Positions 1 through 64,000 of a stretch of 64,000 bases of DNA are shown here, piece after piece (the stretch's first letter is position 1; each line of letters starts with the position of its first letter). Where the stretch lies: assembly GCA_033065855.1 (NCBI GenBank), contig JAVXUO010003159.1, positions 62,001 through 126,000 on the forward strand, written 5' to 3'. Source of the DNA: Escallonia rubra. Its lineage: Eukaryota > Streptophyta > Magnoliopsida > Escalloniales > Escalloniaceae. Below the pieces are notes generated by a model that saw only the letters and a list, made by a program, of their open reading frames with translations, made no database searches and was not told the origin of the DNA. A program made the translations under genes and the position numbers.

Positions 1-1139
1 TAACACTCACAAACATCCTTTTTCTGAATGTCAGATATGGAACGTTGCTTGATGTTTGACAAAACAAAATAAAAGGCTAGACTAGTGCCTATTAGACAAC
101 AGATAAACCGCTCATTATTGCCTGCATAAATGTTGTCCCACTACATTAAAACAACTTAAGAAGCGGAAAAGACTAATCACAAAGCGAATGACGAGCTGAA
201 AATTTCCAAAAAATATTCACCATATCAACAAGGTAACTTACAAAAATGCATATACATTAGTTAGGAAATTTTAGTTCGTCAATGAAATGTTACGATTAAA
301 CAGTTGCTATCTGTTAGCCACTAAGTAGCACGGACGCGGACACCGCGTCCGACACCGACCGGGACACCCGACACCGGAATTTCCAAAAAAAAGAGATTTT
401 GGACACCGCAGGACACCGCTGAATTTTTTTCATGTATTTTTTCTTATGTATATATATAGTCATTAAATATCAAATACATTCTACATCTAAATAGTAAACA
501 ATAATCAATAACCACAAACAAGCAACTCAAATAAAAGTCATACCTAAAATCTAAATGCAATATAGTACAAAGAACGTGGTACATAACATAAACAAAGTAC
601 TTCCCTACTCAACTCTTACTAAGTCATGCAAACAGGTAAAAGAAACAGGGAAAGAGCCCTCTTCTTTACCGCCCAAACAGGGAACAGAAACAGGGAACTC
701 TTGCAAAGTAATAAGAAATTACTTCAATACTTAACTCTTACAAAGTCACACAACAATTATCTCTTTCCTTGGACCAAGGGCTCAATCTACATCAATAGTC
801 TAATCTTCGAATGTACCAAAACGAGAGAGATGGGAGAGAAAGGAGAGACCTCAGGAAAGAAGGAAAAAAGAGATAGATGAAAGAAAAAGACAAAGGTACC
901 CGTTGCTGCCCCGGCGACCAGTTTGGAACGATCGTCTGCTTCGTTCTCTTCTCTTGACGCCACGGGAAGAAGACTCAGAACGGTCATGGGTTGATCCAAT
1001 TAGGGCTTCCTTAAAGTCTATTTCTAAAAGAGCTCCAAAATTGTCAATTATTACACACAAACCCCCAGAATAAGTTTGAAAATTTGTTCCTTGGCCCCGT
1101 ACTTTTGGACACTTCTTCACAACAAGTACTTATGAGGAC
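1..1139. other. Intergenic, no gene seen
   Basis: No coding region is supported here. Around 330-419 there is a GC-richer patch with repeated GGACACCG-like words, the style seen at the ends of some plant DNA transposons, but no partner end was found. The short open frames at 626-1,120 show no family resemblance. Confidence 0.5.
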
Positions 1140-1147
1140 GCTTACGA

Positions 1148-1999
1148 TATAGTTATCAATACCGTAAGGCCGGTATGTACTGTTTTTATCTTTACTGATA
1201 ATGTATCTCTTAAATTTTATACCGGTCAATATATCGCTCTGTACCGGCCGGTACAGGTGATACCCACCGAGATATTGTGTTTTGTAACAATTTAAAAAAA
1301 AATGTAAAAGTAACAAATTTTGTTAGAAATTTTGTAAATTGACGATATAAAGACTAAATAGAAAAAAAATCTAAGTTCTATTATACTAATCAAAATCTCT
1401 GTAGTCTCATGCTCATAAAATTCATTACAATTTACAAAATCTTTTCTGATAAGTTTTCAATATTCACTTATCTTTGATTTACTACATACCTAGAAGCTTT
1501 GATCATATTATTTTATCTATATGATGTATTCCGTAATACTTTACACACACATGCTCGAGCACACATGCACACACAAAAAACACAATTTATGAACACAAAG
1601 ACATCATTATTGAACAAATTGCTTATTCTTATATAAGAATGTACAAATTAGATCGTTAAGGGAGGGGGGGGGGGGGGGGATAGTCTAAGAGGAGATAATT
1701 CAATTGAATAAGTTATTTGTTTCTAATATCACTGTATGGAAACAAACATCTTACTTGGGAGCCAATAGCTTATTTGAAAAGTATGATGAATCAAGCTCTA
1801 CAAGACAAACAAATTATTTTAGAGGAGTTGTAGATAAAAAAAAAGTATACTTATATATTGTTAGGTCGCCAATGAATAAATAATACATATAGATATTGGT
1901 AATGAAAATTTTGAGACGGTATCAAGACGACACATTTATTGTTACGTACTATTTCGCAGAGAAAACGGTACGCACTCCAGTACGGTATTCATAACTATT
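1148..1999. mobile_element. Non-autonomous hAT-like DNA transposon
   Basis: The two ends are inverted and similar: left TATAGTTATCAATACCG, right (reverse complement) AATAGTTATGAATACCG. The similarity continues inward with GGTAC-type words. The element is flanked by an exact 8-bp direct repeat GCTTACGA (1,140-1,147 and 2,000-2,007), the target duplication length of the hAT superfamily. The 852-bp interior has no transposase frame and holds a 16-G run at 1,664-1,679. Superfamily placement rests on duplication length and is an inference. Confidence 0.7.
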
Positions 2000-2134
2000 G
2001 CTTACGAGGCGATGAATGGACAAGGATTCTAGAAAGTTCATTAACTCTCTAAACATGATTTCTGTATATTGAGATAATTCTAAAGATTTGGAGGAGAACT
2101 CTAGAAACGTAATAGACTTGTAAATATCTCGATA

Positions 2135-2314
2135 GGATTAGGATCCCTTGTTGTAACCTATAGTTACAGCATGGGTGCTGTGCTGGATGTTGAGAGAGGG
2201 GGATGAGAGAGAGGGGGAAGAGAGAGAGTAACCATGGTTTACAGCCTCCTCTCTCTCAGTATCCATCACAGCACCCCTGCTGTAACCATGGGTTACAATA
2301 GGGGATCTTAATCC
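2135..2314. mobile_element. MULE-type MITE, near-complete hairpin
   Basis: The 180-bp unit is mostly an inverted repeat. The left arm GGATTAGGATCCC...GTTACAGCATGGGTGCTGTG pairs with the right arm when reversed. A purine-rich GAGAGAGG tract forms part of the stem and loop. It is flanked by a perfect 9-bp direct repeat ATCTCGATA (2,126-2,134 and 2,315-2,323), the length made by Mutator-like transposases. It has no coding capacity. Confidence 0.85.
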
Positions 2315-2323
2315 ATCTCGATA

Positions 2324-2700
2324 CTGTTATATATAGTTCTTGAGACGGAATGTAGACCATAAAATCAAATGTATCCCTACTGTCTATTGAGAAGGTATAA
2401 TAGTATAAATAGCTAAGGCCTCACTTGGCCAAGGCATAGATAGATCCAAACATTGTAGCATTCTTTAGGCAATACACTAAATATCATTCTCCAAAACTCT
2501 CATTTTTTTTTGTTCATTTTGTTTTTCTTTATTCATTTGCTATTAACATCGCTCAGCCCGAGGGATAGGCTGACTTAGCATACAAGCGGAGGGCTTGATT
2601 TAACTAAGTGCCACGCGGTCGACTTTGAAAAGTCTTCAGTGTCGTGACATGAGGTATTTCGAAATTAAAAAAAATCGGATACCGCTGAAGGTTGTTTGGA
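2324..2700 (+). repeat. Probable degenerate LTR remnant
   Basis: A TATA-like motif (around 2,400-2,412) is followed by a stretch of the style found in R-U5 of plant Ty3/gypsy LTRs, ending in a 'gagggcttgatttaactaagtgccacgcgg' type segment split here around 2,588-2,618. No boundaries or target duplication could be placed, so this is a weak call. Confidence 0.3.
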
Positions 2701-2949
2701 GGTGTCAGTTGTTATCGGATACCATACCTCGTCCCATATAAGGTGTCGGTGCTTCCTAGGTTAGCCATAAACAAGGTTTCTAGTACATCATCATCTTAAC
2801 CTCAGTATCAATTCTAACACTCTCAACTTTGACCACAAGACAACTTTAACCTCACCTCGTAAAGTAAGCATAGGAAGCTGGAAGCGAATAAACAAATCAA
2901 GAGAAATAGAAAACACCTATTAAATCTCGTCAATTATGATGAACACTAC

Positions 2950-5040
2950 TGTGAGGCCCCGATCTTAATTAACTTCTAATCATTTTATTAAGTTTAAACA
3001 TATTTAATTTTGATTGAAATAATATGATCGTGTTATATTATTTGTCTACATAAAATGAATATTGAAATTAAGTTGTGGGTCCAAAATGTAATTATGTAAA
3101 ACTTTAGAGTTAAAAAGTAGTTATGCAAAGCTTTGGGATCAATTTCAAAATATCCTAAGTTAGCCATAAGGGGTCACGTGAAGGGGTGTGGGATTAATAG
3201 CATGTTGGTGTGCCACCTATGTTTGGTGGTGAGTAATCAAAGGAAAGAATAAAAAAAATGGGAAGAGAAGTTAAGTGGATAATTTAGAAACAAAAGAGAA
3301 GGTGGGAAGGAAGAGAACCATTCGGCCAAGAGAAACAAAGAGAAAGGAAAGAGTGGGAAAAGAAAAGAGAGAAAGAAGAAGGAAGAAAAGAAAAGAGAGA
3401 AAGGAAGAAGAGAAGAAGAAAAGGAAGAGTAAAGGAGGGGGATTTGCATCAACTTTCTCCTATTGGCTTGAGCTTAATTTTCTTGGTAGGTTATCTTGTT
3501 CTTTTAGGTTTTAAAGCATGTTAGAGAAGTATTATGATGTCAGTAAAACACTTATATATATTTTCGAAATGATTCAAGGAGAAGGGGGTTCATGTATACT
3601 GAAATCTGCAAAAACAGTCATGGAATTATGGTACTTTTTGGTGCTTAGAAATGTATACTTTTAGTTAAGATATAAACCTGGTTATTTTATATGTTATACT
3701 AGTACATGTATAGAGTATACATACCAAATTTAAGATTATTCCAAGTACTATTGCTATGGTTTAAAATTCGTGGCTTGGAACCTATCTTGTGAAACTGTTG
3801 CTAGGCAGATTCTGAAGTTTGTCTTTTTAAAGGGCTTAATATGATCTTAAATCAATATTTTCGTGTCAAGTAAAATACTGGGATGTAGATATTTAAGTCT
3901 AGTTTTCATAAATATATAGTTTGACTGTAGACGCCTTGTAATTAAATTGTTATGATTTTCGGAGTACAGAATACTCCTGCTGCCATTTGAAATACTGGGC
4001 AGATTAGGTTACATGTTTGGCATGTATTGTTGATAATACGGTAAATATAACTCGACAGGGGATTAAACCTCTTTTGAGGTACTTGATGACATTCATGTTG
4101 ACGTATGTACATGATTATGCATATCACGTGAAGGAGGAGGAAAAAAAGTGAGTTGAGGGTGTTATTTGCCGGGGTTGGAAGTTATCCGGCCAGGGTTCTC
4201 GTTCTCGTTCATGTCTTGATAGTGCGCACTAGCTATGCGTACTAATTCTCGAAAGGAATTATTGGCATGCCTGTGATGACGTTGGACTTCTTTTATCGAA
4301 CCCGCTACATCAGTTGGTTGCGATACGAAAAGTCTCTCGCACTCAGGGAAGGTTGGCTCGTGCATGATGGGCATTTTTGCATATTGATATTCTCGTACTT
4401 GGCTTATATTTGTCTTGAACTTTTTGTACTGTATGGTTATTCTTGGCGAGATCAAGTTAATATTTAGGTCTTGCTTGTCATTCTCGTGTATGTTCTACAA
4501 GATTTCAAATCTTGCTCGATATGTTATTCTCGTTTCTTTTGAAGGCAAGTGTGAGCAGATGCTTGCATGTGTTACTCGATATGTTAAATTATTCTTAAGT
4601 ACGTAGGTATCATCTGTTCAAGTGACTTGCATGTTCATACTAACTATACATAATATGATCAAGTCATGTTTGGACTTAAAAGCACCGGATACCCTACTGA
4701 GCCATTAGGCTGACCCATTCCCGATACTTTTTTTTCCTAGGTTCGGAGTCGGAGTATCTGCCAAGGGACGAAGAGGATTACCTCGGGGAGACTCAAGAGT
4801 ATTACGCTGGGTGAGCAACGTTTAGTTGTTCTTCTTTTATTTTGGAGTGTAGTACTTGTATAGTAGAGAGGTGGTCTGTAATATAATGTTTCGCTCAGTC
4901 TTTCCACTTATGGACGACTGTAATGTTTAAGCATACTTCCGCTGTTTCTTTTGAGGTTTTGTAGTAAAGCTCTGTTTATCCTTGAGGTATATGTGTTAAC
5001 CAGCCTGTTTAGCGTTGCGCCCCTTCCGGGGGGCGTGACA
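2950..5040 (+). mobile_element. Solo LTR of an LTR retrotransposon (Ty3/gypsy-like)
   Basis: The segment begins TGTGAGGCCCCG and ends CGGGGGGCGTGACA, so it has the TG...CA ends of an LTR. It is flanked by an exact 5-bp direct repeat ACTAC (2,945-2,949 and 5,041-5,045), the integrase-made target duplication. The 2,091 bp contain no gag-pol frames, and no second LTR lies nearby, so this is a solo LTR left by LTR-LTR recombination. The end sequences resemble gypsy elements; the lineage is not determined. Short open frames inside (for example 3,275-3,514) are low-complexity. Confidence 0.88.
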
Positions 5041-5045
5041 ACTAC

Positions 5046-5826
5046 AGTCCGAAAACACGGCTAAATTATCGACGGAAAAGAAGGAAATGCAAGAAAAATT
5101 TACCAATCAAAGAGCGGTGCGCGAGATGGACGGAATCTCCACAGTTGTTTGGCGATTGAAGATTAGAGATGAACTAAGGTTCTGATTGTACTGAAAGTTA
5201 TTCAGTTTTTCAACATTTTTCGGCAGCACGAGAAAGAGTAGCGAAGAAAGCGGTTCGATTTCTCTCTCTAGATACGGGAACTGTAGAGAAAGAGGGACGC
5301 ACACAAAAATCCAAAAGTACGGTTGATGCGGGGGGCCACCGAGGATAGTGTTTTGTCCCCAAACTACTGAAATACCCTCGCTTTGCTTCTTGAATTGCCT
5401 CTTAGGATTTGATAGAAAAGACTTTTCTCATATTTTGGCCAAAATAAAAAGGCTTCAAGCTTAGCTTACGAGTGGTATTAAGTATGTGCCAATATTTATA
5501 AATAAAAGGTTATTTGCAAAATTTTGATAGAAGTGCTGCAGAATAGAGCTGGAGCAATTAGACTTAAGGATGGAGGACAATCCTGTAATGAGATGGAGAT
5601 TTTGTCGATACTATTTTTTTTCTTGCTCTTTTATGTGAAGGCGATATTTTCCAAATATACATAGGGGTCGTTTGCTCTTTGTTGTGAATGAAGTTGTAGA
5701 GCGCGTTTGGATTTCATCCTCAAAACTAAATTTTGATTATTAATTAATTTTTTGAAATTACTCTTAGATTATTTTGATCAATATTAGCTTTAAGTTATAC
5801 ATGATGTTTCACTAAAAATATACATA
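5046..5826. other. Intergenic, no gene seen
   Basis: Flank of the solo LTR. A 22-bp copy of AAATATACATAGGGGTCGTTTG sits at 5,653-5,674 and is repeated at 5,816-5,837, where it forms the left end of the next element. The first copy may be the stub of an older related insertion. Nothing else was recognised. Confidence 0.5.
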
Positions 5827-6906
5827 GGGGTCGTTTGACACATTTTTTTTTTTGCTATTTTTTGGCCCACTTTTTTGTTGTTATTGTTGCAAAAGCTCAT
5901 AAAAGTGGGGTGTTTAGTTGAGTTCTCTTTTTTAAAAAGGCCCAAGAGATTAAAAATTGGTGGCCATTTTTTTAAAAAGAGGTCAAAGCTCTTTTCTTCT
6001 TCTCTTTTCACGCGGAGGCTGTTGGCACATTAATGAGGTCGCCCATTCGAGCCTCACTAGCAACAAAAATGCCATTTTTTCGAGCTGGGTATAAAACCCA
6101 CCTAATAGGTTTCTTTCATCTCTCTTTTTCTTTTTTCTCTCTCCCCCTCCGTCCGAAAGCCCTAAATTAAAAATCTAATCGGAATTTGGCAAGTGATTGA
6201 GAGACAGCGGTTGGTTGAGGTGACTGTTGGTGGACGTGATTAGTGGCGGTTCGGCGATTGGCGGTGTTAGGCTGTCGTGACGGTGAAGAGAGGCGCAGGG
6301 GCTGGGCTGTTGACATGGCGAAGAGAGGCGCTGCGGCTGTGTTGCTGTGGCGGCGAAGAGAGGCCCGACGGTTTGGCTGTCGTCACTTTTTGAGGTGCGA
6401 CGGCGTGGATGACCAACGGCGGGTTTGGGTGGTTCACTTGAGGGACTGGGTCGTCCTGTTTCTCATGAAATTGCAGTGGGTTTGTATCGCCGGTTGTGAT
6501 GTCCGCTGACGACGGACAACTGTGGCCCGATCTGGGTGTCGACGGTGTGCCGGTGGGCAATCTACACTTGTTTAGGATTAAAATGAACTAATGTTGGTTT
6601 AATTATGTTTAATAATGTTGGTTGTTATTCATTGTAATGTTGGAAAATTATGTTTAATTATTTGTAAGATATTGTAATATAGTTGCTTAATTACCTTTAA
6701 TAATGTTTAATTATGTAAAAATATATATTAAAAAATATATAAACCCAAAGAGTTGTCATGTCAAACGCTTGCTCTTTTCTGTTTTTTGAAAAAATAAACT
6801 CTGTCAAACAGTCACCAATTTTTTAAACTTGTAAAAAAAAAACCAGAACTCTTCTTTTTTTTTTATTAATAAAAATTAAAAACTGATAGCCATACCAAAC
6901 AGACCC
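5827..6906. mobile_element. Harbinger/Tourist-like element with GC-rich interior
   Basis: The left end GGGGTCGTTTGAC and the reversed right end GGGTCTGTTTGG are similar and of the GGGNCTGTTTGG type common in PIF/Harbinger-derived MITEs. Both flanks carry ATA (5,824-5,826 and 6,907-6,909), a possible 3-bp target duplication, though it is not the usual TTA/TAA. The interior 6,120-6,560 is markedly GC-richer than its surroundings (CGGCG-rich, open in both strands as 6,243-6,509 plus and 6,267-6,560 minus), suggesting captured 5' gene sequence. No protein family was recognised. Confidence 0.5.
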
Positions 6907-6909
6907 ATA

Positions 6910-8500
6910 GTGTTTGGGTAAAAACAGTGCAAACAGTTTCAATAAGAAAAACAACGAAAAATTTAGTATTTGAACAAAATATGTTATACATCTATATTTA
7001 ATAGAGATATGATGATATTTTATTGTGGTCAAACTTGATTATTAAAAAGCAATTAACTCATAATTCATGTTTTTCTCAGTTTATGCAGTTTTTTGACATC
7101 AGAAAGCTGAGTTAATGGTTTTGGAATATTTTTCGAACTATAAACTTTATGTTAGTTGTATGCATCAGTAGAGAGGGGGGACCAATACCGGCAATACGTA
7201 CTACAACGCATGCGAGCAATTTCAGACGTCCAATCTCAACTACCTCAAGGCATAAATCTGACTCATCTTTTTGGATCAACGGCTGAGATTATCTTCATAG
7301 ATCTACTACTACTATGTGATGAATGGCTCACACGTGTTCTTGTGCAGGCTTTTGGTTGCGGATTTCCCGCCATTGAGGGCAGAGCACCCAGCAGCTGGGT
7401 CCCTTTTCTTTTCTCTTTTTTTTACTCTAATCTCTTTTATAATTACCTTCCTTTTGTCAAAAATAGGACTTTTTTTTTTTATTTTAATTTTATCTCTTTT
7501 CTTGTTATTAACGAAGCAATCTAAGTCAACAAACCCACTTTATCGATTACATCTGATATTTGTAGGGATGTTGAAACATTCGGTTACCAATATATTTCGA
7601 TTAAAGAGACAATTTATTAGTTTGTTAACTACTATGATCCTGAAACGTTTCCATAATTGTCTTGTCTGACCAAAAAACCCTCTATAGGTATTACAAGGCG
7701 CCCCCCAACTCTAGGACACGAGCCAGATGGGTTGTTCCAATGTTCTGTCAACTGTGTTGATCCTACTGGTTGTAGAACATATGTGCCAAGCAAGAAGCTA
7801 CCCTCCTCCTACTGCTACTCTAGAGTTATATCGAAGCAACACAATCGAACTTGAGACATGTTGTGAAGTACTTTAAGAGCGCAAAAGCTCTACTTTGGGC
7901 TGAAAGAGAGCTCGGCAAGATTTTCAACTATAGACGAGTTTGCTAGACTACCATTGGTGGTAAGTGAGATGATGCCGTTCAAGTGTAGAAACCATCTCCT
8001 GTACAGAAGCATGTGGCACAGTTACTGAAACCAAGATTTTCAGTTTTTCTCTTTCTCCATCCTTCCTCCAAGATCTCGAATACGATTTGTTAAGGGTTAC
8101 AGACAAGTCTTAATGCGAGTATTAAGAAGGCTGCACTTACGAGTTCCTCATGAAGCAAGCTTGGAAGCTTTGATCTCCTTAGGAAGACGATATAACCTCA
8201 ACTGGAGACTGGTGAATCAAAGACAGGAGTTTGTCCTAATTTTAGGTCAATAATGGTGTTCGGTAACTAGGGTAGGGCAGCTCTAAGTTTAACATTGTTT
8301 GCTTAGCGTCTCTACTTCCATCTCTTCTTTACGTTAATTTCACTTGATCATCAGGCTATGTCCTCCTTTCTCATGGTAGCAACAAACTTTTTATAGGTCA
8401 AACCATGAAAGCTCATCTTTTAGACTAAACATGCTGAAGGAAACTACAGCAAGAAGCACGCAAGCAAGTTGTATAATTGCATGATGATTCTTCCAATATT
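6910..8500. other. Intergenic, no gene seen
   Basis: Stretch between the Harbinger-like element and the 3' end of LysA. Open frames at 7,156-7,669 are rich in F/L and look like chance frames over poly(T) tracts. No RNA gene or clear element ends were found. The last few hundred bases may include the LysA 3' untranslated region. Confidence 0.45.
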
Positions 8501-8631
8501 TATTCTCTTGGATTAGAACTAGCCAATGATTAAACTACTACAATACAGTACCACACTGATATTGAGAACCATTAATGCAGCCATTACAAGCAAAGGTTAA
8601 GCACCTTACACCATTAAGGTACATAATTTTA

Positions 8632-15500
<6,869 letters not shown>

Positions 15501-15655
15501 TTACTCAGCAGCCAAAACGGAATTGGTAGAATTGTCAATGTCCAGTAAAGCCTTGCCACGTGGCATTTAACTGCAGTTACGGCCAGAAATTTATAATTTT
15601 GACGTCTACTTTTACACTTTATTTTAAAGTGACGAGAAAATATTAGTAATTTTTT

Positions 15656-16640
15656 GGGCTAATTATACTTATGTTCCTGAGGTTATGGTATAATTACAGG
15701 TAAGGACAATAGTTTGGATAAATTACACTTATGTCCGTTGACCAAACGGAATCTTAAAAATCCTAACGGTTTTAATGAAAAGATTTTATTGCCCCTAAGT
15801 TGGAATTTTATTTTTTTTAATGCCATTAATTTCATCTTAAAAAAAAGAAAAAGAAAGATTAATGTCATTACTCCCCCCCCCCCCCCCCCCCCACGCCCCC
15901 AACCCAATTTCTGTCTCAAACTCCCCGCAACACCCCTTCGCCGCCCATCGGCCTCCCCGTCGCCTCACCCACCCTCCCCCTTCCCCGTCGCCGCACCCAC
16001 CCACCCAATCAGACAGCAACGAAGACATGGTCGCCGTCAAGGAAATGCGCCAACAGATTGAATCCCGTGTGGACACCCTACACAACGTCTAGTTGGACTA
16101 GACCTCATCGCCTCCTTTCAAACCCTAATCCCCAACATCGCCTCCTCCATTGATCTCTCCGTTATAGTCATCTCCGCCTTCAACCACCGCCCTTTCACCC
16201 CCCTCCCCCCAAACCCAAACCCTAACCCTAACTTTAACCCCAATTTTAGCTCCAAGTTCCAGTCACCACACACCCCCGAGAAATCCAGCAATTTGAGGAG
16301 CAACCAGCAGGTAAAACCCTTGCTTGAAGTTTCGAGCCGATTGCCAGTAGCGGACAAGTTTTCCATTGATGAGAGTGGAGGGCCGTTAGCGGTAGTGAGG
16401 TCGATGGTGGCGGTGGGCCGTTAGCGGTAGTAAGGCTGAAATCAAAGGATTAAAATTTTAAAAAATATTCAGTATATACAGTATAAGGGATAGTATCGTC
16501 ATTTTAAAAATATGTATTGCTGACATCATTAAAAAAGTGCATTTTTTGGACAGAACCCTGACGGATGGATACGGTTAATACATTTTAAAAGTGTTTGGTC
16601 ACGAAATGTTACATTTTAAAACTGTGTCCTAGACTGTAAT
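15656..16640. mobile_element. Pack-MULE-like element between LysA and SFH1
   Basis: The left end GGGCTAATTATACTTATGTTCC and following ~130 bp match the reversed right end of the 38,763-39,727 element. The right end (reversed, from about 16,640: AATTACAG...AGGACACAG...AAAATGTAAC) matches that element's left subterminal region. So this is the same family in opposite orientation, apparently lacking the outermost ~45 bp on the right. TAATTTTTT occurs on both sides (15,647-15,655; 16,637-16,645), but it is low-complexity, so the duplication is uncertain. The interior is GC-rich gene-like sequence, with a 20-C run at 15,873-15,892. Confidence 0.65.
16020..16410 (+). pseudogene. Broken captured gene fragment, family not recognised
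   Basis: From about 16,020 the plus strand reads a coding-like segment (SNEDMVAVKEMRQQIESRVDTLHNV). After a frame change near 16,090 it continues as LDLIASFQTLIPNIASSIDLS, then an N-P repeat, then KFSIDESGGPLAVVRSMVAV. Codon style and GC content differ from the flanks. It looks like the N-terminal exon of a plant protein carried by the element and since broken by a frameshift. I do not recognise the family with confidence. The CCCTAACCCTAAC word at 16,218-16,232 is part of this N-P coding repeat. Confidence 0.4.
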
Positions 16641-17058
16641 TTTTTCACTTTATTTTCTTTAAGTTTCACTTTTTATGCTTTTGGCTTCTATTTAAATGGA
16701 GCATAAGTAACGAGGTAAAAAAATTGTTTTTAAATTCTTTGATTATTTTCGCTCTCTATAATATTTTGATCCATTTTTCTTTGTAAATTGATAACCAACG
16801 CGTCAATACCTGAATTAATTTAGACAACTTGATAATTATCAATAATTATGACCATATTTGATATTTGATGTCACAAGTTCTCAAACCCGATACTTTTTTC
16901 GGTAGTGTATAAGTAGTACGGAATATAAAACCAAATTTCCCGGGAAAAAATAGACGGGTAGAAATCGGTTAGGGCTGCGTGGGAAGTACCAGGAATTTGA
17001 ACGGAGTGGCTGCCATTTCGCACATCTTTCTCTCTCTCTTACACAAATGGATAAATCC

Positions 17059-17066
17059 TATATATA
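17059..17066 (+). promoter_or_regulatory. TATA box of SFH1
   Basis: TATATATA about 1.0 kb before the SFH1 start codon, followed by a CT-rich leader (17,146-17,160, 17,283-17,300). The distance implies a 5' leader with an intron; a likely acceptor is near 18,012 (GTGTAG). The leader structure is an inference. Confidence 0.45.
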
Positions 17067-18090
17067 GAATTCAGACTGGTCATGGCAACGAGGAGACCTC
17101 GTCAAAGCCATGACATTCATTCTGAGACATTCTTATAATCCCTGGGCTCTCTCTCTCTCTAAAAATAAGGTGTGGGACTGGTTCGCATGATTGCTGTCCG
17201 CATTTCGCGAGCATAATTCGGATGATTTAAAACACTCTCCCATTCCTAAAAGCCCCTGCATTTTTGTCACTGGTAATTCTTTGTCTTCCTCTCTCCCTCG
17301 TGCTTCCCTTCCCCTGGTCTTCAAGAAACAATTCAACAAATTCATTTGTGTAATGCCCATCATTCTTGATCCTGCTTATGACATGTTAGGCTTCTAGATA
17401 ATGTTGTTATGATTCTGGGTTATAGGACATTGTGGGTTGTGACTTCTAAATTGAAAAGCATTCTTGGTGATTATGTTTCTTGATTGGATGCTAAATAAGA
17501 TTGGTGGGGAAGTTTTGGATTTTGGGTTCATAGAAACTTTATATTGTTTTCTGAGATTGAATGATTACCTATGATGTTTTGGGGTCAAACAATGAGCATT
17601 GGTCCAAAAGTTTTAGGATCTTAACTTGATCCAATTGTGATCTATCCTAAGCATGTCCTGTGTTAGGTACCCGATTTCAAGCTCTCTCTCTCATTCTTTC
17701 ACATGCTTATTCCGATTGATTTAGCAGATATAGAGTTATTGTTTGGAATACATGGATTCATGGGCTGCATACAAGAACTCATACACGTAAATAAACATCG
17801 CGTGGTTACATAAATATTTTTGCATCGTATGCATAAATTGGTAGGCGGCGTTCTTTGCCAAATTTTTGAATGCACGGTGATGGCTCTATTCATGTTTTAG
17901 GATTTTAGACCCTAATTTCTAACTTTGTGGATATAGTTTATGAATATAGCTAGGTTCTTTGTACTAATTCTGAACTGATATCATTTCTGGTATTGGTTTT
18001 TGGAAAGGTGTAGGCATTTTGCAAGGGCTTAAGTGCTTGCATCGTGGAAGCTTTTGCTATCTCACTTGATCAATCTTGCGATTTGCAATC

Positions 18091-21000
18091 ATGAGTGACA
18101 GCATGTCTGGACCTCTTGAACGACCCTTTAGGCCCAGTAAGTATCTCTCATGCTGTATCTTCCCCTTATCTATGTTTATGCCTTTTATCTTCTTCAGTGC
18201 TGTGGCTTTCTTTATGCGCTACTCCATTGTCAAACTAATTACCTGCGTAATTTGGTACGTTGGCTAAGAGGATTTTTTCCATCAAAAGGATTGCACATAG
18301 TAATCGTACTTGGATGGAAAAATATGACACATACCATCTTTTACGCTGGTAGTGAAAATTAGACATTTACATCGTCTAAAGAAGCTCCACCTGTGGGAGA
18401 AAGGACAAGGGAAAAGAGGATCATAAACGGATTCAAAATATACTCAACTCTTCTTTCGGAATGCATTTCTTTCTTTTTCTAATGAACAGTTGTCTAAGAC
18501 ATTGAAATCTTTGAAATGGTTTGGTTACCTCAACTGGACCTTGATGGTTAGATCTTCTCATAAAGAAAAAGGCTTTCATTTGCATCTTCTAAAGATTTGT
18601 GCTTGAGAGTCGTTTATTGTAAAATTTGTGAACAGGCCTAGAGAAAATCGACATCGAAAACTCTGAGGATGAGAGGAAGACAAGGCTTGGGTCTCTCAAG
18701 AAGAAGGCAATCAGCGCCTCTACCAAGTTCAGGCATTCCTTGACAAAAAGGGGCAGGAGAAACAGCAGAGTAATGTCCGTAGTGGTTGAGGATGAGCATG
18801 ACGCTGAGGAATTACAGGCAGTAGATGCTCTGCGTCAAGCTCTTATCTTGGAAGAACTACTACCTGCAAAACACGACGATTACCACATGATGCTGAGGTT
18901 TCTTGTTTTCCTATGTTCCTTTTGAGCTCTTTAGTGTTTAGGCAGTTGGGTTGCAACTATGATGCTGATAATCTATTCACTTTGATCCCCTAATATTCAA
19001 ATCAAATTTGAAACCGTGGGGCTGGCACTTCAGCAAGACACCGTTACCACCCAAACTGTTCCTTCACTTCTTTTGTACTATCTAGAGACATCCAGTGGCT
19101 GCAACCACTGTAATTGACTTTTGTTTTTGGAACAGAGCCAAATGTTTGTTGCCTTCTGTTTCTCTTATGTTGCTAGACATAATTTGTACAATAACAGGAA
19201 GAAATAATTGATTTGCTGAGTTGCACAAAAGCAAGAAACCAAAGTTCATATATGACTCGAGTTTAAATTCTACTAGCCACAGGATCATATTTAAGTTACT
19301 AAATCGTGATCTTATTGGTCAGTTGCTTATGATTTCTAGCAGGCCCATCCCACTCTCCATAGTATAGTTTCTATAAGGGGCTTGCTCTTTTATTTCCATA
19401 TAATTGTGGGAGAGGCAGCATTGTGTAATATCTTTGATTGAAGGATATAAGAAAGTTTTTGAGATGCCAACATGTTTGTGTGACAATACAGATTTTTGAA
19501 GGCCAGGAAATTTGATATCGAGAAAAGTAAGCAAATGTGGGCTGACATGATCCAGTGGAGGAAGGACTTTGGTGCAGACACAATTACTGAGGTATCTATG
19601 GCTTTGCATTCGGTCACTGGCTTGGAATCCCATGTCATTTTCGACCGTGTAGTGGAGCTTTATAGTAAGACAACCATAATGTGCATCTGATCTCCTCCCT
19701 TTCTTTATGTTTAGGATTTTGATTTTAAGGAAAAAGATGAGGTCCTCGAATACTATCCACAAGGACATCATGGCGTCGATAAAGACGGACGGCCTGTATA
19801 TATCGAAAGACTTGGTAAAGTTGATCCTACCAAGCTCATGCAAGTCACAACACTCGACCGCTACATCAAGTACCACGTGCAGGAGTTTGAGAGGACCTTC
19901 AATGATAAGCTCCCAGCCTGTTCCATCTCAGCAAAGAAGCACATTGACCAGAGCACGACTATTCTGGATGTGCAAGGAGTGGTATGTGAGGGACTTACAA
20001 TTCTGATTGAACTGATTAAAGATTTAAAGTCCACCTACTTAGATTTAATATGTGGATATTTTATGGTCTTTACTGGCCCTCCTTAACATCCAAATCGCTA
20101 ATACTAACCAGCTAAAGCGGACCATCTTTCCAAAGTGTGCTCCTCCTTTTTGTGTCTCACCTATGAATTGTGAATTCTACCCAAAAAAGGGGGAAAGGGG
20201 GAAGTTGCAGAAAATTTTGGGAGGTTGGATATGTTTCCTATTTACTTTAAGATGATAGTGTCTCGCCTCCTAATATATTGATGGCTCAGGGACTGAAAAA
20301 CTTCAACAAAGCTGCAAGGGACCTTATTCAGCGCCTTCAAAAGATCGACGGCGACAATTATCCTGAGGTACTTACTATGCTAAAGCGTTTTACAGTTTGC
20401 CTCAGTACTATTTATGCTAGTTTTGTACTTCCTAATGTATGTCCGCTATGTAGACATTGTGTCGCATGTATATCATCAATGCTGGGTCAGGCTTCAGGCT
20501 TTTATGGAACACTGTTAAATCATTCCTTGACCCAAAGACCACTGCAAAGATTCATGTAAGCTTTTAATCTTATTTATGTTGGTGCTGCTAAGTGTTTAAA
20601 TCCATCCAATTAAACCATTTAACTAGTCAACGGCTCGTTGCACAGGTTCTAGGCAACAAATATCAAAGCAAATTGCTCGAGATAATTGATGCCAGGTAGT
20701 TTTCTGTCTTTGAAGTATCATTACCCTTGGTTTCTCATCTAATAGCTGGACCCATAGGTTTATATATGGATTATGATAGTTTCTTTATTATGTCGTATAA
20801 CCAAGCTTCTAGATAATAGCACCTCTTAAGTGCAATCAGTGTGGCATTGGCTCGTTAAAATCCTGTTTGGGGCTCACAGCACCTTTGTTATTTTCATCTG
20901 TATCAGTGAGCTACCAGAGTTTTTGGGTGGTACCTGCACTTGTGCAGATAAAGGTGGTTGCATGCGTTCTGATAAGGGCCCATGGAATGATCCAGAGATA

Positions 21001-23797
21001 ATGAAGGTTATTTTCCACCCTTTTCAGTTCTCATTTGAACAGATTTTATGATATTTATCATGGAGAATAATAAAGATATTTATTTGGTGAGCCAGATGGT
21101 CCATAATGGTGAACACAAGTGTTCGACTAAAATCGTGATTCAATCCATTGATGAAAAGACAATTACTGAGGACGATAGTGCTAAACCTAAGGTACCATTT
21201 TCATTTTGGATCACCTCTTACCATTTCTGGAGTTTCCAGCCTATTGAGATATTATGGTATTTACAATAAAAACTAATTACTAATTACTTCTAAATATGGT
21301 ATTTCTGAAGAAGAGCAATCTCAGCCCAGGAACTGACTCTCCCAGGATTTCGAGGGAGTATATAGCGCATCCACAACTCTCTCCTGTTCATGAAGAAGTA
21401 AGTTGCCTTCTGTTCATTACATGTACGCTTTGCATTTTTGCTGATTACGTAGGGAACTTGCTAAGATAGGAATAAGACCGCTGAAATTATTATAGAGATG
21501 GTGCGCACTGGCAGAACTTTGTACATCTCCCTCTATTAAAGTCTGCCAACTTTAACGTTTACAAAAAGCAAATTCCTCCTATTTGACTTTGAGATGGAGT
21601 TAAGGTTATGCTTAGTAAAGAAAGTCTTTCTTCAAGAAACCTTCATCTTCTTTCTTTTTTTGGTCAAATGTCCCTTTATCTCATTGAAGCTCATAACATG
21701 TACAGGTATTTTCAATTTACAAAGACAAAGCTTCATCTTCTTTCAACCTAATCATCCTTATCTTCTATGTCGCCGTGCTCTTCTCTATTTTAAGCTTCCT
21801 CTCTATCCCCTTCAGTAGAAACAGTCTCACTGGCCACTGCGTTTGCGTTATAAAATCAGAATATAGTGGCAGTCAATTCATTTAAGACTGTCAATAGAAG
21901 CCGAAATGTCTTGGAAGTTCATGTTGGGCATTAAGACTTTTGTTAATCCATGATATCTCGTGCATCAAGACTTGTGCTTTAATTGTCTCAAGTGTTGGTG
22001 GTTTGACACCTTTGTTTGGCCAGTATGTTTGTTTTACTATTAAACTGTGTTTGACATTTATCCAAAAAGTTTCTCTCGTCGGAGCTAGAAATTGAATGGA
22101 AAGGGAACACACAACAGATAGCGATAAATTTCCCGTTTACGAATTTTTAGAGGATAGGCCTTGACGCTGCTGTAGTCTAACCTGAAGCAGTCTGTTAATG
22201 ACTCGCTAGTCACTAGAAGTGCAGAAACCTGCAACTGAGCTTGTAAATTCCAACTTCCAAGGCTTCACGTTTTCCATTACCCGATTTCTATTGAACAGAC
22301 AGTATAGCCTTCTTCCTTTTTCTATTTCTCTTTTTTTTTCAGGAAAAAAAGAAAAGTAGAAGCTAAAACCTCCTTTCTTCCTCTTCACTCCTCTGATATG
22401 TGCACTAATGCTGTATCTTTCCATATCTTCTTATTTATAGTTCTACTTCTTCCGATTTATCTTTAGGCCCCCATAACCAAAAACATTCCTGTTGCATACG
22501 AGCCCGATGATTACATACCGATGGTTGACAAGGCCGTGGATGCAGCTTGGCCAAAATCGGTACAGTGCGACAAGTTTGCCTTTTCTAAAGGTACTTACTT
22601 CGTTCTTCATATGCTTATAATTATTGGTCCAGGTTCGATCAAGGTATGCTAGGTTAGATATGTTCACATATATGGTTTTCTTGGTTGCCGATGCTTTAAA
22701 CTACTCTGCATGATCAATTAATTCAGACTTGTTTGGTGTTGTTCTGGAGGAACAACATTGTTAACCTATCTATCCCAAATATGATCAGCCATTTTGTATC
22801 CTGATTTGTCTTCCTTTCGCTTGAAGGTACAGACTATTTTACCATCCACGACGCTTGCAAGCCCTCTGAAGGACTGAGCAATCAGATATTTACCGGGTTG
22901 ATAACCTTTGTGATGGGCATTGTCACAATGATTCGCTTGACGCGCAACATGCCAAGAAAGCTTACAGATGCTACCCTCTACTCCAGTTCCTTGTACGGAG
23001 ATGATGCTATGATCAAAGGCCAGGCACATCCCTACCAGTTATCAGCACCCGCCATCTCCAGCGCTGAATACTTCACCATGATGAAGCGCATGGGTGAACT
23101 AGAGGAGAAGGTAACTGTTCTCAGCAAGAAACCTTTATCCATGCCACCTGAGAAAGAGGAAATGCTGAACACTGCTCTCACTCGTGTTGATGCCTTGGAG
23201 CAAGAGCTTTCAGCAGCAAAGAAGGTATGTATCTGCTTCTCGTGAATGCTTACATGTTTGTCCTGATTTAGACCAAGGAGGAGAGCAAAAGCAGAAAATG
23301 AGCAAGCACTAGAAAGTTGCATGATGCAACTTAACTCTCTTTAAAATCTAGTATCGAGAATTATGTTCTCACTCCACTTTTAAACGAACCCGCTACATCT
23401 TGTCATTTAAAACCAAATTAATAGTCTTTTCAGAGTGGGCTAGTTGAACATTGGAGTGGAAATATCATTTGCTTTAGTCAACTCATTTGATATGGGACTT
23501 GGTCCTTTACCAGCTTCTGAGATGTGACAATATGGCAAACACAACTTGTCTTAGATTTATCACATGAAATGATGATGGTATGGGATAGGAGTCTGTACAC
23601 ATTTCTAGCTTTAATTCGGTTAATTAGACTTGATGGTAACATTATGCAACTGCTTAAAACGTGATTGGAGGTGTTTATAATACTTGGTTTTTCCTTTCAC
23701 GCTGGTGCAGGCTCTTGAGGACTCGCTTGCTCGACAAGAAGAGCTCCTAGCCTACATTGACAAGAAGAAGAAGAAGAAGAAGTTTTTCGGCTTTTAA
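18091..23797 (+). CDS. SFH: Sec14-like phosphatidylinositol/phosphatidylcholine transfer protein (SFH)
   Basis: Sec14-nodulin protein that binds and exchanges phosphatidylinositol and phosphatidylcholine and links lipid metabolism to phosphoinositide signalling. Thirteen exons: 18091-18136, 18636-18897, 19492-19591, 19715-19981, 20290-20367, 20454-20555, 20646-20695, 20907-21006, 21096-21191, 21311-21397, 22467-22590, 22827-23224, 23711-23797; 598 aa with consistent phase. Visible are an N-terminal basic region with [16 protein letters not shown], a CRAL-TRIO-N part (about 85-135), the Sec14 lipid-binding domain (about 145-335, with [22 protein letters not shown] and [14 protein letters not shown]), and the Cys-rich [15 protein letters not shown]-terminal to these come a hydrophobic stretch (about 458-476), a coiled coil (about 520-585) and a [11 protein letters not shown] tail expected to bind acidic phosphoinositides. 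The first in-frame ATG is at 18,091; a second ATG four codons on starts MSGPLE, the usual family start. It converges with the next, paralogous gene. Confidence 0.95.
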
Positions 23798-23997
23798 ATG
23801 CAGAATTGAATACGAATTTAAGGCGATCAGCACCAACTTTAAGGGGCGAAGAAACTTTTGAGAATAATCTTAGAAGTGGTGTCTTTGTTGATTTTCAGCC
23901 TCATGAGTGCTGTCCAACGAACTACGTTGTGTGCTTTGAAAAACATTCAATTCAAAGCTTCTCTGTATAATATGCCATTTTAACCGTGTGTGCGCTA

Positions 23998-24003
23998 AAT
24001 AAA
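23998..24003 (+). terminator. Possible poly(A) signal of SFH1
   Basis: AATAAA about 200 bp after the SFH1 stop codon, within the 643-bp gap separating the two convergent SFH genes. It is placed by motif only. Confidence 0.4.
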
Positions 24004-24440
24004 TCTTGTCGTGATTGTACGTGAGATTGGTCGCTGAAGGGTGGCAACACAATGCCCCTCAAGCCTACACTGACCAGCTAATTTGTCAAGCTTTTAATAT
24101 ATTCATTTGAGAAACTACTATAAAGCACCAGAAGTTCACATTGCACTTCAATATATATCTTTTTCAACGAAGATTGTCAAGTCGCCCTTTGGTCCTGAAA
24201 CCCACTCATTTTACAATCATAAAGAAAAGGGCTTTTGTCGCTTCAACATGTATTTAGAACACACAGCAAGTTAGCAAACTCAGTTCATTGAACTTCCACT
24301 CAACATGAACTCACATCCTTGGAAACAAATCCTCTCCACTCCAATTACCATCGGTGTTTGTTAAACGTACGTATACCGAAATTTGAGAACAGCCAAGTAC
24401 AATCTCACACTTCGAAGCTCCATGTCGAACACAATTTAAT

Positions 24441-27400
24441 TCACCAGCAGAACTTCTTCTTCTGCTTGACATGCAGCAATAAACAAATCAGACATATATC
24501 TCATTTGTCGAAGATTTGACGTGTGATTGTGTGTGTGAGTGTGTCTGAGAGAAATAGAGAGAGAACGAGAGAGAGGGATGAGAAGTCGTGCAATTGTTAG
24601 AAGTATATATCAACTAACCCGAAACTTGGCTTCTTCTTGACTGTCTATGTAAGCAAGCAGGTCCTCTTGCCTCATTAAAGCCTCATGCAGCGCCTACTCA
24701 AAAGAAGCATGCGTATTGTCAGCATCAGAACCAAAGTGTGTGCAATGTACACATGATGCTAGAATTATCAAACAAATGAAAGCCAGCAGAGAAACAAATT
24801 ATGCATAATACCCCCTCGACTCCAAAGTTTTGGGTCCTTGGACTTCTCAGCTAATTCCTACGGATACAATTGTACTTAACATTGAATTTGGCTCAAATCG
24901 TAATTCAAAATATAATAAGCATTATTTGAAAGAGGCTACATCTAGCCAATGTGTATGTGCAACTTCTAACTAAGCAAGTTTGTTAGGAGTTCGAATGGCC
25001 CCGACAAGAGAAGGCAGGCTAGACAATTCAAAGTAAAGTCAACAGTGAATCTTTGTAAACATGAGCTGACAAAGTACTAGAGAAAGGCAAAAACGATTTA
25101 CAGTAGCCATTCAAATTATAGAAGCATGTAAATCATAAAGATGACATAAACTTTAGACCTTCTGATCTCGTTACCAGCAGTTGTAAGCATAAAAAAGGCC
25201 AGGGGCTGGTAGACAACCTACTTGTCATTACACTTCTTCTGTTGATTAAACCTAATCTTACAGAATGCATGAATCAGTGGCAGTGTCGCATGGGAGTTCA
25301 CACATTTTAGCCAGTGGTTAAGCCTTGTAAGACACACATACAATTAGGTTATGACAATTAAAGCAGAAAGATATCGAATCATATCTGCTTTGACCTAAAA
25401 GCTTAGTAATGCCAGTGATGCAAGGCAAAGTCGGCTCTGTGGTGTCGCATCGTACTTCATACATGTAAACCACCATACTGGTTAAGCCTCGTAACACAGA
25501 CTTACAACCGGGTTATTACAAATAAAGCAGAAAGATGTCAAATATATGCAGTGCTTGACCTAAAAGCTTAGAAGTTACTTGGCAATCATGATGTTCACAG
25601 CAAACAGAATAAATTCCATCTAGAGTGCATTTACCTTTTTGGTTGCAATTAACTCTGCTTCTAGGGCATCCACACGGCAAACAGCAGCATTCAGCAGCTC
25701 TGCTTTTTCATAAGGCATCTCAGATGGCTTTGCTTTAAGCGTATCAACCTTCTCTTCAAGTTCACCTAGTCTTTTCAGAACAGAAGAGAGGAGTTCTGTC
25801 TGTCTAAATGTTGGCGTTGGTGAAGGGGGGCGGAACTCCTCTTTGGGCATTGCATCGAGGGAAAGTTCCTGAATGCTTTGGTCATGATCACTGAATGTGT
25901 TGGGAAGCTTCTTGGTTACCCGTTGTAACACTGGATAGAAGAGTGTGAAAAGAGTCATGAAGAAGGCCATAAGCATAGCCAAAACCCGGGCACGAAGTCC
26001 ATCCGGTGCCTTCTGAGTAGCAGGTGGTGTTGGTGTCCCTGAATTGGATATTCCGAAACCATCTTTAGTTACTATCCTCATACCAGTATCAAATATGCTT
26101 TTACAAGCAACATTATCAGATAGATCTTGGACTTTAAGCACTAAAACTTGTTTATGAACCACTGGCAAACTACCCAAAACTGCTGGCATACAATTTTTTA
26201 ACATGAAGAATGGGTATATTCGAATAATTGCCAAGCGATACAGCCCTAGACGGAGAGAATAACAAAATGTGAATTATGTAGGTATCAAGCTATAATTGGA
26301 ACAGGGCTTAAAGTACCAAGGAAGCTACAACTTCAATCCAAAGAGTGGGTGAGGAGAAATTTTGCGCTCACAAAAACATGTTTTATCGTAAAACTTTCCT
26401 GGCATAATTGGAGAAGATAGGTTCCCCTTCTAACATTGGTAGATCACTGTGGAATATAAACATTTTCTGAAAAGGATAAATATAAACCAGCTAAGTGGGA
26501 GTCGCTAACCTTTGGAAGCATAAGGCTTTGGAACAGATGATTGCTTCTTCCATCCAGCATCAACAGCCTTGTCTACCATGGGAACATATTCATCATATCC
26601 TGGGAAGCTACTTGCATAGTTTGCTGCTCCAATTATCTTAGCCTGTTTATCCAGACAAGTACGCTACAAGGTAAGTAGCTGCGAAAATAACTCTTAAGAA
26701 ATCTTTACCAGATAGAGAACTTTTGACTAGACCCCGTATAATAGGGGAAACCAACTGAAGTATCAAAAACAAGAAACTATGTATTGTTTACTGATTAGAA
26801 AAGTACGAAAAAGTTCTGCTCCGTCCACGTCAAAATCATTTTTACTATACAAAATCATACATCTACCCTTAACATAGGCCAGAGAGTAATCACAAAGTAG
26901 GAAGTTAAAGATCTACCTCTTCACGAACAGGAGTCAACCGAAGCTGTGAATAACTCCTCACTGCTTTTGGGGAAGCAATATCTTCAGCTTCAGATCCTGA
27001 CTCAGCAGTGGAGGTATCACTGCCTTTCATCTGCTTCAATACAAGGCAATTTAACAATCCTCGAAGACATATATGAAATAAAGATGCATGCAAGGTACAC
27101 TTAAACCAAGAGCTCATACCATTGCGTATTGGGGTTTAGCATAGGCAACTACCTTCCCTTCACCATTTAAAACTTTAACCACCTGTCTGCCACGGCGCGC
27201 TTCTCCATTAAGAACCATCTGCATCGTAATGGCCATGAAGAGTCCATTAGGAAAAGTTGGTCACGCTGAGAAATCTAAAATTAGGTGCTCTACATATTTA
27301 AATCAGCTTAAGAAGGAATAAAGGAAGTAGCCAAGGCTACTGCAGAACCTTCAAGATATCTGGATTTCTCCATGGCCCTTTATCAGAACGAAGACAACCC

Positions 27401-30400
27401 CCTTGATCTGCACAGGTACAGGCACCACCCAGAAATTCTGGCAATTCACTGTACGAGCCCCAAAGAAGATGCAGTAACAGGGTCATAATATGATAACGCA
27501 ACAAAAAAAAAAAATTCCACAATATTTTTGTAAGATTCGATCAGCATAAGAAATCATGAACAAGTAAACAACATAACCCCAATACCTGGCATCTATTATC
27601 TCAAGCAACTTGTTCTGGTACTTATTGCCAAGAACCTAACAAGAGATTCAGTTATTAAGGAAAATCAATATTGAGGTAACTTATCCAGGAATGCTTCTAA
27701 ATGGTGGAAGGAGAGAGTATCAACATACATGAATCTTCGAAGTGGTTTTGGGATCGAGAAAAGTTTTTACAGTATTCCAGAGAAGTCTAAAACCAGGACC
27801 AGCATTGATGATAAACATTTGGTGGAGTGTCTGCAGCAATCAATAGGGCAACAAAACCAGGTAAATATGCTGATTTAATCTTAACGCAAATAATAAAAAT
27901 TGAAAGAAGTGAACATATACAAGTAATTCAGTTCCACTGTTCCAGTGATTAAGCTTACTTCAGGATAATTGTCGCCATCAATCTTCTGTAGCCGCATAAT
28001 GAGTTCCCTTGCGCTCTTGGTGAAGTTCTTCAATCCCTGAATGATTAACAGTATTGCATAAAAGACAGAAAGTAATGCAAAATCTACAGACGTCAATCAC
28101 GGTTTTATTTTATTTTTTTTGTTAGAAGATAAAAAAAGTGCAGATGGTGAGACATACCACGCCTTGAACATCTAAAATCGTTGTGCTCGAATCAATATGC
28201 CTTTTTGCAGCAATTGTGCACGCTGGAAACTTGATAGCAAAGCTTTTCTCAAACTCGCGGACATGGTATCTAATGTAGCGATCCAAGGTTGTAACTTGCA
28301 TAAGTTTGTTAGGATCGACCTTCCCTAATCTTTCAATGTAGAGAGGTCTTCCCTCTTTATCTACACCATGATAACCATGGGGATAGTACTTCAGAACTTC
28401 ATTCAACTCTTTAAATTCAAAGTCCTGACAAACACATCCATGCAATTTAGCATGTCAGGTCGAAACTAAGATAAGCACCAGGGGTGCCACATGTCAAAAA
28501 AGGCGTCTCCTGGCGTAGTAAAATCCAACCCATTGAACATTCATAAGTAATTACCTCTAGAATTGTGTCAGAACCAAAATCCTTCCTCCACTGAACCATT
28601 TCAGTCCACATATGCTTTGCTTTCTCAATGTCAAACTTCCTCGCTTTAAGAAACCTGAAAATAATCCTTAACACTTAAAATGAGATAATACAGGGCAGAA
28701 TTGAAAATACCAGGTCCTAAGACTGATATAGGAAAATAAATAACAGTTCATTCTCTCCGCAAAATTGTGGACAAGTGGATGCCTTGAGACCCATCTGACA
28801 TTTAACCATTTAGCGAACAAGTCTTACACCTATTTTTTTGGTTAACGGAAGGATGGATGGTTTATAGGTATCTCAACCCATATTTGTCAATGATACTTGA
28901 TACACTCATAAAACAAAAGTTCTTGATTCACTACATTTCCTCTTTTTTGGTCTCCTCCCTTTTGATAGGTTGTTCGTTACCTTTCTACTTATACTCCTAG
29001 TAGAACTGTAGAATTGAATGAGAAACGGTTCAAAAATTTTAGCTCCCCGGAATTTCCCAAATTATTCTTCACACAAGAATCTCTATTCAACCCAGTATCG
29101 ATGTGGTGAAGATAATAAAATGCTTTGCAAAATCAGACTGAATAAGTGCTAAATACTTAAAAGGAGCAGGAGTATGTGAAATGCTACGACAATAATCAAA
29201 CATGATTGTACTACACCAAATGCTAGAGAAGCCCAACAAACGGAAATAAATGAAGATGAGGCACGGGTTGTCAACCAAAAAAGCAGAAAGGCACATTGAG
29301 AAGCAAAGTAGCACTTACTAGATATATAAGTTACTTGGTATAAAGTTAATGAGATAATGAAAACACACAAAGTATCTATCACTTGAAATCATTGAGAAAC
29401 ATATGAGGTCAATATACTGGCTCCTCGTGAAGGGTAAAAGAGCATAGGTAATCTTTCTACCTCAAAATTCAATCTCTGTCTCTGCAAAGCTTCTTTGAGC
29501 CATCTACGATAGTAGAACTAAGTAGATTGACAAAAACCTTTGCATGTACTGATTCATGAGGCAGAGGATATGCCTTTAATTATACAGGAAATGATAATCC
29601 AACCCCACGTCATCAAATGGCAATTGTAAGCTCCATTTGAAAAATGGATCCTGCTGTTATCCGTACGAAAACGCTCTTTTTGTCTTGTAAAAAATATGAA
29701 AATGTCATCCAAACATAGCCTTGATTTCACGGCCTAATCCAAAACATACCTCAACAACACATGATAATCATCGTGTTTTTCGGGAAGCAATTCATCCAGA
29801 ACCAATGCTTGTCGAAATGCATCTACGAGCCGTAGCTCCTCAGCATCACGAATATCCTCAATTGATACAGAGCTAACTCGACCATCACTCTTTCTTCTAC
29901 TGCTCTTTTTCTTGAGAGAATGCTTGAACTTGGTAGATGCATTTAGTGCTTTCTTTTTCAACGAACCAATTCGCGTCCTCCTTTCATCCTCTGAGTTCTC
30001 AAAATCAGATTTTCTTTCTCTTCTTTCATCATTACCAGAAGATCCCTCAAAGCCTGTTAGATAGCAACATGTACTCAGATGTTTAGTGAAAATATTCACA
30101 GGAAACCTCACTAATATGATGTAAGAGCAACACTTCCTCCCTAAATTGAGTAATTACGTTTATTTTATGCTTGATGAATATGCAAAAGTCATGTTTAAGA
30201 TGAAATATTTCTCAAACAGCTCATGGCGTAAAGAGAATGATGTTACGATACTTGAAATGTATCGTCCAGTTAATCTACTTCAATAAGCTCCTCAAGAAGT
30301 ATGCATTCCTAAAAAAATCAGGTACCAGGAGTGTATACTCCATCCATACCAAATATAGCATAGTACTGCATAGTTTAAGACGTTTATACCAACTAATACT

Positions 30401-31118
30401 TCAAGTAATAGAGGATTGCAGAGTGGAGAAGCAATCGATATCATAGTATCCATGAATATTGAAAAATATCGCCGACCTATCAAGAACGGACCGCTCATAA
30501 CAGCACGCAAAAGAAACGTAAAATGCATCTGTCTGCCCGCTACGCATTCCACAACTTTTCTCGTGAAACATGAGGAACCTCTTAATTAAGTATGGGTGTG
30601 GCCTCCTCCTCCTCCCCAACGGGGAAGTACCCAAGCATGGATCTTAGTGTCGTAACAACAATAATCAGCTAAATAGACATCCAAAAAATGAAACCCTAGC
30701 TTCACTACTTGAAGGCCAAAAGTAATAAAAACAAAAAAAAAGAGGAAGAAGAAACAAAGAAAGAACTAGCTTCAAAGAATCCATTGACCTCAACAGGATA
30801 AAACTCTTATGTAGACCTTTCATCACCTCATGGAGAATTAATCTTTCACACCACCAGAATTTACTTTTAACTGGGCCATCTAAAGAAACAAACCCAACCG
30901 ACAGCTCATTGAGCGGCATACCCATCGCCTCAGCCCAAGAAAAGAACCCAAATTCAAGAACAAATTCTGAAGTTCCAAACCCACAAACACCCATAAACAC
31001 GTGTGCATACAGTGAAACCCTAGGCTCTGAACTAAATGCAGATCAGCAACAAGAAGACCACCATAACAAAGCAGAGAAACTCACAAGGCCTGGCGAATCG
31101 ATCCAACGGTCCAGACAT
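24441..31118 (-). CDS. SFH: Second Sec14-like transfer protein (SFH), convergent paralogue
   Basis: Same family as the preceding gene but a different subclade. Fourteen exons: 31118-31085, 30053-29750, 28654-28555, 28424-28158, 28036-27959, 27830-27729, 27635-27586, 27448-27349, 27218-27120, 27030-26917, 26642-26510, 26038-25635, 24693-24619, 24461-24441; 626 aa. Internal exon sizes (100, 267, 78, 102, 50, 100 bp) equal those of the neighbour exactly. It starts [15 protein letters not shown], the family start. The Sec14 domain is about 155-345; [14 protein letters not shown] follows; a hydrophobic stretch lies at about 479-498 ([20 protein letters not shown]); a coiled coil follows; the tail is KKKFCW. 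Two points are open. Exon 12 could start at 26,245 instead, adding 69 in-frame codons. The last exon acceptor could lie 3 bp upstream (adds Q). Confidence 0.93.
25276..25590. repeat. Tandem duplication in SFH2 intron 12
   Basis: Two diverged copies of about 157 bp (25,276-25,431 and 25,432-25,590) lie in the intron between exons 12 and 13. Shared ordered words include GTGTCGCAT, GGTTAAGCCT, AAAGCAGAAAGAT and TGACCTAAAAGCTTAG. There is no coding potential. Confidence 0.65.
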
Positions 31119-31916
31119 GGCTCCCGGCTAGCACAGAAACCGAGCACAAACAGACTCCCAAATCTTTGATGACGACTCAATCGAGCATACCCGGCAGAAA
31201 ATCGGCACGCTGCAAGAACTACATTCCGGTCAAGAACCCCCTAAACAAAGTTTAAGTAAGACGAAAGGCTACAAAGAAATTCAACTGTGTTCCGTAGCCG
31301 AGAATAAAAGTGCAGATGGCAGTACAGTACCTCGAAAGCAATCCTGCCGCGAATCACGAGGTTGATCGGACGGCAATTAATGCGACGACAGCCGATCTGC
31401 AGACCGTAACGGACTTGCGGTACATTAATGGCCGAAAAGACCCGATTAAATAATGCTATTCAAATACTGGAGATAAATATCAAATCGCCAGCGTCGGCGA
31501 TATGAGAGAGAGACAGAGAGGGCGCAAGGGGAAAGAGAAAGAGGGTTTTATTTTTCTTATGCTTTTTTTAGCTGGGGGATGGAGTATGTGGGGCCTACTG
31601 ATGAGTGAGGTGGGTGGCACACGTGGCAGGCGGAGCGTGATGTGTGGACGGAACGAGGAATTTGCCGGCGGTGGGGGTGGAGTAATAGCCGCCGCAGCGG
31701 GGGGGTGGTTTGTGTAATTGGGTAATGATTTGGTCAGCGGCGATGGATCAGGACCCGATGGACTCTTTAGGTTCGTTACCAATTGAACTGCTATGAGTTA
31801 TGACCCATAGCTTTAGCACGTGTTGGTTTGAAACTGTGAGGATAGTGTCGTGTACCAAGCCTAATTTGATTACAGATACCGTATGATCCACACAATTATT
31901 CTCTGACTTCTACGTC
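31119..31916. other. SFH2 upstream region
   Basis: Leader and promoter side of the minus-strand SFH gene. On the minus strand it is CT-rich near 31,500-31,560, and an AAAATAAAAC word lies near 31,550. A GC-rich GGCGG patch follows (31,600-31,740) with chance open frames on both strands. No separate gene is supported. Confidence 0.45.
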
Positions 31917-33886
31917 GGTTGAACATGGATAAAGATTTTTAAAAGGCCGTCTAACTTTTGATGAACCCATTCTATCCAATTTTAATATGTTATGAAGAAT
32001 ACATTGGGAAATTTGTGTTAACAAAAAAGCCTCTAAAACCATTTGGCAACCACTAGTTGTTGTTATATAAAGGGTTGTAAATATTTTCCTATAACCCTGG
32101 TAGCAGCAAATCTTTTTTGCATATTTATATTTCTTTTACGTGTATATATAAGATATGTGTTGTGGTTCCTTTAATCTTTAAAACCCTCTAACCATGTGGA
32201 TTTAAAGACCTTTGGATGCTTCTTATTTTTTTTTTCCTTTTGCTTCTTATCATAGGATTAAATTTCGTAAAATTGTTTCGAGACTTTAGTCTTTTTTTCC
32301 TTTTATTTTATCCTAAACTTTGTTTCCATACATAAACTTTATTTAAATCCATTTTGAGACTCCATAATATTTTTCATTCATTATCATGACTAACTAGTAG
32401 ACTCATATAGTAATATTGATATGTCCAAAATTAATGACTGATTAGTTGAATTGGATGGTAGCAGGTAAGCTTAAATTTTAAGTAAACAAGAATGACTTTG
32501 TAACCACAGACAACCTTGGACGGTCCATGTCTAGTTCATGCACACCAAGAAATTATGGACTGAGTATTGACAAATATTATTCGGCCCGTAAATAGGTTGG
32601 ACTAGGGACATGCACAGGTTTTTTTGGAGTGAGCTGGGTATGATCTGACCCTTCGGCCTGTTTAGGCCAGCCAAGTTGCATACCTAACAAAATTTTATGC
32701 CCTCTTCAAATGTCTGTCCTTATTTCACGCTCATAAGCATCTGCATTGTGTGCTTTTACTTCATTATGACAATGTAAATCTAATGTTTTATGTGGACAAA
32801 CTATTGGCAGTCCGTGCTAATCAGTAGTGATATGAGTGTGAATTTCATTTTATAGACACATAGTGATAGACGCGGACACAAAATCTTGAGCCCATATTGA
32901 AATATTGGTTGAACATGGATAAAGGTTTTTAAAAGGGCGTCTAGCTTATGATGAACCCATTCTATCCAATTTTGATATGGTGCGAAGAATAGATTGGGAA
33001 ATTTTTTACTGCTAATCGGCGGTAGAAAAATAGTTTCAACGCTCTATATAATGATAATTAATTGTCGTTAAATGTTTTAAGTAATTTTTTGTTTTGTGAC
33101 ACTAAAAAGTGCTAGTAATAATTGTGCTGAAAGTGTTAGCAAAAAAGTCCCTAAAACTATTTAACAACCACTAGTTGTTGTTATACAATGTGTTGTAACT
33201 ATTTTCCTATAACCCTGGTAGCAGCAGATTTTTTTGCATATTTATATTTATTTTACGTGTATAAGATATGTGTTGTGATTCCTTTAATCTTTAAAACCCT
33301 CTAACCATGTGGGTTTAAAGACCTTTGGACGTTTTTTTTTCCTTTTGCTTCTTATCATAGGATTAGATTTCGTAAAATTGTTTCGAGACTTTCATCTTTT
33401 TTTTTATTCTAAACTTTGTTTCCATACTTATATTTAAATCCATTTTGAGACCCTAGAATATTTTTCATTCATTATCATGACTAACTAGTAGACTCGAATA
33501 GTAATACTGACATGTCCGAAATTAAGTAAACAAAAATTAATGACTAATTAGTTGAATTGGATGGTAGCAGGTAAGCTTAAATTTTAAGTAAACAAGAACG
33601 ACTTTGTAACCACAGACAACCCTGGACAGCCCATGTCTAGTTCATGCCTACGAAAAATTTATGGGTTGAGTATGGACAAATATTATTCGGCCTATAGATA
33701 GGCTAGGTTAGGAACATGCACAAGTTTTTTGGAGTGAACTGGACATGATCTGACCCTTCGGCCTGTCTAGGTCGGCCAAGTTGCATACTTAAAAAAAATT
33801 ATGCTCTTTTCAAATGTTTGTCCTTATTTCACGCTCGTAAGCATCTGCATTGTGTGTTTTCTACTTCACTATGACACCGTAAATCT
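31917..33886. repeat. Large tandem duplication (two ~0.9-kb copies)
   Basis: Copy 1 (31,917-32,781) and copy 2 (32,907-33,886) share long runs in the same order, from GGTTGAACATGGATAAAG at the start to GCATCTGCATTGTGTG near the end, separated by a ~125-bp spacer. Copy 2 holds a ~130-bp segment after 33,003 that copy 1 lacks; it is the left part of a small inverted-repeat element. No coding frame is conserved between copies. Confidence 0.85.
33003..33232. mobile_element. MITE with TGCTGCTA-type ends (copy A)
   Basis: The left end TTACTGCTAATCGGCGG and the reversed right end TCTGCTGCTACCAGGG are inverted, and the ~230-bp interior resembles the copy at about 58,484-58,672. Only the right part of the same element survives in copy 1 of the surrounding tandem duplication (about 32,000-32,112). 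Target duplication is not clear. Confidence 0.5.
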
Positions 33887-36254
33887 TGGGTAACAATTTT
33901 TTATATTTTCCGGTGACGCGATTTTAGATTGTTAGTAACAAATGTGAAGCGTAACAATAAAACCATCATCATCTCTAGAACGGGGATGAGGGGTAGACAC
34001 CCTCGAGATGTTCCATCCGTCCGCATTGGGTAGTGATCTGGGTCTCAAGGCAATATGTCCCTTTCTTGCCACTTCTACATTCTAGCCAAAGGTTTACTTC
34101 GCATGCAACTTATTATATATTATCAGTAATGAGTGTGTCCACCTTGAGACTCGCGAAAATACATTTGGGAAGAAGAATTTTGCAACAAATTCGCCAACAC
34201 TTTGCCCACGCGTTGAAAGTCAGACTCTGAGCTCGAGGAGGATGGTAAAAGCATAAATGCGAGTGATCAGTTCTCTGTCGCTTTGCAGTGGCCCATCACA
34301 TGATGGCGAGACGGTACCGGACAGATCCAGAGGGACAGAGCGCACCGCAAATGAAAAATTGGCCTGTTGACTCGAGTAGTATATTGCCTTACTTTCTCAA
34401 TGGTTCCTTCGGATAGCTGGACATGTAGGTGTCATTGTTTAGTTTTGTTTAACATTTGGGTCATGATGCTGGTTTGTCTGACTTGCTCATTGCGAGCATT
34501 GGAGCTGCATTTTTGTCATTCATGTTGTTACCATCTGATCTCCATCTTGCCTTTTTGGACAGAGTTATGGTCTAATTTCTACTGCTTGGATCTTTCCGTT
34601 ATTAGTCGGAAGCACCAATAAAAAACTGCAGGTTCATGCAAAGAACAACTGTGAAGGAACAAAAACAAGAGTATAGAATACGGAAGCAAGACTGTAAGAC
34701 AAATTCTGTTTGCTGGCCATATACCCGGCTGGCTGAAAGCATGCAAAGGAACGTTTTAGCATTCAATATAGTACTTGTTTTGTTGTTTCCCAACTCTTAA
34801 GTCATTCTTTAAAATCTCCTATAAAATGGGTCTAGTAACGTATATCATTTTCTAACACTATTCTTTTTCACGTATAAGCCTCCGATTGTGCGTAGCGAAA
34901 AAACAAATCAAGGTACACCACCACTAAGTACGTAAATAAATAACGTGCAATTGCACTGTAAGAAATGTGATACCATGCTCTAAAAGGTAAGTTGTTAGAG
35001 AACTGCCCCCATAACGTGTATCGTACTTTTAACACAGACGAACTTATTTCGTGTGAAATTGTCATAATCTGGCCTTGGAGAAAAAACATATTTTTTCCTC
35101 GGATCGTGCTCTTAAAATCGGACGAATGATTTTCGCACTATTATGATGTACTAGTCAATTTATTTTATCGCAAAAAGTTTAAAAAGTGACACACTTAAAA
35201 GTACTTTTGCGTTAGATGATTACTTGAAATTATCTGTGTGTGGAATGCTCTGTTGCAATTGCAACGTAGAATATGATGGGCCTTTTGAAAGCAAAGGTCT
35301 CCGTTACTAGTTGGGAAGCACAAAGTTTTTGATTAATGGGCCTCTAAGCAAACCGGACCAGGTCAAGGCTTAAGAAAAGGCCCATGGGCTACAACCATTC
35401 ACGGTTTGATTCTCAAAGAACGAACGCGATCCCGATTTCAAAGCTAGCAGACTTTTCAGGCAAAAGCCTTTGGAAAGAATTCCTACGACTTGTACGAGAA
35501 ACCGGGCTACTAGAATTTCGTGGGCTTTCTTTTTTAGCAGAAAATCACATGCTTTAGTTTCTAGTAATAGTAACTAGTAATAGCGAAAAACACTTTTAGC
35601 AGTAATATTTATCACTATATCTGTTATAGCAGATGAGTTGTACATCCTGAGTTGATTTATAGATAATCGTTAGATGCGTCAAGATATTTTGTACAAGAAC
35701 TTCCCAGACAGCCATCGTTTGATCGCGAACCACTCACCACTTACACTTAAATCATTGGGACATTTGGGACTTTTTTGCTTCTATTTGTCGGTCCATTAGA
35801 AGCCAGGGGAGTTGTTTTTCAATCATCAATAATGTTGTCAGATTTTGATTACAAATAATAATAATAATGTTGTCAAATTTTGATATCTTAAGCTCAAAGT
35901 GATTCATGTCTATGTTTATTTCATGTAAGTAATGGAAAACCTTATGGGCCGCCCCCCTCAAGAATGAGATAGCTTTAGGTTAAATTATTTGTAATATTTA
36001 TGTCATTTCATTAAAAAGAATCTCTCATTTTCTATTTTAGCAAAACTAGTTTTTCTTTTTAAGGAACGCGCTTAAACAACTGTGCTCCTCGTGGTCCAAG
36101 GCTTGAATCCTTCTGCGTGCATTTTTCTTTTTTTATAATCAAAATCTTCTGTGCTCCTTTCAGGCACGATGACGGACGGGATTGTTCCAATGATACTGGA
36201 AAGAAGATCAACATAATGGATTTGAGATCTAGCAGAGATTCCAGAGAAATTACA
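33887..36254. other. Intergenic, no gene seen
   Basis: AT-rich stretch without supported genes. Open frames at 34,033-34,621 have no recognisable family. Around 35,530-35,640 there are AGCAG/TAGTAA words that may be a further decayed copy of the TGCTGCTA MITE family. Confidence 0.45.
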
Positions 36255-36268
36255 TCCCAGGATTACTT

Positions 36269-36464
36269 TTTTTTTTTTTTTTGTGGTAATAAGAGAATAG
36301 CATTGAAAATTAAAGGTTACAAAGTCGTCCAACGGCATGTATAGGTCACGACATTCCCGTGGCTCATTGTAAACAAGATCTCAAAGGTCAGAAAACTAAC
36401 AACGAACCTATAAACCCGATACAAATTAGACTTAAACTAAAGTAGAGCATATCCTACACTTTAG
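36269..36464 (-). mobile_element. 5'-truncated LINE-like retroposon
   Basis: A poly(T) run (36,267-36,282) heads a ~196-bp insertion, so the poly(A) tail is on the minus strand. It is bounded by 14-bp direct repeats TCCCAGGATTACTT (36,255-36,268) and TCCCAGGATCACTT (36,465-36,478), one mismatch. Poly(A) plus a long target duplication is the signature of LINE-type target-primed insertion. No reverse transcriptase sequence remains. Confidence 0.7.
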
Positions 36465-36548
36465 TCCCAGGATCACTTAAATCTCATTCTACCTAGCTTG
36501 CACAAGGGACTCAAGGAAAATAGGAGATCATTGGACCAACATAATTGA

Positions 36549-37667
36549 TAGACCTGACAATTTTCTATCCGGACCCGTACCCGGCCAAAAATCCCGGGTA
36601 CGATGTGTGCTACTCGCTGAAATTAGACTCGTACCCGAACCGAATCGTAATTTTCGGGTCGATCCGGGTCGGGTTACGGGTTACTCGCGATTTACCCGTT
36701 TTTCAAACTATATATAGAAGCATTTGTGCCCTAAAGCCTCTCACTTTCATTTTTCTAATTTTCTTCTTACTCCTCATACTGCCGCCGCCACCCATTCTTC
36801 TATGTCGCCCCCTTTGCCGCTCTCACTCAAGATCTACCACCACCACCACCCTTTACTCCTTCTTCCCCCTCACTCTTTGTCTCCCCCGTCGTCAAATCCT
36901 TCACCGCAGCCACGGATCGAGTAAGTCGCCGATGGTCGCTTCGTCCTCCGTCGCCGATGGTCGCTTCGTCCTCCGTCGCCGATGGTCGCTTCGTCCTCCG
37001 TCGCCGATCGCCACTTCGTCAGATCTACTGTTGACACTCGCCAGTCGCGCCAGATCTACTGATCTTGTAATTTCTTTTTTGTTTTATTTTCTTTATTCAA
37101 GAATCTGATCTTGTAGTTTTTTATTCTATTTTATTTTGCTCTTTAAGAATCTTGATATTGATTTTATGGAGTTCGTGTAATAGATGTTAATGGAGATCGA
37201 TAATTATGATTTGTGATTGGCGATGTTGATCTACGGTTGACCATTGCCACTAGATGTACCGATCTTGGAATTTTTTGGGTTCTATTTTCAGTATTTTGTA
37301 TATTCAAGAGACCTGATCTTGATTTTATTTTATGTTGCTTGGCTGCTTGCTATGTAATAGATCTTAATGGATATTGATTATTGAGATTGATTATTGTAGT
37401 AATTGGAAATATTGAAGATCTGATTGTGTTGTGTAATAAAAGAAGAAAGAAAGGGGAAAAATCATTTAAGAAGGAAGGAATATTTGATTAAAAAAAATTG
37501 TAAAAACTAATTTTTTACCCGCGGGTAATACCCACCCGCATGAGTAGGGTACGGGTCCAGAAAAAGTCTACCCGGGGAAAATCGGGTAATTTATACCCGT
37601 CTCGTTTTTACCCGGACCCAACCGGGTTTTACCCGTACCTGGCGAGTATACCCGTTTGCCAAGTCTA
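36549..37667. mobile_element. Non-autonomous hAT-like element
   Basis: The left end TAGACCTGACAA and reversed right end TAGACTTGGCAA are inverted. Both subterminal regions are dense in CCGGGTA/TACCCG words on opposite strands. The 8-bp flanks ATAATTGA (36,541-36,548) and ATAATCGA (37,668-37,675) differ at one base, fitting hAT. The 1,119-bp interior has a gene-like GC-rich patch (36,775-37,060) with a 25-bp tandem repeat, but no transposase. Confidence 0.8.
36925..37020 (+). repeat. 25-bp tandem repeat inside hAT-like element
   Basis: Three exact copies of a 25-bp unit starting GTCGCCGATGGTCGCTTCG (36,925-36,949, 36,950-36,974, 36,975-36,999) followed by a diverged partial copy to 37,020. 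The unit is not a multiple of three, so successive copies read in different frames. Confidence 0.9.
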
Positions 37668-37675
37668 ATAATCGA

Positions 37676-38669
37676 GCATCTGCACATGAATGCAAAAATA
37701 GCCGCACCAAGAAAACCTAGCAGCTTTCTCGGGCTTGTCCATAAATGGTGGATTTCTAGTTAAAAGTAAGATGTTATATAGACTAGGCGCACAAAAAATC
37801 ATTCAAGAGTCAGATTGAACACATACTAGATGTCAAAAAAAATTGAAAAGAACAGCCTGAGTCGAATATTATGCATTCTTTACTTAAGACAATATTTGTT
37901 CCCTTATAATTTGTTTAGTGTAGCAACAAATATATCTCCCAAGATAAAACAGGTGAAACACTATTGATTACAACATATTGTAATCAATAGACATAAATTT
38001 TAGAGAGAGGGCAAGAGAGAAATTCGAAATGAGTAATGAGTCTACCATCAACCCTATTTATACACACCAACGGATGCCTTGAACATGTGCCGCAATCAGT
38101 TTGTGACAGTTAAATGCTTCTACATGTGTCATTTAACAATCACAATCTGTAGACACACAAAAAATGTGCAACCTTTGAATCCAAAGACACCATGAACATG
38201 TGCATTTTGGTTTGAAGTGTAAAGTGCACCTAAAAGCGTCAATAGCGCCTTTACGTCTTCGCCGCGCGCATGCACGGTGCTCTGCACACGTGCGAGTACA
38301 TGGCCATGCATACCTTCTGTTTTTAAAACAGTAAGGTATTTCACATTACCAATGCATACCTTTTGTTTTTAGAACAATAAGGTATGTTATGTTACCATTT
38401 AAATACGCTTAACTTTTACATTTTTCAAGTAGCGTGAAAATCTGCAGTATCTCCAATTTTTCAACTTTATTAAATGCCTAACTTAGAGACTTTATATCTC
38501 TCCAACTAATTGATTCTTTTTTGACATTAAATCTTAGAGTACAAAGCTCAATAGAGTAGGTCGGAAAAATCTCCAACACTAGACCCCCGAAAGTACACCC
38601 ATTGTTGGTACATGTGCAGTCGCCTTCTACAGAGTTCTCAAGTTCTACAGTGATGGTTTCAAAATGATG
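37676..38669. other. Intergenic, no gene seen
   Basis: No gene or complete element recognised. A repeated pair of CATACCTT.TGTTTTTA.AACA.TAAGGTAT words occurs at 38,308-38,342 and 38,353-38,386, a short local duplication. Confidence 0.45.
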
Positions 38670-38684
38670 GGACTCATTAATTTT

Positions 38685-38702
38685 TATTTTTTTTGGTAAG
38701 GA
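38685..38702 (-). mobile_element. 18-bp poly(T) insertion stub with target duplication
   Basis: The segment TATTTTTTTTGGTAAGGA is flanked by exact 15-bp direct repeats GGACTCATTAATTTT (38,670-38,684 and 38,703-38,717). This looks like an extreme 5'-truncated retroposition event with the A-tail on the minus strand. A near-identical arrangement occurs at 61,570-61,589. Confidence 0.6.
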
Positions 38703-38762
38703 GGACTCATTAATTTTAACACGTTGAAAATTAGTCTAGTATGGCTTTACACTTTGGTTCAA

Positions 38763-39727
38763 GGGCTAATTACACATATATCCATGAAGTTTAGGGGTAA
38801 TTACACGCGAGGACACAAAGTTTCAAAATGTAACATACGTGACCAAAAACGTTAAACAAAGTATCACTTTTATCCAACCGTCAGTATTCCGTCCAAAAAG
38901 TGTAATTTTCGTCAATACGTATTTTGAAAATGGCAATACTACCCCTGTTGATATCCTAATTTTCTCTCTCCACAATTTAAACCCTAAATCTGAAGTCACC
39001 GCCGGCATCCCCCCTCCCCCGCCCCACGCCGCCAGCAGCCCCGCTCGCCCCACCATCCTGCAGAACCACCCCACCACGCCGGCAAGCCCCTTGGCAAACC
39101 CAAGCTGCTGAGACGCCTCCGGCAAGCGCGTTGGCAAACCCACGCCGCCGGCAGTCCCCCTCGCCCCACCATCCGGCAGACTTGCCCCACCACGCCGGCA
39201 AGCCCTTGGCGATGGGAAGGAGACAGATCTGGCCATTGCAAGCCCATCGTGGTGGTGATGGCGCTGCCTTACTGGTGGTCACGGTGGCGCGCATCTCGAA
39301 GGAAGAGGCCGGTGTCGCGACGTAGCTCGGTGGGGATGCTTGCGATCTCGGACGGCACGGGGTACGGAGGTAGGTCGTGGCGGTGATGGTGGCGACCGGA
39401 GGGCCTGCTACTGCGGCCTCGCCGGATGGGCATGCTACTGCGCAGACGACGTGAGGGCGGGGGGGGTGTGGGGAGAGGAAGAGGCAGACGACGTTGGGGT
39501 GGGGGGGTGGGGGCGCGGGGGGTGGGTGTGGGTGTGGGGAGAGGAAGAATGAACAGTAAATTAATTGGGTAATTTATTTTAAAGTCAGGGGCAATCAAGT
39601 CTTTTCATTAAAACCGTTAAGATTTTTAGGGTTCCGTTTGTCGATGGACATAAGTGTTACATCTTGAAATTTTGTGTCCTTAAGTGTAATTACCCCCAAA
39701 CCTCAGGGACATAGGTGTAATTAGCCC
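38763..39727. mobile_element. Pack-MULE-like element with GC-rich cargo
   Basis: The ends are inverted over about 80 bp: left GGGCTAATTACACATATATC, right reversed GGGCTAATTACACCTATGTC, each followed by a second GGTAATTACAC word and GGACACAAA. The 9-bp flanks TTGGTTCAA (38,754-38,762) and TTAGTTCAA (39,728-39,736) differ at one base, fitting Mutator-like transposition. The interior (about 39,000-39,550) is GC-rich with degenerate internal repeats of CCGGCAAGC..TTGGCAAACCCA. It is open in several frames, with a minus-strand frame 39,269-39,598. No protein family was recognised. Same family as 15,656-16,640. Confidence 0.8.
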
Positions 39728-39736
39728 TTAGTTCAA

Positions 39737-41794
39737 TTATAAAGACTCTTTAAACTATTACCAAAAAAGTGGTTAAAGGTTTCCATTTAGTCAAACTGTT
39801 TTATACTTTATGGAGGCCTATGCTTCGTATATTAAGGACCTTGCAAGGAAGCTAGTCTTTATAGAGTTGCAAGTGCAACAATAAGTGCACGCTAGTCGAA
39901 AGGCAGAAAGGCAATAGAGCAGATCATGTAGTTTGTCTGCAACAAGATTTAACCATTAACGTCGGAGTTTCGTTGAAACTTTGATAAGAAGCGCTGTAAA
40001 AATTATCTGATTTTAGCAAAACTCTTGTGTGATTTTAATAAAAATCTCACTAGAAAAACTATTTAAAGTACGATGGTACGAGAACAAGAAAGTTAAACAT
40101 GCAGAAGGGAGAAAAAAGAAATTTAAATCCAATAACAAAGGGAAGATCGTAATCTTTTTTCTTTTATGACACCAAGTCAAGTAAATTCATTCTGCATGCC
40201 TTGTTTTTCCTTCTAATCTATTAAGCAATTCCCTTAAGTTTACTTCAAATCGAAGGCAAGTTGTTGAATGAGACATGATAAGAAGCACATATGCAAATCT
40301 GCAATGTACCTAACCCCATGAGAGAGAGAGAGAGAGAGAGAGTGAGAGATGGTAAATTGACTTATGACCACGAACTTCTGATAGTGAAGGTCATGGCGAC
40401 TGGCAAGAAAATAAGCCAGTCTCACAACTTACCTTGTCCAAGTAAGTGTTACGGTACTAATTATACTTCTAAACAAACATTAATTAACCCTCGTTCTTGA
40501 CTTATGACCACGAACTTTCTTTCTCAGGCACTAACATTTTCAGCTTCAATTTTGTTAAAATTTTGATTCAAGTCATCGCCTGACCTTGCGGAACGTTTCC
40601 TTTCATTGACTGGCCTTCCATTTTTGAGCAGCGCAAGATGGGGTGGTTCTTCAATGGCCATTACGGTACTAGTTTGACTAAAAAATTGGCGTAGAAGCGT
40701 GACAAGTTGAAATGTTTTTATTCTAGTGCACCGTCTACTTAGCAAGGTGTTCCTTGAAGTGTCAAGAACAAATCAAATGAGTGACAAGTGGAAGTTAGGT
40801 GCGATTTTAAGCCCAATTATGTTTCTAAGGAAAAATGAATGGATTGAGCAGTTACAGAAGTGACACAAACATAGATCGACAATTATAAGATCTTTCAAGC
40901 AATAAAGCATTTTATAATAACCTCAAATCTAGTCCACATAATAAACTCTTTAATATTAGGACCGAGCGAGCTTGCAACAGAGGGATTGCATGCTTTGCTA
41001 CCCCTCTTTGAAGGGCAAGCCTCTGTTCCCAACCCCCAATAAGTGAACTACAAGAAAATGTCACCTGAAATCTTTTGCACAGAGTTCCAAAGTGGTTCAT
41101 GTGCAATGTACAGTGCTCATGCATGCAGGAAACTCTTCGGCATTAGCTGACATATGTCATTAACTAATTGTGTACTCCATAAGAAGCTGAGGTCAAAAAA
41201 ATAAATAAAAAATTAAGCAGTGGTCGCTGATTCGTCGTATTACTATAATTTATTTAGTAACGTTTGAAACGTTCTGTTGAAAGTTTCAATATAATTGTCG
41301 TTAAGTATGTTTACTGACCATTAATTATTGTTATTTTATATATAAAGTTACCGACATTTAAAAAAAAATTACGGATAGCATCCCACAATTGTTCCCTGAA
41401 AACGGGTATATGCGTTGTCTACTTATAATTGTGTCTTTGATTTTTGTTAGTTTGACATTGACGGAAATAGAAAAGCAATCTTTTTGTTTCTGCTCGTACT
41501 TGGTGTATCTAATTCTAGGCTAATGAAGTTCTTGATTTCACAAATAATGTGGAATTTACTTGTAGTTGTACAAAATTGACTAATTTCTTGAAAAGGCTGC
41601 GGCATTCACCACTTGCTCTAAACCTTAGTGCTATTCGATGAAACAATGGATAAGCCCCCGCCCCGCCCAAGTTTCCAAAGTTAAAGTCGGCTGATCTTCT
41701 ACGAGGTCTAAAGCAAGCAAGCTGCCAAAACAAATGGAGTCAAGATGAGATCAATAAGTGGTAAAAACGTGATGATTGTTGACAATGAGTAAGT
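39737..41794. other. Intergenic, no gene seen; GA microsatellite
   Basis: No gene supported. A (GA)n microsatellite lies at 40,320-40,343. A ~21-bp word TTGACTTATGACCACGAACTT occurs around 40,357-40,377 and again around 40,497-40,517, flanking ~120 bp of unrelated sequence. The rest is AT-rich and unassigned. Confidence 0.5.
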
Positions 41795-42428
41795 AAATAA
41801 ATAGGGTTAATTACTCTCGGCACCCCTGAGGTTTACCCTAAATTACACTCGGACCCCCATACATTTTGAAAATTACACTCCACTACCCTGAGGTTTGTAT
41901 CCGCATTTCACGGAGCCCCCAAAAATTGACGGAGACCCTAACTCCGTCAAAAGATGGTCTGACACTTCACTTTTTGGATTTTTCATCCCCAAAATGTCCC
42001 TCCCTTTCTTGAATAAAACCCCTCTTGCCCTTAGGGTTTTTATTCTTCTTCTTCTTCTTCATTCTCTTTCTCTTCAGACCCATTTCTTTCTCCTTCTTCT
42101 CCCTTTCCTTCACTTCATTCTTTCCCTTCTAACCAAAAAATGTCAAGGTCAGGACATGGTGACTTCGATCTAATCTCCTCCACCTCTTTAGACATTTATT
42201 TACATTTTAAAATACAGAACTCTAGACGACAACATGGTCTATATCTGCCAACCTCCTTCTCATCCAATCTTCTCGGGACAAACAAGTACGAGCCTCTTTC
42301 TACCAATAATACTCGCCACCTTTTGATTTTCCAAATGAAGATGTTTACGTTGGCAAGCCTTGTTCTCCTAATCCTGTGTTTGAAAGCCACTTACCCTCTC
42401 ACTCTTGTACTACTCCTGTTTGTCTCTC

Positions 42429-42557
42429 TTGCCCTTCTTCCTAAACCTCTGGTTGACTCCAGGAGGTTTTGCATGGAGAACCTATGAACAGAAAATCCCT
42501 TCAAAGCTTCGTGGTCCCATCGGTTGGCCTTTCTTGGGGACGATCCCGGCTCTAATG
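42429..42557 (+). pseudogene. CYP78A cytochrome P450 fragment, N-terminal part
   Basis: In frame with the ATG at 42,405, the translation FLNLWLTPGGFAWRTYEQK and LRGPIGWPFLGTIPALM matches the membrane-anchor end and proline-rich hinge of CYP78A P450s. The P450 sequence stops at the ATG at 42,555-42,557 and polyphenol oxidase sequence begins. The rest of the P450 resumes at 43,233 in the same frame. Captured by the surrounding element; haem-binding C-terminal parts are absent, so it cannot make an active P450. Confidence 0.8.
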
Positions 42558-43232
42558 CGGGCTCCTTTGAGAACGTTCCCCATGCTCCTGTCCATAGATG
42601 GACCGGCGACCCTACCCAAACAAACGGAGAGGACATGGGGATCTTCTACTCTGCTGCACGAGATCCCATATTCTACTGCCACCATGCTAATGTTGACCGC
42701 GCATGGACGATATGGAAAACCCTAGGAGGCAAACGCAAGGACTACAACGACCCAGACTGGTTAAACGCTTCGTTCGCATTCTACGACGAGAACGCGCAGC
42801 TAGTGCACGTCAAGGTGGCCGATTGTGGCGACCAGACAAGACTAGGGTACGCCTACCAGGCCGTGGACATACCCTGGCTCAAAAGCAAGCCGGTGCCTGG
42901 GAAGAAGAAGTCAAAAGTGGCTACTACGTTCGCAAGGGCAAACAACGCCACGGTTGTGTTCCCAATAACCTTAAACAAGATAGTGCAAGTGGTGATCAAA
43001 AGGCCGAAAAAGTCCCGGAGCAAGAGGCAGAAAGAAGAAGAGGAGGAAGTGCTATGCTTAGAAGGGATAATGCTGGACAGGGCAAAGTACATCAAGTTTG
43101 ATGTGTACATCAACGATGAAGATAGCAAGGGGAGTGCACCGGACAAGACGGAGCTGGTGGGGAGTTTTGTGAACTTGCCGCACCAGCACAGCCACAAGAG
43201 CATGTTCAAGAGAAGCCAGAAGTTTACCACAG
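42558..43232 (+). pseudogene. Polyphenol oxidase fragment (CuB, DWL and KFDV parts)
   Basis: The 271-codon frame 42,524-43,339 contains an intact ~225-residue piece of a plant polyphenol oxidase. HAPVH and FYCHHANVDRAW supply the three CuB copper ligands, YNDPDWLNASF is the DWL domain signature, and AKYIKFDVYIND the KFDV signature. The CuA half, transit peptide and the last part of the C-terminal domain are missing, so it should lack oxidase activity. The fragment has no stop or frameshift over its whole length. The first ~12 and last ~30 codons of the frame are out-of-frame P450 sequence, so a product would be a chimera. Whether it is expressed is unknown. Confidence 0.85.
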
Positions 43233-43602
43233 ATGGGAAGCCATGCTCACCGAAAACTAGCCGCTACGGCATGTTCCTTGGGCGCAACGCGTCTCATGGC
43301 ATTCAGTCTCGGCGTGACCCGCGTGATCATCAGCAGTGACCCCGACACGGCCAAGGAAATCCTTTGTGGGAGCTCGTTTTTGGACCGCCCCACGAAGGAA
43401 TCAGCCCGGCTGCTGATGTTCGAGCGTGCCATTGGATTCGCTCCCTCTGGTGCCTACTGGCGCCAGCTCAGGAAGATTGCGTCAAACCACATGTTCTCCC
43501 CAAGGAGAATTTCAAGCCTCGAGGGCGTTCGACAACATGTAGTCGACGACATGATTGCTGGGGCGGTCCAAAAACGGTCCAAAAGCATAAGAAACTCGAA
43601 GG
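43233..43602 (+). pseudogene. CYP78A cytochrome P450 fragment, continuation
   Basis: From the ATG at 43,233 the frame reads MGSHAHRKLAATACSLG, then MAFSLGVTRVIISSDPDTAK, FLDRPTKESARLLMFERAIG and YWRQLRKIASNHMFSPRRI. This is the conserved segment following the hinge in CYP78A proteins. Removing 42,555-43,232 (678 bp, a multiple of three) makes both P450 parts contiguous in frame, showing the oxidase piece was inserted into a P450 fragment. It ends shortly after a K/R-rich stretch at about 43,600; the I-helix, ExxR and haem-Cys regions are not present. Confidence 0.85.
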
Positions 43603-43825
43603 TAATCCCTCCACCTCGTCACTAGTCTGCAATTTCAATTTTTGGGTGAGAGTTTGAGCTTCGCACAGTGGTTGTGGTGGCCACGAACATGGTTAGACAG
43701 TGGGGGAGTTGCAGGTGTTCATGTGTGTGTGTTCAGCTATTTTATGTGCATGATCTGTAGTATTATATGTTAATGTGTGAGTATGAGAGGAGGGGATGGA
43801 TTTCAGTGAGTTGTTGAGGAGGTTG

Positions 43826-43826
<1 letters not shown>

Positions 43827-43860
<34 letters not shown>
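43827..43860 (+). repeat. (TG)n microsatellite in the Pack-MULE
   Basis: An uninterrupted TG repeat within a longer TG-rich, transcript-sense stretch (43,670-44,080) that forms the right interior of the gene-capturing element. No coding capacity. Confidence 0.85.
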
Positions 43861-43864
<4 letters not shown>

Positions 43865-44708
43865 GGGTGTGTTTGTGGGTGATTATGTGTGCGAATTGAA
43901 TGTAATTAGGTGTTAATGGTGCATATGTGTGTGTTGCAAGGTGTTTTGAGTGATATAGAGTGGGTTTGGTGGGGAATTAGTGTGTGTTTGTAAGGGTGAT
44001 TGTGTGGGTGTGCGACTGTACGTTTGTGTGTGACTGTGTGTGTATATGTGATAATCTGTGCGTATAGGCTGGTGTAATTGTGTTTAAATTATGTTACTTG
44101 GTGTTAGTTAATCCATGGAGGTGTTTTCTAGTGTGTTGAGGACAAATTAATGGGTGTATGTGTGAGTTGGAACCGCCATGTGATCCTGCTGAAGGTGGAA
44201 GAAGAGAAATAGGTGTAAATAAGGTGAAAGTAGGGGTGTGATTCAAATAGTAATTGAAATTGTCTTTCATGGTGAATGAAGGGTATGAGGGCAGAAAGGT
44301 CTTTTTATGACCAGCCGTTAACCCCGTCAAAGAAATCTAAATTTTTGGGGCTGAGTGTAATTTTCAAAGATAGTGAGGTCCGCGTGTAATTTAGGGAAAA
44401 CTTCAGGGGTGCCGAGAGTAATTAACCCTAATAAATAATGCAACAATTTGGACTTCCGGTTGTGAAATCTCTTGATTTTTGAAGAATCGTTTGGTACGGA
44501 TATTATCACCGAATATTATCACGTCATCGGCATCGATAGATCCGAATAGAGAGCTCGCCGCTATTTAGCAGAATTGCAAAAACATGTAATATGAATTTTC
44601 ACCTAAGAACTTCTCACGTACTCACTTTTTGGAAGGATGAGCACTTCGACTTTTGCATCTCTTTGGGACGTAAACCTTCACCGGTCTTAGATTGTCATGT
44701 GCCAATTA

Positions 44709-45406
44709 AGAATGTGATACCGTTCAAATCGATTTTAATCGTTCAAACCGAACCAATTCAAGCCGAACCGTCCAAAAATTTTAACGGTTCGATTTTACAT
44801 TTCTCAAACCGACCTCGTTCGATTCACGATTCACATTTTTTAAACTGATCACAAACGATCCGACCCGACCTATGATATATTAATTTTATTTTTAGCTAGT
44901 GACATTTATTGATAATTTTCACATACAACGTACTAAGCAAATTTAAATAAACAAAACCTTGAAAGTTAAAAGAAAAAAAAATAATGAAAGCAATTATAAT
45001 ACAAAAGTCTAGTGATCGATATATCATATATACTTATCCATTCTTCCTCACCATCAATGATAAAGGCATAACTGAATTTTTATTGTAACATATGTTGAAC
45101 AATACTTAATCTTTCGTTAATACGAGCACTTAAATACTGAATGCAATAAAGTTATGTGCATTTTAGAAAAAGAAAAAAAAATTATAACTTCAATTTCGAA
45201 TAATAGTTGTATCTAATAGTTAGTGTGTAAAGAGACATCTTTTTTAAAATGAGCGCAAACCGACCAAATTGAACTGTTTAAACAAATTAAATCGAATCGT
45301 TCAAACCGATAGTGTTTGATTTTATTCGGTTTATGATTTTCAAATCGAGAGATAACAGTTTGATTTGCGGTTTAACCTTCACACCCGAATTGTACTCACT
45401 CCTAGT
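44709..45406. mobile_element. Non-autonomous hAT-like element
   Basis: Flanked by exact direct repeats GCCAATTA (44,701-44,708 and 45,407-45,414; the match extends to GTGCCAATTA). Both subterminal regions are rich in CGGTT/AACCG words in opposite orientation, typical of some plant hAT derivatives. The terminal repeats are short and imperfect (AGAATGTGATAC versus AGGAGTGAGTAC). 698 bp, no coding capacity. Confidence 0.65.
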
Positions 45407-45507
45407 GCCAATTATCAAAATACTCTTAAGTGGGTGGCGTTTATACCATGTGATTTATATAAACAATGAGCATTGAGTGACTACAATATATGAGATCGTA
45501 GAGTCTA

Positions 45508-45847
45508 CTCCCTCCGTCCCACAAAAAATTATCGTATTTTCTTTTTGAGACGTCTGACAAAAATTACTCACTTTTCAAATTAAGAAATATTATGTAGGTA
45601 CTTTTACATATTTATCTTTTTTAATTATATTTTCTCTCCACATTTATCTCTTCACCAACTAATTTTTTTTTCTCCGGACCGACTTATTTATATTATTTTA
45701 TTTTATTTCTCTATCCACATTTAACACTCTACTATTTAATTTTTTCTCTCATGTCCTATTTTCTTTCTCTCTTTTCTCTAAAAGTTAGAATGAAAAGCAT
45801 ACAATATATGATTTAAAACGTAATCAATTCACGTGGGACAAAGAAAA
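45508..45847. mobile_element. Stowaway/Tc1-mariner-type MITE
   Basis: The left end CTCCCTCCGTCCCACAAAAA, preceded by TA, is the classical Stowaway terminus. The right end is decayed (ACGTGGGACAAAGAAAATA) but keeps the GTGGGAC core in inverted orientation. About 340 bp, AT-rich, no coding capacity. Confidence 0.75.
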
Positions 45848-46637
45848 TATTTTTTTAGTGAAACGAAAAAGGTTCGAACTGATCTTAAACCATTGCACTA
45901 GTTCGAGACATAAGATTGAAAGGCAATACAAATCTTCCGCCACAAAAAATGTCAGGAAATATACTCTTATTAGAACCAAAAATTGTAATATCAACCTGGA
46001 AAAGGACATCATTTTTCTTTACTTTGCTACTCCCCAAATACTTTTGTCCAGGAATGTCACTGTCTGAATGACCCAATTACCCCCATCAACCCTTCAGTGT
46101 CATGTTGCGTAAGCAGGGTCAGTTCTGATACTGCAATGATCAGAGGTCTCCCTTAGATGCTGAGCCCAGACTCCAATGCACAACCAGTTGTGCCCACCTA
46201 ACCTCCCCCTCAATGATATTTTTCCCATAATCAATACTCACTTGTGTCAGTACCAAATTCACATCTGGGAAACCAAAAAGTGTCCCCCTGATATGATGAC
46301 GATTGGTTCACTTGTTGTGAAAGGAGTTACCCGTACGGCGTCGTATTACAGTTAAAAATGTTGGATTTGCACTCCCAGTTTTTACTGTCACTGTTTCACC
46401 TTTTGTTACTGATGATGATGTTGCTTCCCAGCTGGATCTGTGCGGCTGTAGAGGCTTCTGGTCCTGGTTACCCCACATGTCCCATCAAGCCACCACCCCC
46501 TTCCCCCACAACTCTCTGCCTTTTTCTTCAGAGTTGATTCCAAAGGTCCTTTTTCCAACTTTTCATTCTCTTTTTTTTCTTTTCCAAAAATTAGGTCTTT
46601 TTCTTTTTCGCAAGGTGTTCACCACTGTGTTTTCTTC

Positions 46638-46644
46638 TATAAAT
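46638..46644 (+). promoter_or_regulatory. TATA box of the bZIP gene
   Basis: TATAAAT about 640 bp before the main start codon, giving an expected leader of roughly 600 nt. This long unspliced leader is typical of S1-class bZIP genes and contains the uORFs listed separately. Confidence 0.55.
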
Positions 46645-46878
46645 CCCACCCGCAATACCCTCATCACCCTCCTTCCTCTTCTCCTTCTCTCCCATCTTGT
46701 AGTCTTTAGTGTGACGCTGCTGCTTGTGATACCCCCTGTAGATCTTCTTGAATTCTGGGTTTGGTTTGAATCTCTGTCAAAGGTTGGATTTTTGGTTCAA
46801 GACCAAAATCCCGTCTGAAGATTCTCTTGATCTTTCCAATTTCCCTGCAAATATCCCAGTTTCTTGATATAACAACTC

Positions 46879-46896
46879 ATGTCGCACAGACTCTGA
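46879..46896 (+). other. Minimal uORF 1 of the bZIP leader
   Basis: A five-codon upstream frame (ATG to TGA) before the conserved sucrose-control uORF. Short leading uORFs are also present in the Arabidopsis homologues; a role here is an inference. Confidence 0.5.
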
Positions 46897-46942
46897 AACC
46901 TTTCTTCTGGGATTCTTGAAAGGCGTACCCAAAGAAACATTG

Positions 46943-46996
46943 ATGTTCAACCTCTTGCTTTTGATGTTTGAGATTCATGTCTCCGATACTAAGTGA
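46943..46996 (+). other. Overlapping uORF in the bZIP leader
   Basis: A 17-aa upstream frame beginning MFNLLLLMFEIHV. It overlaps the first 20 bases of the conserved uORF in a different frame, so ribosomes starting here would bypass the conserved uORF's first ATG. Confidence 0.5.
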
Positions 46997-47102
46997 ACTC
47001 TTTCTTTCTGGGTTTATGATAAATTCCACATATAGGCGCAGGACCCATCTCGTTCAATCCTTCTCAGTTGTCTTCCTCCACTGGTTCTATTACATTTCAT
47101 AA
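46977..47102 (+). CDS. Sucrose-control peptide uORF of the S1 bZIP gene
   Basis: A 41-aa upstream frame starting MSPILSELFLSGFMINSTY and ending THLVQSFSVVFLHWFYYIS before TAA. The C-terminal part matches the conserved sucrose-control (SC) peptide found only in leaders of S1-group bZIP mRNAs (Arabidopsis bZIP1, 2, 11, 44, 53). In those genes the nascent peptide stalls the ribosome when sucrose is high and so represses translation of the main frame. A second in-frame ATG (MINSTY, 47,016) gives the shorter form also known from Arabidopsis. It lies 178 nt before the main ATG on the same exon. Confidence 0.93.
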   Translation: MSPILSELFLSGFMINSTYRRRTHLVQSFSVVFLHWFYYIS

Positions 47103-47280
47103 CTATCCCCTCACATCTAGCCTAAACTAGCATTATACCTCTATATACATCTATAGTGCTTTATTCTCTTTTATCTATAAGATAAATCTGAACTACTACA
47201 GCCCAATTAGTATCTGGGACCTGGGTATTTACTTATCTCTCTCTTGAATCTGTGCTAATCATTTTCTTGAGGTTTCATTC

Positions 47281-47742
47281 ATGGCTTCCTCTAGTGGGAC
47301 ATCTTCAGGGTCATCTCTGCTGCAAAACTCTGGTTCTGAAGAAGATCTTCAACAGCTGATGGATCAGAGAAAGAGGAAGAGAATGATATCGAACCGCGAA
47401 TCTGCGAGAAGGTCAAGGATGAGGAAGCAGAAGCACTTGGATGACCTGATGAACCAATTGGCTCAGCTGAGGAAAGAAAACAACCTCATCATCACCAACT
47501 TGAGTGCCACCAGCGAGCATTACATCAATGTTGAGTCGGAGAACTCGGTCCTCCGAGCCCAGGTGGGAGAGCTCAGCCACAGGTTGCAGTCACTCACTGA
47601 AATCATCAGCTTCATGAGTGATGGTTTTGGCTCTGCTGAGGTGCAGCCTAATTACAACTATGGGTTCATGAATAACGGCCTGAATTATCTGTATGTGAAC
47701 CAGCCGCCCATCATGGCCGCTGCAGACATGATGCAGTACTGA
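47281..47742 (+). CDS. S1-group bZIP transcription factor
   Basis: Single-exon 153-aa basic leucine zipper protein. The S1 group binds ACGT-containing elements, usually as heterodimers with C-group bZIPs, and reprogrammes metabolism under low energy or sugar signals. The basic region holds NRESARRSR (N38-x7-R46) preceded by KRKR. The leucine zipper runs about 53-105 and is long, as in this group. The N-terminus is Ser-rich and the tail ends NQPPIMAAADMMQY, similar to bZIP11/bZIP44-type proteins. Small size, lack of introns and the SC-peptide uORF in the leader together fix the S1 assignment; which of the five S1 members it corresponds to cannot be told from sequence alone. Expected regulation is sucrose-induced translational repression through the uORF. 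Confidence 0.95.
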   Translation: MASSSGTSSGSSLLQNSGSEEDLQQLMDQRKRKRMISNRESARRSRMRKQKHLDDLMNQLAQLRKENNLIITNLSATSEHYINVESENSVLRAQVGELSHRLQSLTEIISFMSDGFGSAEVQPNYNYGFMNNGLNYLYVNQPPIMAAADMMQY

Positions 47743-48099
47743 TTTCTAGAGAGGGAGAATCATTTCAGTTAGCATGATCTAAGAGTAGAGTTATGGATAA
47801 TATCTCAGTGACAACCTTGTGTCTTTTAGCGACAAACGTTCTGTGATATTGGTCCCGATGTAAGAATTATTATTGCTATGAAAGAGTGAGGACAATAAGA
47901 GGAGGGATTTGGTCGTAAAGTTCTTGTAGATGGGGCTGCTTGTAGGTATTGATTCTCAAGAGCTATAACTGTACTTTGTCCTCTCAGTTTATATATTGAT
48001 GAAGTTTATTGTACATAAAAATCTCTGCTTATGCAGTTCATGTTGGCTGTTATGTGTGCGCAGTGAATGATAACTGTTGCCTTGTTTGACTGAAATTCC

Positions 48100-49830
48100 G
48101 TGAAGTATTACAACAAGAGATGAGATTAGATCATAACATACATAATAATTGAAGTTTTCTCATAATAGGGTAAGATACACGCCTTTGGCATTTGTCTACT
48201 ACACTACAGCTAGTTGAAGATACATAAAAGGTGTAGTGGGCATTGAGACGCACTGATTTTCCTTAAAAGCAGTCAAATCTGTGTTTCTTTTGCTTAGCAG
48301 TGTTCTTGTAGTTTTACTTGCTCCTGCTTAACACTAGCTTTCACAAGAGACAAAAAGAGGGTCTGATTCAAGGATTGGTGTTAGTCTTTCCGAAGTCTTA
48401 TACTAATGTTTTCTCAATTCATGTATCAAGGTTTGTTCTTAGTGCTAGTTGGTCTTCCCTGGCGTTGGGTTCATGCAGTTTCTTTGTCACTTCTCTAACG
48501 AATAATGCTAGCTTTTTATAGACTTGTCTACTAAGTTTTATTTTTTGAATGAGCTGCGTAGTCAAGTACTTTTAAGTATTACTATTTTCGAATTATTAAT
48601 AAGAGACTGTCACTGATACCACTTGTCGAGAGAGTCCTGGGCCATGAACTCGCGCTCAACCCGTGCGGCACTTAGACAAGCCAACTCGATGATCACCTAA
48701 GTCAGTCTTTCTCCCCAAAACTTGCCGGTCCCGTTGACAAGCACCTCACCAACACTTGTTGCCTCTCCCTTTGGTGTGGAGTTCGATCCCTTAGTGTCTA
48801 CGGCCAACACTCACACACGCACCATAGAGACGGTTGGTCTAAAGAGGATTTTATTACACGAGAAGGTTATACAAGAGACACTCTTGGATTACAAAAGTTC
48901 TCTCCACCAATCTAGGATGAACTCTCTTGGATCCTTTCATTTGAAAGACATCTTAGGTGAGACATATCTGGGTGTACAATGTGCATTGTCAATGACTTCA
49001 CCCGTATCGTTAAGCATAAAAACATAGTTCGGTGGCTCGTTCTTTGAGAGTTTAAACTGTTAGAGCAACTCGTAGCTTCATATGATATCAGAATTTTCGT
49101 TGCAAACCCTCTTGGATTCAAATTTTTGAGCTTACATCAGGGCTTGCATGTCGCATTTTTTGAGCTATAGGTAATTAACATGTTTGTAAAACTGAATCTC
49201 GTAAAATTTACTTGACATGCTTTAAAACCGATTCTCATAAACTCTCTATTGGTGGACCAATGTGAAGGGTTGTGAAAATACAACCAATTACTAATTAGTA
49301 GAGAAAATATTCCAAGTTCTAGAAGAGCACAGGGAAGGACATGCATGTTACAAGCAGAACCGTGACATGCTCAAGGTGTTAAGGTGGAAGTATTGCTCAG
49401 TTGTCAGCAGTCCCAGCCCCAATTTTCTACACCACGTGCAGGGAACTATCTTCCAGAGTATATGTACTACACCACAAGTCCTCCACAACGTAATTAACTT
49501 AATAGTTGTACCTTCTTGCCCCGGGAAACCAGTCTTGGAAGGACAAAAGAAACGTGGTTGGATGCTTTAAGGAACTAGGAAGATGCATTCCAATTATTCA
49601 CTCCATGTTATGTTTAGACAAAATCTCAAAATTGGGCGACAACTACGCTCTAGAAATTTGAAAGCGTCACTCAAAACATAACGGGTTCTCTTGTCGTGTA
49701 TCCAAAATCATTATGATGCATGTATAGCTGGTTACACCTCAAATGAGGCTTCTAGACCATTTTTTTAGTGGATCGATCACTCAACATTTCACAACATTAG
49801 GGTTAGCGCAAAGTATTATGCATTAGACTA
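48100..49830. other. Intergenic, no gene seen
   Basis: Follows the bZIP 3' untranslated region (likely end near 48,020). 48,600-49,020 has a mixed-composition stretch with a chance 101-codon frame; it could be retroelement debris, but no ends or domains were recognised. Confidence 0.4.
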
Positions 49831-50639
49831 AGGGTGTGTTTGATAACGCAATTAAGTACTTAAAATTTAAAGTTTTAATGATTATCAATTAAGTGCGTTT
49901 GATAACGCTAAATCTTGTATCACTTAAAAAATTAAGTCCTACCAAAAATAGACTAAAATTGTAAGCCATGTTGACTTACTTAATGCTGATCACTTAATTC
50001 TAAGTGAGATAGTTAAAAAAGTTATTTAACATATTTTTACATAAAAAAAAATTTAATTACCACCACGATACCGCCTCAATTAATTTGTTGACAACACCGT
50101 CTCGACCACAATACAAGTACCACCACAACCATTATTTCATTTTGTTACTAGCACCACAATTATCATGACATAGTCACTATCACCGCCACCTCCACCATAC
50201 CGTCGCTATTGTCACTATGTCTGTTTTCACCAAAATCTAAAGATCCACCACACTACAACCACTGACCGCCATGTCGCCGCCTTTCGCTATCATCACAATT
50301 ACCAACACCACTTCTTCATGCTCCATTACCGCCACCATTGACAGTTTTTTGTCGCCGCCACCACCACCACTCCATCGTCACTGCCACCACCACCACCATC
50401 AACACGATTTTAGCCCCCCCTCCCAAAAAAAAAATATATTACAAAGTACTTAAACACATGAATAATTTTGGTAGAATGGATAAATTTGTATATAAACAAT
50501 TTTCAGTTATCTACTTTTGATTTACCAAACATGTTAACTTATTTTTCAGTAAAAAATTCAGTCGCTTAAAATTTTCAGTTTTACAAATTCAGTGCTTAAC
50601 TTTTTTAGCACTTGAATTTTAGTTTTATCAAACAACCCT
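49831..50639. mobile_element. Probable hAT-like MITE
   Basis: The left end AGGGTGTGTTTGATAAC and reversed right end AGGGTTGTTTGATAAAAC are inverted and followed by ACTTAA/TTAAGT-rich subterminal sequence. Flanks show only a partial 8-bp match (TTAGACTA versus TAAGACAT). The interior (50,160-50,410) is rich in CACCAC triplets. No coding capacity is supported. Confidence 0.5.
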
Positions 50640-53600
50640 TAAGACATAACACGACAGCCCTTCGTGTGGTTTAAATCCTATTTTCTACGCACACTTGCGC
50701 TAAGTACCCACACAATGAGGCTACAACACTCTAATAGTGTAACAAAACTTTTTGGGCAAAATATTACTAATAATTATATCCAGCAGCAAAAGTTCTCACA
50801 ATGGTCGACTCAAAGGTGAAATATATTCCTAGGCAGCAAATATTGATCTTTTGCAACTAACATCACATTTTCTTCAATTACGCTTTTATAAACATCTCAG
50901 TTCTTTTTCTCTGGCTGTGTATAATCCATAGCACTTACATTCGTAAACTGCATAAATGATACTTTTATTGGGACAAACTTTTTTGCACATATTTTTACCA
51001 TTTATGCACTCTTCTGTGTATGTTTGTCATCAAAAGTATGTAAAATTACACTAAGTTTATACATTATTATAGCTTCCGCACCTTGCTTTATTTTGCCGTT
51101 AGAAAAAAGTATTAGAGTCAATACTTTGATATTCGAGCGACACCATAAGCGACGTTACCTTTGTATAAAGTCAGGCGTAAGGATCCGCGAGACTTCTTAA
51201 CAAAATACTGTGCATAAGACCTTAACAAAAAAATTATACAAAACTTAATCCCAACTTCAAATCGAAGGCAAAATATACCGAATCAAAACTAGTCTCTCAC
51301 TGGTAGATGCATATAACAGGTAAGGCAAAACACAATGGCATCATGTCATCTTCTTGATGCCGTCCAACACCTAAAGTACATAAAGTCTACAAACACTATG
51401 AGTAGCCCAGGCACAGAGGAAAAGGGAAATTGCATTCTTTACACTTTTTCATGTGAAGAAAGTGCCAAGAGTACATCTGCAAATGGGGCTGCAACTTGAT
51501 CTCCCATACAGAAATGGAGGCCATGCATGGGTTTTCTTTAGTTTCCATTAAGTTTTGTGCTTTCTATCTCGAGTAAAGAAATCAGACAGCACACTGCAAT
51601 TAAAGATTCCTGCCAAAAGAAAAACTAATGGAAAAAAGAGCAGAAGTTAGCCCAGTATTCTTTCTTTGATTTGATGCCTCATTTTTTCTTTCTTAAAACA
51701 AAAACAATGCAGAAGGGACAAGCATGTTTTAGTCACAATCTGATGTTCAGATCATAGTTCCGTAAGCACACATGCAACTTGCTTTTCATGAAACCCACCC
51801 TTTTTCAAGTGTATTAGGTAAGCTTTGTCAATGGTCACAAATGATAAGCCAAGGAGCCATTTGCAAAATGTCCTTGAATTGAGCCTAGTGAAGACAAAGA
51901 TTAGGCATGCATATAAACAGGGGGGAGACAAAAGAAAAATGAAAAATAACGTGTATGTTCACGCAAATGATCATCAACGTCAACTTGGTTTAGTGGAACA
52001 CTCAGCCAGGTTAGAGCTCAGTTTAACTTTAGCGTTTCGACGAAAATGAACAAGTACAGTATTATAGTATAACTTTTCAACATGTTCACTATATATTCAC
52101 GCACATGATTTTTTATTTTTTGCATAAATCTTGATAAAAAGCACGGCACATTGTTATTTGTCTCTAAAAATGAGTACATGCCCTTTCTTCTTCTGATAAA
52201 TTGGAAGTACCATGTCTTACATGGGAAACAAACGAGTAAAAAGTGCATATCTGGAGCTGATAACACCTATACCAATAAGATTTATTTTTTCCATGCAAAA
52301 TGTGGGTCAAGGATAGCATCTAACATTCAAGTTTATTGTTCATTAAGGAGAAAAGAGAAAAATTAGACTCGCGCACGTAACGATCAAAGGAAATAAGAAG
52401 AGAAAAGAAGAGAGAGAGAGAGGGGCAAAGGCCGTATTAAGTATGTAACACTATATCTTCGTAGTTAAACAACGAATCGTAAGATCTAGGGTTGGGGATT
52501 TATCTCTATTATTTTAGCTTGGAGCATAACTTCAACATGCAATGTTATAAGCCAAAAAACTATCTTCTTATTCTTTTTTTCTATTGTGGTCCATTACATA
52601 GAACATTAAAAAGATTTTATGGGATGGAATGAATCCGATGCTTACCTTGTTGGGTTATCACTAGTACCACTAATTTAATTTGTTTTTTACAATTGGCCAA
52701 ATTCTTTGGTGTTTTTATGGTGAATTATGGTGAAGGTGTGACTAAGAAACCTCAAATGATAAAGGGAATTAGAAAATATTCTATTACAAAAATAGTCTTT
52801 CTTCCCTTATGGTGCATATAGATTCAAGAAAAATTTATCTCCAGGATACAATACCAAATAATTTGAGAATGACACTTTTCTTGCACTATCAAGAACTCAC
52901 TCAGAATTAACTCAAATGATACTAATTAAAAAATATTTTACAGATAAAAAGAAGAATGTTTAAGTCGTGATTAGTTTCAAATGAAGTTTAAGACTTCATT
53001 TATAAGCAACGATCGTGCAAAAGGTAGAAAGGCCAAGTTTCTCGCATTTCCATACATTCGTTCAACAAGAAAGCCGCGGATCCAAAAATTTTAGCTTTTT
53101 CAAAAGAAAAAGCCTTTATAAGCAGCGATCGTGCGAAAGGTCACAAAATTTTGCATTTCTAGCATTTATTCTATCTCATCGATTACCATACCATTGGTTT
53201 GTTGAGCATCTACGAGACTTAAATCCCAAGATATTAGTGCTCGTCTGCCATCGAGGAAAATAAGGGTTTCTTTTTCTTTAATTCAATAGTTTTCACAATC
53301 ACTTTCTCGTATAAAATTTTGACAACCTAATGAATCCTCATGTCACATTATTTAAAAATCAAATTAAAACTAGGATAAGCTTACAACCCTATCAAATTGT
53401 ACCATAGCAAAGTGCATCCTTACCACATACCATACTTAATTCCTTAAAGACACTAAACTTCATAAGATGCCTCTTCTTCTTTCTTTTCCTTTTTTTTTTC
53501 CTTGGAAGTGGGGTGGGGGGAGAGGCTAGCTGTCCATTGTTGGAATCAATAGGCCATTGGCAAGTACCATGAGAAGCAGTAATCAATTGGATGTTTGCTT

Positions 53601-54430
53601 CACAGTGTCATCTTGTGTCACTGTAAGCTTGAAAAGAAATTGGTTGGGAAAGCATTAAAGAATAGGTAAAGAAGTTGAAGATTTTAGGTACAGTGGTAGT
53701 CCCCTCTTAATTAAAAGGCCAACACACACACAAAGAGGGGACAGAGACAGAGATGATGAAATCTCCTGTCATGCCTCTATTCTTTTTTCTTGTTCTGGGT
53801 GTGTGATGAAAGGCATTAGAAAAGTAAAAAGGAAACCGTGATCAATGAATGGCATTTCTTTACGAGATTGTGAGAGCATGTGGCCAGCCACGCTATTCAA
53901 TGGCTCACATGAATTCAACAAAAAGATGGGATTCTTCTTCATTTGTTTAGTGGCTGATTACTGATTGGCAAATTGTTTAATTCCGTGCAGTACTCTTGAT
54001 TGAGTTAAAGTTATGCTGATGATGTTTATGGCAGGGAATTCTTTAGTTCGGAAACTTGGTTGCTTCCACAAGATTATCAGTATTAAAGTACCAAAATTGA
54101 CGGTGGAGGAAGAGAGCTGTGATCGCTTGACTCTTTGGAGTGATAAGTGAGGTTTTGTTTTCAATTCTTTTTTTTAAAAAATAAAACAACTCACAAATAA
54201 ATTAAATAATATCTTCCAAACGAAGGAAGGTGGTTGAATGCTTATTCTTTCTTTTCAAAAAAAAGAATAGCTCGTACCTTTCATGTTACGTTGAAGTGTC
54301 GCATGCTAGAATTCAGTAATCAAGGTTGAATCGACATGTATATATATGGCTCGTGAATACGGACACATTAGCGCTTTTTCTTCTTTTACCACAAAAGAGA
54401 GAAAAATGAATTGTTAATTTTTTATTTGTG
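50640..54430. other. Long gene-poor stretch
   Basis: About 3.8 kb with no supported gene. A diverged direct duplication of roughly 115 bp lies at about 52,992-53,220 (ATAAGCAACGATCGTGCAAA and ATAAGCAGCGATCGTGCGAA). AG-rich microsatellite-like sequence is at 52,391-52,424. I saw no tRNA or known microRNA sequence. Confidence 0.4.
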
Positions 54431-54946
54431 GGGTTAATTACATGATAGTGCCACATATTGGTAATCATTCTTTGGGGAAACATTATGATCACTGTCCCTA
54501 TAGTTCTAAGATAATTAAAAATTGTACTCCACTTCTCATTGTGTACACTCCACTTTTGTCATTAAATGATTTATTACTAACGCCTGGAGTGATATTTTTT
54601 CGGTCTTTAATAACAAAGATAGCATGTGAGTCACAGTCTGTGTGGAGCGTGATTATTAATCGCCTTAATCTCCAAGCACATGGCATGGGAGTATCATTAC
54701 GTGACATGACAATTTTCATGAACGATTTTGCAAATAAGGAAATCGTATATATACTCTACTTTCAGCGTTAAAAGATTTAAACTAACACCTATAATGATAA
54801 TTTTTTGTTCTTTAATAACAAAAGTAAGATGTAAGCAGTAGTACAGAAAGTGTGATTATCAATTTACTTCAATCTCCGCACACATTACATGAAAGTATCG
54901 GTGCGTGACAAGACAATTTTCACGAACGATAAAATGATGTATGTAA
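54431..54946. repeat. Tandem duplication following a GGGTTAATTAC end
   Basis: GGGTTAATTACATGATAGTG at 54,432 has the terminal word of the MULE-type family in this window, but no matching right end was found. Downstream, about 170 bp at 54,577-54,745 is repeated in diverged form at 54,782-54,937 (CTAACRCCT, CTTTAATAACAAA, GTGATTAT, TGACAAGACAATTTTCACGAACGA-like words). Confidence 0.55.
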
Positions 54947-54949
54947 CGA

Positions 54950-56497
54950 TCGCTTGAATCCCCCCTCCACCCACGACAAAAAGGAAAATTAAAAAAGGCA
55001 CATCTACTTTCCATTAGACATCATATCTAGTGTACAATCTCCTACCTCTCCGTACGTCAAGTTGATATGGGAATCCTTCCAAAGCGACATAAGATCATGA
55101 TGTTTGTATAGATCTTACTATGATCCAGTTAGGAGCCTCTCTTTGTGCTGCTACTAAATCCTTTTCCTGTAGTGGACCTTTGTAGCACAAAAGACAATTA
55201 TCTCCTAAAAACATTCTACTAAAACATTTATGATGAATATAGAAAATTGAAGAGTATCAAGAATGATCGTGTATGTGGACTGCGGAGTGACATTCTAATG
55301 TATGGTTGGTTAATGTTTTTGTGCACTGGTATTCACTTTCTTTACAAAAGTTATCAAAGAAGGGGAGAAATGAATGCCAAATATATATCAAAACCCCCAA
55401 ACCCAGTATTCCTGCCATTCCCAATGTGTTATAAGACCAGTATTCCAGCCATTCCCAATCTGTCTGATGAAGCGTCCAGCCCCAGCATTAAGCTTCTCAA
55501 CCGCTATGTCTCCCCAAAGTCCATGAGCAATACTTCGAGCTCCCAAAAATGACTTCTACCACCAATGTAATGCAATTTTTCCTAGTTCAGTTTTGGCAGC
55601 ACAAGCACATACATTTATCCCCATAAAAGCTGTCTTTGGGCGATTCAAAACCGAATTGGTGAACATATGAATTCTGCAGCCACCCTAATCGAGGTTACTC
55701 TAGTACCAAGTAATGTTCCATCCAAGCATGTGGTAAAGCATTACGTAGGATTTCAAACCCTAGTGCTTCTGCACCGTATCAGCTTAAGAGATAAATTGTG
55801 AGGCATGATCCTACAACAATGGCATCTGTTGCAGATTCTGTGAACTGGAGATTGGAAGGCAGTATATAAAAGATCTATGATCTTTTCAAACTTAACCCGA
55901 CATTCTGTTTGGAACCGATAGTTGCTAGGTTGACAGATCTTATACGCCATTTTGTATGAGGTTCTTGAGGTGTACACTCCTCATCCTATCTCTGGTTAGT
56001 TTGCTATGCTGCACGAGTCTTCTCTTCCACACGGTTTCGAGGGTCGAAGAATCAGATGACGGGGAGATGTTTCTTATCATCCATACAAGCCCCATACTGC
56101 TAATTCATTCTGCCTGGGATGGTTGTTCAAAAGATTTTAGGAAGTCCAAGGGACCAGATGTGAACTACCAAAAGAAAGTAAGATGAGTACTGCATCAAAT
56201 TTATATTGCAGGAATATGTAGCTTCCCCACATACAAGATGCCCTGTTTTAAGAGGAAACAAAGAGCCCTGTTACTTGGAGGTCATACTAAACCCTTTTTT
56301 CCCTCATAAATGCTGATCAAGCATATGCATAGCTTCAAGCTGATAATCATCAATTTCAGAAAGAAATTTGACAACCGAGAATGCACTTACCTGCTCGTCA
56401 TTGAAGAAGATTGGTTGCAAGTCCTCAGATATTTTGTAGCCAATACATCTATGCTGATCTTCTTTAGCAAAAACTATTGTCTAACATAATACTCATT
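54950..56497. other. Intergenic, no gene seen
   Basis: Between the tandem duplication and the PPR stop codon. A 34-bp-offset pair of CAGTATTCC.GCCATTCCCAAT words lies at 55,404-55,460. The minus strand at 55,400-55,560 is open and looks faintly coding, but no family was recognised. The last part is likely the PPR 3' untranslated region. Confidence 0.4.
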
Positions 56498-58222
56498 TTA
56501 CCAGTAATCACCACAAGAGCATTCCCCATTCTTAAAATAATGAAAACGTATCCGATCCCTAATGACTATCTCTCTGTGGTAAATCTTTGACGCGAGTTTC
56601 ATGAAAGAGTGGCAGTCCTCGCATGATCTCAAGTTTTTCACAATCCTAATGATAGTTCCCGGAATTTTTTTAATTAGTCCAAATGAAACTGCAAGTTTCT
56701 CGCTGTGGTGAAGTAGCTGAGACGCTTTCTCCACGTCATCTATTTCAAGCAACACCTCTGAAAGCTTAGGGTTATAACCTTGGCGTCTTAAGCTCTCCTC
56801 CATTTCATCCAATTTTCTATATATCTTTTCTGCCTCAGGATGACCAGAATCTCCAGCTGTAAATTCATGAACAACCTCGGATAATTCAATCCTACTAGAA
56901 CCCGGTGGCTTTAGAAGTCCCTTTTTATTCATCAAGTCCCGCATCCTTGCCTTATCATGCCACCTTCCCTCGGATGCATATACATTGCTAAGAAGTACAT
57001 AACTTCCACAATCACTTGAATTCATCTGAAGAAGGTCAAGACATTTTGTCAAGCGGTCTCCCCTGTTAGTTTCTCCATGAATTTTACAAGCCGATATCAA
57101 TGTCCTCCACAGTATAGCATCTGGTTCAATGGGCATCTTTCTAATAAACTCTTCAGCATCTTCTAAATGCCCAGCCCGAGCAAGTAGGTCTACTACACAT
57201 CCATAATGTTGAATCGCTGGTCTTACTTTATATTTCTTCCTCATGTTTTTAAAATAGGACAAGCCTTCATGAACCCAACCCGCGTTCCTACAAGCCGATA
57301 AAACAGCAGTTATCGTCCTCTCATCAGGTTCCAAATCAAGTTTTGTCATCTGGTCAAACAAAAAGATGGCATCTTTTGACCGCCCGTGACTTGCAAGACC
57401 AGATATCATTGCTGTCCATGCAAAAACATCTTTATTGAAGGTCTCGTCGAAAATCCGCAACGCGCTATCTAGGCACCCACATTTCGAGTACATGTCAATA
57501 AGAGCAGTACTAACATTAGCTTGTGAACCGAGTTTCTTTTCCTCAACAATCTTATTCACTTTCATTCCAACACCTAGAGCCCCCGTGTCAGCACAAGCTC
57601 TAAGAACCGAAACAAGCGTCGCCTCGTTCGGATCGACACCATCTTCCACCATTTGCTCAAATAACGTTATCGCCTCAATAGGTCGATCATTGTCAACAAA
57701 CCCATCAATTATCGACGTCCAAGACACGACGTCTCTCCCCGACATTTTATCAAACACCTTCCGCGCATCACGCGATTGACCACACCCGGAGTACATATGG
57801 ATCATGGCATTCTGTATATATTGATCCGACTCAAAACCCAGCTTGCATATCAATCCATGAAGCATTTTCCCGAGGTGGGTCAGTCTCAATTTGGAGCAAG
57901 CTTTGAGGACAAACGGGTAAGTAAACTTGTCAGGTCGGGGGGTGTCGACGCGTTGTTGGTGGTGCATGCTGAGGAAGAGGGAGATGGATTGGGTCGGGTC
58001 GCGTGAGTCGGAGTAGGCCCGAATCATGGTGTTGGAGTAATAGGAGTTTGGGGTGTGGAGAGAGTTCAGGATGAGGCGAGCGTAGGTGGGGTTTCCCAAG
58101 GGCGAGAGGGCTGAGAAGGTGAAGAGCTTGCTGAGGTTTTGGGCGTGGGTTTGGTCGTGATAGCCTGACTTGAGTATCTGGGCGTGTAACTGCACGGCCT
58201 CCGCCATGGTTGTGATTTCCAT
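56498..58222 (-). CDS. Pentatricopeptide repeat protein, PLS-DYW class
   Basis: Intronless 574-aa organelle RNA-binding protein of the type that selects cytidines for C-to-U editing. P, L and S repeats fill roughly 50-410 (for example NAMIHMYSGCGQSRDARKVF, NVSTALIDMYSKCGCLDSAL). They are followed by E/E+ motifs, a PG box (LLKPPGSSRIEL) and a DYW cytidine-deaminase-like domain. The zinc/catalytic signature is present: HSE (506-508), CEDCH (C534, C537) and CSC near the end, with DYW as the last three residues. The start at 58,222 gives MEITTMAEAVQLHAQIL; an internal Met five codons on is equally usable. A mitochondrial or plastid transit sequence is not obvious at the N-terminus. The orthologue and the edited site cannot be named from sequence. 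Confidence 0.95.
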   Translation of the reverse strand: MEITTMAEAVQLHAQILKSGYHDQTHAQNLSKLFTFSALSPLGNPTYARLILNSLHTPNSYYSNTMIRAYSDSRDPTQSISLFLSMHHQQRVDTPRPDKFTYPFVLKACSKLRLTHLGKMLHGLICKLGFESDQYIQNAMIHMYSGCGQSRDARKVFDKMSGRDVVSWTSIIDGFVDNDRPIEAITLFEQMVEDGVDPNEATLVSVLRACADTGALGVGMKVNKIVEEKKLGSQANVSTALIDMYSKCGCLDSALRIFDETFNKDVFAWTAMISGLASHGRSKDAIFLFDQMTKLDLEPDERTITAVLSACRNAGWVHEGLSYFKNMRKKYKVRPAIQHYGCVVDLLARAGHLEDAEEFIRKMPIEPDAILWRTLISACKIHGETNRGDRLTKCLDLLQMNSSDCGSYVLLSNVYASEGRWHDKARMRDLMNKKGLLKPPGSSRIELSEVVHEFTAGDSGHPEAEKIYRKLDEMEESLRRQGYNPKLSEVLLEIDDVEKASQLLHHSEKLAVSFGLIKKIPGTIIRIVKNLRSCEDCHSFMKLASKIYHREIVIRDRIRFHYFKNGECSCGDYW

Positions 58223-58483
58223 GGCACACCACGCTTGCAGTTGCCAAACGCTCTCAATTCGAATTCTGTGGATGGGTTATCTCCTTGCTGGACCAGGCTT
58301 CGGGGAGGCTTATCCACCCGCCCAGCCCTGATTAAATATACGGTTAGGTCAAAAGTGTAACCCAGCCCAGATCAGCCCAACCATAATAAAGCATTCTGGA
58401 ATGCATATAAACTCAGCCCAGCCCGACCATAATCAAGCATTCTGGAAGACTGGAACTTTAACCGCCTGAAAGAGGAGAAGTTT

Positions 58484-58672
58484 TTGCTGCTATTCCGGTC
58501 GTAAGAAAATAACAATTATTTATTATCAAATATTTTGATTTTTACTCAGTGAAGCCAAAAAAATGTTATTAAAAATTGACGTTGAAAATATTAATAAAAA
58601 AGCCTCTAAAAAATATTTAGCGATAATTTACGAGAGATTGTAGGTATCTCACACAACTCAGGTAGCAGCAGA
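58484..58672. mobile_element. MITE with TGCTGCTA-type ends (copy B)
   Basis: The left end TTGCTGCTATTCCGGTCGTA and reversed right end TTCTGCTGCTACCTGAG are inverted. The interior resembles copy A at 33,003-33,232 (AAAAAAG.C.CTAAAA and TAGCAGCAG at the same places). About 190 bp, non-coding; target duplication unclear (AGTTT on both sides). Confidence 0.5.
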
Positions 58673-58988
58673 AAGTTTCTCCCAAAAGAAAAGAGTGACA
58701 ACGTTTTACTGCAGCATTGACGACTATAATCACGCGGGACTGTAATGACATACTAGTATAATATATGTCATAAAATTGTGGCAACTGCTACCCTAGTAAT
58801 CTCTAGTTCTGTTATCTGATCAAGTAATCATCTTGAGCTAGTGTAAATAATGACTTGCAAGAGATATTGATGTTTATCCCATATCAGGGCCTTCAGAACT
58901 ACTAATTTTTACGCCAAAATTGAATTTGGTGCACCAATCATATCTTGCACTACGGGAAATATTAATACTACTGAGCGGCATTTATGTC

Positions 58989-59701
58989 CAGGGGCGGAGC
59001 CCAAGCATGACCGCGCGGGGGGGTGGGGCATGACACCCCCCACAACGCTTTCATCCTTCAAAGGTTTTTCACCTCAGCTGAGAGAGAGCCAACATTTCCT
59101 ACTGCTTTCATGAAAGCTATGTTGGCAGAAAAGCCTGTGGGACCCCCGAAAGTTTGAGAAATTTTTTTTTAGTTGTTTTAAATAATAGGTAGTTATGTTT
59201 AAAATATTTACTAAAATGCCACAATTTTAATTATTCAATGTATTAGATTTCATTTTGTAATGTTTTTTACTTTTTGTGCCACCAGCCGTCGTAATTTTTA
59301 TCTTTCTCGTTCCCTTGTCTATCTTCATTATTTCAAATTCTAAAATTTCAGATTTTAAAGTAAACACTAATATATCAAGGTTAGTTCTTTTTTAATTTAA
59401 ATTCTTATAGTATATTAACTTATACGTGACTATTATCATCATACAATTGATAATCGCACTAATAAGACATATATACAATAAGAGTAAAATTTATTTCATG
59501 TAAGATTAGTAGTTTGTTGTTAACTAACTTTACAAGTTAAATAAATCACTATAAATAGTTAAATTATATGATTATTAGTCAAATTTAACAATCTATTTTG
59601 CATTTAATGTATTCAATCGTGATGCGAATTCTTGATGTTAGCCGTTAATTTTTTTTATGACATTTTGGTCCCCCCGATTAGACTTCCTGGATCCGCCCAT
59701 G
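58989..59701. mobile_element. Non-autonomous hAT-like element
   Basis: The left end CAGGGGCGGAGCC and reversed right end CATGGGCGGATCC are inverted. An exact 8-bp direct repeat TTTATGTC flanks the unit (58,981-58,988 and 59,702-59,709), as for hAT. Poly(G)/poly(C) stretches sit just inside both ends. 713 bp, AT-rich interior, no transposase. Confidence 0.8.
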
Positions 59702-59899
59702 TTTATGTCTATAGATGTTTCACCTCAAGGGACCTTATTCCCTTTCTTTACTGCGAAGTGTGTAGACTATGTTGAGGCCTTTAGACGCTTTTTTATTTCT
59801 TTATCAAACACTTCATATTTGTTTGTTGCTTATGGTAGAAAGATATTGCTTAAATGTATTTAGTGACAAGTACATGAAAAAGCAGTCGTGTGTAAAATT

Positions 59900-60025
59900 C
59901 TAAGGGATGAGTGAAGCAGAAAGGTCTTGGGGAATAATTTCAAGGTCTTGAGTTCTAATCCTGATATCAACGGGCCAAGTAAAAATTGTAATTATACCAA
60001 AAAAGGAAAAAAGAAAAAAATATGT
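59900..60025 (+). mobile_element. Possible SINE
   Basis: A short segment with a box-B-like GAGTTCTAATCC (around 59,950) and an A-rich tail (about 60,000-60,020). The box A is poor and target duplication weak (GTGTAAAATTC versus ATGTAAAAAGTC), so this is tentative. Confidence 0.3.
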
Positions 60026-61242
60026 AAAAAGTCTTTTATGAGAAGTATATATAACATCAAAGCACAAGCATCTCGGAATCCGATGATTATTGATTTACAC
60101 GGTTGAATCTCACGAGGCACTATCCGTCATGGTTGGAGAAAAACAAAGCAATACACATCGAAGACATAATTTCTAAGTTGCACCTTTATTTAGATGAGTC
60201 GTCGTGGCATACGCGATGCGTGTGCAGGAATATTTAAAATTATTAAAACAAAACATTTGAAATGATAAAGTTAGCAATATGATATTTTTGTAATATCAAG
60301 TTTGGACTTTATAATTTATTTTAATTATATTTTTTTAATGAAGTTTAAATTATGAAAATCAAACATGTCTTTATACGTAATTATATACTAACATTTAAGA
60401 TTTGTATTTTGTATCATTTTATAAAAATTTCTTAGGATGCCACTTATCACCATTTTAGATAAGTAATTGGTAACACTAAAAGAGTCTTATACCAAAAGAA
60501 GTTTTTCCTTATATACAAGATATATTATCTTGCCTTGTGCAAGAATTATTGTTAAATTATTATTAGTGATGTTTCTAACGACTATATATAACATCATAGT
60601 AATTATTATTATTATCATAAAAAAGTTGTCAAAAGTGCCCCCAAAACAATAAGGCAAAAGTTTGCTCTGCACCACCCTTAACTACGTTAACTTCTGTCGG
60701 TGATTTCAGGAGTTGGGAGAGCTTCACGTTGTATTACGCGGTTAAGCTAACACAACCACGTACACATGCCCTTTCGATATCTTCGGAAACCTTTTTAAAC
60801 TTTGTCGGAGCCAAAGTTGAATCATAAATCACCGGGAATAAACGGGTTCAAGAAAACCAGAAACAGATTGTTTTTCAGCCTTGCGTTTGTTCAAGATTTC
60901 GAGAGCTCGTGATATTCTCAAATTCCTTTACGATCCGGTAGGAAGAATCAATCCTCCGCAGAATTGTGTTTTATTCGCATCTAAATCATATCTATCTACC
61001 TGCTATCACATTTGATTGACAATTAATTTTTAGTTTCTTTAGCTTGGTTAGAAAGATTCTTCTGCTTTCTGTACGAATGGTGGTATAATTGCACTTCTTT
61101 CTTTCTCCGTTTCCATCTTTCTTTTGTGGGTGTCGTTGATTTTTCAGATATATTGAGTTTGATTATGTTTCCTCATGTGCGTTATCAATGCTTATTTCTT
61201 GATTGCTTTGATTAGTTTGTAGCTTTGTGAAATTGGGGAGCT
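60026..61242 (+). other. Intergenic and DnaJ leader region
   Basis: AT-rich sequence to about 60,700, then the probable promoter and leader of the DnaJ gene. A leader intron is plausible from near 60,939 (CCG|GTAGG) to 61,222 (TTTGTAG|CTTTG), placing the second leader exon directly before the ATG. This is inferred from splice consensus only. Confidence 0.4.
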
Positions 61243-62773
61243 ATGGCGAAGGACACCGAATATTATGACATCCTGGGGGTTGGTGTAAATGCATCTGCGG
61301 CAGATATTAAGAAGGCTTACTACCTCAAGGTAAATCCCCTCCTACTTAGCTTCAATTCTTTTCTCAATATATATAGAGGAAATTTGATGCAAAAAACAAG
61401 GATGACTCTTGTATCTTGCTACTCCTTTTTTACAAGGCAATGCTACGTGTTTATATCTGCTCCCCGAAATTGATTGCCAATCATTCGCATGACTGCTTTT
61501 ACCTTAGCTGCAAGTTTCGTTTCTTAAGTTGAACATGATATACATCTATAGAAGGTCCATGAGAATCAGTTTTTTTTTTTTTGGTAGGTCATGAGAATCA
61601 GCTTTGCTTATGTTTGAGAACCTTATTGTGATCTTTTTCCTTGATATCTGTTAAAGCTTGAACTAGTTTTATGTGATTTTTCTTCTAGGCAAGGGTAGTT
61701 CACCCTGATAAAAATCCTGGAGATCCAAAAGCTGCTCACAATTTCCAGGTATGTGACTTACCTCTTATGACAATTTAATTTGCATGTTGAGATTTGTATT
61801 GATACCTCAGTAAATTTTATTTTTTTTCGTAAATGACCTAAATGATTCTGCTACTGCCTCAAGTTTTGGATACCTTCACGTTTATGTGGATTATCATGCT
61901 ACCTTAAATGTTTCTTTCAAGTACACTTCAACTGTACTTTCTAGCCCTTTTTATCTTCATTCTTTCCCATATTATCTACCTTGCCATAAAGAAGAACGAA
62001 TGTCCCTTGGATTGCAATTTCTTGTTCACTATAAGGATTTTATTTCCTGGTTATGATTCGTATGTGAAGGTGCTTGGGGAGGCTTATCAGATTCTGAGCG
62101 ATCCTGAGAAGCGCGAGGCATACGACAAATATGGAAAAGCTGGAGTGACACAGTACGTATATAGTCTCTAAAAGATGATAAAATTGTGTACATGGCACGT
62201 AATAAGACATTCTTGTAAGGTGCCACTTTGTGATATGACTGTATATTTAAGAACGTTTTGGCACGGGGTTTATGCTCTTGTAGATCTATCCGTTAAGCTT
62301 ACTTCTTGTTTTTTCTTATTTAAGCCCTTTAACCAATTAAAAGTAAAGCAGGGAAAAGGATGACCGTTTTGATTGCTTTGTTTTCCTTTGTCAGGGACTC
62401 CATGGTGGATCCTGCAGCTGTATTTGGTATGCTATTTGGGAGTGAGTTCTTTGAGGACTACGTTGGGCAACTTGCATTGGCTTCTTTGGCATCTGTAGAG
62501 ATTGAAGAGGACTCACAGGTTCCTGAACTTCGCTTGCAAAAAGTTCGAGAGAAGATGAAGGTGGTGCCCTTTTTTCTTGTTGAAGTGCTCAAAATGCTAA
62601 GTGCCGAATTGACATTATTGAAACTGTCGTTCCTCATGTACAGGCATTACAAAAGGAGAGGGAAGAAAAGCTCATCATAATTCTGAAAGATCGACTCCAT
62701 CCATTTGTTGAAGATCGAACTGATGAGTTTGTGACATGGGCAACATCAGAAGCACGCCGCCTTTCTCAAGCTG
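61243..62773 (+). CDS. DnaJ protein with X domain (ATJ10-like), 5' part
   Basis: J-domain co-chaperone that stimulates Hsp70 ATPase. Five exons are visible: 61243-61329, 61689-61748, 62070-62152, 62395-62560, 62644-62773, in consistent phase. The J domain spans residues 1-76: [20 protein letters not shown], the HPD motif (34-36) at the start of exon 2, and [19 protein letters not shown]. It lacks the Gly/Phe and zinc-finger regions and continues into the conserved [21 protein letters not shown] segment and an R/E/K-rich helix, typical of the plant DnaJ-X family. Exon 5 ends with a split codon at 62,773, and the expected next exon is not found in the remaining 1.2 kb, so the gene is cut by the window edge inside a long intron. 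Confidence 0.92.
61570..61589 (-). mobile_element. 20-bp poly(T) insertion stub with target duplication
   Basis: Thirteen T followed by GGTAGGT, flanked by exact 12-bp direct repeats CATGAGAATCAG (61,558-61,569 and 61,590-61,601), inside DnaJ intron 1. This is the same design as 38,685-38,702 and is best read as an extremely truncated retroposition with its A-tail on the minus strand. Confidence 0.6.
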
Positions 62774-63107
62774 GTAGAACATTTGCCTCCACTCTCCTTC
62801 TTGATACCGTATTTTCATTACTATACTGGTTCTTAGTCCAAAGGTTGACAAGTAAGGAAATCCTGAGAATTTTTATATGGAGCTTGAATTATGCTTGTAA
62901 GGTAGTTAATATTGCAATGGAACGGGTGATTCATGTAGTAGCTAGTTTCTAAAATGCTGGACAAACTCCTATCTTATCAAGCTAAGCCAGTCCATTTAAG
63001 CATGATTGATATTCATTGGATCTTTTGATCTTCAAAGATTCTTTTCCTTCTATGTTTATGGATCTTGATTGACGTACCTACCCTAGGATTCTCATTCTTC
63101 GAACGTT

Positions 63108-63363
63108 GGTTACCATTTTCTTTGTTTAATTACAAAAATAATGACATGTAATAAAATATAGCAGTAGAGAATATGATAACTTCTCTGTGTTGTTTGAAAC
63201 CATTTTTCCACACATTCTCAAAATGAATGAGGTGAATTCCGGTAATATATTTGGCATTTGCAAAGCTGGTGAATAGTTTTTGAATTTAGTGACAGAATTT
63301 GAAAATGGTAACCAAACAAGAAAAACCCAGAATCATGAGAATGAAAGCAAAGAAAATGGTAAC
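63108..63363. mobile_element. Possible MITE in DnaJ intron 5
   Basis: GTTACCATTTTCTTTG (63,109-63,124) is exactly inverted at 63,348-63,363. A third inverted copy, GAAAATGGTAACC, lies at 63,301-63,313. The ~255-bp unit is AT-rich and non-coding. Target duplication was not resolved. Confidence 0.5.
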
Positions 63364-64000
63364 GAGACGAAGCGTACTATTTGGTTTTCACATCATTTGT
63401 TATGTTCTTAATTGTGTTTTCACACCATGTCTAACAGTGTGGGTAATCCAAACTATGAAGCAACCTTTGACACTGTTGCTTTTTATTTTGAGTTATAGAA
63501 GTTACAACATAGCAAATGATGATATGAAAGATAAATTGATATTTGGGCTCCTCTTTCGTCGAGCTTCTCACGTGTCGCTGTATAATCACTTTAGTGACAC
63601 TTGTGGAGCTCAAATGCTAAAAGTGAGGCTCAAATATCACTTCCTATAAAATTTCTTGAAGACTTCCTTTTGGTACTTTGCATAATTATATACTTAGTGG
63701 CATTGTTCTCCTGTCCTTTATTTTGTCCTGAGGCTTTCATTATCTTTGAGACTACTCAAGAAAATAAATTTTAAATAGTTATTCCAACTCCATTGGACTT
63801 TTCAAATATACTACTTGGCTTACTGCTAGGATCTCTAATGGATCAGCAATGATAGGAAATTTTGTCCACTTTATTGGGTGGTCTTATTTCTTTCGTCAAA
63901 ATGTTAGATTCGCAACTCGCTAGATGATCTAGACCTCCTTTTGGTAGCTTGAAATTGGATCTTTTCCAGGACCCAAGTGTTAATTTTAAAGTTCCTCGGT
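63364..64000 (+). other. DnaJ intron 5 continued, no exon seen
   Basis: No conserved X-domain coding sequence appears before the window ends. An acceptor-like TTTTCCAG at 63,963-63,970 is followed by sequence that does not fit the expected next exon. Confidence 0.4.

Follow-up and report, generated by a model that had tools for sequence, protein, structure and literature searches.

How does a fragment of one host gene come to lie inside a fragment of another, within a single transposon? The question is raised by a locus of Escallonia rubra in a 64,000-nucleotide stretch of contig JAVXUO010003159.1 (assembly GCA_033065855.1, positions 62,001 to 126,000 of the forward strand), referred to here as the window. 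The original prediction, made from the letters of the window, placed a polyphenol oxidase (PPO) piece inside a P450 piece within a transposon. Pfam domains and donor alignment confirm this arrangement, in an element whose ends lie at 41,804 and 44,428. The most satisfactory explanation, and a likely one, is a non-autonomous Pack-MULE built by serial microhomology-guided break repair.

Structure and copies of the element

The genome carrying the window (566 Mb, 3222 contigs) was searched for related sequences. The composite is present at at least three genomic sites: the window, contig C2119 and contig C1051 (L013). Identity to the window copy is 99.6% for the C2119 copy and 99.3% for that on C1051, and pairwise substitutions among the three number 7/2623, 10/2623 and 8/2624 (0.27-0.38%). 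Target-site duplications in MULEs measure 9-11 bp (PMC3310237); here they are 9 bp long, matching at all nine positions in the other two copies (AATTAAGAA, AAAGAATTT) and at eight in the window. The flanks, compared over 10 kb, differ among the copies apart from one 82-bp, 78% match that is non-collinear. The composite has thus transposed as a unit, with three copies, different flanks and a duplication at each. The 82-bp match joins window 45,506-45,586 to L012:3845-3923, in the left flank of the C2119 copy; it stands in another arrangement and is perhaps another dispersed repeat. The inverted arms are 86% complementary over 70 nt, or 89% over about 78 bp in the window copy, and are shorter than the terminal inverted repeats typical of MULEs, which run from 100 bp up (PMC3310237). 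The element is non-autonomous and carries fragments of normal host genes present elsewhere, as Pack-MULEs do: the P450 and PPO donors lie on other contigs. The third captured piece is a repeat fragment rather than a gene. The features of the element are collected in table 1.

Table 1. Features of the composite element and its borders, in window coordinates.
Feature	Position	Strand	Remarks
Left target-site duplication	41795..41803	.	AAATAAATA; 8/9 match to right one
Pack-MULE composite	41,804-44,428	.	At least three copies in the genome
Left MULE arm	41804..42162	+	TIR, subterminal sequence and first codons of GRF zinc-finger ORF (ATG at 42140)
P450 donor piece a	42160..42541	+	5' leader and first part of exon 1; L009:4169-4550, 97.4%; TGA (42160-42162) shared with TE arm
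PPO piece	42536..43225	+	L010:4599-5288, 98.8%; paralogue L011 90.5%; overlaps with P450 GGGGAC (42536-42541) and TT (43224-43225); unambiguous insert 42542-43223
P450 donor piece b	43224..43561	+	L009:4552-4889, 97.3%
Filler template within P450 piece b	43375..43389	+	Includes derived T at 43381
Templated filler	43562..43583	+	43562-43576 inverts 43375-43389 exactly; GTCCAAAA (43577-43584) repeats part of it
Third captured sequence, X	43584..44264	+	Internal piece of dispersed repeat family; C80:166722-167401, 93.7%
P450 donor piece c	44265..44289	+	25/25 to L009:5016-5040; TATGAG (44284-44289) shared with right TE arm
Right MULE arm	44284..44428	+	With TIR; 145 bp; 94.5% to L025, 96.6% to L042
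Right target-site duplication	44429..44437	.	TAATAAATA; 8/9 match to left one

Two other open reading frames lie further along the window. The element may occupy the upstream region of a bZIP transcription factor gene, whose frame (47248-47739; bZIP_1, 1e-10) starts about 2.8 kb further downstream. A frame of 592 codons for a PPR-DYW protein occupies 56501-58276 on the reverse strand (DYW_deaminase, 2.6e-37).

Donors of the captured pieces

With window positions 42,429-43,602 as the query, all seven candidates were scored and nine matches obtained. Three are the composites. The PPO sequence is matched at 99% on contig C984, where a paralogue is matched at 90%; the P450 sequence is matched by two abutting pieces on C3211; and a distant PPO on C3178 is matched in two pieces. 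Both donor loci that had been expected in the host genome were located. The P450 donor (L009, on C3211) encodes a p450 domain in two open exons, the splicing being putative; it is a putative member of subfamily CYP78A, the name given in the original prediction, where Pfam says p450 only. At the PPO donor (L010, on C984) the frame stays open for 613 codons between stops and encodes the three PPO domains. Within the window, a frame of 283 amino acids is assigned by Pfam to PPO1_KFDV (7.8e-31), PPO1_DWL (2.5e-23) and Tyrosinase (1.3e-15). The right-hand P450 piece is assigned to p450 (1.6e-06), and the 113-aa left-hand frame by itself to no family. Translation agrees with the predicted layout, in which PPO is flanked on either side by P450 in a different frame.

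On either side of the PPO insert, P450 sequence follows the donor collinearly to 1 bp, a single base (L009:4551) having been lost between pieces a and b. Because of this collinearity, the PPO piece is read as nested in the P450 piece. The insert measures 682 bp and, less the lost P450 base, adds a net 681. The original prediction differed in its details: an insert of 678 bp, breakpoints at two ATGs that supplied the microhomology, and a P450 frame exactly restored by its removal. Donor alignment puts the junctions at 42,536-42,541 and 43,224-43,225. The ATG at 42,555 belongs to PPO, 14 bp beyond the left overlap, and that at 43,233 to P450, 8 bp beyond the right one. The breakpoints thus lie elsewhere, and the nesting stands. 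The frame argument could not separate 678 from 681, because both are multiples of three, and a 1-bp insertion at 42,419, absent from the donor, disrupts the P450 frame regardless.

We attribute no protein function to the element: its P450 reading frame is disrupted, and that of PPO, though open, continues into P450 sequence in the wrong frame. The 283-codon PPO-frame ORF (window 42488-43339) begins and ends in out-of-frame P450 sequence, and its product would have new residues at both termini. Selection on a chimaeric protein was considered and set aside: the element-side PPO differences are synonymous in four of five cases, too few to be informative and confounded with donor alleles.

The combination of two host genes, P450 and PPO, is upheld, and the account of the element gains three parts that the original prediction had missed: sequence X (43,584-44,264), an inverted filler (43,562-43,583) and a P450 remnant (44,265-44,289). 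P450 donor bases 4890-5015 (126 bp) are missing between pieces b and c. X is 681 bp long, with its best match on C80 (93.7%). Used alone as a query, it matches the three composites and C80; at least 36 further places align to part of it at 69-90%, among the best 40 of 98 candidates, and X is accordingly assigned to a dispersed repeat family. Six relatives (L054-L059) were compared at the ends. Homology to C80 passes the left end of X by about 280 bp in L054, and the right end by 130-360 bp in L057, L058 and L059; L055 and L056 pass the left end by only about 15 bp, L055 having a further short match beyond the right end. Family homology continues past both its ends: X is a fragment that lacks termini, which speaks for capture. 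The alternative reading as a nested transposon was rejected, given the homology that passes the ends of X in four of the six relatives and the missing 126 bp of P450. In the 6 kb downstream of the C80 match no clear gene was seen, and the ORFs there presumably resemble retrotransposon gag.

Seams between the pieces

Donor alignment allows seven seams to be read at base level in the element. From left to right, they are (i) TE|P450, where TGA (3 bp) is shared (p 0.062); (ii) P450|PPO, where GGGGAC (6 bp) is shared (p 0.0017); (iii) PPO|P450, where TT (2 bp) is shared (p 0.158); (iv) P450|filler, with TGG (3 bp); (v) filler|X, with one A (1 bp); (vi) X|P450, which is blunt; and (vii) P450|TE at the right arm, where TATGAG (6 bp) is shared (p 0.0018). 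The p values come from random-breakpoint simulation with 200000 draws each for four of the seven seams, and two of these four, TE|P450 and PPO|P450, fail 0.05; like the blunt seam and the 1-bp one, they count against the repair reading. Five of the seven seams share 2-6 bp. A repair-type, microhomology-driven mechanism had been proposed from the ATGs; that detail falls, and the idea itself draws support from the 6-bp identities at P450|PPO and at the right arm. In the C1051 copy one G is missing within the GGGGAC seam, at the base matching window 42536, probably through later slippage.

A filler that carries a derived base

Over its first 15 bases the filler is identical to the opposite strand of P450 sequence that lies about 170 bp away. 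Matches of composition-shuffled 15-mers to the local 1.4 kb arose by chance in 2 of 200000 trials. The longest exact inverted match within 42,160-43,600 is 18, a length reached in 4 of 1000 Markov shuffles with palindromes counted; the seam-specific 15-mer test is preferred. The filler is a short insert copied from the nearby flank with microhomology priming, as templated end-joining fillers are. It would be a signature of polymerase-theta-type end joining, the enzyme being one that we infer from the sequence left behind.

The copied stretch contains a substitution. Position 43,381 of the window is T in the element and C in the donor, a change within a CpG that turns TCG (S) into TTG (L). The filler shows the complementary A twice, in the full copy and in the partial one; all three copies of the element agree. 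The residue is A in all five of the best P450 paralogues (46-48%), S in the donor and L in the element. Two of these paralogues (L052 and L053) are near-identical, so that four of the five are independent. The aligned residues in five solved P450 structures are S, S, K, A and K. Because the donor has S and the paralogues have A, the T that gives L in the element is regarded as derived. The filler holds this derived T and therefore, most simply, was copied after the P450 piece had left its donor and mutated. The X insert would then, on the simplest reading, have joined after that mutation, which supports its order relative to P450. In principle, the donor allele may have had T at capture, or later gene conversion between the arms may have matched the two sites. 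Differences from the donor are synonymous at six of seven sites in P450 piece b and at one of five in the coding part of piece a; because of the former count, some of the divergence may stem from the donor side or from alleles.

The MULE family in the genome

The left arm is matched at 89-93% at at least 37 other places, among the best 40 of 1685 candidates, three of the 40 being the composites. Twenty-one other left-arm loci were compared: 16 share the interior of L021 along most of its length, and five (L025, L029, L035, L041 and L042) depart from it. A 6008-bp relative, L043 (C388:67381-73450), has the same arms as the composite. Between them Pfam finds DBD_Tnp_Mut (1.1e-14) and SWIM, both above the cut-off, and a MULE domain at 21.9 bits, below its cut-off of 27.6. 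The MuDR-type coding region is divided over two ORFs. L043 is thus a relative with a MuDR-type transposase between the same arms. The 9-mers that flank L043 differ, and no matching pair was found there. An uninterrupted GRF zinc-finger ORF (Zn_ribbon_GRF, 5.4e-07) adjoins its left arm, on the strand opposite to the transposase ORFs. In the window element the P450 piece cuts this ORF at its eighth codon. This region of L043 is common to most of the left-arm copies compared, where a GRF ORF would be putative.

The departing loci include a sister element of 1713 bp (L042:1504-3217) with a 9/9 target-site duplication and a Glyco_hydro_79n fragment (2.3e-23), which is another Pack-MULE of the same family. 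The insert of L025 was read by us as EXO70-like; Pfam assigns it to no family, and this identity was dropped.

Assembly of the composite

The following course of assembly is proposed. (i) A MULE like the 6-kb L043 would have lost its interior; the boundaries of the loss are visible in the alignment, and its timing we infer. The gap would have been filled by 872 bp from the 5' end of the P450 gene, joined at its left border through the 3-bp TGA and at its right border through the 6-bp TATGAG. (ii) A break in the P450 piece would have been filled with the 682-bp PPO copy, entered through GGGGAC and left through TT with the loss of one P450 base. This structure can be read directly; the event would have followed the P450 capture, and may have come before or after step (iii). 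(iii) A second break, 3' of the PPO insert, would have removed 126 bp of P450, its order relative to the P450 capture being supported by the filler. The end would have folded back onto the P450 piece, with TGG priming on CCA, and 15 bp would have been copied inverted. Release, re-priming, repetition of part of the copy and joining to 681 bp of the dispersed repeat would have completed the repair; the sequence is legible at each point and the steps are a reconstruction. (iv) Last, the completed element moved as one piece, and it now occupies at least three sites.

That P450 came before PPO had been part of the original prediction. This order is favoured, since the P450 flanks match the donor collinearly to 1 bp, and it would agree with the steps above. 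A search for the sister element with uninterrupted P450 that would prove it was unsuccessful: when the genome is queried with the P450 donor segment, all four candidates in this assembly are the donor and the three composites, and no element with P450 only or with P450 plus one insert is among them. Divergence from the donors was rejected as evidence for the order of capture, since the differences are not significant: P450 has 15/719 substitutions and PPO 8/690 (Fisher p 0.21), and X has 17/666 (PPO against X, p 0.07).

Some of these observations would suit a single repair event with many template switches, in which one strand passed from P450 to PPO, back to P450, through the fold-back to X, to P450 again and on to the MULE arm. 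All pieces are in all three copies, intermediates were not found in this assembly, the donor divergences do not differ significantly, and template switching with microhomology is a published model for animal Pack-TIRs (PMC8277862). Against this, a return to P450 one base from the point of exit, by way of 2 bp, is in our judgement improbable if one strand wandered between templates, and is readily expected of a break filled in place. The derived base of the filler, absent from the donor and from all five paralogues, further implies that time passed between the P450 capture and the X event. A single event is therefore considered unlikely. Still less probable is a chimaera of an ectopic P450 copy and PPO that was built at a host locus and captured by a MULE afterwards. 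The seams would be compatible with such a history, and the P450|TE seams look alike whichever came first, but genome searches with the P450 donor segment (four of four candidates) and with the composite (seven of seven) find no P450-PPO-P450 host locus outside the three copies. An assembly artefact, for which no supporting point was found, is scarcely credible for a structure seen at three places with different flanks, where the other two copies are 99.3-99.6% identical.

Serial break repair, the preferred reading, leads to a wider proposal that we put forward tentatively, since it could as readily fail as hold. Captured DNA within a Pack-MULE may itself host further captures, through at least three separate break-repair events, the later ones inside an earlier piece and away from the transposon ends. 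Such elements would grow independently of transposition, and substitutions in fillers would serve as time stamps of the order.

Comparison with known systems

The element resembles the Pack-MULEs of rice, maize and tomato in its Mutator-type arms, its 9-bp target-site duplication, its fragments of host genes found elsewhere and its multiplication by transposition. Two or more parental genes are given for about 5-10% of MULE-derived putative genes in Oryza (PMC4858842). What sets it apart is that later pieces are nested in one captured before them, that the donor order is kept to 1 bp around one of these, and that one seam has an inverted filler holding a derived base. A limited search of the open-access literature found no case of nested capture with a derived-base filler in Pack-MULEs.

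Animal Pack-TIRs are described as having breakpoint microhomology of 1-36 bp (median 2), and gap-filling and FoSTeST models have been put forward for them (PMC8277862). The likeness extends to gap filling of the TE interior and to multicopy cases that arise by later transposition (PMC8277862); the window element differs as a plant MULE with three donors and two nested replacements. Several host fragments per element are likewise reported for maize Helitrons (PMC3288121) and for the soybean CACTA element Tgm-Express1, which has five (PMC1947982). These belong to other superfamilies. Stepwise gain in maize Helitrons is argued from related elements (PMC3288121), whereas the order here is taken from a substitution copied into a filler. 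Polymerase-theta fillers of Arabidopsis are short templated insertions, often from the flank, attributed to repeated rounds of microhomology-primed extension (PMC10923293). The window filler is likewise a short templated insertion from the flank, though as a fossil inside a transposon, where polymerase theta is the presumed enzyme.

How DNA transposons acquire unlinked genes has been described as yet to be understood (PMC3310237), and a 2026 review allows for an undiscovered acquisition mechanism (PMC13317346). The window element is a genuine and well-resolved multi-donor Pack-MULE. Such elements were already known, and it is ordinary in kind; its distinction is a partial record of its own assembly order. 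The record can be read in copies 0.27-0.38% apart, with both gene donors in the same genome and seven seams legible to the base. Where a substitution has been copied into a templated filler, captures can be ordered without sister elements, an approach that could be applied to Pack-MULEs genome-wide.
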